From a virus: a stretch of 58,430 nucleotides of DNA. The stretch's first letter is position 1. Each line of letters begins with the position of its first letter. The position numbers were made by a program, and so were the translations under genes. Location: the IMG/VR virus record IMGVR_UViG_3300027862_000004, positions 1 through 58,430 of that record; one strand, 5' to 3'. Positions 1 to 58,430 of the stretch are shown here, piece after piece. The notes below the pieces were generated by a model, which saw only the letters and a program-made list of their open reading frames with translations, was not told the DNA's origin and searched no databases.

Positions 1-7
1 CCTGGGA
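1..7. repeat. 7-base terminal overlap with the right end
   Basis: Bases 1-7 (cctggga) are identical to 58424-58430. Merging them keeps the tape measure frame open and in phase. Butting the ends without overlap meets a stop codon within 20 codons. This supports a circular map of about 58,423 bp. Confidence 0.65.
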
Positions 8-1161
8 AGGCTTTTGTTGTATCAACTCCGGAACTGGATACCTCTAAGATAGCTGTTCAAGTGAAAGGATTGGAAACAGTTTTACATAATGCTGTTAACC
101 AGATTCACTTACCCACGATTGATCTTTCGCATGCTGTAACTGGAACGACGACATTTGAGAAATTGTTTGTGACGGCTAGTAAGACTGCTACGGATAGCTT
201 GGTGACGATGCACAACACGGCTGTAGGTGCTGCAACGGCCATGCAGAATACATCGGCGCACAGTGTGTCGGCCATTCAGGAGATGGCTCGCGCTGCTGTC
301 ACGACTCCGACTGGAGTGACGGATGCTTTTCATGCCGTTGATACCGCATCACTTATTAAGACGGTGAAGGCTGTGAAAGGTGAATTAGGGAGTATCCCTG
401 ATGCCTTTGATGTGGAGACGTTGCAAAGAAAGATTGCTCAGGCTGATAGTGTGATTGCTAGGACGGGAGAGTATATTAATGATGGATCTGATGAGTGGCG
501 TACGTGGGTGCTGGAAGCTGAAAAAGCTGCTTCGAAGGCGCAGAAAGCAGTAGTTGGAACGAATGAGTATGTCAACGATGGATCTGATGAATGGAGAACA
601 TGGACGCAAGAGGCTGAAAAGGCGGCATCAAAAGCACAGAAGGCGCTGATTGGAACGAATGAGTATGTCAACGATGGAGCAAAGGAGTGGCAAATATGGA
701 GGCATGAGGCGGATAATGCGGCTTTGGCGGTGGGACGTGTGACGAAGCAGGTCGAGCCGATCTCTGTTGCAGCTGGGCGCGCGACTCGGTTAATCGAGCC
801 GACATCAAGTGAAGAACCGACGAGTTTTGCGGTTGGCGGAATTGTGCCAGCCTACGCCGCGCAAGGTCGAGTCATTAATTTTGTTCCACGTGGAACAGAC
901 ACCGCGCCAGCGATGCTAACCCCAGGCGAGCGAGTGCTGAGCGTGCCGCAGAATCGGCAGTTTGAACAGCAACAAGAAGAACTTTCACAGCCACAGAAAC
1001 AGACTGTGTTCTATATCACGAACAACATTGCGGCACTCGATGCGAAGAGTTTCAAGGAGATGCTGGATCGAGAGGGTATCCCGTATATCCTAGAGGAGGT
1101 GGCGGATAACCGACGTGGCTACCAAACGCGGTTGAATGCCCTGTTGAAGAGGCCTGCATAA
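1..1161 (+). CDS. Tail tape measure protein, C-terminal part (5'-open)
   Basis: The frame is open from base 1 to the stop at 1159-1161, so the true start lies off the left edge. It continues the reading frame that runs off the right edge when the 7-base end overlap is used. The tape measure protein sets tail length and spans the tail tube before DNA ejection. This part has three tandem 32-aa charged helical repeats (463-750) and then the motif GGIVPAYAAQGRV...RGTDT.PAMLTPGERVLS (about 835-945), a hallmark of tape measure C-termini. The same motif occurs at the other end of the window (58249-58390). A GTG at 61 could be an internal start but has no clear ribosome site. The distal tail gene follows after one base. 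Confidence 0.85.
   Translation, partial: PGKAFVVSTPELDTSKIAVQVKGLETVLHNAVNQIHLPTIDLSHAVTGTTTFEKLFVTASKTATDSLVTMHNTAVGAATAMQNTSAHSVSAIQEMARAAVTTPTGVTDAFHAVDTASLIKTVKAVKGELGSIPDAFDVETLQRKIAQADSVIARTGEYINDGSDEWRTWVLEAEKAASKAQKAVVGTNEYVNDGSDEWRTWTQEAEKAASKAQKALIGTNEYVNDGAKEWQIWRHEADNAALAVGRVTKQVEPISVAAGRATRLIEPTSSEEPTSFAVGGIVPAYAAQGRVINFVPRGTDTAPAMLTPGERVLSVPQNRQFEQQQEELSQPQKQTVFYITNNIAALDAKSFKEMLDREGIPYILEEVADNRRGYQTRLNALLKRPA
463..750 (+). repeat. Three tandem 96-bp repeats in the tape measure gene
   Basis: Units start at 463, 559 and 655. Each encodes 32 residues of the form GTNEYVNDGSDEWRTW followed by an alanine/lysine-rich helix (EAEKAASKAQKA). The third unit has diverged at its end. Repeat number in tape measure proteins is expected to alter tail length, which is known for the family; here it is inference. 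Confidence 0.85.
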
Positions 1162-1162
1162 C

Positions 1163-1984
1163 GTGGCCGATTCGCTGCTCTACACTCATCCAGAGGACAA
1201 TATTGCTGGGCGTGTGGTGCCCACGCTGACGACTGGGACCGTCGCGAGTGGTTATCAGATCGCGTACCTTTATGATAGTGATCCTTCGAATCCATTCAAA
1301 ACGGTCGGGACGACGTTTCGATTAGTCTGGGATTTTGGTGTCGCGACACTTGTGAAAGGCGTCGCACTTATTCATCATAATTTTGTGGCTGGATTGTCCG
1401 GTGTGTTCTTTCAGATGCACACGGCGAATGTGTGGACATCTCCCGCGTTTTCGCATGTGCTGGTGCCTCCGGCCTATCTGCTCGACCAGTTTCCTGTGAA
1501 TGTCTTCGGTGACTTTCGCACGTTGCTTCCAACGTATCGCTATGCGAGTCTGGCTGTGACTGTCGCGAATGTGGTATCCTGCTCGATTGGCGAGTTTCTG
1601 ATTCTGTCAGAATTGCGGTCGATCGATGGGTTCACGATGTCGTCGAGTGATGATCAGGAAGATCATCCCATTGTAGAGCATAAAACCGATGTCGGTGTGT
1701 CCACGATCTTCCTCCACGGGACGCGCTTACGTTGGTTCCGAGGGAATGTATTGCAAGGGAAGACGACGGCAGACAACATCAGGAACTGGGGCCGAGCGAC
1801 GTATGGAAGAGGGCTGCCGTTTCTGATTGTGCCGTTGACGTACAGTGATGCGGAGCCGTGGTTGGTGCGGTGGGAAGATGGCAAGATCAATCGGCACTAT
1901 CATGAATCGAAAGGGTATAGTACGTATAGCTTAGCGTTCGAGGAGATTTCACGTGGTCTCAAGCCAACACCGAGCGCGGTGTAG
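1163..1984 (+). CDS. Distal tail protein candidate
   Basis: A 273-aa protein directly after the tape measure gene, with a GTG start one base past its stop. Position and size fit a distal tail protein linking tail tube to baseplate. The sequence is beta-rich with a C-terminal segment (about residues 165-260) containing VGVSTIFLHGTRLRWFRG and a tryptophan-rich region. No signal peptide or catalytic motif is visible. The function is inferred from synteny only. Confidence 0.7.
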   Translation: MADSLLYTHPEDNIAGRVVPTLTTGTVASGYQIAYLYDSDPSNPFKTVGTTFRLVWDFGVATLVKGVALIHHNFVAGLSGVFFQMHTANVWTSPAFSHVLVPPAYLLDQFPVNVFGDFRTLLPTYRYASLAVTVANVVSCSIGEFLILSELRSIDGFTMSSSDDQEDHPIVEHKTDVGVSTIFLHGTRLRWFRGNVLQGKTTADNIRNWGRATYGRGLPFLIVPLTYSDAEPWLVRWEDGKINRHYHESKGYSTYSLAFEEISRGLKPTPSAV

Positions 1985-1987
1985 GAG

Positions 1988-2098
1988 ATGATGTCAACAT
2001 ATTCGTCCGGTGTGTTCGCCATGATCATTGGTCTCGGTGTGTTGTTGGTGTGCTTTGCGTGGCTCTCAGGGAGTAGTTGCGATGTTTCTCTTCGGTGA
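1988..2098 (+). CDS. Tiny single-pass membrane protein
   Basis: A 36-aa ORF with ATG-ATG preceded by TAGGAG, between the distal tail gene and the next tail gene, overlapping that gene's start by 17 bases. Residues 8-27 form one strongly hydrophobic segment (VFAMIIGLGVLLVCFAWLSG). It is one of several such micro-ORFs in this genome. Function is unknown. Confidence 0.5.
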   Translation: MMSTYSSGVFAMIIGLGVLLVCFAWLSGSSCDVSLR

Positions 2099-3152
2099 TA
2101 CCTTTGATAGTTATGTCACGGCGCAATTAAGCCGCCGCTATCAGCGGGTGGGTCAGCCGTCGCTTCCTGGCAATGGTGTTGAAATTAGCGCAGGGAATGG
2201 TCGCGGTGGCAGTCAATCATTACGCTGTACCAATGGTAATGGGCTTGTTGGGCGTGGGATTACGTTGAGTACGGCCACGCACTTTGTTCACTTTGCGATT
2301 CGTCCTACAGTGCTTACAACACAAGGGTTGATCGCGTTCTGGAACAGTGTGTATCAGCGGCAGCATGTGGTGATTTCGCTGAATGATAACGGCTCGTTAT
2401 CGGTGAGGAAGGAAACCACCAATACCGGTGCACTCACTATTATCACAGCGACTGTGCTTGGTACGACACCAGCTGGGCTGGTGACACCGAATGCTTGGGT
2501 GCATGTTGGCTGCGCGGTGAAAGTACACGCTTCTACTGGTACCGCCACGCTGTATGTGAACGGCGCAGTGGTGCTGACACTGACTGGACTCAATACTTAT
2601 AACGCGACGTGTGCGACGACAGAAGTGGATGAGATCGTTATTGGGTATTTTGGCGGCGACGTGTGCGACTTCGATGATTTCATCATTTCTGATGATGTCG
2701 CTGGCGATGGGCGAACAACGTTTCTGGGCGATCAGATCGGCGAAGTGGTCTCAGTGCTTGCTGATGGGAGTAGCACGCAATGGACGCGTAATACCGGGGC
2801 AACGAATGCGAGCTGTGTGGATGATACTGTTCCAGATGACGATACCACGACGGTGGCAGCGGCGACAGTGGGGTTCACCGACCTCTATACACTGGTCGGC
2901 GCACCAGTGCGTGTGACTGATCCTGTAAGTTGTCTTCAGCTCGTGACTGTCGCGAAGAAGTCTGAAGGTGGGACAAGAGCACTAGCGCATGTCGTGCGGA
3001 GTGCTGGCACCAACTATCCGCAGGGTGATCAGTATCTGGGCAGCACGTATGTGACCCAGCAGACGCCAGTGACCAAGAATCCGGCCACGAGTGCGGATTG
3101 GTTAGTCGCTGCGGTCAGTGCGTTGGAGATTGGGCAAAAGGTCACGGTGTAA
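2082..3152 (+). CDS. Tail appendage protein with LamG/concanavalin-like domain
   Basis: A 356-aa protein. I chose ATG 2082 (MFLFGDTFDSY) because that N-terminus is typical of phage concanavalin-like proteins; the frame extends upstream but that part is not protein-like. Residues about 60-210 show the LamG pattern: FAIRPTV, then FWN, then WVHVGCAVKVHASTGTATLYVNG, and an acidic DVCDFDDFIISDD strand. Such domains usually bind glycans or form trimers in virion tips. The C-terminal third resembles other phage structural proteins and has no recognisable enzyme motif. Confidence 0.75.
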   Translation: MFLFGDTFDSYVTAQLSRRYQRVGQPSLPGNGVEISAGNGRGGSQSLRCTNGNGLVGRGITLSTATHFVHFAIRPTVLTTQGLIAFWNSVYQRQHVVISLNDNGSLSVRKETTNTGALTIITATVLGTTPAGLVTPNAWVHVGCAVKVHASTGTATLYVNGAVVLTLTGLNTYNATCATTEVDEIVIGYFGGDVCDFDDFIISDDVAGDGRTTFLGDQIGEVVSVLADGSSTQWTRNTGATNASCVDDTVPDDDTTTVAAATVGFTDLYTLVGAPVRVTDPVSCLQLVTVAKKSEGGTRALAHVVRSAGTNYPQGDQYLGSTYVTQQTPVTKNPATSADWLVAAVSALEIGQKVTV

Positions 3153-3155
3153 GTT

Positions 3156-3755
3156 ATGGCCACAGTTTGGTCAAAGACAGTTGGCTCCTCACTCCTCACA
3201 CTGCAATCGGTCGCCTCAAATACGGTGGTGCTTGGCAGTGCGATTGATGTCTCGACGAAGTATGCGGCCTTTATTGGGATGCACTTTGGGCGGCGCACAG
3301 CATCAGTGCTGACGACTGGTGCGAAGATCCGAGTTGAAGGTTCGACCAAATCGTCTGGCGATGGATTTTGGTTTCCGCTGGTGGAGTTTCAGTCACTTAT
3401 CGCGGCGGCGGAATCAGAAGCGGTGAGCGGCACAGTTGGTAGTGGTACGAATGTGATCACAGTAGCCTCGACGACCAATCTGACTGTTGGCGATATGATT
3501 TATATTGACAATAGCACTATTGCTAATTCGGAGTGGGGACGGATCATCGCTGTCAGCACGAATGTGTCCGTCACGATCGAAGATAATCTGGTGAATGCTC
3601 AGACAGGTTCGACGTTGTACGACCAAGCTGAAATGTATTCGGCGTCGTTGGATTTGAGTGCGATTGGACGTATTCGTCTCGTGGCGGACTTCTCTGGAAC
3701 AGGGCAAGCGTGTGCGATTGAGGCCGTGATGAATACTGCGGATTCGCTTGGATGA
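3156..3755 (+). CDS. Probable virion structural protein
   Basis: A 199-aa beta-rich protein starting 3 bases after the upstream stop. A central segment (about residues 85-150, VSGTVGSGTNVITVASTT to TIEDNLVNAQTG) resembles small beta-roll or carbohydrate-binding-like repeats in phage tail proteins. It lies in an uninterrupted tail-appendage operon and overlaps the next ORF by 4 bases (ATGA type). No enzyme motif is visible, and I cannot name a family. Confidence 0.65.
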   Translation: MATVWSKTVGSSLLTLQSVASNTVVLGSAIDVSTKYAAFIGMHFGRRTASVLTTGAKIRVEGSTKSSGDGFWFPLVEFQSLIAAAESEAVSGTVGSGTNVITVASTTNLTVGDMIYIDNSTIANSEWGRIIAVSTNVSVTIEDNLVNAQTGSTLYDQAEMYSASLDLSAIGRIRLVADFSGTGQACAIEAVMNTADSLG

Positions 3756-4546
3756 CGACCAAGCCACTGGCAGGTGCGCGACCGAGGGAGGGCCATCCCT
3801 TCACTTTTGGTCTACGTCATGCATTTCTTTTCAACGAGCGTGCTGGACGCATGATCACAGACTGTGTGACAAGCATGCACGGCTTTTTCCGTACTGGTGA
3901 AGCGAATCTGCAGTGGTTTGGAACTGCGATAGCGACTGGCTGGTCGAACACGATTCATGGCTGTTCAGTACTGTTCAGTGGCGCGGAAGACATCGGCAAC
4001 TTTGACAAAGCCGTGTTTGCTCGTACGGCAGGCGAAGGCTCGTTTTCCATTGTGATGGGGTGCGCAATCGGTAATACTGCTAGTTGGCAGACGTTATGGG
4101 GAGCTGGTGCGAATGACGGCTTGTACGTTAACCCGAGCGGTCAAATCATCTACTACCCATTTGGTGCAGGTCATACGCTCACAAGTGCGGAGTTCAATCT
4201 TCCGCACGTCGTCAGCGTGACATGGAAGAATGATGTCCTATCCTATATGTTCGACGGCGTAGACGACATCGGGGTCGTATCTGCTGTTAACGCTAAACTC
4301 GTGGCAACCAACACCATCGGTGGACACACCGCAGAGTTTTTATACGGACAGGTCTCTTTCCTTTATATTTACGACCGATTCATCGCGCCGTCGCTTATGG
4401 CGCAAATCCATCGTGATCCATTCGCGGCGTTTACCCCGCTGAGAGTTTACGTGCCAGGAGCAGCCGCAGCGAGTGGTACGGCGAAGCACCGACGTTCGCT
4501 TTCCGCGTTGGGCACACGGATGGGTGTGCGGCAGGTGCAGCCATGA
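3752..4546 (+). CDS. LamG-like tail protein
   Basis: A 264-aa protein whose start overlaps the previous stop. It has the layout of phage LamG proteins: FTFGLRHAFLFNERAG near the N-terminus, then GGHTAEFLYGQVSFLYIYDR and a C-terminal QIHRDPFAAF tail, which is common in phage LamG proteins. It probably forms part of the tail tip or a side fibre contacting host glycans. It overlaps the next gene by 4 bases, so the genes are likely co-translated. Confidence 0.72.
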   Translation: MTTKPLAGARPREGHPFTFGLRHAFLFNERAGRMITDCVTSMHGFFRTGEANLQWFGTAIATGWSNTIHGCSVLFSGAEDIGNFDKAVFARTAGEGSFSIVMGCAIGNTASWQTLWGAGANDGLYVNPSGQIIYYPFGAGHTLTSAEFNLPHVVSVTWKNDVLSYMFDGVDDIGVVSAVNAKLVATNTIGGHTAEFLYGQVSFLYIYDRFIAPSLMAQIHRDPFAAFTPLRVYVPGAAAASGTAKHRRSLSALGTRMGVRQVQP

Positions 4547-5007
4547 CTTTCAAGGTGACCATTACCGACTCCATAACAGGCCAGCCCATTCAGGGTGCGC
4601 TTGTTGGTGCAAACGACGAAATTACGGGCCAGAGTTTCTTGCGCTCGACTGACGGCGAAGGCTATGCGGACGTTGCCATGCTGGGGGCGGTCCATATCGG
4701 GGATCGCGTCACGCTCTTTGTACTGAAAGATGGTTACCAACAGCATATCAAGGGCGACGCACTCATAGTGACTTCAGGCGATCAGACTCTCACAGTCGCG
4801 CTGGTCGCGCTACGCCCTTTTGAACCGGCCTTCCAGGCGGCTCCGCGTGTCTGGAAGGGAAACATGTGTGGGGTACGTATACTGGGATTGCCACCAGTAC
4901 CAGGTGGAGCTACTAATCCGTCATTGGTGCTCTCTTGGCTCTATCCTCGTTATAACGATGTCGATCGTGCGAAGATCCGGGTCGCATGGAAAGGCGAAAC
5001 GACGTGA
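4543..5007 (+). CDS. N-terminal half of a split tail protein (Ig-like domain)
   Basis: A 154-aa product. Residues 1-95 form a carboxypeptidase-regulatory/Ig-like fold: ITDSITGQPIQGALVGA, a DGEGYADV turn and GDQTLTVAL. The rest (PPVPGGATNPSLVLSWLYP to AKIRVAWKG) is the start of a second domain that ends abruptly after VAWK. Its natural continuation begins at 5465 with YPDVLLSWPDD. An HNH endonuclease gene sits between the halves, so this is one piece of a gene in two parts. The last four residues (GETT) probably come from the insert. Confidence 0.75.
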   Translation: MTFKVTITDSITGQPIQGALVGANDEITGQSFLRSTDGEGYADVAMLGAVHIGDRVTLFVLKDGYQQHIKGDALIVTSGDQTLTVALVALRPFEPAFQAAPRVWKGNMCGVRILGLPPVPGGATNPSLVLSWLYPRYNDVDRAKIRVAWKGETT

Positions 5008-5468
5008 CTATTCAAGAGATCATCCGCGATCGTTCGCTCCCGGAGCCCAACACTGGCTGTTGGCTCTGGACGGCTGGTCTCGACAATCACGGCTATGGCC
5101 AACTCACGCATCGCCACGGTCACAACGGCAAAGCGTATCGAGTGTCCTACGAAGCCTTCGTAGGATCGATTCCGAAAGGGCTCACTCTCGATCATCGGTG
5201 CCGCACGAGATGTTGTGTCAACCCGGATCATCTCGAACCAGTGACGTTGGCTGAGAATAAGCGTCGAGGAATGAGTTTCGCTGCTATTCACGCGCGGAAG
5301 ATCGTTTGCCCTCAAGGGCATTCTCTGTCGCCGGAGAGTGGCAATGTACGAATATACAGGACATCGCGCGTGTGTAAGACATGCCATCGCCTTCACGAAG
5401 CCGCGCGTCAGCAGCGAAGGCGTGCTGGCTTTCTGCCATTGAAACCAGGATTTCAAAAAACGCGATGA
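4986..5468 (+). CDS. HNH homing endonuclease, intron-less, splitting a tail gene
   Basis: A 160-aa protein with ATG inside the 3' end of the upstream gene. Residues 11-60 show the CWLWTAGLDNHGYGQ motif of phage HNH enzymes. The catalytic region is LTLDHRCRTRCCVNPDHLEP (about residues 60-80). A C-terminal zinc module has CPQGH then CKTCHR (about residues 103-140). Its stop overlaps the ATG of the downstream half (ATGA at 5465-5468). The insert is about 470 bp, almost all coding, so there is little room for a group I intron. It looks like a free-standing mobile endonuclease that split the host gene. Confidence 0.88.
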   Translation: MERRNDVTIQEIIRDRSLPEPNTGCWLWTAGLDNHGYGQLTHRHGHNGKAYRVSYEAFVGSIPKGLTLDHRCRTRCCVNPDHLEPVTLAENKRRGMSFAAIHARKIVCPQGHSLSPESGNVRIYRTSRVCKTCHRLHEAARQQRRRAGFLPLKPGFQKTR

Positions 5469-6151
5469 GATATCCGGATGTTCTCCTTAGTTGGCCAGAC
5501 GATCGAGCCTTCGGTCGAACGCCGGCACAATTCTTAGCAACGTGCCACGAGCTGATTGCGGATGGTTTCTACCCGTGCCCGATGCTCTGTTCGAAGGACT
5601 TCGATCCGGCGGATGTGCCTGCGATCCTCGCTGCGCTTGAACCCGTCTTGCCACTCCTCATTGGCGTCGTGCCACGGGTATGTATCGGCTGGGAGCTGTC
5701 CCTCTGGCTCAGCCCGACGCAGGTCCAAGACTTGATCGACCGACTCGCGCCGATGTTCGTCGCCTATGGCTGCAAGGTGTACGTTCACTTCCAGCAGGGG
5801 TATCTTTCCTTTCCGCAGCCTGACCACGACAATGCATCCTTTTGGTTGAAGCAGATGGGGAAGTTGACGGGCGTGCTCCATCAGCGATCGCTCGACTGGG
5901 ATCCACCGATGTATCAAGCGCGCCTCGTGGATTGCCTGCAACGTTTTGCGGGGCAATTCAATATGCCGTCGGATAGCGGATTCGGTCATCCGTTTGATCT
6001 CGTAGCGTTAGAAATCACGGCACAGACACAATTCAATGGCTCCATGACCGAGGCGGATGGTGACGCGTGGGGCCGGGTCGCTCTTGATACGCCCGGTGTG
6101 ACTGGTCCATTCGGTCTCGTGCGAGTCATGGGATCAGGGAATGGGGCATAA
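5465..6151 (+). CDS. C-terminal half of split tail protein (TIM-barrel-like)
   Basis: A 228-aa product whose ATG overlaps the HNH stop codon, suggesting translational coupling. It begins within a domain (MRYPDVLLSWPDDRAFG) that lacks its own N-terminal cap. An acidic CIGWELSLWL strand, VYVHFQQGYLSFPQPD and a DSGFGHPFDLVALEIT strand give the alternating pattern of a glycoside-hydrolase-like TIM barrel, but I cannot prove catalysis. It pairs with 4543-5007, and the two halves may associate in the virion. It ends in GSGNGA, common in phage tail-tip enzymes. Confidence 0.72.
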   Translation: MRYPDVLLSWPDDRAFGRTPAQFLATCHELIADGFYPCPMLCSKDFDPADVPAILAALEPVLPLLIGVVPRVCIGWELSLWLSPTQVQDLIDRLAPMFVAYGCKVYVHFQQGYLSFPQPDHDNASFWLKQMGKLTGVLHQRSLDWDPPMYQARLVDCLQRFAGQFNMPSDSGFGHPFDLVALEITAQTQFNGSMTEADGDAWGRVALDTPGVTGPFGLVRVMGSGNGA

Positions 6152-6191
6152 ACCTAGGCACCATGCGTAGTCTGATGCATGTGTAGCCGTT

Positions 6192-6275
6192 ATGGCGTGG
6201 TCTGATGCCGTAGTCACTGTTGTCTGTCTCATGGTGATCTGTGCGATTTTTTGGGCTGTGAACCGGTGGATGTAA
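6192..6275 (+). CDS. Tiny single-pass membrane protein
   Basis: A 27-aa ORF in the gap after the split tail gene, ending 7 bases before the next start. Residues 6-22 are a continuous hydrophobic helix (AVVTVVCLMVICAIFWA) followed by NRW. No strong ribosome site is visible. It belongs with the other micro membrane ORFs of this genome. Function is unknown. Confidence 0.4.
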   Translation: MAWSDAVVTVVCLMVICAIFWAVNRWM

Positions 6276-6282
6276 ATCCGTT

Positions 6283-6870
6283 ATGCTCCTCAAACTGAGC
6301 ACTGCGCGCAATCGCCCAATCCTCATGGTGGATTCGGCCGATCATGTGACTGGGAAGACTGGACTGACGCTCACAATCACCGTGTCGAAGGACGGTGCAG
6401 CCTTCGCCACGATTACCCCAACAGTCACAGAGCTCTCGAGTGGCTGGTATAATCTTGCCCTCACGACGACCCATACCAATACGCTTGGCGCACTGGCACT
6501 CCATATCACCTCCACTGGCGCTGACCCAACTGATCTGGCTGATGAAGTGCTGACGGCACTGCCAGGTGACGCTGATGCCAACGTCGCAGCCATCAAAGCG
6601 AAGACCGATAACTTACCCGCTTCGCCAGCGGCCGTCTCCGATATTCCCACGGCGATTCAAAATGCTGATGCGCTCCTCAAGCGCGACATGAGCGCCGTGA
6701 CGGGGGAAGCGGCGCGTTCACCGCTCAATGCGCTGAGGTGGTTGCGTAACCGCTGGTCTGTTGTGACAGGTACACTCAATGTGTATAAGGAAGATGATGT
6801 GAGTGTGGCGTGGAGTGGGCCTGTGACGACAACACCGGGTGATCCAACAACAGGTGTTGATCCGGCTTAG
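6283..6870 (+). CDS. Tail fibre/baseplate-type structural protein
   Basis: A 195-aa protein. The N-terminal domain (about residues 15-90: VDSADHVTGKTGLTLTITVS, then WYNLALT and LGALALHITSTGADPTD) matches a pattern very common in phage baseplate or fibre proteins. Residues 95-115 (AAIKAKTDNLPASPA) form the usual linker helix. The C-terminus holds a short domain (LRNRWSVVTGTLNVYKEDD) also seen in tail proteins. The role is structural by synteny, and the exact position in the tail is unknown. Confidence 0.72.
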   Translation: MLLKLSTARNRPILMVDSADHVTGKTGLTLTITVSKDGAAFATITPTVTELSSGWYNLALTTTHTNTLGALALHITSTGADPTDLADEVLTALPGDADANVAAIKAKTDNLPASPAAVSDIPTAIQNADALLKRDMSAVTGEAARSPLNALRWLRNRWSVVTGTLNVYKEDDVSVAWSGPVTTTPGDPTTGVDPA

Positions 6871-6936
6871 ATCAGATGACGCCAAGTGAGATGGCGACGC
6901 ACCAGACGGACTGTCGATGCGGCCGAGCATTTTAGC

Positions 6937-9327
6937 ATGAGTCTGCCGTTTCTTCTCCTCCTCGGTGGCACGTCTGGGACTGTTACCGTTACCCAGACGC
7001 AAGCCGAGATCTTTGCGACTGGCGATCCCTCTGCGATCGCCACACAGACCTCGGTTGAAGCCTTCGGACTCTCCACACCGAGCGCCTTCGGCACCCAGAC
7101 CTACGCGGAAGTCTTTGGCAGTCCTCCGCCGAGCGCCATCGAGACGCAGATCTATGCGGAGATCTTCGGTGAAGTACGTCAAGCCGTTTTCACCAATGCC
7201 GATATCTTTATCGGCATTGTGTGGATGGAGCTCACCACGCGTTCCGGCGTCCAATATGTCTGGTCCGATCGGCGCCTTCCAGATCCCAGTTCCTATTACC
7301 TCGGGAATAAAGAACCGCGCGTGATCGAATGGCAGCGCATTCGGCGAGCGTTCAGTGGGATGAATGGGGAGTATGAAACCTCGGACTTCGGTGTCACTCT
7401 CTCCGATACCGATCGCTTGCTGCGCGAGCTGGACAAGGAGAACGAACTCGTCAATGCGACGGTGATTGTGCGCATGATCACCGATCCCGGTCGGCGGCGG
7501 CTTGAACGGCCGCGTGTGATCTATCGCGGGATGGTCCGTCACGCAGCCCCAAAGGGCACACTCGAATACATCCTGACCATTAAAGATCCCTTCGCCGAGC
7601 AATTCTCGCTGTCCACGCAGAGTAGTCTCTTGCCCCATCGCACGGTGACACGAACGGATTTTCCCAATTGCACCGTCGACAAAATTCGTTCGTCAGCAGA
7701 AGGCTACACGACGAATGGGACTGGTGCAATTGGCGTCGGAACGATCAACGTCCATGCGGGCGTGGGGCAATTTGCCCCAGGGGACATCTTCAGGTTCTCT
7801 GGACATACCACCGTCTATACTGCCTCTGATGGCTCTGGGACAGACCCAGAAACGAGTCTGACGTTTACACCGAACCTGACGAATGCCGTGATTGTCGGTG
7901 AGACGATTACGCAAGACCCCTCGCACAGCGTGCCGACCTCGATGGGCTTTCGTGTGCCGATTGTGTATGGCTACATCACGGACCGGAAGATCATTAGCGG
8001 AGAGGATGCTGGCGACGGACAGGGACCGGTACTCTATGTCGGGGATCGGGTGCTCAGTGATGGAAAGACCTATGCGGAGTTTCTTTGGGCTGGACATGCG
8101 TGCTATTCACCGAGCGATCGCCCGTTCACGATGCTGTATTTCTTCAACAATGCCCTCGATGATATGGCGGTTGGAACGTTCTATCATAATGCGCTGATTT
8201 TGCATGTCGCGAATCTGGCGACTGAAGCCGGAGCGGGCGGACGAGCGGCTGTGCCAGGGTATGGGAACTGGACGGCACTGGGTTTCACGACGCCGTATGT
8301 GGACTACGGTGGGCGTCGCTACACCGTGTTCTTTCTACGAGGCTTGCTCCGCGATTGGGCGCTCGGCGTGATGCCAGCGCCCTTTGCCCTCGGGGGCATC
8401 CCGATGTGCGTCAACGCTTATGGGGTAGAGACACATGGTGACGGCAGCGGAGCACTCATCAGTAATGGATTGCTGCAATATCAGCATGCCGTCGTGAACT
8501 GGTTCCCGCCGATTGGGAATGGCTATCAATCCGGCGCGTGGTTGACGGCGCCAGTCTTCCCTGATGGCACCTCGATGATTGAGGAAAATAGTTTTCTCGT
8601 GGCCAATGCGCAATCAAAGGTCTATGTCAATCCGCTCGGATTTCGAGGGGATTTTATCATCGGGGCAGGGAATGAAACCGTCACCGCTCGAGAACTGATT
8701 GCTCGGTTCAATGTCTCCTTCGGGGTGAATGCCGGATTCAATTTGAATACACAGTTTTTCATTCGATTGGTGAATACCAACTTGGCGACAACGGCGTTGG
8801 CGAACCCCCTCGGCTATGTGCGGGATATCTTTGCCGGCACCTTCGAAATCGAGCCGCTCGACCGGGAACTGTATACCGCGTTGGATTACCGGCATACGCA
8901 GGACTATTTGAAACGTGCACCGGACGGTTGGCGGTCGTCGCTCGGTGGTGTTGTCGAGGTGGAGAATAGTGGAGCCACCTCAACGTTCGGAAGTAAGACC
9001 ACGTTTTCGCAGTTCAAGATGTTCATGATTCGTGGGAAGAACCGTGCAGAGGACGCTGATGAGTATGTGGCTGGAACGGATACCGCTAATGCTGTGCTGG
9101 CGCTAGCCCTCGCACGCTATTCGGCGATCCAGCACTTACCGAAATTACAGACAGGTCCAGCGGGGTATAATTACGAGTTGGGCGACGTGGCGTTGATCTC
9201 GCACTATGAAGGGTTGAGCAGTATTGGATGGACCGATGCGCCGTGCAGGTTAGAACGCACGGAATATGACCCGTCGCAGTTCACGGCGTTTTTGGAGTGG
9301 TATTATTTACCACCGGTGTTAGTGTAG
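6937..9327 (+). CDS. Large tail-tip / baseplate hub protein
   Basis: A protein of 796 aa from ATG 6937. That start lies one base after the stop of an 18-codon leader ORF (6876), which would allow coupling; a GTG at 6886 is an alternative. The N-terminus has three 17-aa repeats ending in AEIF or AEVF. From about residue 70 the sequence resembles phage tail-tip/hub proteins: RVIEWQRIRRAFSGMNGEYE, SDFGVTLSDTDRLLRELD and VIYRGMVRHAAP. The C-terminus (YNYELGDVALISHYEGLSS, then a Trp-Tyr-rich tail) fits hub proteins that define substrate contact. No hydrolase motif was recognised. Confidence 0.75.
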   Translation: MSLPFLLLLGGTSGTVTVTQTQAEIFATGDPSAIATQTSVEAFGLSTPSAFGTQTYAEVFGSPPPSAIETQIYAEIFGEVRQAVFTNADIFIGIVWMELTTRSGVQYVWSDRRLPDPSSYYLGNKEPRVIEWQRIRRAFSGMNGEYETSDFGVTLSDTDRLLRELDKENELVNATVIVRMITDPGRRRLERPRVIYRGMVRHAAPKGTLEYILTIKDPFAEQFSLSTQSSLLPHRTVTRTDFPNCTVDKIRSSAEGYTTNGTGAIGVGTINVHAGVGQFAPGDIFRFSGHTTVYTASDGSGTDPETSLTFTPNLTNAVIVGETITQDPSHSVPTSMGFRVPIVYGYITDRKIISGEDAGDGQGPVLYVGDRVLSDGKTYAEFLWAGHACYSPSDRPFTMLYFFNNALDDMAVGTFYHNALILHVANLATEAGAGGRAAVPGYGNWTALGFTTPYVDYGGRRYTVFFLRGLLRDWALGVMPAPFALGGIPMCVNAYGVETHGDGSGALISNGLLQYQHAVVNWFPPIGNGYQSGAWLTAPVFPDGTSMIEENSFLVANAQSKVYVNPLGFRGDFIIGAGNETVTARELIARFNVSFGVNAGFNLNTQFFIRLVNTNLATTALANPLGYVRDIFAGTFEIEPLDRELYTALDYRHTQDYLKRAPDGWRSSLGGVVEVENSGATSTFGSKTTFSQFKMFMIRGKNRAEDADEYVAGTDTANAVLALALARYSAIQHLPKLQTGPAGYNYELGDVALISHYEGLSSIGWTDAPCRLERTEYDPSQFTAFLEWYYLPPVLV
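6994..7176 (+). repeat. 51-bp tandem repeats in the tail-tip gene
   Basis: Units begin at 6994, 7045, 7096 and (partial) 7147. Each full unit encodes 17 residues of the form QT.AEIFxxxxPSAIxT. Three full units and a partial one are visible. The function is unknown; this may be a flexible N-terminal spacer. Confidence 0.8.
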
Positions 9328-9405
9328 AGAATTGCTGGGCCGCATGAGTGCGTCTTCTGTGACGAAGGCGATCATCACCAATGTGAACCGATCATTGAGA
9401 AAGCC

Positions 9406-9669
9406 GTGTTAAATCGACGAGCACCGGACGCCATCAAACAAGAGCGGTCGGATTTGCTGGCGTGGCTGAATATCGAACAGCGCAAAGCGGCGCGCTGGTC
9501 TCGGAATGCAGGGGGCCTGTATGAATTCAATCTGACTGGGCCAGAATTGATGCGAATTCGACTGGCTTTGACCGCGATCTCAGATGGTGAGTGGCAGTGT
9601 CGGTTTGTGGCTGATGACAAACGCTGCTGTCAACTTCCGACGGATCACGATGGGGATCACGCGTTCTGA
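9406..9669 (+). CDS. Small protein with paired cysteine/histidine motifs
   Basis: An 87-aa product from GTG 9406. The same frame stays open upstream to the TAG of the tail-tip gene and encodes HECVFCDEGDHHQCEP, a zinc-ribbon-like motif, just before this start. The true protein may therefore begin at the ATT codon at 9331 or arise by read-through of TAG 9325-9327. The C-terminus has a second Cys/His cluster (CRFVADDKRCCQLPTDHDGDH). The gene sits between the tail-tip gene and the endolysin. No function can be assigned. Confidence 0.6.
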   Translation: MLNRRAPDAIKQERSDLLAWLNIEQRKAARWSRNAGGLYEFNLTGPELMRIRLALTAISDGEWQCRFVADDKRCCQLPTDHDGDHAF

Positions 9670-9678
9670 GATACTGCC

Positions 9679-10206
9679 ATGACAGAAGACCAGTTTCTTG
9701 ACAATCTGGGCAAAATCGAAGGGCTCAAGTATAGCGAGCCGCCTGACGTAGATCAACCGACTGCGAGTTATGGGATCACGCTTCCTGTGTTACATGACTA
9801 TCGTGGCCATGACTGCACTGTAGCTGACCTTAAAGTTTTGTCGGTCCAAGAAGCGCGCGAGATTGCCCGATGGGAGATGCGCCGTGCACTGGCGGTGTAC
9901 CGATTCAGTGAACTGGCCGACGAGCATCTGCGTGTGCAACTCGTGGATTTTGCCTACAACAGCGGACCGGAACGCGCCATCCGGTGGCTGCAACGCGCGC
10001 TGGGGATTCCTCTGGCACAGGCAACCAATCACTTGACTGATGAGTTAATTAACCTTGTGAATGTGACCTCTGGCGTAGTGGTGAATAACGCCTTGGTCGC
10101 AGCGCGGTTGCGCATGCTCGATGATGTCACGGATACCGGTGTGGTGAACAAGCGCTATGAAGAAGGCTTGGCATCGCGTGCGTTGTCCTTTGGGGTGTTT
10201 GATTGA
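9679..10206 (+). CDS. Endolysin, GH108-type N-acetylmuramidase
   Basis: A 175-aa protein that would cleave peptidoglycan at lysis. The N-terminus (FLDNLGKIEGLKYSEPPDVD then ASYGITLPVLHDYRG, residues 5-45) matches the catalytic region of glycoside hydrolase family 108, with the expected Glu at about residue 14 in IEG rather than the usual EGG. The next segments, VADLKVLSVQEAREIARWEM and VQLVDFAYNSGPERAIRWLQ, are the helical part of the family. There is no signal peptide, so a holin would be needed. A lipoprotein gene lies downstream, consistent with a lysis cassette. Confidence 0.85.
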   Translation: MTEDQFLDNLGKIEGLKYSEPPDVDQPTASYGITLPVLHDYRGHDCTVADLKVLSVQEAREIARWEMRRALAVYRFSELADEHLRVQLVDFAYNSGPERAIRWLQRALGIPLAQATNHLTDELINLVNVTSGVVVNNALVAARLRMLDDVTDTGVVNKRYEEGLASRALSFGVFD

Positions 10207-10326
10207 GCGGTGATCTTGATTTGCGACGCGGGGATGCCTTCGAACTAAGCCAATTCCGGACGAATCAGAGGGTGATGAGTTTCAGCATCGGTCCACCCTC
10301 CCCGCTTCGCTTCAAAAAGGAAAGAC

Positions 10327-10773
10327 ATGCGCGCTTTATTGTGTATCATTTTAGTACTCTCACTCAGTTGCGCGAAGCCTCGCCATGTGGCTGTCACGGT
10401 GGATGCTGCGCTGTACGGGGCATTGGAAGAGATCCACAGTACGGAACAGATGGCGCTCTGCGGTGCGCCGTCGTGTGCTAATCGAGTGGACATGCCGATC
10501 GCTGGCTGGTCACACGGTCAGAGTGTGGCATTCAATCGCGCCTTACTTCCGCTTGCAGAATCGGGACGGCAACTGAATGTTCGTTTAGTGGGGTGGCAAC
10601 CGGGCCAACCGGCTCCAGCCGAAGTTGTCACACTTGTGAATGGGTTGGGCCAATCGCTCACCGCAGTTCTGATGTCATTTCCGGCTGGTTCGACGAAGGA
10701 GAGATTGCTGGTGTCCATTGCGACGATTCAGCAAATTGTGCTGTCGCTGTTGAATCAATTGCTGTCGAAGTGA
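10327..10773 (+). CDS. Small lipoprotein next to the endolysin
   Basis: A 148-aa protein with a clear lipoprotein signal: a hydrophobic stretch (LLCIILVLSL) ending in a lipobox LSLSC with Cys at about residue 15. The start has a strong site (AAAAGGAAAGAC-ATG). Placement after the muramidase suggests an outer-membrane role in lysis such as a spanin component, but it is longer than typical o-spanins and not proline-rich, so this is inference. The C-terminus is helical (TIQQIVLSLLNQLLSK). The 120 bases upstream hold no gene. Confidence 0.75.
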   Translation: MRALLCIILVLSLSCAKPRHVAVTVDAALYGALEEIHSTEQMALCGAPSCANRVDMPIAGWSHGQSVAFNRALLPLAESGRQLNVRLVGWQPGQPAPAEVVTLVNGLGQSLTAVLMSFPAGSTKERLLVSIATIQQIVLSLLNQLLSK

Positions 10774-10777
10774 TCAG

Positions 10778-10966
10778 ATGGATATAAACACATTTTTGCA
10801 GTGGCAAGCGCTGATCACGCAAGCGGTGGGTCTGGGTGTCCAATCGTGGAAGGCGATTCATTTGCTGCTTCAAGATGCTGGGCATGATGATGTCGAGATC
10901 GCCACGCTGAAACCGAAGTGGGATCTGCTCGTGGAGGACATCCGTCGCGCCGCGGAAGAGCCATGA
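10778..10966 (+). CDS. Small phage protein of lysis region
   Basis: A 62-aa helical protein, starting 5 bases after the lipoprotein gene and overlapping the next small ORF by 4 bases. It has an N-terminal amphipathic helix (FLQWQALITQAVGLGVQSW) and a charged C-terminus. Similar short proteins often sit near phage endolysins; their function is not established. It has no clear transmembrane segment. Confidence 0.65.
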   Translation: MDINTFLQWQALITQAVGLGVQSWKAIHLLLQDAGHDDVEIATLKPKWDLLVEDIRRAAEEP

Positions 10967-11055
10967 CCCTACGCATCGGCCTGAGTTGCTTTCACGTCGA
11001 AAGGCTGGACGCGGCGCCGCTCGCGACGAATCAACCGCTGTTTGAGGCGACGTGA
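10963..11055 (+). CDS. Very small ORF, unknown
   Basis: A 30-aa ORF whose ATG overlaps the upstream stop (ATGA) and whose stop overlaps the downstream ATG (TGATG). The tight chain of overlaps is the main reason to list it. No motif is visible. Confidence 0.35.
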   Translation: MTLRIGLSCFHVERLDAAPLATNQPLFEAT

Positions 11056-11573
11056 TGACGTCGTGGTGCCTGTCGTATCGGGCAGACCCGCATGCCTTGC
11101 CCCTTGCCGACCGGCACTACAACCGGCAAGCGGTCGGCAGCAATCAGTTCGTACCACCTGGCCGCTGTCTCGTGCTCTTGACAGCGGCGGCTGATGCCTT
11201 ATGGGTGACGTCGTGGCCCTTGGCGGCCTACGTCAAGCACGCGTGGGCGGGCGCGTGGCTGTGCAGCTGCTTCCGCAATGAAAGCGCCGTGCTGTCGAGC
11301 GACCTAATTCGGGCCGCTGTCGCGCTTACGCGAGCAAAGTGGCCCGTGCCGGCGCTCGGGATGATTACCTTCGTGGACCCGACGAAGACGCGACCAAAGC
11401 GCGATCCGGGGCGCTGTTTTCTGCGAGCGGGTTTTCGCCCAGCTGGCCGCACTCAAAGCGGCCTCCATGCCCTGCAACTGCTACCGGCTGAGATGCCGGC
11501 CGCTGATTATTCGCTCACGCAGCCAACCCTTTTTGGCGATGCGCTAGCACACACGGAGCCGTTGCAGCCATGA
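11055..11573 (+). CDS. Acetyltransferase-like protein
   Basis: A 172-aa protein of a type recurrent in phages and their hosts: YRADPHALPLADRHYNRQAVG near the N-terminus, a hydrophobic WVTSWPLAAYVKHAWAGAW stretch, then CSCFRNES, MITFVDPTKTRPKRDPGRC and FLRAGFRPAGRT. The last block resembles the acyl-CoA-binding and C-terminal region of GNAT acetyltransferases (Arg-rich loop, then the FxxAGF strand). The substrate is unknown. It is GC-richer than the flanking tail genes and begins a short accessory run. The next ORF overlaps by 4 bases. Confidence 0.6.
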   Translation: MTSWCLSYRADPHALPLADRHYNRQAVGSNQFVPPGRCLVLLTAAADALWVTSWPLAAYVKHAWAGAWLCSCFRNESAVLSSDLIRAAVALTRAKWPVPALGMITFVDPTKTRPKRDPGRCFLRAGFRPAGRTQSGLHALQLLPAEMPAADYSLTQPTLFGDALAHTEPLQP

Positions 11574-11650
11574 TCACGACGAACGCCATCAAAGTCGCGC
11601 ACACCTTTCTCGGACTGCAACAGGAGGTATTGCCTCTAGAGGCGAGTTGA
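11570..11650 (+). CDS. Very small ORF, unknown
   Basis: A 26-aa ORF with ATGA overlap to the upstream stop. Its sequence (IKVAHTFLGLQQEV) resembles the first helix of some phage cell-wall hydrolase domains, so it could be a truncated remnant, but it is too short to tell. Confidence 0.3.
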   Translation: MITTNAIKVAHTFLGLQQEVLPLEAS

Positions 11651-11657
11651 TGTTCCT

Positions 11658-11933
11658 ATGCGCACCTGCCTCAGTTGCGGTCGCGAGATCGCCAAGAACT
11701 GGCGCTGCCACACGTGTGTCAAGGCAGGATTGGGAACCCCCCCTCCACGTGGCCCGATCCGCGTGCAATTATGTGCCCTGCGCCCTAGCGGCGTCGGCTA
11801 CGTGATGTCCGCGCGCAGTCTGCCGGCCGTTTGGCAATGGTTAAGCGTGCACGTCCGTCGTCGGGCTGGACGGGGACGCCAGTGGGTAGAACGGACCGGT
11901 GAGCCAGCGACTCGGCCAGAGTTCAAGCGGTAG
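11658..11933 (+). CDS. Zinc-ribbon-like small protein
   Basis: A 91-aa product beginning MRTCLSCGREI then CHTCVKAG, two CxxC pairs about 12 residues apart that could bind zinc. The C-terminal half is arginine-rich (VHVRRRAGRGRQW), suggesting nucleic-acid contact. It sits between the acetyltransferase-like and methyltransferase genes in a GC-rich stretch. The C-terminal part could be out-of-frame noise, so the exact extent is uncertain. Confidence 0.45.
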   Translation: MRTCLSCGREIAKNWRCHTCVKAGLGTPPPRGPIRVQLCALRPSGVGYVMSARSLPAVWQWLSVHVRRRAGRGRQWVERTGEPATRPEFKR

Positions 11934-12043
11934 CGCCTTCGCTGGGGTTGACGAGGATGGTCTAGGTGGGGCGATCGGCGGACGACCGATAGGGAAGGCA
12001 GGCAGCCACTCTGGACGGTCCTGAGCGATTCCGGTCGGCCACC

Positions 12044-12808
12044 ATGCTCGAAACCTCCACCATCGTCCGCGCCCGTGACTTCCGCACCCGCTGGCTCCAT
12101 CGCCGGGCAACTGAGCTCGGCGAACCATGGCGGATGCACCGCAAACTTTGGGAATTCGCCCAAATTGCCCAAGTCTATGCCGAGCGTCTCGTCTTTGGTG
12201 GGCGTGTGCTCGGCTTCGGTGTGGGCCGGGAGCCGCTGCCGGCGTGGTTTGCCTGCCGCGGCGCGGACGTGGTCGCCACGGACCGGCCGGATGCGGCGCC
12301 CGAGTGGGCGGACACTGGGCAGTGGGCACGCGGACTCGACGACCTGCGTCGACCGTGGTGCCCGGACGCGGTGTTCACCAATCGTGTGCGGTTCGAACCG
12401 GTGGACATGAACGCTATTCCGTTTCACCTGCGAGATTTCGATCTGACGTGGTCCTGCGGGTCGTTTGAGCACATCGGGGGATTTGATCAGAGTATCGAGT
12501 TTTTTTCGCGGCAGATGCAGTGCTTGTGTCGTGGAGGGCTCGCCGTGCATACCACGGAATATGCACCACAGAATGATCAACCGACGTTGAATGCACCGAC
12601 ACTCGTGTCGTTCAGGCTGCAAGAACTCCAGCGACTTATCGATCGCGTAACGGCAGACGGCGGAGAGTTCTTCCCACTCGATGTGGTGCCAGGTGATGAG
12701 CCAGAAGATTTGCGAATTGATGTCGAGCCGTACACACCTGAGCACTTGTCGCTACGTATTGGCCACTGTGTGACCACGTCGATTGTGCTCATTGCGCAGA
12801 AGATTTAG
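12044..12808 (+). CDS. Class I SAM-dependent methyltransferase
   Basis: A 254-aa protein. Motif I is VLGFGVGREPLPAWF (about residues 60-75), followed by an acidic strand end ADVVATDRPD that would bind the SAM ribose. A later DLTWSCGSFEHIGGFDQ (about residues 140-157) resembles the motif IV/post-motif region of small-molecule or glycan methyltransferases found beside glycosyltransferase genes. It lacks the DPPY/NPPY motif of DNA methylases, so DNA is an unlikely target. The substrate is unknown. It is GC-rich and likely acquired with the neighbouring accessory genes. Confidence 0.72.
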   Translation: MLETSTIVRARDFRTRWLHRRATELGEPWRMHRKLWEFAQIAQVYAERLVFGGRVLGFGVGREPLPAWFACRGADVVATDRPDAAPEWADTGQWARGLDDLRRPWCPDAVFTNRVRFEPVDMNAIPFHLRDFDLTWSCGSFEHIGGFDQSIEFFSRQMQCLCRGGLAVHTTEYAPQNDQPTLNAPTLVSFRLQELQRLIDRVTADGGEFFPLDVVPGDEPEDLRIDVEPYTPEHLSLRIGHCVTTSIVLIAQKI

Positions 12809-12826
12809 AACCACTAAGGAGTGTGC

Positions 12827-12952
12827 ATGGGGTGGATCATTCGCCTGTTACGGCGATTGCTTGAGCGAAGAAAACCAGCCATCGACTTGGCCGTGAGTCG
12901 GCAGTGGTTGATCGAGCATAAAGTGCGGACGGATAAGAAAGAGGATGAATGA
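12827..12952 (+). CDS. Small basic protein
   Basis: A 41-aa ORF with a good ribosome site (CTAAGGAG 6 bases before ATG). The sequence has an N-terminal amphipathic Arg/Leu helix (GWIIRLLRRLLERRKP), then a charged tail. It is the last plus-strand gene before a long minus-strand block, and the two transcription units converge just after it. Function is unknown. Confidence 0.5.
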   Translation: MGWIIRLLRRLLERRKPAIDLAVSRQWLIEHKVRTDKKEDE

Positions 12953-12963
12953 CTTGAAGGTGA

Positions 12964-13155
12964 TTATTTTATGCTTTCCTCTTTTAGGATAACACGCGCT
13001 TCATCGAGTGCGGCACTAACGCCAGTATGAAACTGTTGCATCATCATGTTAAAAGCTAATTCGCAGAATTCGTGCTCCGTTGTGGTGTAACGCACACGAT
13101 AGAGTTCTTTGGCGTCATAACGTGCATCAGCCTCTATTTTTAATTTTTCAATCAT
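12964..13155 (-). CDS. Small hypothetical early protein
   Basis: A 63-aa product from the ATG at 13155, chosen because AAAAAGGA lies 8 bases upstream. In-frame ATGs at 13164 and 13197 would add 3 or 14 residues. The sequence is helical and charged, with CELAFNMMMQQFHTGVSAAL in the middle. It is the last gene of the minus-strand small-gene block. No family was recognised. Confidence 0.55.
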   Translation of the reverse strand: MIEKLKIEADARYDAKELYRVRYTTTEHEFCELAFNMMMQQFHTGVSAALDEARVILKEESIK

Positions 13156-13337
13156 TGCGCGCATCCTTTTTGCATGGAAAGTGTTCTGTACTATCATTCT
13201 TGGCTAATTGTAGTGACAGCCGTAATGGCCCAGCGTAGCCGCATGAACACCGCATACACCACATGTTGATTGTGGGGAAATGCTCGATCGTCATGACATG
13301 TAGGGGCGTACTTTATTTCCTTTTACAGGATACGTGC

Positions 13338-13421
13338 TGGGCGGCGGCTGTTCTCGAATCTCTCCAAGAGACCCGACTCTCTCGAAGGACTACGCAGTCG
13401 AGCTGCGTCAGCCACCGCCCA
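13338..13421. other. Structured inverted-repeat element (three-way junction fold)
   Basis: Bases 13338-13350 pair with 13409-13421 over 13 positions with one G-U/G-T wobble. Inside are two further hairpins: 13392-13397 with 13403-13408 (ACGCAG/CTGCGT, 5-base loop) and 13367-13371 with 13378-13382. This gives a compact three-way junction of about 84 bases between two minus-strand genes. It has a tRNA-like size but no valid T-arm or anticodon arm on either strand, so I do not call a tRNA. Confidence 0.6.
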
Positions 13422-13429
13422 ACTTGGTA

Positions 13430-13663
13430 CTAGCCTTGTACGTTTGGTGAAATTGGATAGATGAGTCCTGTTCCAAATAGCCATTCCGCGTTGATACAAT
13501 CACCACCGTCAGTTATGATGACGCGTGCGGTCGTACCAATTTGAGCACCGACTGATGTTGTATAGCGATTGAACACTGTCATCGCTTCTTGAGCGGAGAC
13601 GAAACGACAGACATATTCATACTGGTCATCAGCGAAAAACTGACAGACAGAGAATTCGTTCAT
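13430..13663 (-). CDS. Small hypothetical protein
   Basis: A 77-aa product directly downstream of the coiled-coil gene, which ends at 13664. The sequence is mixed alpha/beta (FSVCQFFADDQYEYVCRF, then TTARVIITDGGDCINAEWLF), with no recognisable family. Position in a run of tightly packed minus-strand genes supports it being real. Confidence 0.6.
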   Translation of the reverse strand: MNEFSVCQFFADDQYEYVCRFVSAQEAMTVFNRYTTSVGAQIGTTARVIITDGGDCINAEWLFGTGLIYPISPNVQG

Positions 13664-14005
13664 TTATTTCTCTTCTGTTTCTGCAACACCTTGCATCACT
13701 TGCCACGCACGGTACTCAGCGTCATATCCGGCTTCATGCATCCACTCATGCATCTGCATGAGTGCCTGTTTGAGACGAATGTTTTCTTTGGCAAGCCGGC
13801 TATTCTCCTCAGCTAAATCATCACACTCACTGATGAGTCCTTGAACACGCCGCTTGGTTGATACTTCGGCTCGTTCATTCTCTTTACGCACTCGGTCTGC
13901 TTCGTCTTCGGCATCACTAAGCTGGTCTTGATGCTCCTGTTCGTTCGCTTCCCACTCGCGTTGCTGGTCGTGTGTCAGGTCGTACCAATCAGTTGGTCTG
14001 GTCAT
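13664..14005 (-). CDS. Coiled-coil hypothetical protein
   Basis: A 113-aa, highly charged protein. It starts WYDLTHDQQREWEANEQEHQ and continues as a long heptad-like helix (about residues 25-90: DEADRVRKENERAEV, LAEENSRLAKENIRLKQAL). Its ATG overlaps the stop of the upstream gene (ATGA at 14002-14005). It is probably a structural or adaptor protein of the early region. No family was recognised. Confidence 0.65.
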   Translation of the reverse strand: MTRPTDWYDLTHDQQREWEANEQEHQDQLSDAEDEADRVRKENERAEVSTKRRVQGLISECDDLAEENSRLAKENIRLKQALMQMHEWMHEAGYDAEYRAWQVMQGVAETEEK

Positions 14006-14181
14006 GGCTCGTTTCTCCGTGACAGCACCGCTTCACACGCGGTACAGCGCTCTTCCATTAAGCGGATCTCTTTCCGTAGATGCACCAGCATTTCCACCAA
14101 TTGCGTCGTGGAAAAGGTCTTATAGCTCTGTGTCAAAAGATGCAGGCGCGTTGGTTCGGATTCTTCTTTCTTCGGAGTCAT
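14002..14181 (-). CDS. Small hypothetical protein
   Basis: A 59-aa product. I use the ATG at 14181 because it overlaps the upstream stop (ATGA), the pattern of its neighbours. The sequence is helical (FSTTQLVEMLVHLRKEIRLM) with a single CTAC near the end. The chain of 4-base overlaps suggests one translationally coupled operon. Confidence 0.6.
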   Translation of the reverse strand: MTPKKEESEPTRLHLLTQSYKTFSTTQLVEMLVHLRKEIRLMEERCTACEAVLSRRNEP

Positions 14182-14378
14182 TGATGTTTCAACTTGGCGA
14201 GTGCGGCGTACTTCGCCCAATATTCTGGGAAGGCGGTTTTGAGCCGTTGCTTGTTGTCAGCATCGGCGGAGTACCAGAGTTTTCCTAACCCAGAGACAAA
14301 TCCTCCACCGTAGCGCCACATCGCGTTCACGATTTCGTTGTCGTCAACAGGATCATGTGTTATCAGACGTTTAGTCAT
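14178..14378 (-). CDS. Small hypothetical protein
   Basis: A 66-aa product starting 3 bases after the upstream stop. It contains an aromatic, glycine-rich core (AMWRYGGGFVSGLGKLWYSA) and a C-terminal helix with FPEYWAKYAALAKLK. This type of short protein occurs in phage early regions. Function is unknown. Confidence 0.62.
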   Translation of the reverse strand: MTKRLITHDPVDDNEIVNAMWRYGGGFVSGLGKLWYSADADNKQRLKTAFPEYWAKYAALAKLKHQ

Positions 14379-14381
14379 TCT

Positions 14382-14603
14382 TCAACTCGGTTTCTGCCGG
14401 CGCTCGATACCGTCCCAATGCGCGGACTGCGCCTCAGCGGACAAATTCGCGAGCAGTTGTCGCAGGGCATGAAACCGCTGTTCGAATTCTTTGATGATCG
14501 CCTTATCCTGCGGCGAGAGGTGTTCATCGTGGAGGAGTTGTATGAGCGCGATACTAATGCGCTCCAATTGCGCATAGGTATCATAGAGGGTTTTAGCGTT
14601 CAT
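14382..14603 (-). CDS. Small helical hypothetical protein
   Basis: A 73-aa product of two predicted helices (LYDTYAQLERISIALIQLLH and IKEFEQRFHALRQLLANL), ending GIERRQKPS. It is the first gene after the 36-bp tandem repeats, which lie directly upstream on this strand. Its ribosome site (GAGGATC) is inside the last partial repeat. The repeats could therefore influence its expression. Confidence 0.65.
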   Translation of the reverse strand: MNAKTLYDTYAQLERISIALIQLLHDEHLSPQDKAIIKEFEQRFHALRQLLANLSAEAQSAHWDGIERRQKPS

Positions 14604-14760
14604 TGATCCTCACATTCTCGCTCCCTTATCTTGGTACTCTCAACAAGGATGGCTCGCTCGTCGTGCCTGATACTTTACATCGGTGATGGCTCACTCATTC
14701 ATCTTGGTACGCTCAACATCAGTGGCTCGCTCTCCTACTATGGTACACTCCCGTCCGTGT
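14604..14760. repeat. About four degenerate 36-bp tandem repeats
   Basis: Units on the plus strand start at 14632, 14668, 14705 and 14741, with a partial one from about 14604. Consensus halves are TGGTACKCTCAACA and GGCTCGCTC, spaced the same in each unit. The array fills the gap between two minus-strand genes and keeps a 36-37 base period. It could be an operator or iteron array, or a set of short promoter-like units. The role is inferred only. Confidence 0.75.
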
Positions 14761-14784
14761 GACGACTTCGATGGCGTTAGCCCT

Positions 14785-15597
14785 TTACATCTCCGAGGCG
14801 TATTTGATACGATTCTCTTCGCGTTCCAATACCTCCGGATCGAATTCATCCGTTGTGCTTGTATCGCGCTCCACGACAATCTGTTTCCCTTCAAGCGACC
14901 TCGCAAAGTCCGCCGCGAATTCAAACAGCGCGCGGCCAGCTGGGGTATCCGTCGGGACAAAACCAGCGTTTCGCACAATGTACACGCCGAATGTGCCCTT
15001 ATCGTTCTTTTCGCTCTTGCTGGCGATAGTGTAAAGCCCGGCATAGATAGCTGCGTGACGCATCTTGATATAGGTGTTGAGATTTGAAGCCGCCTTTCGC
15101 ATGAACTTGTTGGTGCCTTTGATGGAGAGCACTACCGGTTCCGGCGTCTTGCCTGCCAATAGCAGCAAGATCACATACTCCTCAAATGATGTCGCCTTTG
15201 GTGGAATCCGCCGACCATTGTCCACTGTCCACTGAAGGCGGACATCGCCGATTGGGACATCAAGATCGACAATCCCGCCACCAAGCTCGAGTGGATTGAA
15301 CTCAATCCGGCGTACATCGCGGCGAATTGGCACAAACGTGATTGGCCCATTGCCGTATTTGTCGCCGGTGAGATCGTTGAACAAGCTGAACAGCGTGAGG
15401 CCTGGAATGTAGGTGCTGTCATCTGGCATCATCTGCGGAGAGAGCCCCTGCGCAATCGCGAGGCGAGGGAGTCGGACATCTTCGACGCCGATGTTTTCGG
15501 TGCCAGTCAAATCGTGTGGATCGAGTGACTTCGGTCGGTCAAGTGTGCCAGTAAATGTTGTAGGGATAATCAGGTCGGTGCGTTCGTTTTCAGTCAT
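14785..15597 (-). CDS. Conserved early phage protein, possibly DNA-binding
   Basis: A 270-aa protein with the segment VRLPRLAIAQGLSPQMMPDD (about residues 40-60), a beta-rich middle (NGPITFVPIRRDVRRIEFNP) and a C-terminal acidic tail (DEFDPEVLEREEN). This architecture, a folded domain plus an acidic tail in an early operon near replication genes, recalls phage single-strand-binding or recombination accessory proteins, but I see no diagnostic motif. It lies immediately upstream of the tandem-repeat array on its own strand. Confidence 0.6.
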   Translation of the reverse strand: MTENERTDLIIPTTFTGTLDRPKSLDPHDLTGTENIGVEDVRLPRLAIAQGLSPQMMPDDSTYIPGLTLFSLFNDLTGDKYGNGPITFVPIRRDVRRIEFNPLELGGGIVDLDVPIGDVRLQWTVDNGRRIPPKATSFEEYVILLLLAGKTPEPVVLSIKGTNKFMRKAASNLNTYIKMRHAAIYAGLYTIASKSEKNDKGTFGVYIVRNAGFVPTDTPAGRALFEFAADFARSLEGKQIVVERDTSTTDEFDPEVLEREENRIKYASEM

Positions 15598-15621
15598 GGT
15601 GTCACCTCTTCGAAATTATCT

Positions 15622-15831
15622 TTAGGAACGATCCGTCTTTGCGCGTGTGCTCAGCAGTGCATCGGCGTAGCGGTAGGCAGCGACCGCGACGTTCAGTGGT
15701 GCGCCTTCAAGGCGAGCGGGATTTGCACACAGGCCACTCAGCGCTTGCCCCGCGAAGTAATCGCGTAGACTCATTCCAAGTGCGGCAAATTCAGCAGATG
15801 GGAACGCTGGTCCACCGTCATGCTCACTCAT
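15622..15831 (-). CDS. Widespread small phage protein
   Basis: A 69-aa product from the ATG at 15831 (ribosome site AAAAGGAG). It matches a common short phage protein: HDGGPAFPS at the start, GMSLRDYFAGQAL in the middle and AYRYADALL at the end. Such proteins occur in many phage early regions, and their function is not known to me. A gap of about 150 bases upstream holds no convincing gene. Confidence 0.75.
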   Translation of the reverse strand: MSEHDGGPAFPSAEFAALGMSLRDYFAGQALSGLCANPARLEGAPLNVAVAAYRYADALLSTRAKTDRS

Positions 15832-15986
15832 CACTGCTCCTTTTATCGCACGTCTTCAATGGTTGCTGTCCATTCCGAACCACGCAGCCCCCATTCTCAT
15901 GCCAGACACCAGGGAGTATGATAAGAACGCGATTCGGATTGACATACGATCCATGTAAGCGACCCAGCGATGCAGGATGTACGTCA

Positions 15987-16256
15987 TTATTCCTTCTCGA
16001 TTCGTCTCATTCGTGCTTCGTTCATCTTAATCCAATGATTTTTCTTTTTAACTGTACGTCCAAGAATATAACCTGAAAGATCTTCTATTGTAATCCAAGG
16101 AAAGCTAGGACCTTCACGCACTTCAAGGACCGTTCGAGAAAAGTCGGCTCTATTCTGCCCAACAGAAGTCTGCAGGTTCTTCTGAGATTCTCGATTACTC
16201 GAGACGTGCTGTTTCAGGGAGAGAGCCTTTTTCATCGAACGGTCTTTGAAAGACAT
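15987..16256 (-). CDS. Small basic hypothetical protein
   Basis: An 89-aa product. The N-terminal half is polar and basic (MSFKDRSMKKALSLKQHV). The C-terminal half has FPWITIEDLSGYILGRTVKK then a helix ending RRIEKE. It is AT-richer than its neighbours. It follows the 199-aa gene with a 14-base gap. No family was recognised. Confidence 0.5.
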   Translation of the reverse strand: MSFKDRSMKKALSLKQHVSSNRESQKNLQTSVGQNRADFSRTVLEVREGPSFPWITIEDLSGYILGRTVKKKNHWIKMNEARMRRIEKE

Positions 16257-16270
16257 GAAGGCCTCATCAT

Positions 16271-16870
16271 TTACTCATTCCTCAATACAATTTTGGTTTT
16301 CGCGTAGCACGTCACGCCTGGCGGCTCTGCCTCGCCTTGCAGCAACAGATCCTTGACCATCGCATTCGTCGTCTGCCACGGCAGGACCATCGATCGCTCC
16401 ATCCCGTGCTGCATACACCACAGACGAAACGCTTCTTTATCGAGCACCTGTGCGTAGGGTTCAGCGTAGATCGAAATGAGTTGACCGGTGGCCAGTCGCA
16501 AATTAGAAATTCCTTCTTCTTCGAAGTGTTCAGTCATCAATGCGACGTAAGTTTCAAGCAACAGCCCGAATGTTTTGGCCCATTGCTCCTGATACTCCAG
16601 AATCTTGCGGATTTCCGCATAGACACGCGCGAATTCTGACGCCCAGTGTTTACCACCAGTTGCGGAGAGCTCGATGTTGTAGAGCGATCGCATCGTGCTG
16701 CCGAGGTCTGTCAGCAACTGTTCGACGTGCTTGGCATCATGCGAGGTGTCTCGTGATGGTGGCTTGAGGATGTCCTGTTTTAGCGATTCCACTAGATCGC
16801 GTCGTTCTGGTTCGACGACTTGGAATTTGGGCAGAGTGTCGATGACGCCGGCGTATTTGCGTTTGGCCAT
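16271..16870 (-). CDS. Hypothetical helical protein
   Basis: A 199-aa, mostly helical protein. Residues 50-130 contain HVEQLLTDLGSTMRSLYNIEL and a long helix with EYQEQWAKTFGLLLETYVAL. The C-terminus has LWCMQHGMERSMVLPWQTTN, which looks like a small DNA-contact or dimer element. No catalytic motif is visible. It sits in the coupled minus-strand early operon. Confidence 0.65.
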   Translation of the reverse strand: MAKRKYAGVIDTLPKFQVVEPERRDLVESLKQDILKPPSRDTSHDAKHVEQLLTDLGSTMRSLYNIELSATGGKHWASEFARVYAEIRKILEYQEQWAKTFGLLLETYVALMTEHFEEEGISNLRLATGQLISIYAEPYAQVLDKEAFRLWCMQHGMERSMVLPWQTTNAMVKDLLLQGEAEPPGVTCYAKTKIVLRNE

Positions 16871-16871
16871 G

Positions 16872-16958
16872 TTAGTCTTTCTGGGCTACGTGTTTCGTTC
16901 TAGAAATTTCTCGATGATAGATTTTCGCGGCTTCTCTAAGAGAGCTAATTGCTACCAT
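16872..16958 (-). CDS. Very small ORF, unknown
   Basis: A 28-aa ORF (MVAISSLREAAKIYHREISR...) ending one base before the 199-aa gene's ATG. Spacing and helical composition make it plausible as a coupled micro-protein or leader, but it has no motif. Confidence 0.3.
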   Translation of the reverse strand: MVAISSLREAAKIYHREISRTKHVAQKD

Positions 16959-16985
16959 CAGTTGTCTTGTAATTGCCTCATCCGC

Positions 16986-17084
16986 TCAATTTCTAAATGA
17001 ATCGAAGTAGTCGCGAATTTCTTCAATCATTCCCTCAGCTTCTCTTGCTACTGTCAACGCATCTTGTTTTGAGGTAAAAGCCAT
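16986..17084 (-). CDS. Very small ORF, unknown
   Basis: A 32-aa ORF (MAFTSKQDALTVAREAEGMI...) starting one base after the upstream stop. It is a single amphipathic, acidic helix. The tight spacing supports it; nothing else does. Confidence 0.35.
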   Translation of the reverse strand: MAFTSKQDALTVAREAEGMIEEIRDYFDSFRN

Positions 17085-17085
17085 G

Positions 17086-17586
17086 TTAGTTCACCGCTCT
17101 CTGTTCCGGCCAGACCTCTCCATAGACATCGAGGCCATCCTTCATGGGAAGTGTCACTGGTTCTAGTGCTGAGCACCGCTGTTCTTGAATACGATAGGGA
17201 TAATAGATTGTTTCGGAATATCCCCATTTCGTGCGGACATTCGAAAAGATGGCTTCTTGTGATCCGCGGTGAAGATGCCCAGTGTGACGGCATTCATCAC
17301 AACCGCGTCCATGGCAAGACTGATGGATTTTTGTACTATCAAATAGACGAAGATAGCCATCGCCAACGAGCGTAAATCCGACGCCGTGCTGTCGTTGACA
17401 GATCGTGCGCAATGCGTCAACACGGGAGCGAGAATCAGGAATGCCAACAACGTGGATATCACCGCGCTGTGACACGACTAAAGCCACCATCAGTACGTGG
17501 TCAGTAACCGAGCGAAGTTCTAGCGCTTGATGTACGAATATTTCTGCGGCGTCACGGAGCAAGTTCTCGATATATGAATTGGTCAT
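17086..17586 (-). CDS. Hypothetical protein with zinc-like cysteine cluster
   Basis: A 166-aa protein. The central part has HQSCHGRGCDECRHTGHLHRG (about residues 88-108), a dense Cys/His cluster similar to DnaJ-type or zinc-ribbon knuckles. The N-terminus is a helix followed by a beta strand (VLMVALVVSQRGDIHVVGI). Its ATG overlaps the preceding stop. It is probably metal-binding; its role is unknown. Confidence 0.62.
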   Translation of the reverse strand: MTNSYIENLLRDAAEIFVHQALELRSVTDHVLMVALVVSQRGDIHVVGIPDSRSRVDALRTICQRQHGVGFTLVGDGYLRLFDSTKIHQSCHGRGCDECRHTGHLHRGSQEAIFSNVRTKWGYSETIYYPYRIQEQRCSALEPVTLPMKDGLDVYGEVWPEQRAVN

Positions 17587-17816
17587 GCCGGACCGATTGG
17601 TAACGTGAGTTGCGCATCAAGTTGATTGGCGGCAGTGGTAAGGGCAGCGGCGAGCATACGTGCCGTCACAGCAGCCTCGGCATCCGTGCCGCGCAAATAG
17701 ATCATGATGTCGTCACCGAATCTCATAGTAATCCAAGCGCCCTGTTGAAGTCCGTGCCCGTTGATCGTCACGGTGATAGGATCGTTAGTGCCTTGGTGGA
17801 TGTTGACAGAGGCCAT
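17583..17816 (-). CDS. Small hypothetical protein
   Basis: A 77-aa product. The ATG at 17816 overlaps the upstream stop (TAATG) and has AGGAGGTGCC upstream. It is an all-beta start (VNIHQGTNDPITVTINGHGL) followed by an alanine-rich helix. No family was recognised. Confidence 0.62.
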   Translation of the reverse strand: MASVNIHQGTNDPITVTINGHGLQQGAWITMRFGDDIMIYLRGTDAEAAVTARMLAAALTTAANQLDAQLTLPIGPA

Positions 17817-18070
17817 TAGCGGCACCTCCTGAGCGCGATCAACAATGCGCGTTGCGCGAGCAGGGATGCCAAGACGCGGGCACTGGACCAGCCACGAGCA
17901 AGAAGGACCAGACCGGCAGCTACTTCGCGAGCCGTCAGGTGCGGCTTGACAGGCACAGGGAGAGCGGTACGCTGCGCTGTTGCCGCCAGCAGAGTTCTAT
18001 TGATGTGCGCGTCCTTGGCATCCATGCGCCGCTGAATGGTCCGAAAGTCCACAAAGCCACGATACCTCAT
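17816..18070 (-). CDS. Small basic hypothetical protein
   Basis: An 84-aa product from the ATG at 18070, chosen because AAAGGAA lies upstream; the open frame extends further but without a ribosome site. The N-terminus has RYRGFVDFRTIQRRMDA. The C-terminus is a hydrophobic, basic helix (VAAGLVLLARGWSSARVLAS). It might associate with membranes or DNA; I cannot tell. Confidence 0.5.
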   Translation of the reverse strand: MRYRGFVDFRTIQRRMDAKDAHINRTLLAATAQRTALPVPVKPHLTAREVAAGLVLLARGWSSARVLASLLAQRALLIALRRCR

Positions 18071-18107
18071 GATAAACAGTTCCTTTCGGGTCACGTTTGG
18101 TGAATTT

Positions 18108-18353
18108 CTAACCTGAGCTGTCCCACCGATATTTCCACACCTCGGCCATGCCGTCTGCGTCGGCACGGAAAATCGTCGTGCACCACGGCGGAGAGTAGGA
18201 TTCGTCCACCTCGAGCAGTTGCGGTGTTTTCCTACCGATCGAAGCTACACGTTCGCTGAGCACTTCCTTCGCGAGTTGCTCGAAATTTGTTGGGTGCTGT
18301 TGGAGCCAGTATGGAGAAAGACCGCAGAACTGATCGACAACTAAAATACGCAT
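18108..18353 (-). CDS. Small hypothetical protein
   Basis: An 81-aa product from the ATG at 18353 (GAGGTGCCT upstream). It begins MRILVVDQFCGLSPYWLQ and has PPWCTTIFRADADGMAEVWK near the end. No motif or family was recognised; it is supported by ribosome site and packing. Confidence 0.5.
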   Translation of the reverse strand: MRILVVDQFCGLSPYWLQQHPTNFEQLAKEVLSERVASIGRKTPQLLEVDESYSPPWCTTIFRADADGMAEVWKYRWDSSG

Positions 18354-18395
18354 AGGCACCTCACGGTAAATTGAATAGAGCGTATTCACTTGGGA

Positions 18396-18659
18396 TCACA
18401 CGAGCAAGCCATCTGCCTCATTGAATTCAATTCCCTCAGCACGCGCTATCGCGAAGTACTCCGGTAGCACGCCGTAGGTGATCGCAGACCCTCCCTGTCC
18501 GGCATCGTCGCGTTCTGCCATCAGCAACGCTTCGCCGAGTGCGGTGGCTTCGTAAGCCCGCACGGTCTCAATGTGGACAGGTTCGAATTGGACAGCGAGG
18601 ACGCGATAGGTTTGGATGGGAGTGTCAGCGGAGTTCCTGTCGAGCTGCTCGGTGGTCAT
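18396..18659 (-). CDS. Small hypothetical protein, first gene of the early block
   Basis: An 87-aa product. Residues 17-52 form beta strands and a helix (YRVLAVQFEPVHIETVRAYE, then ALGEALLMAERDD); the rest is helical and acidic. It lies directly downstream of the shared ACTTTACTTT motif at 18732-18741 and may be the first gene of the minus-strand early transcript. Confidence 0.6.
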   Translation of the reverse strand: MTTEQLDRNSADTPIQTYRVLAVQFEPVHIETVRAYEATALGEALLMAERDDAGQGGSAITYGVLPEYFAIARAEGIEFNEADGLLV

Positions 18660-18731
18660 CTGTTGGACCTTTCGAGACCGTCGCGATGTATGACGCGATC
18701 GGACACCCAGAGTCTACTGAACCGACAAACG

Positions 18732-18756
18732 AAAGTAAAGTGAATTTTTAAAGACT
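18732..18756 (-). promoter_or_regulatory. Shared upstream motif, copy 1
   Basis: Read on the minus strand this is TACAGTC-TTTAAAAA-TTC-ACTTTACTTT, about 75 bases upstream of the 18659 start. Very similar motifs precede the DNA polymerase gene, the 28694 gene and the terminase operon. It is probably a promoter or operator; the assignment is inference. Confidence 0.55.
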
Positions 18757-18823
18757 GTAAATCCTTGATAATCAACAAGTTATAGCTAAGGCCTGAATTG
18801 CCTCACGGTGCCTGGTTGTCGGC

Positions 18824-19045
18824 TCACCACTTAAAACCGCGTTGCGCGGTGCGTTCAGCGGCAAGATCCTGATAACTCAGATCGGTGCTTACCCAACGAC
18901 GGCCGAGCCGCTCTGCCACGGCACCAACCAAGTACTGACTGAAATGGAGGCGCTCTGGCTGCAAGTCAAGGAACGCAATCGACCGGCTGCGTGACTGTCC
19001 CTTCGCCAACAGGAACACGTACTCGTGTGCATTAAGTTTTATTAC
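18824..19045 (-). pseudogene. Remnant of a DNA methyltransferase gene
   Basis: The frame encodes HEYVFLLAKGQ and, after a short unrelated stretch, VGAVAERLGRRWVSTDLSYQDLA then ERTAQRGF. The same two blocks occur in the intact DNA methylase at 42158-43027 (HEYIFLMAK and VGAVAERLSRRWVGIDLSYQDLA), where about 85 residues separate them. The TSPPYW motif and the FDPFIGSGT motif are absent. This is a decayed, internally deleted copy on the opposite strand from the intact gene. Confidence 0.75.
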
Positions 19046-19050
19046 GTGCG

Positions 19051-19263
19051 ATGATGACTCATATGAAGAATGACTGCGTGCAATCTGATCGCTACTTGTG
19101 TGACTGTGGGCATCTTGCCGTGGTGACACAACGAACGCTGTACGAATTTCAGTGGACATGCGCATGTGGTTGTCATGGCGTGATTTCCTGGGCGCATGTG
19201 AACCCACCACCTCAGTTTCAGCAGTTTGAAGTTGAAACAGTCCAGAAGTTGTTGTTCGATTGA
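19051..19263 (+). CDS. Small zinc-knuckle-like protein on the opposite strand
   Basis: A 70-aa plus-strand ORF within a minus-strand block. It has CDCGHLAVV (about residue 17) and CACGCHGVISWAHV (about residue 37), a possible zinc site. No good ribosome site is visible; starts at 19051 or 19063 are possible. It lies directly beside the methyltransferase remnant, so it may be a passenger of a recombination event. Confidence 0.45.
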   Translation: MMTHMKNDCVQSDRYLCDCGHLAVVTQRTLYEFQWTCACGCHGVISWAHVNPPPQFQQFEVETVQKLLFD

Positions 19264-19267
19264 TTCA

Positions 19268-19300
19268 TTCTACTCTTCCGTCAGCGCCTTGATCGCGCAA
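19268..19300 (-). pseudogene. Possible remnant of the helicase 3' end
   Basis: Read on the minus strand, the bases encode CAIKALTEE and a stop, matching the helicase C-terminus (AWIKALTEE and stop, 20409-20435) at about 20 of 25 aligned bases. The surrounding 19264-19424 stretch has no convincing gene. The match is short, so confidence is low. Confidence 0.35.
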
Positions 19301-19424
19301 TTTAATGGCGATGAGGATTACATCGAGCGCGGTCCGAAAGTGCCGCACACGTGGAAGAGGAAATCGAGGCGTCGGCCTGAAGAAGTGGAATGTGACACAG
19401 AACTTAAGTAAACTGCGACCGCGA

Positions 19425-20408
19425 TCACTTTGGTTGTTCTGCCGTCTTCCACTGGCGCATGCGTTCCTGTGCCTCTGAAAGGAGTATTGTCCCTGCACAG
19501 ACAGCACGATGAAGACGATTTTCTTCACGATCTTTGAGACGCGCCTCCGCTCGCGATTGCACCCAGAGATTAGAAAGCGTATCAGCTCCGCCAAGTTCTC
19601 GCGGCACGCGATGATCAATAATCAGTTTTGTGTGTTCCGCCCAGAGAACTTTGTCGCGGATGAAGACCGCATGGCGCATCGCGAGTGTGACGTGCCGCGT
19701 GTCGCGTCCCCACTTAGTCGTACAAACAGTTGTCAGATTGATGCCTGGCCTCACGTCTTGAAGCGCTTGATCGTTTCGATGTCGAGTGGGGTCAGTGGTT
19801 GCCCTTGTTGAACCCGCTGTTTGGCCCGAAATCGTCGCTGATCGTCTCGCCTGCATACCTGACAGATCCGCTGTGTACACGTCTTGGTCGTGATCGTCTT
19901 GGTGTAGGGATGTCCGTAGGGGCAATGAAACCGCTCGCGTAACTCCCATCCATGGCCTGGCGCTTTGCGCCAGGCTGTTAGTGTGGACAGGATCTGTTCG
20001 CGTCTCCGGGGCGACATTAAGCGGTAGATTGTCATCATCAAGCCAACGGCCTGAGCTCTGCCAAGATTCCAGGCATAACAGGTCTGCCACTTGGCACAGC
20101 CTGGTCGTTGAATGAGAACATTGCCACCGAGATACCGTGCAAGCCGTTCGAGTGGCTCCCGTTGCACTTGACTCGCACTGACGTGAACTCTGCCACCTCG
20201 CCCACGACCATTCGCCTGCCACCTGAAGCAGCCTTCGCCCTCCAGAAATCCCGCAATCCAATGAATCGCTGAGATTGATATCATACGTTATTCCAATGCA
20301 TTCAACAGACCACTGCGTGCCGCACACCTGCGCGAGTGAGAGCGGTCGAACATCATTCAGTAGTGCGAGGAGGAGAGAGATGAGAAGTAAGGTCGTGCTC
20401 ATGGTCAT
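19425..20408 (-). CDS. Secreted HNH-like protein, apparently interrupted
   Basis: The frame is open for 327 codons, but only its two ends look like protein. The start (20408 to about 20290) encodes a signal-peptide-like STTLLLISLLLALL then DVRPLSLAQVCGTQW. The end (about 19780-19425) encodes DVRPGINLTTVCTTKWGRD, then RHAVFIRDK and the HNH core IIDHRVPRELGGADTLSNLW. The two ends overlap in homology (DVRP...VC.T.W). The middle is out-of-frame sequence of the LAGLIDADG gene inserted there. The intact family is a small exported HNH-type nuclease-like protein. The gene may be disrupted, or the downstream piece may be expressed separately. Confidence 0.55.
   Translation of the reverse strand: MTMSTTLLLISLLLALLNDVRPLSLAQVCGTQWSVECIGITYDINLSDSLDCGISGGRRLLQVAGEWSWARWQSSRQCESSATGATRTACTVSRWQCSHSTTRLCQVADLLCLESWQSSGRWLDDDNLPLNVAPETRTDPVHTNSLAQSARPWMGVTRAVSLPLRTSLHQDDHDQDVYTADLSGMQARRSATISGQTAGSTRATTDPTRHRNDQALQDVRPGINLTTVCTTKWGRDTRHVTLAMRHAVFIRDKVLWAEHTKLIIDHRVPRELGGADTLSNLWVQSRAEARLKDREENRLHRAVCAGTILLSEAQERMRQWKTAEQPK
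19751..20284 (-). CDS. LAGLIDADG homing endonuclease with zinc tail
   Basis: A 177-aa protein. Residues 8-20 are HWIAGFLEGEGCF, the LAGLIDADG helix with its catalytic acidic residue. The segment GGRVHVSASQVQREPLERLA is the following beta-sheet/helix. One such motif is clear, so it probably acts as a dimer. The C-terminus has CPYGHPY and ICQVCRR, a zinc module shared with the HNH enzyme at 4986. The stop lies inside the downstream HNH-like coding sequence, in a different frame. Confidence 0.85.
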   Translation of the reverse strand: MISISAIHWIAGFLEGEGCFRWQANGRGRGGRVHVSASQVQREPLERLARYLGGNVLIQRPGCAKWQTCYAWNLGRAQAVGLMMTIYRLMSPRRREQILSTLTAWRKAPGHGWELRERFHCPYGHPYTKTITTKTCTQRICQVCRRDDQRRFRAKQRVQQGQPLTPLDIETIKRFKT

Positions 20409-21977
20409 TTATTCCTCCGTCAGTGCTTTGATCCACGCTTTCGTCGTCCACACCGACACATCTTCTTTCTGCCGCTTCGCTTTGATAATGGCGTGGTCCA
20501 GTGTCTTCTGCCCTTGTGGACCTGTCGCCACGATATCAAAGTAACTCACTGCATGCACTTGACCAGGACGATCCACACGCGCTGCGGCTTGCAGGGCTTT
20601 GAACAGCGAATAATCATAACTCATGTTCACCACGGTATGACACGCCGAGAGATTCAGTCCGAGGCTTCCCGTTCCATACGTACCAGCAAAAAACACCGGC
20701 CCCCTCGGTGCGGTCCGCGGATCAAGCAATCGCAACGCGGTGTCTCGCTCGGCTTTCGTCTGTCCACCAAAGATGTGCCCAATCGCCAAGCCGTTGTTTG
20801 ACGCAACTGCGGCGATCATGCGCGACAACTCAAACCGGAATCGGCACCAGACCAGCAGCTTGAGATTGGGATCTTCAATGAGCCGATCGCGGAACCACTT
20901 CAACACGAAATCCAATTTTTCGCGACTCAACTCTTGAATGGCTGGTTGTGGAATCACAGAGCGATTGATATGAACAGGCATCCCCTTCGATTGCGGCAGG
21001 TCGAGACTTTCGAGCAATCCTGGTTCGATCAACGGCTCGTCATTTGGACTTTCCAACCCCCCGATAAATCCACTTGTGATCTGTGCGAGTCGGAGACTCT
21101 TGACGACGGCTTGCTGTGTGACGGCGACGGTCGATTCCGAAAGCCACACCACCATCTCATCGCGCATCATTTTGTAGACCTTCCACGTCGTTTCAGAGAG
21201 TGGAACAGAGAGTGTCACAGGTGGCATAGTTGGTGGAAGATCTAAACAGTCGCGTTTGAGCCGGCGCAGGACATACGGCTTGAATCGCCGTTGCAGATCA
21301 TCAAGGTTCTGCCAGCCAACGATCTGTTTCTGTTGCCACCCGCCCATGATGGCGTATTTCGAGCGATACTGAAACCACGACCGCAACCCAACGATCCGCG
21401 GGTCCATCACTAGTCCTTGTGAGAACATATCCATCGGACTATTCGCGATGGGTGTCCCATTCAGTAGCACCACACGCCCGCAGAGCCTCCGCAATTGAAG
21501 GCAGGCTTTGGTCTGTTCGGCTTTGGGATTTTTGATCGCGGAGGATTCATCGAGAATGAGGAGTGTCTTGGATGTACAAAAGAGAAGAAGTTTGTCTAAA
21601 CGAGATGATGCGCGGATGAACTCAAAATTCGTAATGAGCCAATGAAACGGTTTTCCTTCACCTGGTTGTTCCCAACCGTGTGTCCGCGCGTGATATTCCT
21701 GAATGACTGCGTGAATATCAGGAAAGAGATGCTTCTTGAGTTCACCAAGTTCTGGATCGAACCACACGCCACGAACAGAGGCCGGAGCAATAACGATGAC
21801 GTTCTCAATGATACCGTGGAGAAAGAGGATCTGTGCGGCGACGATGGCTTGAAGAGATTTTCCAGCGCCCATCTCGTCAGCAAGAAAGAACACTGGGTGT
21901 TCAACAAGTGATTTAATGCCAGTCACTTGGTGAACAAACGGTTTTACACGACATTGTGACAGATCAATCTCTATCAT
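20409..21977 (-). CDS. SNF2-family DEAD/H helicase
   Basis: A 522-aa superfamily 2 ATPase likely acting in phage DNA replication or repair. Motif I is LADEMGAGKS (residues 32-41). Motif Ia is IVIAPASVRGVW. Motif II is ILDESSAIKNP, with DESS in place of DEAH. Motif III is VLLNGTPIANSP. In the C-terminal RecA-like half are LVWCRFRFELSRMI, a GSLGLNLSACHTVVNMSYDY block and motif VI LQAAARVDRPGQ. Length and motif order match phage SNF2 helicases. Its stop is followed directly by the secreted HNH-like gene. Confidence 0.93.
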   Translation of the reverse strand: MIEIDLSQCRVKPFVHQVTGIKSLVEHPVFFLADEMGAGKSLQAIVAAQILFLHGIIENVIVIAPASVRGVWFDPELGELKKHLFPDIHAVIQEYHARTHGWEQPGEGKPFHWLITNFEFIRASSRLDKLLLFCTSKTLLILDESSAIKNPKAEQTKACLQLRRLCGRVVLLNGTPIANSPMDMFSQGLVMDPRIVGLRSWFQYRSKYAIMGGWQQKQIVGWQNLDDLQRRFKPYVLRRLKRDCLDLPPTMPPVTLSVPLSETTWKVYKMMRDEMVVWLSESTVAVTQQAVVKSLRLAQITSGFIGGLESPNDEPLIEPGLLESLDLPQSKGMPVHINRSVIPQPAIQELSREKLDFVLKWFRDRLIEDPNLKLLVWCRFRFELSRMIAAVASNNGLAIGHIFGGQTKAERDTALRLLDPRTAPRGPVFFAGTYGTGSLGLNLSACHTVVNMSYDYSLFKALQAAARVDRPGQVHAVSYFDIVATGPQGQKTLDHAIIKAKRQKEDVSVWTTKAWIKALTEE

Positions 21978-22291
21978 GACTGATCTGTGCGATGGCCTTC
22001 AGCCTTAGCGATAGCAGCTTCGAGAGCGTGCTTCATGCATGTGCAGTCCTCTTCGCACTGGCCGAGGATGTCGTGTAGATAGTCGAGCGCATTCGTGAGA
22101 GCGATATACAAATCAGGAGCTGCCGCGATCAGTGCGGCATTCGCATCGAGTTCAGCAGGTAGATTCATTCTCGCGTCTCCGTGAGCCGTGGCGATAAGAG
22201 ACTGCTGCTGTCCTGCGAAAACCCCTCGACTGTACTTCGTCGCTGTTTCAACCGTCCACGGTCCAATGGTGAACAGCACGGTCCTAATCAT
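21974..22291 (-). CDS. Small hypothetical phage protein
   Basis: A 105-aa protein overlapping the helicase start by 4 bases. The middle shows the common phage pattern ELDANAALIAAAPDLYIALTNAL, followed by an acidic, cysteine-bearing helix (CEEDCTCMKHALEAA). These proteins are common near replication genes; their role is unknown. Confidence 0.75.
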   Translation of the reverse strand: MIRTVLFTIGPWTVETATKYSRGVFAGQQQSLIATAHGDARMNLPAELDANAALIAAAPDLYIALTNALDYLHDILGQCEEDCTCMKHALEAAIAKAEGHRTDQS

Positions 22292-22844
22292 ATAATTTCC
22301 GAAATTCTGCTAAAAAGATCTCTTCTGCTTCTTGCCACGACCACCACGTTTTCGGACCAATTCGCTTTCGTTCTCGTGCAGAGAGTTCATGATAGTAGTG
22401 CGAAGGCAGTGACAGCAGCCAGTTCTCCCACGCGAACCGACCAAATCCTTGCTCACCTTCGAAGTACACCATCAACCGATCAGCGTGCTTGACTGAAGCA
22501 TGGAGTGTCAGTGGGCAATGGAAGTGATGAAAAATCGTGCGCTGAATGTTACATTCAATCGTCCGATAAGCCTTCAACTCTGGGAGGGCTTTCAGCCATT
22601 TCAGCAGATCGCCGAGATACGTTTCGCTGGCATCGTGCAGAAGTCCCTGTAGAGCAAATTTCTTCTGGCATAACCGCGACACATAGACGGAGTGCTGCGC
22701 CACACTCATCGGCCGATGACACTGACCGGCGAATCGATTACAACAGGCGAGGGCGTGCGCAATATCTTGAATGTCGATATCCTCTGCGCAAAAGTGCAGG
22801 AGATCGATATGTCGTCCAGTGCGCGTGAGGATCAGTGGTTTCAT
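22284..22844 (-). CDS. HD-domain phosphohydrolase (YfbR-like nucleotidase)
   Basis: A 186-aa protein of the HD superfamily. The metal-binding pattern is visible: RFAGQCHRPMSVAQHSVYVS (His at residue 51), LLHDASETYLGD (His70-Asp71), and a later Asp in SVKHADRLMVYFE. Family members such as YfbR dephosphorylate deoxynucleotide monophosphates, so this may tune nucleotide pools. Its first 30 codons are duplicated at 23266-23361. Confidence 0.85.
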   Translation of the reverse strand: MKPLILTRTGRHIDLLHFCAEDIDIQDIAHALACCNRFAGQCHRPMSVAQHSVYVSRLCQKKFALQGLLHDASETYLGDLLKWLKALPELKAYRTIECNIQRTIFHHFHCPLTLHASVKHADRLMVYFEGEQGFGRFAWENWLLSLPSHYYHELSARERKRIGPKTWWSWQEAEEIFLAEFRKLYD

Positions 22845-23185
22845 GTCCCTATCACTATACCAGCCGTTTCCAACTGGGTCTTGCTCAATAGTGTGCTGCG
22901 CGGGAGCCGTGCGATAGCTGCCACCTGATCGGCTGGACCCATTGTCGGATCGAATCCGAATCCACGTATTTCGCCAGACGGACTCGGAACATCAAGGTGT
23001 TTTAAGTGCAACCGTGCGCCGACGAGGCCGCGACACTGATCCACGACAATAACGCCGATAAACTGTTCACCCTTGGGCCGTGTCGTATCCGCGAAGGAAA
23101 GCCACCACGTCTGTAGAGGCTGTTCTGATTCCTTCTTCAAAACTTCAACGAGCCGCGCGTCAAAGAGATCTTGCGTCAATCTCAT
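22841..23185 (-). CDS. Hypothetical protein of replication operon
   Basis: A 114-aa alpha/beta protein overlapping the HD gene by 4 bases. It contains TWWLSFADTTRPKGEQFIGV, then VVDQCRGLVGARLHLKHL and DPTMGPADQVAAIARLP. This is a recurrent phage protein type with no known function that I recognise. Confidence 0.68.
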   Translation of the reverse strand: MRLTQDLFDARLVEVLKKESEQPLQTWWLSFADTTRPKGEQFIGVIVVDQCRGLVGARLHLKHLDVPSPSGEIRGFGFDPTMGPADQVAAIARLPRSTLLSKTQLETAGIVIGT

Positions 23186-23218
23186 TCCCGCTCCACATCT
23201 ACAAAAAGATCAGTCATA

Positions 23219-23361
23219 TTGTCACATTCCGCCGTGTGAGTTCAGCAATGATGGCCGCCGAAATAGAGGGCGTGGGCGATATCTTGAATGTCGAGATCCT
23301 CCGCGCGAAAATGCAGGAGATCGATGTGTCGTCCGGTGCGCGTGAGGATCAGCGGTTTCAT
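23219..23361 (-). pseudogene. Chimeric duplication: HD gene 5' end joined to regulator 3' end
   Basis: Bases 23266-23361 repeat the first 96 bases of the HD gene (22749-22844) with few changes and encode MKPLILTRTGRHIDLLHF and onward. Bases 23219-23265 repeat the 3' end of the HTH/RHH gene (23567-23612). The junction creates a 39-codon ORF (23242-23361) ending GGHHC. It is a recombination scar between two genes. The ATG follows the upstream stop by one base, so it may still be translated. Confidence 0.8.
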
Positions 23362-23362
23362 A

Positions 23363-23557
23363 TCAGTCTTCATCTTCGGCGCCAGTGTATGTCATCTCGG
23401 TCGATACAGGAGTACGATCGCAGCCGTACAAGAACATTTCCACCGCGCGATTGATCAATTCAGTACGTGTTATACCTAGATCAACAGCTCGATGCGAGGC
23501 GGCTTTCAGTAACTTCGGATCAAGCTGAACGCTGATGTGAACTCTCTGCGGTTTCAT
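23363..23557 (-). CDS. Ribbon-helix-helix DNA-binding protein
   Basis: A 64-aa CopG/Arc-type protein. The beta strand RVHISVQLDPKLLKAA is followed by helix AVDLGITRTELINRAVEMFLYG, the standard RHH pattern. The rest is an acidic tail ending TGAEDED. It overlaps the next upstream gene by 4 bases. It probably regulates transcription in this operon. Confidence 0.78.
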   Translation of the reverse strand: MKPQRVHISVQLDPKLLKAASHRAVDLGITRTELINRAVEMFLYGCDRTPVSTEMTYTGAEDED

Positions 23558-23874
23558 ATCGTCACATTCCGTCGCGTCAATTCCGCAATAATGGCCGCCG
23601 AAATAAACGCCGACATCGAAATCGCTTCCCGCTTCGCTTCATGCCTGAGCGCACGTTTCACCGACTGCGCAAGGTGCACCCCAGTAAACACCGTTCGCTG
23701 CGATGGCGCTGTGAGCCGATCGGTTTTCTTAATCCCGAGCTGTGCCAAGATCTGCCCAATGCTGGCTTTGGTCAGCTTGAATTGCTGGGCGAGCACGTCT
23801 TGTGTCACGCCTTCCGTGTAGAGTTTCCCGATGGTCAAATTACGCTCGATACGCGCTCTGCGAGTGGCTTTCAT
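23554..23874 (-). CDS. HTH plus RHH-like DNA-binding regulator
   Basis: A 106-aa protein. Residues 14-47 form a helix-turn-helix (IGKLYTEGVTQDVLAQQFKL, then TKASIGQILAQLGIKK). The C-terminus (VHLAQSVKRALRHEAKREAI, then SMSAFISAAIIAELTRR) resembles an RHH unit. A protein with both would contact two DNA sites. Part of its 3' end is copied at 23219-23265. It overlaps the nuclease gene upstream by 35 bases. Confidence 0.75.
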   Translation of the reverse strand: MKATRRARIERNLTIGKLYTEGVTQDVLAQQFKLTKASIGQILAQLGIKKTDRLTAPSQRTVFTGVHLAQSVKRALRHEAKREAISMSAFISAAIIAELTRRNVTI

Positions 23875-24250
23875 GGGAGTGCACCGTCTTGATAAAGTCT
23901 GTCACTAACTGATGATCGAATCCTGTACACGCGGTATCTGGCTGTAACTCGGTGAGATGCCGCGGGTGGACAATAAGTGTGCGTTTGTTCCCTTTCAGTT
24001 CGTAATAGAGGATGTAATACGCGATTCCTGCGGCGGCTAATCGTTGCATCGTGAGATGTTGGATGCCGGTACTGCTAAATTTTGGCGTCGCGTGTTTCAC
24101 TTCCCACCACGAAGTCTTTCCATAGCCGGTACAACTGAGATCGGGAATCCCATTCGTCCGCACATCTTCATGCCTGAACACCACAAAGTTGTGGAGTTCT
24201 CGCTTGATGGTCGCCATGAGCGCAGATTTGAGGGACGATTCCTGTTTCAT
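23840..24250 (-). CDS. VRR-NUC domain nuclease
   Basis: A 136-aa stand-alone VRR-NUC (PD-(D/E)XK) protein. The pattern FVVFRHEDVRTNGIPDLSCT is followed by WWEVKHA (Asp at about residue 38, then E-V-K), and then LTMQRLAAAGIAYYILYYEL. Such proteins cut branched or damaged DNA in replication and recombination. It sits directly downstream of the polymerase gene (4-base overlap), typical of phage replication modules. Confidence 0.85.
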   Translation of the reverse strand: MKQESSLKSALMATIKRELHNFVVFRHEDVRTNGIPDLSCTGYGKTSWWEVKHATPKFSSTGIQHLTMQRLAAAGIAYYILYYELKGNKRTLIVHPRHLTELQPDTACTGFDHQLVTDFIKTVHSHESHSQSAYRA

Positions 24251-26196
24251 GTGGTATCAGCCCAGTTCGGTCCAATCGTCGTGGTCCATGTGAGCGGCAC
24301 GCGCAACGGGACACTCTGCCGATTCAATAGTTCATGCACCAGATTTGCGTGTTCTCGATCGGGAATATCACCAACCACCTCGTCATGGTTCGTAATGCGC
24401 AGCACCAATCCCGTTTGATGTCTCGCTTCATGCAATTCAACCAACTTTTGTTTCATCACATCAGCTTCGGTACCTTGGTCAATACTATTGAAGGCTTTGT
24501 GAAGGCGCTCGCCAGTCGGAAAGCGCATCCGGCGACCAAGCAGGGTGCGGACATATCCTTTATGTTCAAAGGTACGATGAAGCAGATCACCATGGTGACA
24601 CCGGTCGTCACAGGTTGGTTTCGCGAGATGGGCCGCACGTGCCAGCAAAAGCGGCACTTCTGGGATCTCCCGATCATAGATGCGCTTCACTTCACGTGTT
24701 TGGGCGAGTTTCGGATGATTGTAGTAATTCTTCGTCTGGCGAATCTGTTGAAACTCAGCCGCCGTAATATGGCCGAGCATAAGAGCCATTTTCGCGAGTC
24801 CTGCACCGAATAGGATCGCGAAGTTCAGATTTTTCTGCGCGCCATACGTTAACGTCACATGCGGTTTCAAGCGGTCCTGCATGAACGTATGAAAACTTAA
24901 TGAAGGATCGTGTTGATAGGCCTCAACCACCTGTGGATTATTCACATAATGCGCAAAGATCCGATATTGCGCCTGATCCATATCACTTGTGAATAGGAAT
25001 CCACTCTTCGGAATATGGAGTGTGCGCACAAGAAAGATCTCGTCGTCGTGAGATGCGTCGTATTCATCGTACCCAAACGACGCCCGTTGTTTCGTCGCTT
25101 TCATCCGTTGCTGAATATTGCATCCCACACCTAGCACGATCGCCGTCGAAGAGAACCTGCCTGTCACCGTCCCAGCTTCGCCCATATCGTCTCTGGTCGC
25201 GCGTAATTGATGCAGAGCATAGCGGAGCATACTGTCTGATCCCATCGCGTCGCGTGTAGCGATCAAGAATTTACTGCGGAGACTCGCCAGTTTTCCTGCA
25301 CGTCGCATGAGCTGAATCGTGGGATGATCGATATGCTGCAGCACGGTATCGGTAAAACTCGCACGGCCTGTCGAGGTTTGTTCAAGAGGGATATTTAATT
25401 GGCGGAAGACGCGCTCCTGATCAATGGGTGAATCGGGATTGACAGAGAATCCTACTTCGTGAGCAATCTGTAAGAGATATGTTTCAAGTTGCTTTTGTGA
25501 CTCCTGAATCATTCTCTCAAGCAGTTCCACGTCAATGGGTGATCCATTTTTCTCCATCTCGCACACAACATAAATGACTTTGTCTTCGAGAGTTCTCACT
25601 CGTTGAAGATCTTGGGCATCCAAAAGCGGCCACATCACACGCTTGAGGCAGTTCACGGCCGTGACGTTGTATTGAGCACGTGGCGCCGCCTCGCTTGCAT
25701 GGTAATCTGCCATGCGCGATTCATCGAGTCGCGGAATGGGCGTTTCGTGAAAATAGTCTTCGATGAGTGCATCAAGACTGAGATGTTGACGGTGATCGTC
25801 GAGAAGTGCCGCGTAATGACTCACATCGGACACCTCGTTGCCTTGCGCTTCGAGATCGATACCCCAGACGCGCAGCATATGGACATCAAAGCGGGTGTTG
25901 ATATTGGTAATCAACTTCCCGCGGAGCTCTCGCTGCGCCCAACGCTTCACCGTCTCTTCACTGAGATTGCCACCTCCACGATGCCCCCACGGCAAATAGA
26001 AGCTTCGGCCACCAAGCAATCCCAGCGAGAGCGCAATTGGCCGATCATGATCAAACCAGCGCAACCCTGTCGTTTCACAGTTCAGGGTGATCTCGTGAAT
26101 GCCATCGAGCGACGGCGGAATATCAGGTTCCCACGTTGAACGTGGAGTTGGCGCGATGTGCTGGAGCGTATCGTAAAGCGAGGGCTGTAAGTCCAT
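24247..26196 (-). CDS. Family A DNA polymerase with altered proofreading site
   Basis: A 649-aa T7/PolI-like polymerase that replicates the phage genome. The exonuclease domain (about 35-185) has ExoI as LNCETTGL (Asn39 for the usual Asp, Glu41 kept), ExoII as NINTRFD (Asp104), and ExoIII as YNVTA (Ala180 where YNVQD is expected). Two of four metal ligands are lost, so proofreading may be dead. Palm/fingers: TGRFSS (345-350), motif A SDMDQAQYR (Asp405, with Gln410 for the usual Glu), motif B KNLNFAILFG (Lys455, Phe459, Phe463), motif C NHDE (Asp605). Both catalytic palm aspartates are present. Confidence 0.95.
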   Translation of the reverse strand: MDLQPSLYDTLQHIAPTPRSTWEPDIPPSLDGIHEITLNCETTGLRWFDHDRPIALSLGLLGGRSFYLPWGHRGGGNLSEETVKRWAQRELRGKLITNINTRFDVHMLRVWGIDLEAQGNEVSDVSHYAALLDDHRQHLSLDALIEDYFHETPIPRLDESRMADYHASEAAPRAQYNVTAVNCLKRVMWPLLDAQDLQRVRTLEDKVIYVVCEMEKNGSPIDVELLERMIQESQKQLETYLLQIAHEVGFSVNPDSPIDQERVFRQLNIPLEQTSTGRASFTDTVLQHIDHPTIQLMRRAGKLASLRSKFLIATRDAMGSDSMLRYALHQLRATRDDMGEAGTVTGRFSSTAIVLGVGCNIQQRMKATKQRASFGYDEYDASHDDEIFLVRTLHIPKSGFLFTSDMDQAQYRIFAHYVNNPQVVEAYQHDPSLSFHTFMQDRLKPHVTLTYGAQKNLNFAILFGAGLAKMALMLGHITAAEFQQIRQTKNYYNHPKLAQTREVKRIYDREIPEVPLLLARAAHLAKPTCDDRCHHGDLLHRTFEHKGYVRTLLGRRMRFPTGERLHKAFNSIDQGTEADVMKQKLVELHEARHQTGLVLRITNHDEVVGDIPDREHANLVHELLNRQSVPLRVPLTWTTTIGPNWADTT

Positions 26197-26260
26197 TGAG
26201 ACAACTCAGACACACCGAGAGCAAGCGCAAGTCCAGCTTCACGATAACTCAGAGATAAAG

Positions 26261-26287
26261 AAAAGTAAAGTTTCCTTTTAAAGAGAC
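26261..26287 (-). promoter_or_regulatory. Shared upstream motif, copy 2 (polymerase gene)
   Basis: On the minus strand: TACAGTCTC-TTTAAAA-GGAA-ACTTTACTTTT, about 70 bases before the polymerase start. It matches copy 1 at 18732 over the whole motif including the TTTAAAA block. It is likely a promoter or regulator site. Confidence 0.55.
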
Positions 26288-26319
26288 TGTACGGAGGGGA
26301 AAAGACAGTGAAAGAGGGG

Positions 26320-26455
26320 AGTTCCGCCACGCGAGGCGGACATGCACGCACTTCGCTCAAGATGCCATTCTCGGCATCGCTCGTGTGTCTGGCGCCTCAC
26401 TAGCAAGACGAACGAGCGCGGGGAGAGGTACAAGGCGGGAGCGACGATCGTCGTT
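26320..26455. other. Hairpin-rich noncoding stretch
   Basis: Three perfect inverted repeats lie close together: 26323-26328 with 26335-26340 (TCCGCC/GGCGGA), 26361-26366 with 26373-26378 (GATGCC/GGCATC) and a 12-base palindrome at 26442-26453. No convincing gene fills 26197-26537. It could hold a terminator, origin elements or a structured leader; none is followed by a clear T-run. Confidence 0.45.
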
Positions 26456-26537
26456 CCTGGAGCCGTTCTGCGTGTTGGACACACGACGGCCGGAAGTCTG
26501 CAGCCCCTCCGGCCCCCGTGCGGCACACGACGACTGT

Positions 26538-26855
26538 CTAGACGGTCGCCGTTTCTGTGGATGTCGTTGCAGCCGCTTCCGCAGCCAATTGCGCAAACCG
26601 TCGAGCCCGTGCCATGGCTCGATCAGCCTGCTGCTGCGCCTTTGCCGCCCTCTCTGCCGGCGTCAATGTCGACAGTGCGGCACGTGCCCCCTTCGCGTGG
26701 TGCGTCGCGAATCCCTCCCCTTCGAGGGTTAAGGTGTCTGGCACTGTGTCGAACGCGGATGGCGGAAACCGGATGTTGCCCCTGATGGTCGGTGTGGTGA
26801 AGATGATGGCCTTGGACTTCCTAGTGCGCGTGGAACGAGAGAGCGTGAGTGGCAT
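26538..26855 (-). CDS. Basic, alanine-rich hypothetical protein
   Basis: A 105-aa protein from the ATG at 26855, which has a strong site (GAAAGGAG) 5 bases upstream. An in-frame ATG at 27041 would add 62 residues but has a poor ribosome site. The N-terminus is beta-rich and basic (RSTRTRKSKAIIFTTPT); the C-terminus is a long alanine-rich helix (ERAAKAQQQADRAMARARRF). It may be a nucleic-acid-binding protein. It follows the glycosyltransferase gene; 26856-27052 holds nothing else convincing. Confidence 0.6.
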   Translation of the reverse strand: MPLTLSRSTRTRKSKAIIFTTPTIRGNIRFPPSAFDTVPDTLTLEGEGFATHHAKGARAALSTLTPAERAAKAQQQADRAMARARRFAQLAAEAAATTSTETATV

Positions 26856-27052
26856 AGAGACTCCTTTCGACAGGGGAGGGGTATGAGGAGACGACGCCAC
26901 GATGTTGGCGTGTCGGCGGTGCCTGATACTGCTGGCTCGCAGGGATTGGATCGCGGTGGCTTTTCGACGCAGCGGTGTGCCAAGAGGGATTGCGTGACCT
27001 GCCGGCATGATCGGTCCGACGCCAATCGCTTTGTACGCCATGCCCGAGCACT

Positions 27053-28312
27053 CTACTTCAATTTCGCCTTCCAAGTAAATCGCTCCGCTGGCAGAAGGGT
27101 CATTGAGGGAATGGAAACGATCGCTGTTGTCATGCGGACGAAGAGCCATCCAAGCAACAGCACTGAAATCTGGACTCGAATCAACAGGGCCGTTGGCACG
27201 AGCAGCGCGACAAACAGCCAATACACAGCAGGCCAGAAGATTCGCGCGAGGTCCTCCTGCCGTTCCTGCATAATCCACCCACCAAGCCAGACGATCGGCA
27301 ATGCCAGAATGGTGGCATCGTACACGGTGAGGTGTGGACTGACGAGGACAGTTGCAATCACGACAATGCCTATACGCACCGCAACAGGCACCGCTGATCG
27401 CCAGACACGAATCGTTTGCCAAAGGACGAACGCACTCGCAATGAGCCAGATCCCAGTCGAGAACGGTGTTGGCAGCACATTCGCCACAGCACGCAGAGAG
27501 TGAAGTTGATACGGCTTCGGTTCAAGCAGGTGTGAGAGATCAGGTAGTCGCATCAGAGTCTCAATGTATGCTGGCCAGACAGATGATCCTAGAACAATGG
27601 TGGCAGCAATACTCTGCACAGCAACCGACGTGAGCGCACCTATCAAGATGGGCCATTCACTGCATGCGAGGATCACAACAGCAATCGCTAACGTCAAAGG
27701 TGGTTTGATCGCCAATAACCCTAGCGCAAGTCCGGCGACAAACGGACGACTACGCTCCAAGGCCATCCAACCGAGCCAGAATGCCGCGAGTGGCCACACA
27801 GTCGTCTGACCGTGCAGGATAAGATTCCAGAAGGGTGGAAACCCAGCGGCTGCTGCAATGACGAAGATACGATCAGGAATCGCGTCGGCAACTGATAGCC
27901 AAGCAGTCCAGATTACGAGCACGTAGACGACTGTCGAAACAAGCGCCCATACCAGCGCTGCTGTGCAATAGGGCAATCGCGCAAATGGCGCGAAGAGTAG
28001 CGCCGTTTGGGGGGGATACACCGGAATGAAGCCAACAAACGCCGAGTCTGGTACCAACTCGACTTGTCGATTATGCAATGCCTGCGTGTCGTAGAGTAGT
28101 GCAGTGTCATGCGATAATCCGACATGCCCGAGGGTGTAAAAGTGGACGAAATCTGCGCCCTTTAAATGACCCAGCATGTCGCGGTCACCGGATCGCCAGA
28201 GGACAAGCACGACGGCTGCGATCCATAAGATGCTAGCGAGCATGATCGCATGACCACGACCCTCGCGATAGTGCATCACCAGCATCGTGGCATGCCGTTC
28301 GAGATATGTCAT
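27053..28312 (-). CDS. GT87-type integral membrane glycosyltransferase
   Basis: A 419-aa protein with about nine to ten hydrophobic segments (for example residues 24-40, 118-140, 175-190, 205-225). It fits the polyprenol-phosphate-sugar transferase family GT87 (DUF2029): an early loop with GADFVHFYTLGHVGLS, IPVYPPQTALLFAPF, ILHGQTTVWPLAAFWLGW, GLALGLLAIKPPLTLAI and SPHLTVYDATILALPIV. The acidic residue in the first loop is the expected catalytic site. Such enzymes are rare in phages and may alter host surface sugars. It is coupled (ATGA) to a tiny membrane ORF upstream. Confidence 0.85.
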   Translation of the reverse strand: MTYLERHATMLVMHYREGRGHAIMLASILWIAAVVLVLWRSGDRDMLGHLKGADFVHFYTLGHVGLSHDTALLYDTQALHNRQVELVPDSAFVGFIPVYPPQTALLFAPFARLPYCTAALVWALVSTVVYVLVIWTAWLSVADAIPDRIFVIAAAAGFPPFWNLILHGQTTVWPLAAFWLGWMALERSRPFVAGLALGLLAIKPPLTLAIAVVILACSEWPILIGALTSVAVQSIAATIVLGSSVWPAYIETLMRLPDLSHLLEPKPYQLHSLRAVANVLPTPFSTGIWLIASAFVLWQTIRVWRSAVPVAVRIGIVVIATVLVSPHLTVYDATILALPIVWLGGWIMQERQEDLARIFWPAVYWLFVALLVPTALLIRVQISVLLLGWLFVRMTTAIVSIPSMTLLPAERFTWKAKLK

Positions 28313-28449
28313 AGTGTTAACGGCACTGTGAGCATAAAGTGTGTCACAGCGCGATGTGCGACGAATGCAAGTGTGAGCACGATACTCAGCACCAGCACAA
28401 CTTGCAGATGCACGAGTTTCACGTATGTCACTGCGTCGGACCGATCCAT
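28309..28449 (-). CDS. Tiny membrane protein coupled to the glycosyltransferase
   Basis: A 46-aa ORF whose stop overlaps the glycosyltransferase ATG and whose start overlaps the upstream gene by 22 bases. Residues 14-30 (HLQVVLVLSIVLTLAFV) form one membrane helix, followed by a basic HRAV loop. It may be a partner or leader of the glycosyltransferase; this is inferred from coupling only. Confidence 0.5.
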   Translation of the reverse strand: MDRSDAVTYVKLVHLQVVLVLSIVLTLAFVAHRAVTHFMLTVPLTL

Positions 28450-28694
28450 GTCAACAGGTCCGATTTTCGTGAAACATAGCGAGTGTGCACTAGTACAGCA
28501 ATTGCCGCATCGAATTCGGCAAGCGAGATGCCAGCTGGCATCGCAGACATTGCATAGAGATGTCCAGCAGGAACACCGCCGAGCGAATTGGTTTTTGAGA
28601 TGGTAGCAATCGCTTCAGCAAAGAGCATCGCAAGCGTGAGCGTACGGCGTGGAGAGGGATCGTCGCTGTTCCGGATGACGTTGTTGAGTGCCAT
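28428..28694 (-). CDS. Small hypothetical protein
   Basis: An 88-aa protein. It has a helical first half (RRTLTLAMLFAEAIATISKT), a GGVPAGHLYAMSAMPAGISL loop and a C-terminal helix (EFDAAIAVLVHTRYVSRKSD). The GVPAGHLYA pattern occurs in many short phage proteins. It is the first gene after the divergent intergenic region and precedes the glycosyltransferase pair. Confidence 0.65.
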   Translation of the reverse strand: MALNNVIRNSDDPSPRRTLTLAMLFAEAIATISKTNSLGGVPAGHLYAMSAMPAGISLAEFDAAIAVLVHTRYVSRKSDLLTWIGPTQ

Positions 28695-28719
28695 GCTGAG
28701 AGCGTACCATCGCTTAAAA

Positions 28720-28732
28720 CAAAAGTAAAGCG
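28720..28732 (-). promoter_or_regulatory. Shared upstream motif, copy 3
   Basis: The minus strand reads CGCTTTACTTTTG, 26 bases upstream of the 28694 start. It is a shorter match to the other copies and lacks the TTTAAAA block. It is a likely promoter or operator element. Confidence 0.45.
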
Positions 28733-28794
28733 TTATTTTCTGGCATCTGCAAAATATCCGCTAAGTTCTCTTAAATCAACAACTTAGCCGACTC

Positions 28795-28823
28795 TTGCCT
28801 TTCTCGCGCCGGTTCCCTATACT
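28795..28823 (+). promoter_or_regulatory. Sigma70-like promoter for the primase operon
   Basis: TTGCCT at 28795-28800 and TATACT at 28818-28823 are separated by 17 bases, close to consensus. The divergent minus-strand gene starts about 100 bases to the left. The predicted transcript would start near 28830 and give a long leader of about 175 bases before the primase ATG at 29007. Confidence 0.6.
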
Positions 28824-29006
28824 CCCTGCCGGCGGGGGCGCCACCGGTCCTGGCCTACTGTCTTCCGTTTGCTTATCCCAGACGTAAGAGCTCCCGCCGT
28901 TTCGTCGCCGCACGGAAGGATAAGCGACCCGTGCCCCAATCGATCCACTCTCGTTCCCGCCTGTTGCTCGCCTTTTCACTACTTCCGACATCATCGAGGC
29001 TCGTCT

Positions 29007-31115
29007 ATGCCGACCGCACACGAAATTGTCGAGTGGTATTTCGCCGCGAATTTCCGCCCGATCTTCTGGCCCACCGTCGGCGACGAGAAAGGCCCCAAAG
29101 AAAAGGATTGGACGCAACGAACCTATACCATCAACGATTATAGCGACGGCTGGCGTGTTGGATTACTGACTGGTACCGAAGTGACTCCAGGAAGATTTCT
29201 TCACGATGTTGATATTGATTGGTCGCATGGAAGTGCGATCGCACAAAAATTTCTGCCACCAACAGGATTCTACTATGGACACTACAGTAAACCAGTGAGT
29301 CATTGTTTCTACCTCTTACCAGAAGCACTACCATCAGCACGTTATGAAGATATCGATCGAACCTGTCTAATTGAACTTCGAGGGACGAAAAGTGATGGGT
29401 CGCTCGGATTTCAAACAATGGTTCCACCCTCGACATGGTCGAAGAACGGACAGCAAGAACCTCTCACATTTGTGAGTTTTGGCCCGCCAGCATTTTTCGA
29501 TTCTCCAACAACATTTCGACAGCAGCTATGCCTCGCGGCGATTGGAATGCTCCTCGCGAAGCACTTAGGTCGGAACGGATTTGGACATGAACCGCGCCTC
29601 GCGTGGGCTGGCTTTCTTCTTCGAGCTGGTATTGCTGCTGAGGATCTCGTGAAAATGGGTGAGGTCATGTCAGAGGTGACGAATAATATCGAAGTGGTAG
29701 ATGTTAAAACAGTGATTAGTACAACGGTCACGGGATTACTGGACCCCAAGAAGAAAATTAAAGGTGGCCCCGTTCTCGCGAAAATACTTGGTAAAAATGG
29801 CCGAGCAATTCTCGCGCGGATTAACGAGTGGCTTGGACGTGAAAGTGACTTTATCTACGGGCAAGATGGAAAAATTTTGAAGGACAACCAAGAGAATATC
29901 CAACGAGCGGTTCGCCTCCTTGATATCGATCTCGCCTATCAAGCTTTTTCTGAGAAGCTCCTCTTTGATGAAAATGGACATCAACGCATTTTAGATGATA
30001 CGACGATGGATGACATCTGGCTACGAATTGATCGAGATTTTCGATTCCGTCCGACACAGACATTCTTCTATACCGTGTTACGGCATATCGCCAAGGAGCG
30101 CAGTTTCCATCCGGTACTTGATTATCTCTCAACGTTGACGTGGGATAGTATACCAAGAATAGACTACTGGCTAGAGATGTATGGCGGTGCGAAAGATAGC
30201 GACTATCTCCAAGCGATCTCATCGATTGTTTTGATAGCCGCTGTTCGGCGTGTCAGGCAACCTGGCTGCAAATATGACGAAATGCTCGTACTCGAAAGCG
30301 AGCAGGGATTGAACAAGTCGTCTGCGTTACGTGCTCTTTGCCTTCATGATGAGTGGTTCTCAGATGATCTGCCACTCAATGTTGACGCCAAGCAGATCAT
30401 CGAACGAACGTTGGGTAAGTGGATCATCGAAGCGAGTGATCTAGTAGGAGGTCGAAAAGCAGATCGCGATCATCTTAAGTCGATGCTCTCTCGACAGATT
30501 GATGGCCCAGCACGCATGGCGTATGCGCGCGTTCCAGTCGAGCGCCCTCGCCAATTCATCATCATTGGCACAACCAATTCCTCCAGCTACCTCGCAGACC
30601 CAACTGGTGCTCGACGCTTCTGGCCCGTTGCGGTCAGAGGGTTCAATGTCGAATTGATTCTCCGCGATCGTGATCAACTCTGGGCTGAAGCCGCACAGCG
30701 GGAAGCGAGTGGAGTCTCCATTCGGTTGCCTGAGTCGCTTTGGGGGGATGCTGGAGCTGAACAAGATCATCGGAGAGAGATCGATGCCTGGGAAAGTCCG
30801 ATCATTGAGACTCTTGAAAACATTCAACCATCATCTACCGGGCGACGATCGATTGTGACGGACCTCCTATGGAATGCACTCGGAGTTGAAATGAGTCGCC
30901 GTGATCGTGTCGGTGCGTTACGTCTGTCGGAAATCATGCAGCGACTCGGCTATACACGAACACGTATCCGAGTTGGAGAGAAAACACAAGTCGGTTATGT
31001 ATCGGGTGAGAGTGACCACACGCTGAATTTTGAAGGAGAGAACAATGGTGAAGACACTCTACGAAACGTTACATCCAGAAGCGGCCGAGGCAGAAGCGGA
31101 GAGGATGAGAATTGA
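29007..31115 (+). CDS. Primase-helicase with VirE-type ATPase domain
   Basis: A 702-aa protein from ATG 29007 (GAGG upstream); the frame is open further left but without protein-like sequence. The N-terminal region has a DVDIDW motif (about residue 65) and GHYSKPVSHCFYLLPE, typical of archaeo-eukaryotic-type primase-polymerase domains. The C-terminal half is a VirE-family SF3-like ATPase: FRPTQTFFYTVLRHIA, LESEQGLNKSSALRAL (Walker A, about residue 432), IIEASDL, IIIGTTNSSSYLADPTGARR and FWPVAV. It probably primes and unwinds phage DNA. It overlaps the following HNH gene by 71 bases. Confidence 0.9.
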   Translation: MPTAHEIVEWYFAANFRPIFWPTVGDEKGPKEKDWTQRTYTINDYSDGWRVGLLTGTEVTPGRFLHDVDIDWSHGSAIAQKFLPPTGFYYGHYSKPVSHCFYLLPEALPSARYEDIDRTCLIELRGTKSDGSLGFQTMVPPSTWSKNGQQEPLTFVSFGPPAFFDSPTTFRQQLCLAAIGMLLAKHLGRNGFGHEPRLAWAGFLLRAGIAAEDLVKMGEVMSEVTNNIEVVDVKTVISTTVTGLLDPKKKIKGGPVLAKILGKNGRAILARINEWLGRESDFIYGQDGKILKDNQENIQRAVRLLDIDLAYQAFSEKLLFDENGHQRILDDTTMDDIWLRIDRDFRFRPTQTFFYTVLRHIAKERSFHPVLDYLSTLTWDSIPRIDYWLEMYGGAKDSDYLQAISSIVLIAAVRRVRQPGCKYDEMLVLESEQGLNKSSALRALCLHDEWFSDDLPLNVDAKQIIERTLGKWIIEASDLVGGRKADRDHLKSMLSRQIDGPARMAYARVPVERPRQFIIIGTTNSSSYLADPTGARRFWPVAVRGFNVELILRDRDQLWAEAAQREASGVSIRLPESLWGDAGAEQDHRREIDAWESPIIETLENIQPSSTGRRSIVTDLLWNALGVEMSRRDRVGALRLSEIMQRLGYTRTRIRVGEKTQVGYVSGESDHTLNFEGENNGEDTLRNVTSRSGRGRSGEDEN

Positions 31116-31563
31116 TGCGCCTTGGCTTGAACAAGCGAAACAACGAAGATTAAGAGATGAGAGATTCAGAGAAGAGGCGCAAGAAGAAGTTGAACTCAGA
31201 AGAGAAGAAGCAAAAGAACAGGTACAAGAAAAAGCGAAGAAAGAAATTACAGCATGTCATGCCTGCCGACAAGAATTCACACGAGAATTTATCCAACGCG
31301 ATCACCGCGTTCCAAGAAGTATAGGCGGCAATCAGCATAAAAACAATTTACAGTGGTTGTGTATGAAATGCCATCAAGAAAAATCGCGCCTCGAGAGAAA
31401 TCTCTTTCAGTTCTACACGAAAACGTCAACTATTAAACGATGGTACTCTCTGGCTTTTCAAAATGATCCAGAGAAAATTCGCAGTTGGACGCAAGAAATG
31501 GAGATAAAGGTCGTACATCTGAGAGAGGTGCTTGCAACTGTGGAGGCTGAACGACTACTGTGA
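31045..31563 (+). CDS. HNH endonuclease
   Basis: A 172-aa protein from ATG 31045 (GAAGGAGAG upstream). The first 70 residues form a very charged helix (ERMRIDAPWLEQAKQRRLRD, then E/K-rich). The HNH core is CHACRQEFTREFIQRDHRVP then IGGNQHKNNLQWLCMKCHQ, with two zinc CxxC pairs. The C-terminus is helical. It overlaps the primase 3' end. It could be a homing endonuclease or a packaging-associated HNH protein, since it lies close to the terminase genes. Confidence 0.85.
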   Translation: MVKTLYETLHPEAAEAEAERMRIDAPWLEQAKQRRLRDERFREEAQEEVELRREEAKEQVQEKAKKEITACHACRQEFTREFIQRDHRVPRSIGGNQHKNNLQWLCMKCHQEKSRLERNLFQFYTKTSTIKRWYSLAFQNDPEKIRSWTQEMEIKVVHLREVLATVEAERLL

Positions 31564-31880
31564 GTGGATTGAATCCTGCACTTTTGTGTTTCCTTCGGCT
31601 CTCGGCGCGGCCGAGACACGGCCAAGACACGGCCGTTACCGAAAGCTACCGTTCCCGTTCGTTACCGGTATTTCCTAGGACCTCTAGGAATATATAGCGT
31701 TCAGGCGCAAACACGCGATTTCAATTTGTAATCCTCTCTCTTAAAATAAGAGTAACTAAGGTAACTAAGGGATCCTATAGGAAGTTTCGCGTTACTTTTG
31801 CCGTTCCCCTCGTTACCGTTCTTTTGCGCGTTACTGTTGTTACCGTTCTTTTAGGAAGATTCTTTTAACTAATATTTCGC
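31564..31880. repeat. Repeat-rich noncoding region before the terminase genes
   Basis: No gene is visible here. Repeats include GACACGGCC twice (31615-31623, 31626-31634), several CGTTACC(G) units (for example 31634, 31660, 31811, 31838), a direct repeat GTAACTAAG at 31752 and 31761, and a perfect hairpin TTCCTAG-GACCT-CTAGGAA at 31672-31690. Similar CCTATAGGA boxes recur at 31774 and near 31945. Position directly before the terminase genes fits a packaging site, replication origin or regulatory zone. Confidence 0.65.
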
Positions 31881-31930
31881 TTGACTTTACGTGAGAAAGG
31901 AGTATGAGATTTCACTCGACTTTACTTTAC
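31881..31930 (+). promoter_or_regulatory. Promoter and shared motif (copy 4) before the terminase operon
   Basis: TTGACT (31881-31886) and TATGAG (31903-31908), 16 bases apart, form a plausible promoter. A CTTTACTTTA motif at 31920-31929 matches the shared upstream motif found before the early genes, here on the plus strand. The small terminase ATG is at 31961. Confidence 0.55.
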
Positions 31931-31960
31931 GTCGCAAAGCGTGTTCTATAGGACCGCGTC

Positions 31961-32311
31961 ATGTCCTCACTCTACGATCAACTGCATCCTTCCTCTCCAG
32001 CTCTACCTTCTTCCTCTCCTACTCAGCCATCCTCTCCATGTGATGAAATTGACGCACGTGCCTTCTGTTTGCGTGTTCTTCAATCACCAGAGTTTCGGGC
32101 CTATATCACGAATGGAATCGTGTTGGGCGATCTTCCTGCTGCGGTGATTTGCCGGCTCATGGATTACGCCTGGGGGGCGTCGCCGAAGCGTGTGGAAGTG
32201 GTGGGCCGAGATGGCGGGCCAATCGAGACCGTGTCGCGCATCGAGCGGGTCATTATCGATGCGCGTGACAAGCTTGACAAGTCAGACGAGTTACCCGTTA
32301 CGACACACTGA
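31961..32311 (+). CDS. Putative small terminase subunit
   Basis: A 116-aa protein just upstream of the large terminase. The N-terminus is Ser/Pro-rich and flexible. Residues 30-75 are helical (ARAFCLRVLQSPEFRAYITN, then LPAAVICRLMDYAWG). The C-terminus (VEVVGRDGGPIETVSRIERV) resembles the oligomerising tail of other small subunits, which recognise phage DNA. No classical HTH is obvious, so the call rests on size and position. Confidence 0.65.
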   Translation: MSSLYDQLHPSSPALPSSSPTQPSSPCDEIDARAFCLRVLQSPEFRAYITNGIVLGDLPAAVICRLMDYAWGASPKRVEVVGRDGGPIETVSRIERVIIDARDKLDKSDELPVTTH

Positions 32312-32320
32312 GTTCCGCAC

Positions 32321-33604
32321 GTGGGGCGCACGCTGACCTGGCAGATTCCGAGCGTGTTTGCTCCTCTCTTACAGCCGAGTCGGTACAAAGGCGCGTATGG
32401 CGGACGAGGCTCTGGAAAGTCGCACGTCTTTGCCGAGCTCTTGTTGGAGCGGTGCCTGCTCCGTCCTACCCGCGCTGTCTGTGTCCGCGAAGTCCAGCGA
32501 AGCCTTGAACAATCCGTTAAACGCTTACTGGAAGACAAGATCCAGGCGAATGACCTTGGGCGTGAGTTCACCATTATGAACACGCACATCGAGACGCCTG
32601 GTGATGGGATCATCATTTTTCAAGGGATGCAGAATCACACAGCTGAGTCGATCAAGTCTCTCGAGGGTTACGACATCGCGTGGGTGGAAGAAGCACAGGC
32701 ACTGTCGCAGCGGTCGTTAACACTCCTCCGTCCGACGATTCGCGTGCCGGATTCTGAACTCTGGTTTTCGTGGAATCCACGCTATCGGTCAGATCCTGTC
32801 GATGCGCTCTTTCGAAATGGTCAACCACCACCTAATTCGATTGTGGTGACTACGACGTTTCGCGATAATCCGTGGTTTCCTGATGTACTGCGTACGGAGA
32901 TGCTGTGGGATCGGCAGCATGACTTTGAAAAATATGGGCATATTTGGCTCGGGGAGTACGAAAAGCACAGCGACTCGCGTGTCTTTCGGAATTGGACTGT
33001 CGAAGAGTTTGAAGTGCCTGAGGATACCGTCTTTTATCATGGTGGTGATTGGGGTTTTAGCGCCGATCCGACAGTGCTGATTCGCTGTTTTGAGCAACAG
33101 CCAACAGCAGCTGAACTCGCAGTCAATTCGCTCGCTCGCAAGAAGCTGTTTATTGATCACGAGGTGTATCAGATCGGGTGCGAGATTGACCAGACGGCGT
33201 CGCTCTTTGATCGGCTGGTGTGTGAGTGCGAGCCGCCGCGTCCATGCCTCGCTCCATATGTCCACGGCAGTGCTCGGCAGTGGGAGATTCTAGCGGACAG
33301 TGCGCGGCCTGAGACGATTTCCTATCTCCAGCGGCACGGCTATCCGCGTATTGCACCGGCCATTAAAGGGCCAAATAGTGTCAAGGAAGGCGTCATTTTT
33401 CTCCAGGGTTATGACATTGTGATTCATCCGCGGTGTGTCCATACCCTTGATGAGTTTACGATGTATAGCTACAAGACTGATCCGCTGACGAGTGTGGTCG
33501 TGCCGATCTTGGAAGATAAGAAAAACCACGTGATTGATGCGGTGCGGTATGCGATTGAGCGGTTGCGGCATCATGTGGAGGAGCCGGATTTTGTGACGTG
33601 GTAA
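32321..33604 (+). CDS. terL: Large terminase subunit (PBSX-type)
   Basis: A 427-aa packaging motor from a GTG start. Walker A is GAYGGRGSGKS (residues 25-34) and Walker B is EGYDIAWVEEAQAL (about 115-128, with the two acidic residues). The following TLLRPTIRVPDSELWFSWNP contains the coupling motif (SWNP). The nuclease domain begins at FYHGGDWGFSADPTVLIRCF (first catalytic Asp), and its last acidic residue lies in KNHVIDAVRYAIERL. Length and motifs match the Terminase_3/PBSX group. The next gene overlaps its end. Confidence 0.94.
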   Translation: MGRTLTWQIPSVFAPLLQPSRYKGAYGGRGSGKSHVFAELLLERCLLRPTRAVCVREVQRSLEQSVKRLLEDKIQANDLGREFTIMNTHIETPGDGIIIFQGMQNHTAESIKSLEGYDIAWVEEAQALSQRSLTLLRPTIRVPDSELWFSWNPRYRSDPVDALFRNGQPPPNSIVVTTTFRDNPWFPDVLRTEMLWDRQHDFEKYGHIWLGEYEKHSDSRVFRNWTVEEFEVPEDTVFYHGGDWGFSADPTVLIRCFEQQPTAAELAVNSLARKKLFIDHEVYQIGCEIDQTASLFDRLVCECEPPRPCLAPYVHGSARQWEILADSARPETISYLQRHGYPRIAPAIKGPNSVKEGVIFLQGYDIVIHPRCVHTLDEFTMYSYKTDPLTSVVVPILEDKKNHVIDAVRYAIERLRHHVEEPDFVTW

Positions 33605-33891
33605 AAGTGGAGTGTATTCTAACGGCATTGGAAGATATGGTTTACCAATTTGGCTATGACACCGTTGTAGATGGATATCCTGCACTTACCACTGGTGGAT
33701 TGTCAGCATTGGAAGAGGCATTTGAAGTTCTTGGTTGGACCGACCCCTATGTCGTGCCTAATCCGATCTGGTGTGATGCTCCGGTTGTTCCGCGTTGTCC
33801 GAATCGAACGACTAGCGGCACGCCGACACCGAATGGTTATAAGCGGTATTGTCGAGAGCACATGCAGTTCTGGCGTGAGGCACAGCAATGA
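33598..33891 (+). CDS. Small hypothetical phage protein
   Basis: A 97-aa protein whose GTG overlaps the terminase stop. It has YDTVVDGYPALTTGGLSALE then EEAFEVLGWTDPYVVP, and a C-terminal Cys/His pattern (CDAPVVPRCP ... YCREH) that may bind zinc. It lies between terminase and portal genes. Function is unknown. Confidence 0.65.
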   Translation: MVKVECILTALEDMVYQFGYDTVVDGYPALTTGGLSALEEAFEVLGWTDPYVVPNPIWCDAPVVPRCPNRTTSGTPTPNGYKRYCREHMQFWREAQQ

Positions 33892-33927
33892 AACGTGCTG
33901 TAAGAAAAAGTCGGATATCGGCTTCTT

Positions 33928-34242
33928 ATGAGCATCGACCATCGAAATCGTGAGACTACTACTAGCGGCCGACCTCTAGGAGCGCAGCAGGTCGTCGATC
34001 CGCGTACCGGGATGCTCACTGACTATGTGATTCTCAAAGAACGGTCGAAGTGGGTCCGCTCATATCGCGATACGTACAAGCACCGTACCTGCGGCGCGAT
34101 TACGATGATGAGTAAAGTGATTGCAGAAACCTTTGCATGCGATCCGCAGTTCTACTCGCACACATTCTGCATCTATTGTAAAGGGCACTACCCTCTCAGC
34201 GAGTTTACATGGGTCGCGGATGGGTCGGTGGTTGGGTCATGA
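33928..34242 (+). CDS. Small hypothetical protein with zinc-like motif
   Basis: A 104-aa protein. The C-terminal half contains FACDPQFYSHTFCIYCKGHYPLS, a likely zinc-binding cluster; the N-terminus is polar (TSGRPLGAQQVVDPRTGMLTD). It overlaps the next ORF by 4 bases (ATGA). No family was recognised. Confidence 0.65.
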   Translation: MSIDHRNRETTTSGRPLGAQQVVDPRTGMLTDYVILKERSKWVRSYRDTYKHRTCGAITMMSKVIAETFACDPQFYSHTFCIYCKGHYPLSEFTWVADGSVVGS

Positions 34243-34442
34243 GCCGTTTGCAATTCGAACGAAATCTCTTGATGGACAATGCGCGACGTGAGCGGAACCG
34301 CAAACGTCGTGTGCATTATCGCAGAAAGACACAGCACACGCAACGATTGTGTACTCTCAATCAGCAACAGTTGACGATGCGCAGTTATTGCCCTGGAGTT
34401 ATTGCATTCGCGTTGCTCTACGGAGAACGCAGTCTACGATGA
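34239..34442 (+). CDS. Small basic hypothetical protein
   Basis: A 67-aa product, ATGA-coupled at both ends. The first half is strongly basic (NARRERNRKRRVHYRRKTQH), suggesting nucleic-acid binding; the rest is hydrophobic. Function is unknown. Confidence 0.55.
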   Translation: MSRLQFERNLLMDNARRERNRKRRVHYRRKTQHTQRLCTLNQQQLTMRSYCPGVIAFALLYGERSLR

Positions 34443-34810
34443 CCGAGTCTACTCAGTGCATCTTCTGTCAAGGGGCCAATGGTATTCACGCCACAGGATG
34501 TCGTCTGATTGCTTCATGCGACCACGATTGGGTACCAGAACCACTCGTAGTACTGATGGAACGGTGTGTGTTGTGCTCTGTGCGTCGACCAATTGAATCG
34601 AGAGAACGACGAGCCATGCGATTGTTGACAGAAGTGGCTGGTGTGTTACACCCAGAAATGCCTGTTTCAACTCCTCGAGCCTCGCTGTATGACGATCTGA
34701 TGCAGTTGAGCCGTGAGATGGCGCATCGAGCAGAAGTATTGGAGACGAGACGAGTTGAAGCGCATAAGACATTAGATCATTTGGGGGATGAAGATGAGAG
34801 TGCGACATGA
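34439..34810 (+). CDS. Small protein with N-terminal zinc knuckle
   Basis: A 123-aa product from the ATG that overlaps the preceding stop. Residues 7-35 have CIFCQGANGIHATGC and then CDHDW, and CVLC follows, a likely zinc cluster. The second half is a long helix (LYDDLMQLSREMAHRAEVLE). Located in the packaging-to-portal interval. Function is unknown. Confidence 0.62.
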   Translation: MTESTQCIFCQGANGIHATGCRLIASCDHDWVPEPLVVLMERCVLCSVRRPIESRERRAMRLLTEVAGVLHPEMPVSTPRASLYDDLMQLSREMAHRAEVLETRRVEAHKTLDHLGDEDESAT

Positions 34811-35379
34811 CCATTGAACGAGTGAAATTGACGCCGCTCGGTTCGGAAGTGTATCGAGATGGCGTGCTGTATGAGACACGCCGAAACACAGTGGAAGGCT
34901 CTGAGTCTAATATAGTTGGGAGTGTTGGCGGTGGTCTGTTGCAATCGGCCACTGTCACGTTAAACGATGCGCAGATCAAGGCCCTCCCGACTATGTCACA
35001 GGCCATTCTTGCGGCACAGGTGGTCGGTAAGGTAGTTCTGTTCATTGCTGGCTATATCCTACTCGATCATACGGCTGGTGATTATGCGAATGTCGACTCG
35101 ACTGCGATCTTGGAAATCAAGGATCAGTGTGGGAGTGTGGGATCAACTGCATCGGTGAACTTCACGCAATTGGGCATTTTTAATTTGGTGCAGGAAGCGC
35201 CACTGATTGTCGACCCGGCAAGTTGGATTGTTAGCGGTAAGATTGTTCCCATCGGCGGTCCGTGTGACAATTCGCCGATCACGGTGTCGGCTCACAATGG
35301 TGTCTTGGGAGATTTCACTGGAGGCAATAGCGCCAATACTCTCAAGATCGCACTGTACTATGTTGTCGTTAGTATCTAG
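34807..35379 (+). CDS. Probable virion protein
   Basis: A 190-aa beta-rich protein. SATVTLNDAQIKALPTMSQ (about residues 46-65) is a phrase common in phage head/tail decoration proteins, followed by IAGYILLDHTAGDYANVD and a C-terminal strand NTLKIALYYVVVSI. It lies just before the portal gene. The function is inferred as structural. Confidence 0.65.
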   Translation: MTIERVKLTPLGSEVYRDGVLYETRRNTVEGSESNIVGSVGGGLLQSATVTLNDAQIKALPTMSQAILAAQVVGKVVLFIAGYILLDHTAGDYANVDSTAILEIKDQCGSVGSTASVNFTQLGIFNLVQEAPLIVDPASWIVSGKIVPIGGPCDNSPITVSAHNGVLGDFTGGNSANTLKIALYYVVVSI

Positions 35380-35437
35380 AGAGCTGGTAATGCTAGTAAC
35401 TTTCTACACCATTGGTAAAGTTATTTGTGAGTGACAC

Positions 35438-37201
35438 ATGATTGAGTCCACTTCACAAGCTGCCGAGATCCGGGCCGCGGCGTCGATCCTCCTAGAGCGT
35501 CTCCAGTTCATGCGGCAGGCGGGGATCTCGTTTAAAGGGGCACGCGATCTCTATGAAGTCCTTGGCTATGACCGAGTCATCACGACGCGGCAGTATCGCG
35601 ATCGTTATGCACGTGGGGGGATTGCTGGACGGGTGGTTGATGCGCTACCGAATGCGACATGGCGCGGGGATATGGAGCTCATTGAGGATGACGATCCAAA
35701 GGTCAGCACACCGTTTGAACAAGCATGGTGTGATCTCAATACCAAGCATCAGGTCATCTCAAAGTTTTTGCGTGTTGATAAACTGGCTGGACTCAGTACG
35801 TATGCCGTGCTGCTGATTGGGGCGCCTGGTGATTTAAGCACTGAGATGCCACGTGGGAAAGAGCTGCTCTACCTTGTACCGTTTCTTGGGGGTGGTGGAC
35901 CTGGCGGCGATTCGAACAGTCGAGCGTTGGCGATTGATGCGGATTGCACGATCCAAGAGTTCGATACCGATACACAGAGTGTGCGGTTTGGTCTGCCGAA
36001 GACATATCAACTCAAACGCACTGATCTCTCCTCGCCGGCGTTTCAACGTCCTGTGCATTGGACGCGCATTGTGCATGTTGCGGAGAATTGTTTGTCTGAT
36101 GAGGTATATGGGCAGCCAGCGCTTGAGCGTGTGTGGAATCTGCTTGATGACCTCGATAAAGTAACAGGTGGTGGAGCAGAGGCGTTCTGGTTGCGCGCGA
36201 ATCAAGGACTGCATCTTGATATTGACAAAGATATGTCGTTGCCTGATACCAAGGACGCGATTGAGAAACTGAAGGAGCAGGCAGAAGACTATCGACATCA
36301 TTTGACGCGGTGGTTACGCACACGTGGGGTGAGTGTTGATGTACTTGGGAGTGATGTCGCGAACTTTTCGAATCCGGCTGATGCGATCCTAACGCAGATT
36401 GCTGGCGCGAAGTCCATTCCCAAGCGCATTCTGACTGGCTCTGAGATGGGTGAGTTGGCGTCATCGCAGGACCGTGACAATTGGAAGGACCAAGTCAATG
36501 GGCGACAAACCAGCTACGCTGGGCCGTATATCGTTCGGCAGCTTGTCGATCGGCTTGTGGCTTATGGGTATCTCCCCACGCCGAGTAAGGGTCCACTCGC
36601 CTATGAAGTGCGCTGGCCGCATATTCAGACACTGACTGAGCAGGAGAAGGCTGATGGAGCGACGAAGTGGGCTGCTGTGAATTCCACGGCAAAGATGACA
36701 GTCTTTACGGCAGAGGAGATTCGGGATAAATGGTACAGCATGGCTCCGGCGGACGAATCTGATACGGAGTCATATAAAGCCGATGGTGCTAATGCGTGGG
36801 CGCTGACGAACAAGACGCAGGGTACGACGATCTTTACTCCTGATGAAATTCGGAAGACGTGGTATGGCTATCAGCCACTCACACCAGAGCAACAGGTGCC
36901 GATTGCGGCGCCAGAACGGATCTCTGGTACGACTGCGAATGAACCACGTACTGCACAGGAAGATGAGTTGTTGCATGTGTTGGAGACAGCGATTACCTCA
37001 AATAACGTGGAGGTGATTGATAAGATCCTTGGTGTGCATCATCAGGCGCAGATTGCGCCACGTGTACCAGATCTCCGTGATGTTGAAGCACCAACTGTGA
37101 TAGTCAATCCTCCTGCCGTCCGTCGAGTCAAGAAGACGTTTACCTATAGTGAGATTGAGGGGCGAATGCGTCCAACTGGTGTGATCGAAGAGGAGCTGTA
37201 G
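35438..37201 (+). CDS. Portal protein (DUF1073 type)
   Basis: A 587-aa portal that forms the dodecameric vertex for DNA entry. Residues 20-60 (FMRQAGISFKGARDLYEVLG, then YRDRYARGGIAGRVVDALPN) and the core (LSTYAVLLIGAPGD, VHWTRIVHVAENC, FWLRANQGLHLDID, GSEMGELASSQDRDNWKDQV) match the DUF1073 portal family. The acidic, repeat-like C-terminal extension has two copies of an ADGAxxWA....FT..EIR..WY unit (about residues 403-500). The last 75 residues are likely disordered except a final helix. Confidence 0.9.
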   Translation: MIESTSQAAEIRAAASILLERLQFMRQAGISFKGARDLYEVLGYDRVITTRQYRDRYARGGIAGRVVDALPNATWRGDMELIEDDDPKVSTPFEQAWCDLNTKHQVISKFLRVDKLAGLSTYAVLLIGAPGDLSTEMPRGKELLYLVPFLGGGGPGGDSNSRALAIDADCTIQEFDTDTQSVRFGLPKTYQLKRTDLSSPAFQRPVHWTRIVHVAENCLSDEVYGQPALERVWNLLDDLDKVTGGGAEAFWLRANQGLHLDIDKDMSLPDTKDAIEKLKEQAEDYRHHLTRWLRTRGVSVDVLGSDVANFSNPADAILTQIAGAKSIPKRILTGSEMGELASSQDRDNWKDQVNGRQTSYAGPYIVRQLVDRLVAYGYLPTPSKGPLAYEVRWPHIQTLTEQEKADGATKWAAVNSTAKMTVFTAEEIRDKWYSMAPADESDTESYKADGANAWALTNKTQGTTIFTPDEIRKTWYGYQPLTPEQQVPIAAPERISGTTANEPRTAQEDELLHVLETAITSNNVEVIDKILGVHHQAQIAPRVPDLRDVEAPTVIVNPPAVRRVKKTFTYSEIEGRMRPTGVIEEEL

Positions 37202-37248
37202 ATCTCAGTTCATGAACCGAATCTGGGCTGATAGAAGGGTTGTGTAAA

Positions 37249-37677
37249 TTGGCCTCATTTTCTAAATTCAACCAGTTCGTCGAAGACGTTGCAAAGAAAG
37301 TTCACAACCTGAACGCTGACACGTTGAAGGTAATGTTAACTAATACGGCACCTGTGGCGACGAATGCCGTGAAGGCGGATCTGACGGAGATTGCCGCTGG
37401 CAATGGGTATACGGCTGGTGGCAATACGGCAGCGTTCACGTCAGGCGCACAGACGAGTGGCACATATAAACTGGTGGTGGCTGACCCGGCCGTATGGACG
37501 GCGGCAGGTGGGACCATTGGTCCACTCCGCTACGCGGCACTGTACAACGATACCCCGACTTCTCCAGCGAAGCCGCTCATTGGCTGGTGGGACTATGGAT
37601 CGTCGATTACGTTGCAGGTCGGGGAGACGTTCACGGTGGATCTGGATCAAACGAACGGTGTGTTGACGTTGGCGTAG
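37249..37677 (+). CDS. Conserved virion protein
   Basis: A 142-aa product from a TTG at 37249, chosen because MASFSKFNQFVEDVA is the usual N-terminus of this phage family; a TTG at 37240 is less likely. The family pattern includes KKVHNLNADTLKVMLTNTAP, EIAAGNGYTAGG, then GTIGPLRYAALYNDT and GWWDYGSSITLQVGETF. It is a small beta-sandwich-type structural protein of head or tail. Confidence 0.78.
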   Translation: MASFSKFNQFVEDVAKKVHNLNADTLKVMLTNTAPVATNAVKADLTEIAAGNGYTAGGNTAAFTSGAQTSGTYKLVVADPAVWTAAGGTIGPLRYAALYNDTPTSPAKPLIGWWDYGSSITLQVGETFTVDLDQTNGVLTLA

Positions 37678-37679
37678 TC

Positions 37680-37970
37680 ATGGCACAAGAATCTTATGTC
37701 GCTGTAGCTCCAGATTCGACAGGCAAGAAAATTCGAAATCTGCAACTTGATGTTCTGCAACCTGATGGAACGATTGCGACGGTGCAGATGCAGGTTGTTT
37801 CAATTGTTGATCTCGATGGACGTGCGACAAATTTCGGTGCGAATGAAACAATCGACTTGTTGCGCTCACTGCTACGAGAGCTAACGACACTTCGACAGAT
37901 GTATGGGCGGGCGACTGGACTCCAGGTGATGGCGTTGGACGGTGCAATGTGGGATGACATTATCGGATAG
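37680..37970 (+). CDS. Small virion-associated protein
   Basis: A 96-aa product 2 bases after the upstream stop. An N-terminal beta-hairpin (KIRNLQLDVLQPDGTIATVQ, QMQVVSIVDLDGR) is followed by a C-terminal helix (TIDLLRSLLRELTTLRQMYG). It is probably structural, between the portal and head genes. Confidence 0.65.
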   Translation: MAQESYVAVAPDSTGKKIRNLQLDVLQPDGTIATVQMQVVSIVDLDGRATNFGANETIDLLRSLLRELTTLRQMYGRATGLQVMALDGAMWDDIIG

Positions 37971-37979
37971 GAGAACGAT

Positions 37980-38759
37980 ATGCTTGCTCCATCAGCCCTT
38001 GTGAAGGGGATTGTTTCTCGTTTACTGCCAACCGCCTTCGTTGATGATCGTGATGCTGATAAACCGGTTCGCCTTGCGCGCTATGCGGAACAAGTGGCGC
38101 AAGTGCTTCACGGGCCAACACGTTATAGTATTGTCGAAGAGGGGACTTACATCCTCGCGACGAATCCCACTATTTCCACCGGCTTGACGTGGGTGGCGGC
38201 GCAAACCGCGTTCTCTGACACCGCTCCGAACTTCTACATTTTCAATCCGGAGAGTACGAGTAATCCCGCCGCGAAGTCGATCTACATGGATTACTTGAAG
38301 TTGATTGCGACGACGGCTGCGACGGCTGCGACGGCGTTTCACTATGCGTGGATTCTCGACGCGGTGAGTCGTGCGATTACGACTGACAATACCTTGACGA
38401 TCACGCCGGTGAATCCGAATGGTGGTGCATCTGTCGTGATCACGCCGGTGATTAAAGTGCAGAACTCAGCCACGGTGAGTGTGATCACTGCATCATCATC
38501 CGCCAAGCGCTTGGTGGGCCGTGGCACGCTGGGTGGGTTGAACGTCGCTGGAGATGAACTCGAAATCGTCTTCGGCTCGACGGATGTGGGGGCCAATGCA
38601 GGGTTGACAGCAGCGCAAGCCGCAGCTGTTGGTCATCGTGTGAGTAACTCACCAGGGATCATTATTCCGCCAGGCTGGAGTTTGACGGGACATATGTGGA
38701 TGCCGAGTTCTACGGCGTCACCAGCGCCTGAATTTGAACTCGGGATGTTTGCGCGGTAG
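37980..38759 (+). CDS. Structural protein, decoration or fibre type
   Basis: A 259-aa beta-rich protein. It includes RLARYAEQVAQVLHGPTRYS, TAFSDTAPNFYIFNPES, a repeat-rich TTAATAATAFHYAWILDAV, and a C-terminal SPGIIIPPGWSLTGHMWMPS strand typical of virion surface proteins. The ribosome site GGAGAACG precedes the ATG. Its exact role is unknown; its partner may be the repeat protein that follows. Confidence 0.7.
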   Translation: MLAPSALVKGIVSRLLPTAFVDDRDADKPVRLARYAEQVAQVLHGPTRYSIVEEGTYILATNPTISTGLTWVAAQTAFSDTAPNFYIFNPESTSNPAAKSIYMDYLKLIATTAATAATAFHYAWILDAVSRAITTDNTLTITPVNPNGGASVVITPVIKVQNSATVSVITASSSAKRLVGRGTLGGLNVAGDELEIVFGSTDVGANAGLTAAQAAAVGHRVSNSPGIIIPPGWSLTGHMWMPSSTASPAPEFELGMFAR

Positions 38760-38764
38760 GTGGG

Positions 38765-40441
38765 ATGTCCTTACTCGACCTGCGGTCGTTAGAGACGAAC
38801 TATTTTCTGACGGCTGCGGTTGGTTCCTTCCTCAAAGCGAGTCCTTCCTCCAATCTGCTGAAGGGTAGTTATCTCTCTGCTTCTGTGGGGTCGTTTGTTG
38901 AAGTCGGCAACGCGACGACTCTGCTTAAAACCAATATTCTTGTCTCTTCTGTTGGTAGTTTCCTCGAAGTTGGCAATGCTGCACCGTTACTCGAAGGGCA
39001 CCGTCTCACGTCGGCAGTCGGGAGTTTTGTCGAGACAGGGATAGCTGCGTCGTTGTTAGAAGGCCATCTCCTGACGGCGGCTGTTGGGAGTTTTGTTGAG
39101 ACTGGAAATGCCGCGCCACTATTGGAAGGCCATCGACTGACGGCAGCTGTTGGGAGCTTTGTTGAATCTGGTCTAGCAATCACTCTCCTCAAGACAAGCA
39201 TTCTGGCTTCTTCTGTTGGGTCATTTGTTGAGACTGGCAACATCGCGAATCTCAATAAGGGCTACTACCTCTCTGCCACGACAGGATCATTCACAGAAAC
39301 TGGCCTCGCGATTGTCCTCACTAAAACGAGCATTCTTGTATCGGCTGTTGGAAATTTTGTAGAGACCGGTGCGAGTGCTCCGTTACTCGAAGGCCATCTG
39401 CTTACGGCGGCGACTGGTGCGTACACGGAGACAGGCAGTGCCGCGTCACTTCTGACTGGCTACGTGCTGTCGAGCGTTGCTGGCACTCTCATAGAGACTG
39501 GTTCTGCTGCATCGCTCCTTGAAGGCCATCGTCTGGTTGCAGCGACAGGAACCTACATCGAGACTGGTGTTGATACCGCGTTCCTGCGGGGCTACGCGTT
39601 AACGTGTGCAGCAGGTGCTTTTGTAGAAGTAGGAAATGTCGCAGCACTACTTGAAGGCCATCTCCTCTCAGCGGCACTCGGTGTGTATGTCGAGAGTGGG
39701 AGTGCGGCTGGTTTGTTCGAAGGCGAGGGCCTGTTTGGGTTGGTTGGGAATTTCATTGAAACAGGGATTGCTGTTTCGCTCCGTGCTGATCGTGACCTGA
39801 TTGGACTTTCTGCTGCGTATGTCGAGACTGGTGCGGATGCTTCTCTGTTAACTGGTTATTCTCTCTCTGCTACTGGGGCGATTTTCAACGAGATTGGTAT
39901 CGATGCTTCGCTACTGTTCGATCGGGTACTCTCTGCAGCCGTTGGAAATTTTGTTGAGTTAGGACAGGATGCGTTCCTCGGTGCGTTCCGCATTCTGAAT
40001 GCTGAGCGTGGAATCTTTGTCGAAGTTGGGCAGGGCGCACAGTTTAAACAGACGGTTGTGCAGGCGGTTGGTGGAAGACGAGCACGACGAGAACGAAAGA
40101 AACCGCTTGCCGCGCAGTATACGCTGACTGCACAGAGCGGAACGTTCTTCTCGCAAGGGTATTCCATTTCTCTCACGAGATCCTTGGTTCTACGCGCTGG
40201 ATTGTCTAGCGTAGATGTCGCTGAGATCTCTTCGGGTGTGTTCAGGACCGCTTTTAGACTTCGCGGTACTGGAACTGAGTTTAATGCTGTTCCGCACGCG
40301 GCGGATCTCTCACGATGTGCATACCTTGCGTGTCAGAGTGGTGAGTTCAGTGTGGTCAATCTACCGAGTGTGTTGATGAAGACTGACATCGATCTGTTTC
40401 TTGATGATGATGAGTGGCTGTTCTTACAGGAGGCGGCGTAA
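38765..40441 (+). CDS. Repeat-array virion protein
   Basis: A 558-aa protein. After a short start, about residues 36-431 are 18 successive units of 22 residues with the pattern LxAAxGxFxETGxAAxLLxGH. Such units are typical of phage surface proteins and probably form an extended beta solenoid. The final 120 residues are non-repetitive and contain a basic patch (GGRRARRERKK) and an acidic end (LFLDDDEWLFLQE). It lies between the head-region virion proteins and the minor head gene, so it is most likely a fibre or decoration. Confidence 0.8.
   Translation: MSLLDLRSLETNYFLTAAVGSFLKASPSSNLLKGSYLSASVGSFVEVGNATTLLKTNILVSSVGSFLEVGNAAPLLEGHRLTSAVGSFVETGIAASLLEGHLLTAAVGSFVETGNAAPLLEGHRLTAAVGSFVESGLAITLLKTSILASSVGSFVETGNIANLNKGYYLSATTGSFTETGLAIVLTKTSILVSAVGNFVETGASAPLLEGHLLTAATGAYTETGSAASLLTGYVLSSVAGTLIETGSAASLLEGHRLVAATGTYIETGVDTAFLRGYALTCAAGAFVEVGNVAALLEGHLLSAALGVYVESGSAAGLFEGEGLFGLVGNFIETGIAVSLRADRDLIGLSAAYVETGADASLLTGYSLSATGAIFNEIGIDASLLFDRVLSAAVGNFVELGQDAFLGAFRILNAERGIFVEVGQGAQFKQTVVQAVGGRRARRERKKPLAAQYTLTAQSGTFFSQGYSISLTRSLVLRAGLSSVDVAEISSGVFRTAFRLRGTGTEFNAVPHAADLSRCAYLACQSGEFSVVNLPSVLMKTDIDLFLDDDEWLFLQEAA
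38870..40057 (+). repeat. Eighteen 66-bp coding repeats
   Basis: Period is 22 codons. Units diverge in sequence but keep G-S-F-V-E-T-G and LLEGH anchors; a few alternate units (LLKTS, LNKGY) show a second type. The two unit types suggest duplication of unit pairs. Confidence 0.8.
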
Positions 40442-42115
40442 GTGCCTTCTTTTCCGCTCCAATCAGCAGCCGCAGCGAGAATCCTCGAGCGGCTGGTCAG
40501 ACGCAGAATCAGAAATGAGGTGTCACATCGCACTGCTGTGTCGCGGGAGAATGAGCTCCACACTGTCGCGGAGGAGTTCTTTCCAAAGTTTCGCGCTGTT
40601 GTTCGAGCGGCCTTTGCACGAGGACGTTTTGCGGTGGATCATGCTGCACTTCGCAAAGCCACCACGATACATGACGCGCAGGTGGCGATATCTCCTGCTG
40701 CGTTTGCGACACAACGATACTTACAGCGTGAGTTGCCGAAGTTGTTGCTCAACCTGGTGAAAGCTGGCGGGAACGCTGGGTTGAAACGGCTCGGCTCAGT
40801 GCGCGGCCTTCGTGCTGCGGCTGATGATGATCTCTACTCGATGCGATTCGATGTGACGAATCCCGATGTTCTTGAATGGATCAAGGAGCACACAGCCGAA
40901 CTCATAGATGGGATTACAGAAACAACTCGACAGAATATTACCGATGCGATTGTGGCAGCGTTTGAAAGTGGGACTTTGCGTGAAGCCTATGATGACATTC
41001 TTGAATTGGTTGGAGACGAAAGCCGCGCCGAGTTGATCACTCGCACTGAGTGCATGATGGCAGCGAATGAGGGGCAACGCGAATCGTGGTCGCAAGCCGA
41101 AGAGGCGGGTCTGCTGACGGGGGATGAGAAACGAGTCTGGATCGCGACGGATGACGCTTGTCCTAAATGTGAAGAATTAGACGGACAGGAAGCGGATCTC
41201 GATGGAGTGTATCTCGGTGATGGTGAAAATGGTCCGCCCCTCCATCCGAACTCAATTGTCGCTGGTGTTTTGGTTGAGGGTAACACGATTGCGGCCACAC
41301 GGATGTTATATGCGGGACAAGTCAGGGAAATCGTAATGATCAGCGGTCGAACGTTGACCATCACACCGCACCACTCGGTAGCAACCCTTCGAGGATTCAT
41401 TCCTGCTCACGATGTCGAGAAAGGCGAGTATTTGTTCTCTTACAATGAGCGGATCGAACGTAGTGACCCATCTGCCGAGTCCTTTTATCCTGCGGTGTCT
41501 GTTTTCTTTTCTCCACAAGAGAATCAGGACGGACCAACCACTATCGAGCAGGTCTTTCATTCGTTGAAACTCACTGGGAAACTTGTCGTTGCCGAGCGGT
41601 TTGGCGACGAGTTCCACGGCGACGCGGCGTATGGGAATGGCGATATCGACATTGTATATGCCGATGTCGAATTGGGGAATCGCGTCGAGGCCACAGTTGA
41701 GGATCAGCGCGAGGGTCTCGTGCTCGAATCCTCCGACCTTCTTGTTTCTGGATTGCGCAACGCGCTCCTTGTGCAACTGGCTGCTCGATTGACCAAGCCT
41801 GCCAGCGTTATAGGCTTGCGGCCCGTCACGCAGCCAACGAAGACGTCCCGCATCGGATATACCGCGTATCTCGATGCCGTGCTGTTCGAAATGGCTCGTC
41901 ATTTTAACGCGAGAGATGCCAGCTTCTGCCGCGAGCTTGTAGAGCGGCTCGCCGGCTTTATAACGCAAGACGAAGTGATCGAAGTTCGGAATCGGGACTA
42001 TTTTGAACATGTCTATGATCTTAACACGATTAGCGGGGTTATTGTCGCGAACGGTTTCATAATTTCGAACTGTCGCTGTACTGAAGGTATCGTGGCCGGA
42101 CCGCCAGAGGACTGA
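40442..42115 (+). CDS. Minor head protein (SPP1 gp7-like) interrupted by an intein
   Basis: A 557-aa precursor from GTG 40442. Host protein residues 1-270 plus 544-557 form the MuF/SPP1 gp7 fold: NITDAIVAAFESGTLREAYD, ELITRTECMMAANEGQRESW, VWIATDDACPKCEELDGQ, and the conserved end HPN-CRCTEGIVAG. Residues 271-543 are an intein inserted exactly between HPN and CRC, a zinc-coordinating motif of the family. After splicing the product would be 284 aa. The family protein sits inside the head near the portal and aids assembly or ejection. The DNA methylase gene follows. Confidence 0.9.
   Translation: MPSFPLQSAAAARILERLVRRRIRNEVSHRTAVSRENELHTVAEEFFPKFRAVVRAAFARGRFAVDHAALRKATTIHDAQVAISPAAFATQRYLQRELPKLLLNLVKAGGNAGLKRLGSVRGLRAAADDDLYSMRFDVTNPDVLEWIKEHTAELIDGITETTRQNITDAIVAAFESGTLREAYDDILELVGDESRAELITRTECMMAANEGQRESWSQAEEAGLLTGDEKRVWIATDDACPKCEELDGQEADLDGVYLGDGENGPPLHPNSIVAGVLVEGNTIAATRMLYAGQVREIVMISGRTLTITPHHSVATLRGFIPAHDVEKGEYLFSYNERIERSDPSAESFYPAVSVFFSPQENQDGPTTIEQVFHSLKLTGKLVVAERFGDEFHGDAAYGNGDIDIVYADVELGNRVEATVEDQREGLVLESSDLLVSGLRNALLVQLAARLTKPASVIGLRPVTQPTKTSRIGYTAYLDAVLFEMARHFNARDASFCRELVERLAGFITQDEVIEVRNRDYFEHVYDLNTISGVIVANGFIISNCRCTEGIVAGPPED
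41252..42070 (+). mobile_element. Intein in the minor head protein (273 aa)
   Basis: First residue Ser271 follows HPN; last residues SN precede Cys544 of CRC. Block A is SIVAGVLVEGNTIAATRMLY. Block B is LTITPHHSVATLRGFIPAHD (with the TxxH motif), and VEKGEYLF follows. Block F/G is HVYDLNTISGVIVANGFIIS then N. The penultimate residue is Ser rather than the common His. The middle on this strand has no recognisable nuclease; the nuclease is coded on the other strand. Ser1, C-terminal Asn and Cys+1 support active splicing. Confidence 0.9.
41306..42010 (-). CDS. Antisense HTH + Vsr-like homing endonuclease inside the intein
   Basis: A 234-aa frame lying wholly within the intein, opposite strand. 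Residues 15-50 form a helix-turn-helix: LRYKAGEPLYKLAAEAGISR then VKMTSHFEQHGIEIRG. A Vsr/PD-(D/E)XK-like core follows: HETLALILNCGLDA, QFDIGIYNVDIAI, RRVAVEL, and MKDLLDSGWSVLILLW. The C-terminus LAFLDIVSRNESS then GCYRVVRCDGQRS matches the tail of the same endonuclease group. Both strands are open without stops. The reading fits an intein-homing endonuclease coded in antisense; expression is unproven, and no strong ribosome site was established. Confidence 0.75.
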   Translation of the reverse strand: MFKIVPIPNFDHFVLRYKAGEPLYKLAAEAGISRVKMTSHFEQHGIEIRGISDAGRLRWLRDGPQAYNAGRLGQSSSQLHKERVAQSRNKKVGGFEHETLALILNCGLDAIPQFDIGIYNVDIAIPIRRVAVELVAKPLGNDKFPSEFQRMKDLLDSGWSVLILLWRKENRHRRIKGLGRWVTTFDPLIVREQILAFLDIVSRNESSKGCYRVVRCDGQRSTADHYDFPDLSRI

Positions 42116-42157
42116 TCGTGCTGAATCCCATCATTATCCAATAGGGATGTAAACTTA

Positions 42158-43027
42158 ATGTCACTTCTTCGAGCTGACGCACGTGCGATCCCGTTGTGTG
42201 ATGGTTGTGTGCAGACTGTTGTAACGAGTCCTCCGTATTGGGGGCTTAGAGACTATGAACTTGGTGCGGCAGGAATTGGAATGGAGCCGACATTAGAGGT
42301 ATATGTCGCTGCATTGGTTAATGCTTTTCGTGAGATCTGGCGAGTGCTCCGTGATGATGGAACTGTGTGGGTGAATCTCGGTGATTGTTATGCAACTTGT
42401 ATTGACAAAGTTGGCAAGTTGAAGCCTAAAAATTTAGTTGGTCTGCCTTGGCGCGTTGCCCTCGCGTTACAAACTGATGGCTGGTATCTTCGTTCCGACA
42501 TTATTTGGGCGAAACTTACATGTATGCCGGAGCCAGTCACGGATCGGCCGACGAAGAGTCATGAGTATATATTCTTAATGGCGAAGTCTGAACGGTATTA
42601 CTACGATGGCGATGCGATTGCCGAAACAACGACAGAAACAAGTGGCTGGTCGAGACAGCGGATGCGTGGTTTAAACACATGGGAATACAACAATACAGCC
42701 GCGCGAATTGCCGCAACAGGACAGAGAGTTGAATCCAGTACATTTGGTACATTTGGAAAGCGCAACAAGCGCAGTGTTTGGACGATCAATACTGAGTTCA
42801 ACCGTGGCGCGCACTTCGCAGTTTTTCCCGAGGCGCTCGTTGAACCGTGCATTCTCGCTGGCGCTCCGGTTGGCGGCCTCGTGTTCGATCCCTTTATCGG
42901 CTCTGGTACGGTGGGCGCAGTTGCCGAACGTCTCAGTCGTCGATGGGTCGGCATCGACCTGAGTTATCAGGATCTTGCTATTGAGCGTACAGCGCAACGC
43001 GGTTTTATGTTTGATACAGCTGTTTAG
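42158..43027 (+). CDS. Site-specific DNA methyltransferase (beta class)
   Basis: A 289-aa protein. The catalytic motif TSPPYWGLRDYELG comes first (about residues 24-37) and the SAM-binding motif VFDPFIGSGTVGAVAERL last (about 246-263), the beta-class order. TSPPYW is compatible with N4-cytosine or N6-adenine methylation. GTVWVNLGDCY, HEYIFLMAKSERYYYD and RRWVGIDLSYQDLA are further motif blocks. No restriction enzyme gene is adjacent, so it probably guards phage DNA. A degraded copy lies at 18824-19045. Confidence 0.9.
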   Translation: MSLLRADARAIPLCDGCVQTVVTSPPYWGLRDYELGAAGIGMEPTLEVYVAALVNAFREIWRVLRDDGTVWVNLGDCYATCIDKVGKLKPKNLVGLPWRVALALQTDGWYLRSDIIWAKLTCMPEPVTDRPTKSHEYIFLMAKSERYYYDGDAIAETTTETSGWSRQRMRGLNTWEYNNTAARIAATGQRVESSTFGTFGKRNKRSVWTINTEFNRGAHFAVFPEALVEPCILAGAPVGGLVFDPFIGSGTVGAVAERLSRRWVGIDLSYQDLAIERTAQRGFMFDTAV

Positions 43028-43038
43028 TTGTGTGAGAT

Positions 43039-43299
43039 ATGACCTTAAATCCAGTTATCATTCAGTCGCTCATCGTGCGGGTGAAGTCACTCATTACGAC
43101 GTTGGCGTTGGTCTCAACAATTATCATCACGCACCTCGGTCTAATCCATCTTTCTGATACCTGGAAGGATTTTATCCAGTTAGTGTGTCTCATCCTCATT
43201 GGGCTGAGTAATTCGCCAGTCGGGAAGTTTGTGGAGCCGCGTGTTGATATTCGGCGAAGGAGTGATAGTGAGCTTTCCCACGTTCCTGATAGCCACTAA
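43039..43299 (+). CDS. Membrane protein, holin-like
   Basis: An 86-aa protein with two hydrophobic segments: LITTLALVSTIIITHLGLIH (about residues 18-37) and FIQLVCLILIGLSNSPVG (about 45-62), ending in a charged tail. Size and topology fit a class II holin or another small phage membrane protein, but it is far from the endolysin gene. It overlaps the next membrane ORF by 32 bases. Confidence 0.55.
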   Translation: MTLNPVIIQSLIVRVKSLITTLALVSTIIITHLGLIHLSDTWKDFIQLVCLILIGLSNSPVGKFVEPRVDIRRRSDSELSHVPDSH

Positions 43300-43489
43300 T
43301 GTCTGTCTCGGTGCCTTTTGTGTCTTCTTACTGGTGCAGCTTCGTGAGCAGATCGAATTTATCCAGCATCAAGTCAGTGAATTTGATGTGCGATTCACGA
43401 CTGGGTTGCGAGAACTGGAGATGCAACTCACGGCCGGATTAGATCAGATCAACGCCGAAATGCATACGATGCCGAAAGGAGACGCCTAA
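43268..43489 (+). CDS. Membrane-anchored coiled-coil protein
   Basis: A 73-aa product from GTG 43268 (GGAG upstream), overlapping the previous gene. Residues 5-22 (TFLIATNVCLGAFCVFLL) are a membrane helix; the rest is a coiled coil (LREQIEFIQHQVSEFDVRFT, then GLRELEMQLTAGLDQI). The layout of an N-terminal anchor and periplasmic coil resembles an i-spanin, but this is speculative. Confidence 0.55.
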   Translation: MSFPTFLIATNVCLGAFCVFLLVQLREQIEFIQHQVSEFDVRFTTGLRELEMQLTAGLDQINAEMHTMPKGDA

Positions 43490-43490
43490 A

Positions 43491-45458
43491 ATGCTCTTTC
43501 ATGTGCTGGCGAACTCCATTGGACGAACTCGTTTTCAGGTGTTCAATGGACGTGGACATCTAGTCGTGCCGGTTGTGGCGCTGGTCGAAGGCGTGATCCA
43601 TGCCGTGAATGCTACTGTCCCAGAATTTGTGAGTGCGGAAGCGCTCGCCATTATGCCGCAGGCGTGGAATGGCCGACCGTTGGTGCTGGGCCATCCGATG
43701 CGTGACGGGAAACAGATCTCCGCGAACGATGCGACGGTGCTTGAGAAGCAAAGCTTCGGCACGATTTTCAACGCACGGGTGGAGAACAAACGCCTGTTAA
43801 TGGACGCCTACATCGATCCGTTGAAGGCTGAACAGGTTGGTGGAAAGAAGATGCTGGAGGCCTTACAACACGGTGAGATGGTGGAAGTCTCCGTGGGGGC
43901 TTTTGTCACAACACTGTCTGAACCTGGCGAATATAAGGGCAAGAAGTTCGAAGCGAAGTGGCAGACGATTGCACCTGATCACCTTGCCTTTCTGCCTGAC
44001 GGACGCGGCGCGTGCAGTATCGATATGGGGTGCGGTGTCCCGCGTGCAGCGGTAGCACGGGACTCGACGTTTCGCGCACTTCTCCAAGGCGTGCCACCTC
44101 GTGTGTTGGCTGGTGGTGGGGATCATCCCTTTACCTATTGCATGGAGACGATTGTTCCGGCGATTGAAGAGAAGCACGGGGCAATTGATGATCCGAATGC
44201 CTTCTGTGGATTCTGGAAAGCGGAACGTGCCGCGCAACAATTTGAACAGCAGAAGAAAGGAGGACGGCCGATGGACAAGCGCACGCTTCGTGCTCGTGTG
44301 AAATCATTGTTGGGGTTAAGAGCGTTAGATGATACGGCTAGTGAAGCGGCATCTGAAGAGGCGGCTGAACTGATTGGCTATAAGGCGATTCAATCACTCC
44401 TTGATAGTGTGGCGATGTGCCATGCGGAAGCCAGCATGTTGGTGAGCGATCTGATTGCGGATGAAGTGGAAAATCCAACTGAGACGCCAGAGGATGAAGA
44501 CGCCGAAGAGGAGGTTGAAGCGGCACGACTTGAAGCGATCCAGATGCAGTGTTATACGATGACGAGTGCTCTGAGCAATGTGTTGTCCATGACGTACAAA
44601 CTGCTCATGCCTGAGCCGATAGAAGCATCCGATCCGCGTTACATGGAGGCGCTGCGTGCTGCAGTGGGGGCACGGAACAGTGCGAAGGATTTGAAGACGT
44701 TGCAGAACGCGCATGATGCGACGCATGAGATGCACGGACATACCGTTGCGCTGGGTGCTGAGTGCAATGGGATGAAACTCTTGGAGAGAGGACACGACTG
44801 TGGATGCCAAGGAGGCGAGACGATGACAAAGGAGCAACGCGCGGCCACGATCAAGGCGCTCGTGGAACACACAGACAGCGGACTGATGACGGACGATACG
44901 AAGTGGCTGGAGCACATGCCTGACGCACGGCTCGAAGCGTTGGACGTGCAAGTGAAAGGCGGACTGCGCACGGCGGCGACGAAAGCGGAAGCTGAGAAAG
45001 TCATCAAGGACAAGCACACTGCGGACACGGCGCTCGCGGACCACGCGATGATGCTGAAGAAGAAGGGTGATGCGAAGGACGGTGCGAAAGATGGTGGAGA
45101 TGATGGGATGAAGGGAGCAGAAGCGAAGCCACTCACGGAAGAGGATTTTTTGAAGCTGGCGCCCCCCTCGCTCAAGGCGCTTATCGAACGGACACAGGCG
45201 CGGGATGCCGCGCGGAAGATCGACCTCATTGAGAAACTGAAGACCGCACAAAGTGCCTACACCGAGAAGGAGCTCGCCGAGCAGTCGTTGGATGTGTTAG
45301 AGCGCCTCGCGCTCGTGGCGAAGCTGGATCTGCCGCAGGCTGATTTTAGTGGACGGGGTATGCCGCGTGCGGCGGCGAGTGAACCCGACGTGTTCTCGCA
45401 TCCGCCGAATCCGTACAGTGATGAGGCGTTGAAAGCGTATCGGGCGAAGACGAACTGA
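43491..45458 (+). CDS. Prohead protease/scaffold fusion (DUF2213-like)
   Basis: A 655-aa protein upstream of the decoration and capsid genes, where protease and scaffold are expected. Residues 1-190 match DUF2213-type proteins: FVSAEALAIMPQAWNGRPLV, LGHPMRDGKQISANDATVLE, MVEVSVGAF and WQTIAPDHLAFLPDGRG with the Cys-containing ACSIDMGCG. The C-terminal two-thirds are acidic, helical and low in complexity (ENPTETPEDEDAEEEVEAA, then KKKGDAKDGAKDGGDDG), typical of a scaffold. A KHGAIDDPNAFCG motif at about 225 is common to this group. It is probably cleaved during maturation. Confidence 0.8.
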   Translation: MLFHVLANSIGRTRFQVFNGRGHLVVPVVALVEGVIHAVNATVPEFVSAEALAIMPQAWNGRPLVLGHPMRDGKQISANDATVLEKQSFGTIFNARVENKRLLMDAYIDPLKAEQVGGKKMLEALQHGEMVEVSVGAFVTTLSEPGEYKGKKFEAKWQTIAPDHLAFLPDGRGACSIDMGCGVPRAAVARDSTFRALLQGVPPRVLAGGGDHPFTYCMETIVPAIEEKHGAIDDPNAFCGFWKAERAAQQFEQQKKGGRPMDKRTLRARVKSLLGLRALDDTASEAASEEAAELIGYKAIQSLLDSVAMCHAEASMLVSDLIADEVENPTETPEDEDAEEEVEAARLEAIQMQCYTMTSALSNVLSMTYKLLMPEPIEASDPRYMEALRAAVGARNSAKDLKTLQNAHDATHEMHGHTVALGAECNGMKLLERGHDCGCQGGETMTKEQRAATIKALVEHTDSGLMTDDTKWLEHMPDARLEALDVQVKGGLRTAATKAEAEKVIKDKHTADTALADHAMMLKKKGDAKDGAKDGGDDGMKGAEAKPLTEEDFLKLAPPSLKALIERTQARDAARKIDLIEKLKTAQSAYTEKELAEQSLDVLERLALVAKLDLPQADFSGRGMPRAAASEPDVFSHPPNPYSDEALKAYRAKTN

Positions 45459-45472
45459 AGGGAGGAATCAAC

Positions 45473-45913
45473 ATGGCTGTGACAGTACTCGCGCCAGGTA
45501 CCATTTGGTTGGGTGGTCCGCGCACGGAAGAGAACACGCTTGCAGCGAGCGAATCTATTACCCCAGGGCATCTCGTGGAACGGTTCAACAGCACGGGTGT
45601 GTGGCGTCTGCGGAAGCATGCAACCGCAGCGGCGGCAACTGCCCAGATGGTCGCGACGGAGAAGTCGATGAGCAACGGTAGTATCGCGGACACGTATGCC
45701 GCGAACGATCTGGTCGAGGCTTCGATTGGGGCAGGAGGCTCGTCATTCCTGATGTTCATTGCAAGTGGACAGAACATCGTCTTCGGACAGACGTTAGAGT
45801 CAGCTGGCGACGGCACACTGCGAGCTCTTGCGTCCGGTGTGGCGTTGTTCTCGGCATTGGAGACCAAGGTGTCAGTTACAGTGTTGACGCGCATTCGCGT
45901 CGAAGTCGTCTGA
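45473..45913 (+). CDS. Head decoration protein
   Basis: A 146-aa protein directly before the major capsid gene with a good ribosome site (GGGAGGAATCAAC-ATG). It is a beta-rich, alanine/threonine-rich protein with ESITPGHLVERFNSTGVWRL and LESAGDGTLRALASGVALFS, resembling DUF2190-like decoration proteins. It probably stabilises the capsid surface. Confidence 0.75.
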   Translation: MAVTVLAPGTIWLGGPRTEENTLAASESITPGHLVERFNSTGVWRLRKHATAAAATAQMVATEKSMSNGSIADTYAANDLVEASIGAGGSSFLMFIASGQNIVFGQTLESAGDGTLRALASGVALFSALETKVSVTVLTRIRVEVV

Positions 45914-45926
45914 AAGGAGGGATGAG

Positions 45927-46973
45927 ATGTTCGAGAACATGCGATTTACGGCCAGCAATGGGAAGAGTCCGATTGCCGGCGCACTGTTGCGCAGTCTCGC
46001 TGAAAGTGGCGAGTTGTCGATTCCAGGGTTGCGTGCTCTGTCACCGTTGAGTGACAAGGCACAGGTCATAGTCGATAAAGCGGTGGTCGAGGTGGGGCTT
46101 GAGCGGCTCGTCTTCGCTGCCGATCTGATGGCGGAAGGACTCACCTACAGTCTGCCTGACCCGTTGAGTGTGACGCAGCTTGAATGGGACACCGAGAACA
46201 AGGTTGGAACCGCGCAGCGGACGATGTCGCCATCGGCGCGTGGAGAGAATCAACTCTCCGACCGGTCGCACAACCGTTTGCCGATCTACCTCACAACGGA
46301 CGATTTCAGCATCGGGATTCGTACGCTGAAGATGTCTGAGCGTGTGGGACAGCCTCTCGATACGTCTCTTATCAAACAGGCGACGCGCCGTGTGAACGAG
46401 AGTATCGAGGATGCCGCGGTCAACGGGGCGACGACCCTCGATGGGCAGGCGTTGGTGGTTGGTGGTTATGGGGCGCCGGGTCTGCTCAATGCGCCGAATG
46501 CCAATTCGAACACGTTGAGTGTCGATTGGACGGCGGCGAACATCGTGGGCACGACGGGGCCGGCGATATTGAACGACGTGCTGGCGATGATCGGCAAGGA
46601 GCAAGCGGATAAGAAGTTTGGCCCTTACAATCTTTACGTCGGTACGCTCGCTGGGAACACGATCGAGGGTGACTTCAAGACGAACACGACAGATACCATC
46701 CGTGAGCGTTTGCAGCGGATCACAGCTGGTGGCCGAATGTTGCAGATTCGTGTCGCGGATCGGATGCCTGGTGCGGCGACGGGCACGCAGTGCGCGCTTG
46801 TGCAGATGACATCTGACGTTGTAGAGATTGTCAACGGGCAACCGCCAACGGTGATTCCGTGGACCTCGCTCGATGGGTTCACGTTGTATTGGCTGATCAT
46901 GGCAATTCAGGTACCGCGTGTGCGCAGTGACTACGACGGAAACAGCGGAGTGTGCATTGGTACGAAGTCATAG
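45927..46973 (+). CDS. Major capsid protein (encapsulin/HK97-like fold)
   Basis: A 348-aa protein with ribosome site AAAGGAGGG. Residues 40-80 (ALSPLSDKAQVIVDKAVVEV, then ERLVFAADLM) and FSIGIRTLKMSERVGQPLDT resemble encapsulin-like capsid proteins. The central region has the spine-helix segment IKQATRRVNESIEDAAVNGA and the A-domain TGPAILNDVLAMIGKEQADK. Position between decoration protein and connectors supports the call. It forms the icosahedral shell. Confidence 0.88.
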   Translation: MFENMRFTASNGKSPIAGALLRSLAESGELSIPGLRALSPLSDKAQVIVDKAVVEVGLERLVFAADLMAEGLTYSLPDPLSVTQLEWDTENKVGTAQRTMSPSARGENQLSDRSHNRLPIYLTTDDFSIGIRTLKMSERVGQPLDTSLIKQATRRVNESIEDAAVNGATTLDGQALVVGGYGAPGLLNAPNANSNTLSVDWTAANIVGTTGPAILNDVLAMIGKEQADKKFGPYNLYVGTLAGNTIEGDFKTNTTDTIRERLQRITAGGRMLQIRVADRMPGAATGTQCALVQMTSDVVEIVNGQPPTVIPWTSLDGFTLYWLIMAIQVPRVRSDYDGNSGVCIGTKS

Positions 46974-47054
46974 AACATTCTCGGCTCCCTGGCAAGGGCG
47001 TAAGCGAGGGATCGGCAGTGAACTCGGGCCGGGACGACTTCGCAGGAGTGGGTC

Positions 47055-47336
47055 ATGTCTGTCGAGTACTTACAACGCACGGTGGACGGGTATCAGCTTT
47101 TCAGAAATGACGGTACCCTTGTAGAGACGCGCAATCGTACTGGGAACGGTTGGTCGTGTACTTACGAGATAGGTGCAATACCAGTGCGTGGTAGTGGGTT
47201 TCAAGTCGGGACGCCGAGCACACTTGTGGATGGTCAAGTCTGGGTCGAAGTTGAAGGAACGTCACCGAGTCGAACGATTACGCTCAAGGTGCGCGACAAC
47301 GGAAGTACTGTGACACTGTTTACCGCGACGTATTAA
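47055..47336 (+). CDS. Small beta-rich virion protein
   Basis: A 93-aa product following the capsid gene, with CAGGAG before the ATG. It contains RNRTGNGWSCTYEIGAIPVR and a C-terminal RTITLKVRDNGSTVTLFTAT strand. It is probably structural or associated with the next, exported protein. No family was recognised. Confidence 0.6.
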   Translation: MSVEYLQRTVDGYQLFRNDGTLVETRNRTGNGWSCTYEIGAIPVRGSGFQVGTPSTLVDGQVWVEVEGTSPSRTITLKVRDNGSTVTLFTATY

Positions 47337-47350
47337 GGGAAGACGAGTTC

Positions 47351-48922
47351 ATGGTGAAATGGTTTAGTGGCGTTGCGATTGTACTTTATCTTAGCACAAC
47401 AGTTTCAGCGCAGGTTCGATTTCGTGCTCCAAGTGTAGCGACATTACCAGCTGTGTGTCTTGTCGGTGATTTAGCAGTGAAGATAACTGCGGTTGCAGGA
47501 CTGTATGTTTGTACTGCTGTTAATACGTGGATATTAGTTGGTAGTAGTGTTACAGATGCGACGATCACTGTGAGCGATATTACTACCAACAATGCTAGTG
47601 CGAATAAGCATGGTTGGCTACCAAAATTACCAAGCAATACTACGACATTCCTTCGTGGCGATGGAACATTCACTGCAGCAAGCACCGCACCTAGTGGAAG
47701 TGATACACAGGTGCAGTTCAATGACGGTAGTGCGTTCGGTGGCAGCGCCTTTACGTATAATAAGACGGCGCAGACCTACACGTTCACGTCCAAGCTGCCG
47801 AACATCGACGCATCTGCGCTCTTACCCGCACCAGCGCTGGCCGGGCTCGGTGCTGGCAACCTGTCCAATGGCGTGTACTCCTACAAGTTTACGCAGCTCG
47901 ATAACGATGGAAATGAAACTGCGGCAGGTACTGCAACGGCAAGCGTGACGGTCGTTGATGCAACGATGAATGGTCAGGTCACGGTAACGCAACCGTTCAG
48001 TTGTAGTGGTACTTACTCACCCGTTTACAATTTATATCGTACTGTTGCCGGTGGTTCAGTCTACAAGTATGTGGATCAGTTGAATTATACTTGTAGCTTG
48101 ACATACACTGATAACATGGCTGATGCGTTATTAGGAGCGAATGCACCAAGTGCGAACGCAACGAGTGTAGCGTCGTCATGGAATGGTGTGTCGTTCGCTG
48201 GACCAAATGATTCGACCAGTAACAATGGGCTTACTCAAGAATTTGGTGATGGGACGCAGAATATTACATTTGCCGTAAGCCCTTCCCCGGTCGGCGCGAA
48301 AAGCTTTAACATTATTGGACAAGATGGAGGCCAGGCAGGCGGAGGTATTTCTATTGCAGGCGGACAAGGCAACAGTTCAAGTGGTGGAGGTATTTCTATT
48401 GCTGGTGGAAGAAGCTATGGTTCAAGTGGAGGAAATTTTACTAGTACTGGTGGCAGAGGAATTACAACTGGAGGGAATTGGACGAGTGAAGCAGGAATAG
48501 GAGGTGTAACTGGTGGTGATTGGAAAGGATACGCAGGGTACGGCGCAACGACGAATGGCGTCTGGCGTGCTGGCACCTATACAGGGAACACCTCGGTTGA
48601 TCATATCGTTATCACTGGTACCAATACTAACATCACGCCAACGTTGTCCGTTGGCGGTGCGTCAATGTTACCAATTCTTAGCGGTACCTCATCAGCTATC
48701 GGTGGCGGCTCGTTAACGGCAGGTACGTGTGCATCTGGCACGGCGGCCGTCACGGGTGCTACAACGGCTATGGCAGTCGTCGCTACTCCAGTGACATATC
48801 CAGGAGATGGCACTGACTGGTCGGCTTACGTCAGTGCGGCTGATACGGTGACGGTGAAAGTCTGTGCACTCGTCGTCGTGACTCCAGTCAGCTCAAACTA
48901 TAACGTGCGTGTGCTTCAATGA
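47351..48922 (+). CDS. Signal-peptide-bearing glycine-rich fibre-like protein
   Basis: A 523-aa protein. Residues 1-21 form a signal peptide (VKWFSGVAIVLYLSTTVSAQ, cleavage near SAQ). A fibre-like part follows: HGWLPKLPSNTTTFLRGDGT, VQFNDGSAFGGSAFTYN and an Fn3-like VYSYKFTQLDNDGNETAAGT. Residues about 325-395 are glycine-rich and repetitive (GGGISIAGGQGNSSSGGGIS). The C-terminus is a compact beta domain. A signal peptide on a fibre-like protein in the head module is unusual; it could be exported to the host envelope, or the segment could be a membrane anchor. Confidence 0.72.
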   Translation: MVKWFSGVAIVLYLSTTVSAQVRFRAPSVATLPAVCLVGDLAVKITAVAGLYVCTAVNTWILVGSSVTDATITVSDITTNNASANKHGWLPKLPSNTTTFLRGDGTFTAASTAPSGSDTQVQFNDGSAFGGSAFTYNKTAQTYTFTSKLPNIDASALLPAPALAGLGAGNLSNGVYSYKFTQLDNDGNETAAGTATASVTVVDATMNGQVTVTQPFSCSGTYSPVYNLYRTVAGGSVYKYVDQLNYTCSLTYTDNMADALLGANAPSANATSVASSWNGVSFAGPNDSTSNNGLTQEFGDGTQNITFAVSPSPVGAKSFNIIGQDGGQAGGGISIAGGQGNSSSGGGISIAGGRSYGSSGGNFTSTGGRGITTGGNWTSEAGIGGVTGGDWKGYAGYGATTNGVWRAGTYTGNTSVDHIVITGTNTNITPTLSVGGASMLPILSGTSSAIGGGSLTAGTCASGTAAVTGATTAMAVVATPVTYPGDGTDWSAYVSAADTVTVKVCALVVVTPVSSNYNVRVLQ

Positions 48923-49266
48923 AGATGTGCGCGTTGCATTGGGAGGACTTGCAGCAAGGGCTGAAGGACCGTGATCTGTGGCCACTTGTGTCGTCGTCTG
49001 ATCATGCCGCGGTTGATACTTACTTTGCCGAAGCCGATGATCCACGTATGTTTGATCCATTGATGGCGGCGTACTGGCAGATTCAATCGGTGGCATTAGA
49101 AGTATGTGGCATGGAGTTACGAGGCGGCTCGAATGTACGTGAGCGTGATTGTCCTTTATGCGAAGTGATTGAGCATGGTGAGGATGCCGAAGAGTGGATT
49201 CGCGGGTGTTTGGATGTGCAGTTAGCACAGGCTAGGAAGCTGGGTCTGATGCCGCGTGTCCAGTAA
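48919..49266 (+). CDS. Hypothetical protein with cysteine pairs
   Basis: A 115-aa product with ATGA overlap to the upstream stop. It contains MCALHWEDLQQGLKDRDLWP, AAYWQIQSVALEVCGM and CPLCEVIEHGEDAEEWIRGC, with a possible zinc site. Such proteins are common in phage structural modules; function is unknown. Confidence 0.65.
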   Translation: MKMCALHWEDLQQGLKDRDLWPLVSSSDHAAVDTYFAEADDPRMFDPLMAAYWQIQSVALEVCGMELRGGSNVRERDCPLCEVIEHGEDAEEWIRGCLDVQLAQARKLGLMPRVQ

Positions 49267-49354
49267 CGACTGGTTGTTTGCGCTCGTGGTCGAGATATTG
49301 CTGACGGGTATGGTTCTCGGTTGGTTTCTTCATGGTGTTCTCTGGTGTGCGTGA
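49256..49354 (+). CDS. Tiny membrane protein
   Basis: A 32-aa GTG-start ORF overlapping the previous gene. Residues 5-28 are hydrophobic (WLFALVVEILLTGMVLGWFL, then HGVLW). It is another member of the micro membrane ORF set. Function is unknown. Confidence 0.4.
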   Translation: MSSNDWLFALVVEILLTGMVLGWFLHGVLWCA

Positions 49355-49363
49355 AGGGATGAA

Positions 49364-49582
49364 ATGAAAGGATTGGCGAGTACTGTGGCGAACAAGAAAA
49401 AGAAAAAGACGACGGCGAAGTTGAAGAAGGAACTGCTCAAGAAGTTCGACAAGTTCGTTGAGAAGTTGCCGAATGATGCGCGTGAGGAACTGCTGGACGA
49501 GATGCAGGACCACATTCAACAGGCCTTAGATGAGGCGGCGGAGAAGAGTGAGGAAGACGAGGAAGATGATGGAGCGGCGTAG
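49364..49582 (+). CDS. Small highly charged protein
   Basis: A 72-aa protein with a lysine-rich start (NKKKKKTTAKLKKELLKKF), a short helix and an acidic end (EEDEEDDGAA). The polarity resembles small scaffolding or connector-associated proteins. It is directly coupled to the connector gene. Confidence 0.6.
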   Translation: MKGLASTVANKKKKKTTAKLKKELLKKFDKFVEKLPNDAREELLDEMQDHIQQALDEAAEKSEEDEEDDGAA

Positions 49583-50164
49583 ATGAGTGTGATCATTGCG
49601 ACGCCAGGTGCAGCTGACGCGAATAGTTACGCGACACTGCTCGAAGCAGCAGCCTATTTTACCGATCGTCTGCCGCTTGTGCCGTCGTGGAGTGCGGTGG
49701 CGGATCAAACGGCGGCGTTGATTATGGCGACGCGCGTGCTGGACTTGATGTCCGTGGCACGCCGGACGCTGCGCATCTCGAAGGATGGAACGAAGTACTT
49801 CTATACCAGTCGTGCGTGGACCGGTGCACCAGCGACCACGACGCAGGCGCTCGCGTGGCCACGCATCGGCATGTATGACCTGAACGGGAATTTGATTGCT
49901 TCGACGGTCATTCCGCAGATGTTGAAAAATGCGGAGTGTGAACTTGCTGGACAATTGAATGCTGCTGATACCACGTTAGACAACCCAATCATTGTGGGTG
50001 GGATTACGTCTGTGAAGGCAGGGAGTGTCGCAGTCACGTTCAAGGAAGATATCGCAGCACAGGTCTTGCCAATGACTGTGCTGAACCTTATGCCCCCCTC
50101 GTGGTTTACAGACGAGATCATTACGTCAGCTATCAGTGCACTGTTCGACGTGATCGGGTTATGA
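49583..50164 (+). CDS. Head-tail connector protein (DnaT-like)
   Basis: A 193-aa protein of the phage connector/DnaT-like group. IIATPGAADANSYATLLEAA begins the typical helical bundle; AALIMATRVLDLM and WPRIGMYDLNGN are characteristic (the W-P-R with a nearby loop). It has no TM segment. It probably forms the first ring under the portal (adaptor). The position after the capsid fits. Confidence 0.78.
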   Translation: MSVIIATPGAADANSYATLLEAAAYFTDRLPLVPSWSAVADQTAALIMATRVLDLMSVARRTLRISKDGTKYFYTSRAWTGAPATTTQALAWPRIGMYDLNGNLIASTVIPQMLKNAECELAGQLNAADTTLDNPIIVGGITSVKAGSVAVTFKEDIAAQVLPMTVLNLMPPSWFTDEIITSAISALFDVIGL

Positions 50165-50173
50165 GGTGTTGAT

Positions 50174-50410
50174 ATGCAGACAGGTGTATATCGCAAGACC
50201 GAAGGTCGTACCGGAGTTGGAGAGTTGTACGAGTTCGATTGTTTATGTCGTCATCATACAACTGGTGAAGAAATGATCGTGTATGTCCCGTTGCGCATCG
50301 AGATAGAGTGGGCTGGTACGGTACGACATTGCGTGTTAGAGCGTAAGGAGTTTGAACGAAAATTCGAGTTTGTTGCTGAAGGTTTGCCGATGCGAATAGG
50401 TCTATTGTGA
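50174..50410 (+). CDS. Small beta-rich hypothetical protein
   Basis: A 78-aa product with a predicted beta barrel-like pattern (VGELYEFDCLCRHHTTGEEM, then IVYVPLRIEIEWAG). It overlaps the head-closure gene by 4 bases. Function is unknown. Confidence 0.55.
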   Translation: MQTGVYRKTEGRTGVGELYEFDCLCRHHTTGEEMIVYVPLRIEIEWAGTVRHCVLERKEFERKFEFVAEGLPMRIGLL

Positions 50411-50787
50411 GTCTGCTTGACGTTGTCCGTAGTGCTGTGAAGATTGCAGATAAAGTCACGAAACCTTTGCAGGGCCTTGTCTCATTTGAGCGCTATTTGA
50501 GTCAGGATGGTTTCGGGACGAAGACCTATGCCACTCCCGCGACGTTGCGCGCGATTGTCGAACTGAAACAGCAACAGGTGCGTTCGACTTCTGGTGAATT
50601 GAGTGTGAGCCGTGCCAGTGTGTTGTTCCTCGACGTGGCCGGTTTGAAAGCTGTTGCACCGAGCGGGGTGAGTGTGAACGATCGCGTGACATTACCAGAT
50701 GGAACGACTGGGCCGATTCTCAATCTTAGTGGGTTTGTGGATGCTGGGACGACACACGCCGTCGCGACGCAGGTCTTTCTAGGCTAG
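50407..50787 (+). CDS. Head closure / head-tail joining protein
   Basis: A 126-aa beta-barrel-type protein. TKPLQGLVSFERYLSQDGFG, AIVELKQQQVRSTSGEL and DRVTLPDGTTGPILNLSGFV follow the pattern of phage stopper proteins that close the head after packaging. Location right after the connector agrees. Confidence 0.75.
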   Translation: MSLLDVVRSAVKIADKVTKPLQGLVSFERYLSQDGFGTKTYATPATLRAIVELKQQQVRSTSGELSVSRASVLFLDVAGLKAVAPSGVSVNDRVTLPDGTTGPILNLSGFVDAGTTHAVATQVFLG

Positions 50788-50815
50788 TCATTTTGTGAGG
50801 TCATTTTTGACTGGG

Positions 50816-50884
50816 ATGCTGTGGGTGCTTGTCGTGATCGTATTGGCCTTCTTACTCATTATTGTCGCGTTACGTGTGATGTAA
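50816..50884 (+). CDS. Tiny membrane protein before the glycosyltransferase
   Basis: A 22-aa ORF that is nearly all membrane helix (LWVLVVIVLAFLLIIVALRV). Its stop overlaps the glycosyltransferase ATG (TAATG). It is similar in idea to the tiny membrane ORF beside the other glycosyltransferase. Function is unknown. Confidence 0.4.
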   Translation: MLWVLVVIVLAFLLIIVALRVM

Positions 50885-52104
50885 TGTCAGAGAAAAAGAA
50901 ATTGCTTTGGGTGGGCGATGCGGCGTGTCCAAGTGGATTTGCTCTCGTGACGCATCGTGTACTTGACGTGCTGTGTACGACGTTTGATGTCACGGTGTTG
51001 GGGATTAACTACCGTGGTGATCCACACACCTATCCCTATCCGATCTATGCGGCAGCGCCTGGTGGAGAACTGCTCGGTGTGGGACGTTTGATCTGGATGT
51101 GTGATGTGTGTAAGCCTGATGTCATTGTCTTGCAGAATGATGGCTGGAACATTCCACATTACATGAGACAATTGGCGAGGTTTGCTGAATATGCGCGTAT
51201 TCCGGTGATTGTGATTGTCGCGGTAGACGGCAAGAATTTTCAAGGGCCGTGGTTAGATAGGGTGTCGCTCGCGATCTTCTGGACGCACTTTGCATTAGAC
51301 GAGGCACGGAAAGGTGGCTACACTGGACCGGCGGAGGTTATCCCGCTTGGTGTGGATCTGGACATTTATTATCCATTGGATACACTCGACGCGCGCGGGC
51401 GTCGGCTTCCACGTGAGCTAGACTTCGCCTTTATCGTCGGCAATGTGAATCGGAATCAACCGCGGAAGCGGCTTGACCTGACGATCCAGTACTTTGCTGA
51501 GTGGGTTCATCGAGAGAACGTCGCAGATGCCTATCTCTACCTCCACGTCGCGCCGACTGGTGATATTGGGATTGATGTCAAACAACTCTCTGAATATTAC
51601 GGGGTGCTCGACAGATTGATTCTGATGCAGCCGTCTGCTTGGTATGGCATTCCTGAACATGAGATGCGCGACACCTACAATTGTTTTGATCTCCAGATTA
51701 CGACGACACAAGGTGAGGGGAATGGATTTTCGACCTTCGAAGGGATGGCCTGTGGGATTCCGCAAATCGTGCCGGCGTGGTCAGCGCTTGGTGAACTGAC
51801 GCGGGATGTGGCATGGCAGGTCTCGTGTCGTTCAACGGTGGTTGGCCCGCCGTATGTGAATGTGTTGGGTGGTGTGCCAGATCGTGAAGGCTTTGTGCAA
51901 GCACTTCATACGTTCTATACCGACTCCGCGCGTCGTATGGTTTATCGCCAACGTGGCCTTGACTATGTGTCACAGCCTCACTTCCGGTGGTCCTTCATTG
52001 CACAACAATTTGATCGTGTGATTCAGGAGCGACTCGATGGCATCAGGGATGAATCCGAGCGAGATGATCGCGAAACTGAAAGCGTTCACAGCGAAGTTTC
52101 CTGA
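50884..52104 (+). CDS. GT4-like glycosyltransferase
   Basis: A 406-aa protein from ATG 50884 (TAATG overlap). It is a GT-B fold glycosyltransferase: the N-domain begins KLLWVGDAACPSGFALVTHR and holds KPDVIVLQNDGWNIPHYM. The C-domain has VIPLGVDLDIYYPL, FIVGNVNRNQPRKRLDLTIQ and the donor-site motif TQGEGNGFSTFEGMACGIPQ (E-x7-E type, about residues 277-297). It lies in the connector/tail operon, so it may glycosylate a virion protein or phage DNA. The donor sugar is unknown. It overlaps the next gene by 68 bases. Confidence 0.88.
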   Translation: MSEKKKLLWVGDAACPSGFALVTHRVLDVLCTTFDVTVLGINYRGDPHTYPYPIYAAAPGGELLGVGRLIWMCDVCKPDVIVLQNDGWNIPHYMRQLARFAEYARIPVIVIVAVDGKNFQGPWLDRVSLAIFWTHFALDEARKGGYTGPAEVIPLGVDLDIYYPLDTLDARGRRLPRELDFAFIVGNVNRNQPRKRLDLTIQYFAEWVHRENVADAYLYLHVAPTGDIGIDVKQLSEYYGVLDRLILMQPSAWYGIPEHEMRDTYNCFDLQITTTQGEGNGFSTFEGMACGIPQIVPAWSALGELTRDVAWQVSCRSTVVGPPYVNVLGGVPDREGFVQALHTFYTDSARRMVYRQRGLDYVSQPHFRWSFIAQQFDRVIQERLDGIRDESERDDRETESVHSEVS

Positions 52105-52468
52105 CCGCGTGCTCTCGGCGATCTATCTCGAAGGACAGATCGAGATGACGGAATCGAAAAAACGCTGTCCGGTCTCGCCAACCAAAGCGCAGTTTAAAGC
52201 GATGGGACGCTCCATGCCAAAAGGGATTGCGCCAGGGACACTCCGTGCGAGTGGGTTGGTGCATCCTCCTGAGCGAACTGGTCGTCGCGTGACGTGTTTG
52301 CTCTCGTATGGTGGTGCTGCGGAGGCGTATGCCATTGTGCAGCATGAACGGCTCGATTTTCATCACACGACTGGACAAAGTCGATATCTTGCGAGCGTGC
52401 TAGAAGAGTCGCGCGAACATATGGCCGCGCGGATTGCGAAACGCGTGGATCTGCGACAACGGTCGTGA
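52037..52468 (+). CDS. HK97 gp10-like neck protein
   Basis: A 143-aa product. It has the typical gp10 pattern: a helical N-terminus (MIAKLKAFTAKFPDRVLSAI) and a mid region with KKRCPVSPTKAQFKAM (the C/P of the family's pre-loop). GTLRASGLV and FHHTTGQSRYLASVLEESRE follow. It links the head completion proteins to the tail. Confidence 0.78.
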   Translation: MASGMNPSEMIAKLKAFTAKFPDRVLSAIYLEGQIEMTESKKRCPVSPTKAQFKAMGRSMPKGIAPGTLRASGLVHPPERTGRRVTCLLSYGGAAEAYAIVQHERLDFHHTTGQSRYLASVLEESREHMAARIAKRVDLRQRS

Positions 52469-52471
52469 TGG

Positions 52472-52882
52472 ATGTCGTTCCTGTCAGAGATGAAAGATCA
52501 GTTGGTGGCTTCGAGCGTCGGGACGTTCGGCACCACTATCTTTATTGGCTCTTCGGCCATTATCCCGATTGGTGACGGGCCGTATCTCTCATTGATTGAA
52601 ACGGGGGGGAGTGGTGCGGTGCGCTCGCAGAACGGGACGCCACTTGAACAACCGTCCGCACAACTCTCGGCTCGAGCCAAGCAACCATTGGCAGCGCGCA
52701 CGATGCTCATTGCTGCGTATACCGCGTTAGGTGGTGCGAATGGGTTGCATAATGTAACTTTGAGTGGGGTGTGGTATGTGAGTCTTACCTTTCGTCAGAG
52801 TAGCCCAACTGATGTTGGGTTGGATGACGCCGGACGTGCATTGTTGGTGATCAACGTTGACGCAGAAAAAGCCCCTTCATAG
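52472..52882 (+). CDS. Tail terminator / completion protein
   Basis: A 136-aa protein in the slot for tail terminators. It has an N-terminal helix (FLSEMKDQLVASSVGTFGTT), a PYLSLIETGG strand, PLAARTMLIAAYTALGG and a C-terminal FRQSSPTDVGLDDAGRALLV. The core resembles phage minor tail completion proteins. The function is inferred from order. Confidence 0.68.
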   Translation: MSFLSEMKDQLVASSVGTFGTTIFIGSSAIIPIGDGPYLSLIETGGSGAVRSQNGTPLEQPSAQLSARAKQPLAARTMLIAAYTALGGANGLHNVTLSGVWYVSLTFRQSSPTDVGLDDAGRALLVINVDAEKAPS

Positions 52883-52894
52883 GAGGACGAGAAC

Positions 52895-53329
52895 ATGACA
52901 CTGGCTATTAGCTCACACGGAACGATTGTGTCACGAGCCAAGGCGGCGACGCCGACAGTGTTTGAGGCCATCGCCGAACTCGGTGACGTGACACCGCCGG
53001 AAATGATGCGCAACGAGTTCGACGCGACGACGCAGGACAAAAACATTGATGCGTATGTGCTTGGGGTCTTACGTCGTGGGGCGTTCACGACGCCATTGAA
53101 TTTCCTGCCGACGAACGGAACACAGGACCATTTGACGGGTCTCTACAAAGCGATCATCGACAATTCGATTGATGGCTACAAGATTACGTTTCCTGATGCA
53201 GTGGAGTGGGTGTTGAGCGGGCAGGTGCAGCACATTGCACCGAAGGCGCCTGTTGACGGAAAACTCTCTGCCGATGTAACGATTCGCTTCTCTGGTGGGA
53301 TGACAATTGGTGGCGTGGTGATCATCTAG
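52895..53329 (+). CDS. Major tail tube protein
   Basis: A 144-aa protein with strong ribosome site AGGAGGACGAGAAC. The fold marks are present: TVFEAIAELGDVTPPEMMRN, DATTQDKNIDAYVLGVLRRG, LYKAIIDNSIDGYKITFPD and a beta C-terminus (ADVTIRFSGGMTIGGVVII). It polymerises into the tail tube. Position two genes before the chaperone pair is standard. Confidence 0.85.
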   Translation: MTLAISSHGTIVSRAKAATPTVFEAIAELGDVTPPEMMRNEFDATTQDKNIDAYVLGVLRRGAFTTPLNFLPTNGTQDHLTGLYKAIIDNSIDGYKITFPDAVEWVLSGQVQHIAPKAPVDGKLSADVTIRFSGGMTIGGVVII

Positions 53330-53342
53330 GAGGTAAGTTTCA

Positions 53343-53552
53343 ATGACTGCTCAGGATTGGAACCAGACTGAAACGTTGTACGCTTTTATGGGCTGGTTGA
53401 CTGCACGCTTCCCGCCAATCCTAATCGGTTCGACAGAGTTGACTCCGCCTGTTTTAGATTTGATTCAGCAGTTTGTTGAACGACATGACTTGCCGTTGGC
53501 GTGCCGTGACGGTTGGGATGCTGGAATCGTTCCAGAGTCTGAAATTTTATAG
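53343..53552 (+). CDS. Small tail-region protein
   Basis: A 69-aa product with strong ribosome site (AGGAGGTAAG). It contains TLYAFMGWLTARFPPILIGS and a C-terminal helix with CRDGWD. It sits between the tail tube and chaperone genes. No family was recognised. Confidence 0.6.
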   Translation: MTAQDWNQTETLYAFMGWLTARFPPILIGSTELTPPVLDLIQQFVERHDLPLACRDGWDAGIVPESEIL

Positions 53553-53560
53553 GGGGATAG

Positions 53561-53908
53561 ATGTCGGATGAGAAGATCCTCACGATGGATGAGATTACCC
53601 TGTCTGATGATGTGGAGTATGCCCTCGTACCTGGGTTCAAGACTGGCGAGGTGTTTCGCATCGGGTCGTTGACAGCGGGTGACCTGATTGAATGGTCGGA
53701 AGCGAACGAAGGTGAGGCGAAGCGCACTGCAGGTCTCCGTCTCATCACCAAGAGCCTAGTGGACTCGGAAGGCAAGCGTATTGCGAACGATACGCACATT
53801 GCAGTCCTTCGCAAGAAAAGTCATAAGGTGACTGAGCGACTGGTGCGGGAGATTCTGCGATTGAACGGCATGATGGTGAAGGATGCCAACGAGACAAAAA
53901 AAGACTGA
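53561..53908 (+). CDS. Tail assembly chaperone, short form (gpG-like)
   Basis: A 115-aa protein ending DANETKKD and stop. Its core is a small beta/helix domain (VFRIGSLTAGDLIEWSEANE, then KRTAGLRLITKSLVDSEGKR). It is directly followed, in the -1 frame, by a second open frame, and its 3' end contains a run of seven A. This matches the gpG/gpGT system of tailed phages, which wraps the tape measure protein during tail assembly. Confidence 0.85.
   Translation: MSDEKILTMDEITLSDDVEYALVPGFKTGEVFRIGSLTAGDLIEWSEANEGEAKRTAGLRLITKSLVDSEGKRIANDTHIAVLRKKSHKVTERLVREILRLNGMMVKDANETKKD
53896..53902 (+). other. Slippery A7 heptamer for -1 frameshift
   Basis: Seven A residues (53896-53902) precede G, read as ACA-AAA-AAA-GAC in the zero frame. 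A -1 slip re-reads the last A and enters the open frame continuing KKRLKRSARRRFAYQLAV. It is 6 codon positions or fewer before the zero-frame stop at 53906. The stimulatory structure was not examined. Confidence 0.8.
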
Positions 53909-54249
53909 AGCGATCGGCACGGCGTCGTTTCGCCTATCAGTTAGCCGTGCGATTAGGGTGCTGGAATGTCGATGCCTTGCTTCGCAGTCTGACAGCCAAG
54001 CAGTTTCACGAGTGGATGATCTACGCAGAACTTGAGCCGTTTGATGAGGTGCGTGGCGATCTGCGGAGTGCGCTGATTGCTGCCACGATTGCGAATGTGA
54101 ATCGCGGGAAGGGGCAGACGGCGTATACGCTTCAGGATTTTCTGCTGTTCAAGGAAGAAGAGTCACCGCGTCATCAGACGTGGCAAGAGAAGAAGGCGAT
54201 TGCGATGGCGATCTGTATGGCGTACTCCGTCCCAGCGTTAGATATGTAA
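53903..54249 (+). CDS. Tail assembly chaperone, frameshifted extension (gpGT-like)
   Basis: The -1 frame is open from before the slippery run to the stop at 54247-54249 and would add about 115 residues to the short chaperone. Its sequence is KRLKRSARRRFAYQLAVRLG, WNVDALLRSLTAKQFHEWMI and GDLRSALIAATIANVNRGKG, the typical T domain that binds tail tube protein. A GTG at 53947 could also start a separate protein, but the fusion is the better reading. The tape measure gene begins 1 base after its stop. Confidence 0.8.
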
Positions 54250-54250
54250 G

Positions 54251-57200
54251 ATGGATATCGGTTCACTCACTGGTCGGATCGAGCTCGAAGATAAGCTTAC
54301 TGAAGGCCTCTCACTTGCTATGGGGCAGGTGAAGAAGTTTGCGGAGGAGTTTACTAGTGCGATGGGGGTGACCTCGCTTGTGGCAGGTGCAGCGACGGCA
54401 GCGATTGGTTTGATCAGTGGGGCGATTGTCGGACTTGGCGAGAAAGGGTCCACTCTTATTGGTATACAGGAGGCATTCGATCGGTTGGCACAAAGTGCTG
54501 GGACAACAGGCGATGTACTCCGTGGAGCGCTCACTGAAGGGGTGAAGGGCACCGTTAGTGAGATGGATTTGATGCAATCGACGACACGATTGCTCTCGAC
54601 TGGGATGAAATTGTCCGCGGAGCAAGCCACGTTGATGGGGGAGGCGGCACGTGCCCTAGGAAAAGCGACAGGGACTGATGCGGCAAGTGGGTTGGAAACA
54701 CTCAGTGGGGCACTGACGACTGGCCGTGTACGTGGTCTCCAGCAACAGATTGGTTTGATTGACTTAAAGAAGGGAGAGGAGGAGTTTGCAAAATCGATTC
54801 ACACGACGGCGAGTGAATTGAATGAAGCGGGAAAGCTCGAAGGCAAGCGGATTGCGATTCTTGACGCGACACGCGCGTATGTGGAGCGTCTTGGTGTCTC
54901 GGAGGTGTCGTTTAAAGAGCGCATCTTACAAGGGCGTGTTGCTGTTGAGGAATGGATGAAGTCGATGGCGATGTCTGTCGCGTCATCGGCAGATGTGAAT
55001 CAGGCGTTGAAGGATGTGTCTGACGCATTGTCCACGGCATTTGGCACGGCTAGTAAGACGTTTGGCGAGTTGATCTTGAGTGGGATCAATGCGTTTGCAC
55101 GTGGGGTATCGGAGATTGTGCCGTATGTTGTCAAGCTAGCTGATGGTATTAAGGATCTGGTGAAGTTCTTCTGGTCATGGCGTGATGCGATCGAGGTGGT
55201 CGTTGCTGGCTTTATTGCCTATAAGGCCGAGTTGATTGCGATTGAACTGGCAACGTGGGCTGCGAATGTTGCGACTGTAGCGTACGAAGGGGTGATGACT
55301 CTTCTCGCTGGAGAGGCTGAAGGTCTAGGGATTGCGATGACTGGTGCGCTTGGGCCGATCAATCTTATCGCCATTGCTATCGCAGGTATCTTCGCTGCGT
55401 ATAAGATCGGGCAGTTACAGATGGTGAGTGATTACTTTGAGAATCTTGGCCTTGTCTTACAAGGCTGGTCTCAAAAAGAGATCGATGCTCAGATCGCTGG
55501 GGAACATGCTGCAGCGGCAGAACGTGAACGTACGAAGGGATTGACGGCTTTACAGCTCGCGCAGGAACGGGTTGGCAAAGTAGTTGGCGCTGTCGCTGGT
55601 GGCGAAGTGGATCTTACTGAGGAAGTGAAGCGCGGAACGAAAGGGTTTATTGATAATGGAAAGGCGATAGAAGAGCACGAGAAGAAGGTTAAGGAACTAC
55701 TGAAGACGCTTAGTGGATCTGGAGAGGCGACATCTGTCATCATTGATGCGTTTAATCGTCTCACAACGCAACAAAAAGGAAACTACGACGTACAGGAATT
55801 GGTTATTAAGCAACTTGATATCTTGATTGAGCATCATAAACGATTAACATCTGAGCAGCTTAGAGTCTATACGGCAGGAGTGCAGATGCGTGCACAACTT
55901 GCCGACCAAGATGCGAGTATCCTTGGGCTTAAAGGCGTCTCGCTTGAGTATATCGAAGTACTGAAGAGTCGCGGGTACACTGAGCAGAACGTCGCCGCCA
56001 TCCTTGGTGTATCCGTAGCGGGACTAAAGCTCTATCAGGATAAGTTAAAGGAGACGAGCACGCGGGTCGATGATTTCCGGCAAACAGGACAGGAAGGCGC
56101 TGCGGCGGTCGCGAAGAGTTTAGCTGGAATGCCTCTTGTCTTGGTTGGTCTTGCGCAGTCAATGGGACCACCACTCGGAGAGGTTTTTGCTACGGTGCGG
56201 CTTGGTGCGCGAGACATTGCGACAACTGGTGCGTTGATTGGAACATCGTTCACAGAAGCGGAGAGGGTGATAGCAGATGCGACGACACAGTCTGCGAAAG
56301 ACTTCATCCCGCTCAGTACAGAGCAGCTTGCGCTCGTTGAGCGGATGGACAAGATTGGTATCTCATCAGAAGAGATGGCGCGTGTGCTTGGTGTGTCTCT
56401 GACTCAAGTTGAGGGGCATACCTTTGGGTATTTGAAAGCGATTACTGATAATTCAAATGCCACGCTTCAGCGTATGGCGGATGAGTCGAAGAAGATCTAT
56501 GAGTACATGGCGGCGCATCCAAAGGAGTTCTATGCAACGACCAGAGAGCAATTCCGCAAAATTGCGCAAGCGGCACAGGATGCCGCAACTGGCAATACGC
56601 ACGCGTGGACGACAAGTTTTACAGCCATCAGCGCGGCCATTCCGGGACTGATTCAGCAGGCGTTTACCGGTGGAGGTGGGGTACAGGGTGCGATGAAAGC
56701 AGCAGGTTCCTTGGTCGGGAATGAACTCAGTAAAGGACTGGTAAAACATTTAACTGAGGTAGCTCCGAAGTTGATGGGCAGTGCACTCGGACAGATGATC
56801 GCGTCAGCCATTCCGATTGTCGGAGCGATTGCCGGTCCATTGATGGAGAAACTCGCTGATATCATCATGGGGAAACCCGCGTGGGCTAAAGCGATTGATG
56901 AAGTATCACGGGATTTTGGAACGAAGATCTCTGAGAACCTTGGGAAAGAAATTGCCAGTGCCGCGACAGACTTTGGTAAATCTTTTAAATTTGGTGGATT
57001 TAGCGTTGGAGGGAGTCGACAAGCAGCTGAGATTTCCCTTCTGGACAAGGTTATTAGTGAAGCCAAAGGGTTGAATCCAGAGAACATCAAACAGATGGCC
57101 GATCGGTTCCATGATGTGTTCTCGATGATTCAGACGGGTGCGATGACCGCATCACAAGGGATGGCGGTGCTCGATAAGAACTTCCTGACGTTTACGGCGG

Positions 57201-58430
57201 CGGCGACGAGTCAGATGGGGGTCTTGAGTCAAAAGATCGTAGACATTATTAAACTTGATCAACAGTTCGGCACACACTCAGTTGAGATCGCGAAGTACGT
57301 TTCTGGTCAGGTTACGGCGAATGTGTTTGGCGGGCTGACACGAGGGCTGACCGTTGGAACTGATGCGTTGAAATCGTACGACGAACTTAAGCAGAAGGAG
57401 ATTGATCTGCGCGCGCAGATGGAGAAGACGAAGGATGTGCAGCAACTCGAAGGGTTGCGAAAAGACCTTGATGAGACCACTGGTAAATTGAGTAAGGCTG
57501 GTCTATTGATTGATGCGGTGAAGATTTCGTCGCAAGAGACGGCCTCAGCGATGGCGGGATCAATTATCGCGGGTATTGGTGAGCTACAACGTGGTGGGTT
57601 AGATTTTGTGTCAGCTCTACAGGCTGCAACGCCAGCTATCCAAGCTCTGCAAACGCAACTGGATCAAACCGGTCTTGATGGAGGTGAAGCGTTCTCGCAG
57701 TTGAAGGGATATGTCGATATAGCGAGTGATGCGATAGCTGGTCCAGCGTTAAAGAGTGTAGCTAGTTATGGCCAAGCGCTAACTGGACTACAGAACTCAG
57801 GGCTTTTGACGCAGAGTATGTTCGAAGGGTTAGCATCACAAATTGCTCATACCCATGATGAGTTGATTGCACAAGGGAAGGATAGCAATGCGATCAATCG
57901 GCTGATGGCACCGCAACTCCAGCAGATTTGGGAAATCCAACAACAGACTGGGGAGGTGTTGGATGATAATACGCAGAAATTAGTGGATGAAGCGATCGCG
58001 CAAGGGATCGTGGGCGAGAAGTTCAAAGGTCCACAACAACAGATGATTGATGCGTTGAGCACGACCAACGACATTCTGACAGCGATCGCGAAGTCGTTGG
58101 GTGCTACGTTGCCTGAAGCAGCGCAACATGGCGCCAAGGGCGTGAAAGATGCGTTGGATGGGATTCCTGATACACACGATGTTCATGTACGATACACCTC
58201 TGATGAAGTCCCTGCACCGCCACACGCTCGGACGGAGGAACCGATAAGTGAGGCTGTTGGTGGAATTGTACCGGTCTACGCGCAGCGTGGGCGTGTCATT
58301 CCCTTTGTCCCACACGGTACAGATACGGTTCCGGCGATGCTGACACCTGGCGAGAGAGTGCTGAGCCTTGCACAGACTCGACAATATGATACACAGCAAC
58401 AATCAGCGAGGCTAGTTCCTTCGCCTGGGA
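54251..58430 (+). CDS. Tail tape measure protein, N-terminal and middle part (3'-open)
   Basis: An uninterrupted frame from ATG 54251 to the end of the window (1393 codons). The protein is helical with hydrophobic regions (AIEVVVAGFIAYKAELIAIE and LGPINLIAIAIAGIFAAYKI, about residues 315-385), typical of tape measure proteins. It ends in GGIVPVYAQRGRV ... HGTDTVPAMLTPGERVLSLA. With the 7-base overlap it joins 1-1161 to give about 1777 aa. By the usual rule (near 0.15 nm per residue) the tail would be roughly 250-270 nm, an estimate only. Confidence 0.93.
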   Translation, partial: MDIGSLTGRIELEDKLTEGLSLAMGQVKKFAEEFTSAMGVTSLVAGAATAAIGLISGAIVGLGEKGSTLIGIQEAFDRLAQSAGTTGDVLRGALTEGVKGTVSEMDLMQSTTRLLSTGMKLSAEQATLMGEAARALGKATGTDAASGLETLSGALTTGRVRGLQQQIGLIDLKKGEEEFAKSIHTTASELNEAGKLEGKRIAILDATRAYVERLGVSEVSFKERILQGRVAVEEWMKSMAMSVASSADVNQALKDVSDALSTAFGTASKTFGELILSGINAFARGVSEIVPYVVKLADGIKDLVKFFWSWRDAIEVVVAGFIAYKAELIAIELATWAANVATVAYEGVMTLLAGEAEGLGIAMTGALGPINLIAIAIAGIFAAYKIGQLQMVSDYFENLGLVLQGWSQKEIDAQIAGEHAAAAERERTKGLTALQLAQERVGKVVGAVAGGEVDLTEEVKRGTKGFIDNGKAIEEHEKKVKELLKTLSGSGEATSVIIDAFNRLTTQQKGNYDVQELVIKQLDILIEHHKRLTSEQLRVYTAGVQMRAQLADQDASILGLKGVSLEYIEVLKSRGYTEQNVAAILGVSVAGLKLYQDKLKETSTRVDDFRQTGQEGAAAVAKSLAGMPLVLVGLAQSMGPPLGEVFATVRLGARDIATTGALIGTSFTEAERVIADATTQSAKDFIPLSTEQLALVERMDKIGISSEEMARVLGVSLTQVEGHTFGYLKAITDNSNATLQRMADESKKIYEYMAAHPKEFYATTREQFRKIAQAAQDAATGNTHAWTTSFTAISAAIPGLIQQAFTGGGGVQGAMKAAGSLVGNELSKGLVKHLTEVAPKLMGSALGQMIASAIPIVGAIAGPLMEKLADIIMGKPAWAKAIDEVSRDFGTKISENLGKEIASAATDFGKSFKFGGFSVGGSRQAAEISLLDKVISEAKGLNPENIKQMADRFHDVFSMIQTGAMTASQGMAVLDKNFLTFTAAATSQMGVLSQKIVDIIKLDQQFGTHSVEIAKYVSGQVTANVFGGLTRGLTVGTDALKSYDELKQKEIDLRAQMEKTKDVQQLEGLRKDLDETTGKLSKAGLLIDAVKISSQETASAMAGSIIAGIGELQRGGLDFVSALQAATPAIQALQTQLDQTGLDGGEAFSQLKGYVDIASDAIAGPALKSVASYGQALTGLQNSGLLTQSMFEGLASQIAHTHDELIAQGKDSNAINRLMAPQLQQIWEIQQQTGEVLDDNTQKLVDEAIAQGIVGEKFKGPQQQMIDALSTTNDILTAIAKSLGATLPEAAQHGAKGVKDALDGIPDTHDVHVRYTSDEVPAPPHARTEEPISEAVGGIVPVYAQRGRVIPFVPHGTDTVPAMLTPGERVLSLAQTRQYDTQQQSARLVPSPG
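58424..58430. repeat. 7-base terminal overlap with the left end
   Basis: cctggga, identical to bases 1-7; see the left-end entry for the phase argument. Confidence 0.65.

Follow-up and report, generated by a model that had tools for sequence, protein, structure and literature searches.

A phage intein whose opposite strand carries a codon-aligned gene for a probable homing endonuclease

I-Bth0305I is an intron homing enzyme. In the fractured genes of Dassa et al. (2009), split inteins reportedly carry a free-standing EDxHD nuclease between their two halves. A review of homing enzymes gives the in-frame fusion as the intein case and places I-Bth0305I in the EDxHD/Vsr-like homing enzyme family (PMC3943268), and a review of inteins makes no mention of antisense coding (PMC7765530). 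Homing endonuclease genes in antisense orientation are on record from nuclear group I introns, namely the Didymium I-DsqI and Dir.S956-2 (PMC9548176). Here we analyse a viral record of 58,430 nucleotides (IMGVR_UViG_3300027862_000004; the whole stretch is called the window below), and we hold it highly probable that it contains a mobile intein divided between two DNA strands, with the splicing element on the plus strand and its homing endonuclease on the minus strand. The features concerned are as follows.

40442-42115, plus strand: MuF-like minor head protein precursor (the host gene), 557 aa, with Pfam and PHROG matches
40442-41251 and 42071-42112 (then stop), plus strand: N-extein and C-extein, the parts of the MuF-like gene
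41252-42070, plus strand: intein of 273 aa, Ser1 to Asn273, then Cys+1, splitting the host gene at HPN/CRC
41363-41374, plus strand: intein block B, T-P-H-H, residues 38-41, with T38 and H41 invariant
41612-41623, plus strand: conserved sense motif F-H-G-D, residues 121-124
42005-42022, plus strand: intein block F, E-H-V-Y-D-L, with its His codon CAT opposite the nuclease ATG
42044-42070, plus strand: intein block G, VANGFIISN, then Cys+1, from sequence and alignments
41306-42010, minus strand: antisense homing-endonuclease-like gene, 234 aa, ATG at 42010-42008 and TAA at 41308-41306
41882-41983, minus strand: nuclease helix-turn-helix (HTH), residues 10-43, with model helices 10-18, 23-30 and 34-43 and HTH families in relatives
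41516-41731, minus strand: EDxHD/Vsr-like nuclease core, residues 94-165, with E96, D122, E133 and R150 kept

The host gene belongs to a late module that also contains terminase, portal, protease-like and major-head-like genes, and matches Phage_Mu_F at 3.6e-6 (just missing the curated Pfam cut-off) as well as PHROG head proteins with E down to 8.8e-28. Between the portal and MuF genes lies a 558-aa protein (38765-40441, plus strand) with repeats of about 30 residues (SAVGSFVETG...) and no PHROG match, and directly 3' of the intein-bearing gene is a DNA methyltransferase (42158-43027, plus strand; PHROG 67, 1.6e-57). Scanning the window for Rfam families and tRNAs gave no matches.

An earlier note on this DNA had placed the intein between HPN and CRC of the minor head protein, and its coordinates proved right. 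The window shows S1, T38 and H41, block F EHVYDL, N273 and Cys+1 between the flanks HPN and CRC, and the Intein_splicing profile, which matches the window intein at 1.8e-5 (under the curated cut-off), matches 54 of 55 relatives with a best value of 2.5e-14. In the structural model the Hint core is predicted with confidence; besides it there are a small subdomain around residues 95-136 and, at 139-220, a stretch predicted to be disordered. Submitted to Foldseek, the model returns inteins, in keeping with a Hint fold. Plus-frame profiling of 55 members gave no match to any nuclease family, and thus no in-frame endonuclease. Residue 1 is Cys in at least 90% of relatives and Ser in the window. Intein-less MuF genes occur, for instance in Arthrobacter phage Salgado, which reads HPGCRC at the site; compared with it the insertion is precise, and the window intein would be expected to splice out of the MuF precursor.

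The minus frame that the same note had described as open for 234 codons indeed has no internal stop, and the overlap it had pointed out, with the nuclease tail opposite block B and the N-terminus opposite block F, was found to be in exact codon register. Nuclease codons are the exact reverse complements of intein codons, so that the same three base pairs encode nuclease residue k and intein residue 254-k, and the nuclease begins with the ATG that the block F His codon (H253, CAT) spells when read on the other strand. The tail YRVVRCDG (211-218) faces block B (36-43), with block B residues 38-41 opposite V-V-R-C (213-216), which in most relatives is V-I-R-G. Intein FHGD (121-124) lies opposite nuclease V-A-V-E (130-133), both being conserved, and the disordered intein stretch 139-220 shares its bases with the HTH-linker region of the nuclease.

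Profile search and structure prediction of the minus-strand protein found the nuclease homology that the earlier note had read from the letters as an HTH plus a Vsr-like enzyme, and whose absence it had named as a refutation. A profile of 60 family sequences matched the PDB entries 3hrl (6e-6) and 3r3p, which is I-Bth0305I (4e-4), and Pfam REase_MTES_1575 was found in 43 of the 60 members (best 1.4e-10). Taken alone the window nuclease is a weak match (REase_MTES_1575, E=0.013), and a single-sequence PDB search with it gave no match, the family profile being needed. Its AlphaFold model has a pLDDT of 86.7, with I-Bth0305I as best Foldseek match in the PDB (prob 1.00, target TM 0.71-0.73), and also matches Vsr. 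A DNA-binding module is indicated by the N-terminal HTH in the model together with the HTH families matched by relatives. Five relatives (L002, L003, L006, L007 and L009) have an extra N-terminal HTH-like nuclease module, and their sense inteins run to about 300-330 aa against about 270. The sense-encoded relatives of the nuclease are distant (3r3p, 3hrl and MTES_1575), and among the loci examined we found no free-standing, sense-encoded close relative.

The arrangement is widespread among phages. A tblastn search with the minus-strand protein returned 50 phage records at 22-33% identity, a search with a relative's protein returned 125, 310 viral contigs were confirmed by a pattern scan, and another 16 cases came from genome contigs. 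The hosts of these phages include Pseudomonas, Salmonella, E. coli, Klebsiella, Gordonia, Rhodococcus and Vibrio, and one copy is on a Chloroflexota plasmid. Across from the nuclease, the codon-aligned register was open in every one of the 95 loci examined, and the other two registers held many stops. Most phage records inspected annotate only the capsid gene at the locus, although the antisense ORF does appear, as a hypothetical protein, in that of Salmonella phage PK1. The interrupted genes are mostly MuF and once a fusion of UDG and DNA polymerase A (L082, IMGVR_UViG_3300050821_009689), where a second, different intein lies upstream. The element's place in the MuF gene differs between related phages, being TSTT/C...KN/CRA or HPN/C...HN/CRS (L007, Escherichia phage fEg-Eco06, compared with L008, Snoke, and L145, PK1), and it is fEg-Eco06 that carries it at the second MuF site.

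Because a codon-aligned antisense frame mirrors the conservation of the plus strand, similarity of the minus frame is by itself no proof of a gene. The intein alone could be real and the minus ORF its accidental mirror, GC-rich antisense frames often being open; the register is in fact the mirror register, chance antisense runs reach 335 codons in some N-exteins, and zero antisense stops in the window by itself gives a P of only about 0.009. Across the family, however, substitutions speak against such an accident. Plus codon position 1 is the wobble base of the minus frame, and in 26 pairs compared (14 of them disjoint) differences at plus positions 1/2/3 were 1812/1493/3057 in the exteins and 2127/887/1514 in the overlap, which favours the minus wobble base; the switch was seen in 14/14 disjoint pairs. 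The ratio of position 1 to position 3 differences tracks the limits of the nuclease gene along the intein, being 0.25 in block A, 0.65 in block B, 1.0-2.5 over the remaining nuclease, 0.44 in block F and 0.35 in block G. These measurements apply to the family and not to the window's own lineage, because the only near match to the window that we found is an identical contig (0 differences in 8705 bases), with no near but non-identical relative.

Stop codons and codon choice tell against an accidental frame as well. From the codon usage of each extein about 331 antisense stops were expected in 61 loci (249 at the mean extein rate) and 0 were seen, figures to be read as descriptive and not as a joint probability, since relatedness links the loci and most of them were recovered by way of the minus frame; a search from the plus strand showed the same picture in the full-length inteins that it recovered. 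Stops throughout the minus frame of homologous inteins, which the earlier note had named as decisive against its reading, are thus lacking, and the exceptions, L036 and L109, are decay products. In block F, His is encoded by CAT in 62 of 66 cases and by CAC in 4 (background 773:827; P 7e-15), CAT giving the minus-strand ATG, and the block F Leu codon is CTC in 40 of 53 (P 2e-15), giving the GAG of the minus-strand ribosome site. In the T-P-N-H codons of block B, ACC is used in 46 of 51 and AAT in 41 of 47, and therefore the minus frame reads V-I-R-G; this codon choice shows that the nuclease tail motif, though it coincides with block B, is selected in the minus frame too. Moreover, copies in Klebsiella phages were recovered by the minus-strand query and missed by the plus-strand query. 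With the codon-position, stop-avoidance, codon-choice and homology tests in agreement, we reject the accidental mirror for the family and give it next to no chance overall, and the minus frame is almost certainly a selected gene of a nuclease family.

The converse also has to be weighed, namely that the real gene is the minus-strand nuclease, with the middle of the plus-strand region only a by-product, filler that the intein tolerates. Within the overlap, minus-synonymous changes outnumber plus-synonymous ones (1235 vs 549), and plus residues 139-220 are predicted to be disordered and are largely missing from L036 and L109. These two keep their splicing blocks, the first with an intein of 194 aa and a nonsense codon in the nuclease, the second with an intein of 183 aa and the HTH-linker part of the nuclease deleted. 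Both, however, retain FHGD, and blocks A, B, F and G together with FHGD are constrained beyond the needs of the minus frame. Opposite one Val codon of VAVE the plus frame has only H or Y, and opposite the second only D, and because this is narrower than the D, H, N and Y expected from the minus frame alone, we conclude that the FHGD motif is selected in both frames. As an account of the whole region, then, filler is unlikely though still a serious candidate: it is true for the stretch 139-220 and false for the plus region as a whole. Judging from the codon-position, codon-choice and FHGD patterns across the family, purifying selection acts on both frames, which agrees with the suggestion of the earlier note that both proteins constrain the same bases.

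We can speculate a little further on the plus-strand insert. D-F-H-G-D-G is the motif of the intein subdomain near 95-136 and is written over the VAVE of the nuclease. It is conceivable, if rather doubtful, that the two strands cooperate, with the DFHGDG subdomain kept in decay forms, the core motif of each protein fixing that of the other, and antisense transcription possibly timing capsid expression against homing. If true, the element would be a two-strand gene pair.

Whether the minus-strand protein is a homing enzyme at all is a separate matter, as it could instead be a DNA-binding regulator or a maturase-like factor, or in the window a dying nuclease. At position 138 the window copy has Pro, against His in 88% of relatives; it also has a shortened linker and a poor ribosome site, and may be impaired because of this Pro for His in the nuclease and of Ser1, not Cys, in the intein; decay forms likewise exist in the family. 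Yet it keeps E96, D122, E133, R150 and other invariant positions, its frame is open at the P given above, its model reaches the pLDDT quoted earlier, and some open-frame relatives, L024 and L034 among them, are likewise without the His. We regard a role other than homing, or the loss of it, as improbable, and consider it likely that the minus-frame protein works as the homing endonuclease of the intein.

The two-strand mobile intein would then work as follows. From the plus strand the intein would excise from the translated precursor, leaving a normal MuF protein. An antisense transcript, with the nuclease start codon (in most relatives the ribosome site too) inside block F and the tail opposite block B, would express the HTH and EDxHD/Vsr-like enzyme, which would cut an intein-less MuF allele near HPN/CRC in another phage infecting the same cell or in a prophage; the repair that follows would carry intein and nuclease over as one. 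Like splicing, expression from the antisense strand, cutting of the empty allele and homing are inferred. Mobility of the element is indirectly supported by the occupied second MuF site and UDG-DNA polymerase A site, the intein-less site and the decay forms. Promoter scans gave no consistent candidate for an antisense promoter. In five relatives (L004, L022, L038, L041 and L042) a TATCAT or similar sequence is conserved some 30 bases upstream of the nuclease ATG, opposite the Met-Ile codons that precede block G; it could belong to an antisense promoter and scored nothing in the consensus scan.

Taken together, these observations point to a new build of mobile intein, in which splicing and homing are placed on opposite strands and not in one polypeptide. 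They bear on sense-antisense coding hypotheses, that is on how one stretch of DNA encodes two folded proteins, and offer an unusually clean system for that question because the families are known, some 230 codons do double duty across hundreds of viral sequences, and decay forms serve as controls. They also show that annotation overlooks such genes. The earlier note knew of no standard precedent, which stands for inteins, where the open-access papers searched describe no antisense homing gene, but not for homing genes in general, since antisense ones are known in group I introns. Both component families are known, and the codon-aligned two-strand arrangement is apparently undescribed in the open-access literature searched.

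Set beside known systems, the element shares with I-Bth0305I (3r3p) the nuclease fold, as both best structural match and profile match, although that is an intron enzyme and the family found here is HTH-fused and antisense to an intein. As is reported for the fractured genes of Dassa et al. 2009, intein and EDxHD-type nuclease are separate proteins, but there the intein is split, whereas here it is contiguous and the nuclease is on its own opposite strand. The antisense homing genes of group I introns have the same orientation within a self-splicing element and are likewise expressed from the opposite strand (PMC9548176); in those introns, however, the homing gene has been inserted into a peripheral segment of the ribozyme, while in this phage intein two proteins share codons. 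Finally, inteins with an in-frame endonuclease (LAGLIDADG or HNH, such as PI-SceI) similarly combine a splicing domain and a homing enzyme in one mobile element within a host gene, but do so as one polypeptide, whereas here the opposite strand encodes the enzyme as a protein of its own, in a gene that overlaps the splicing blocks.
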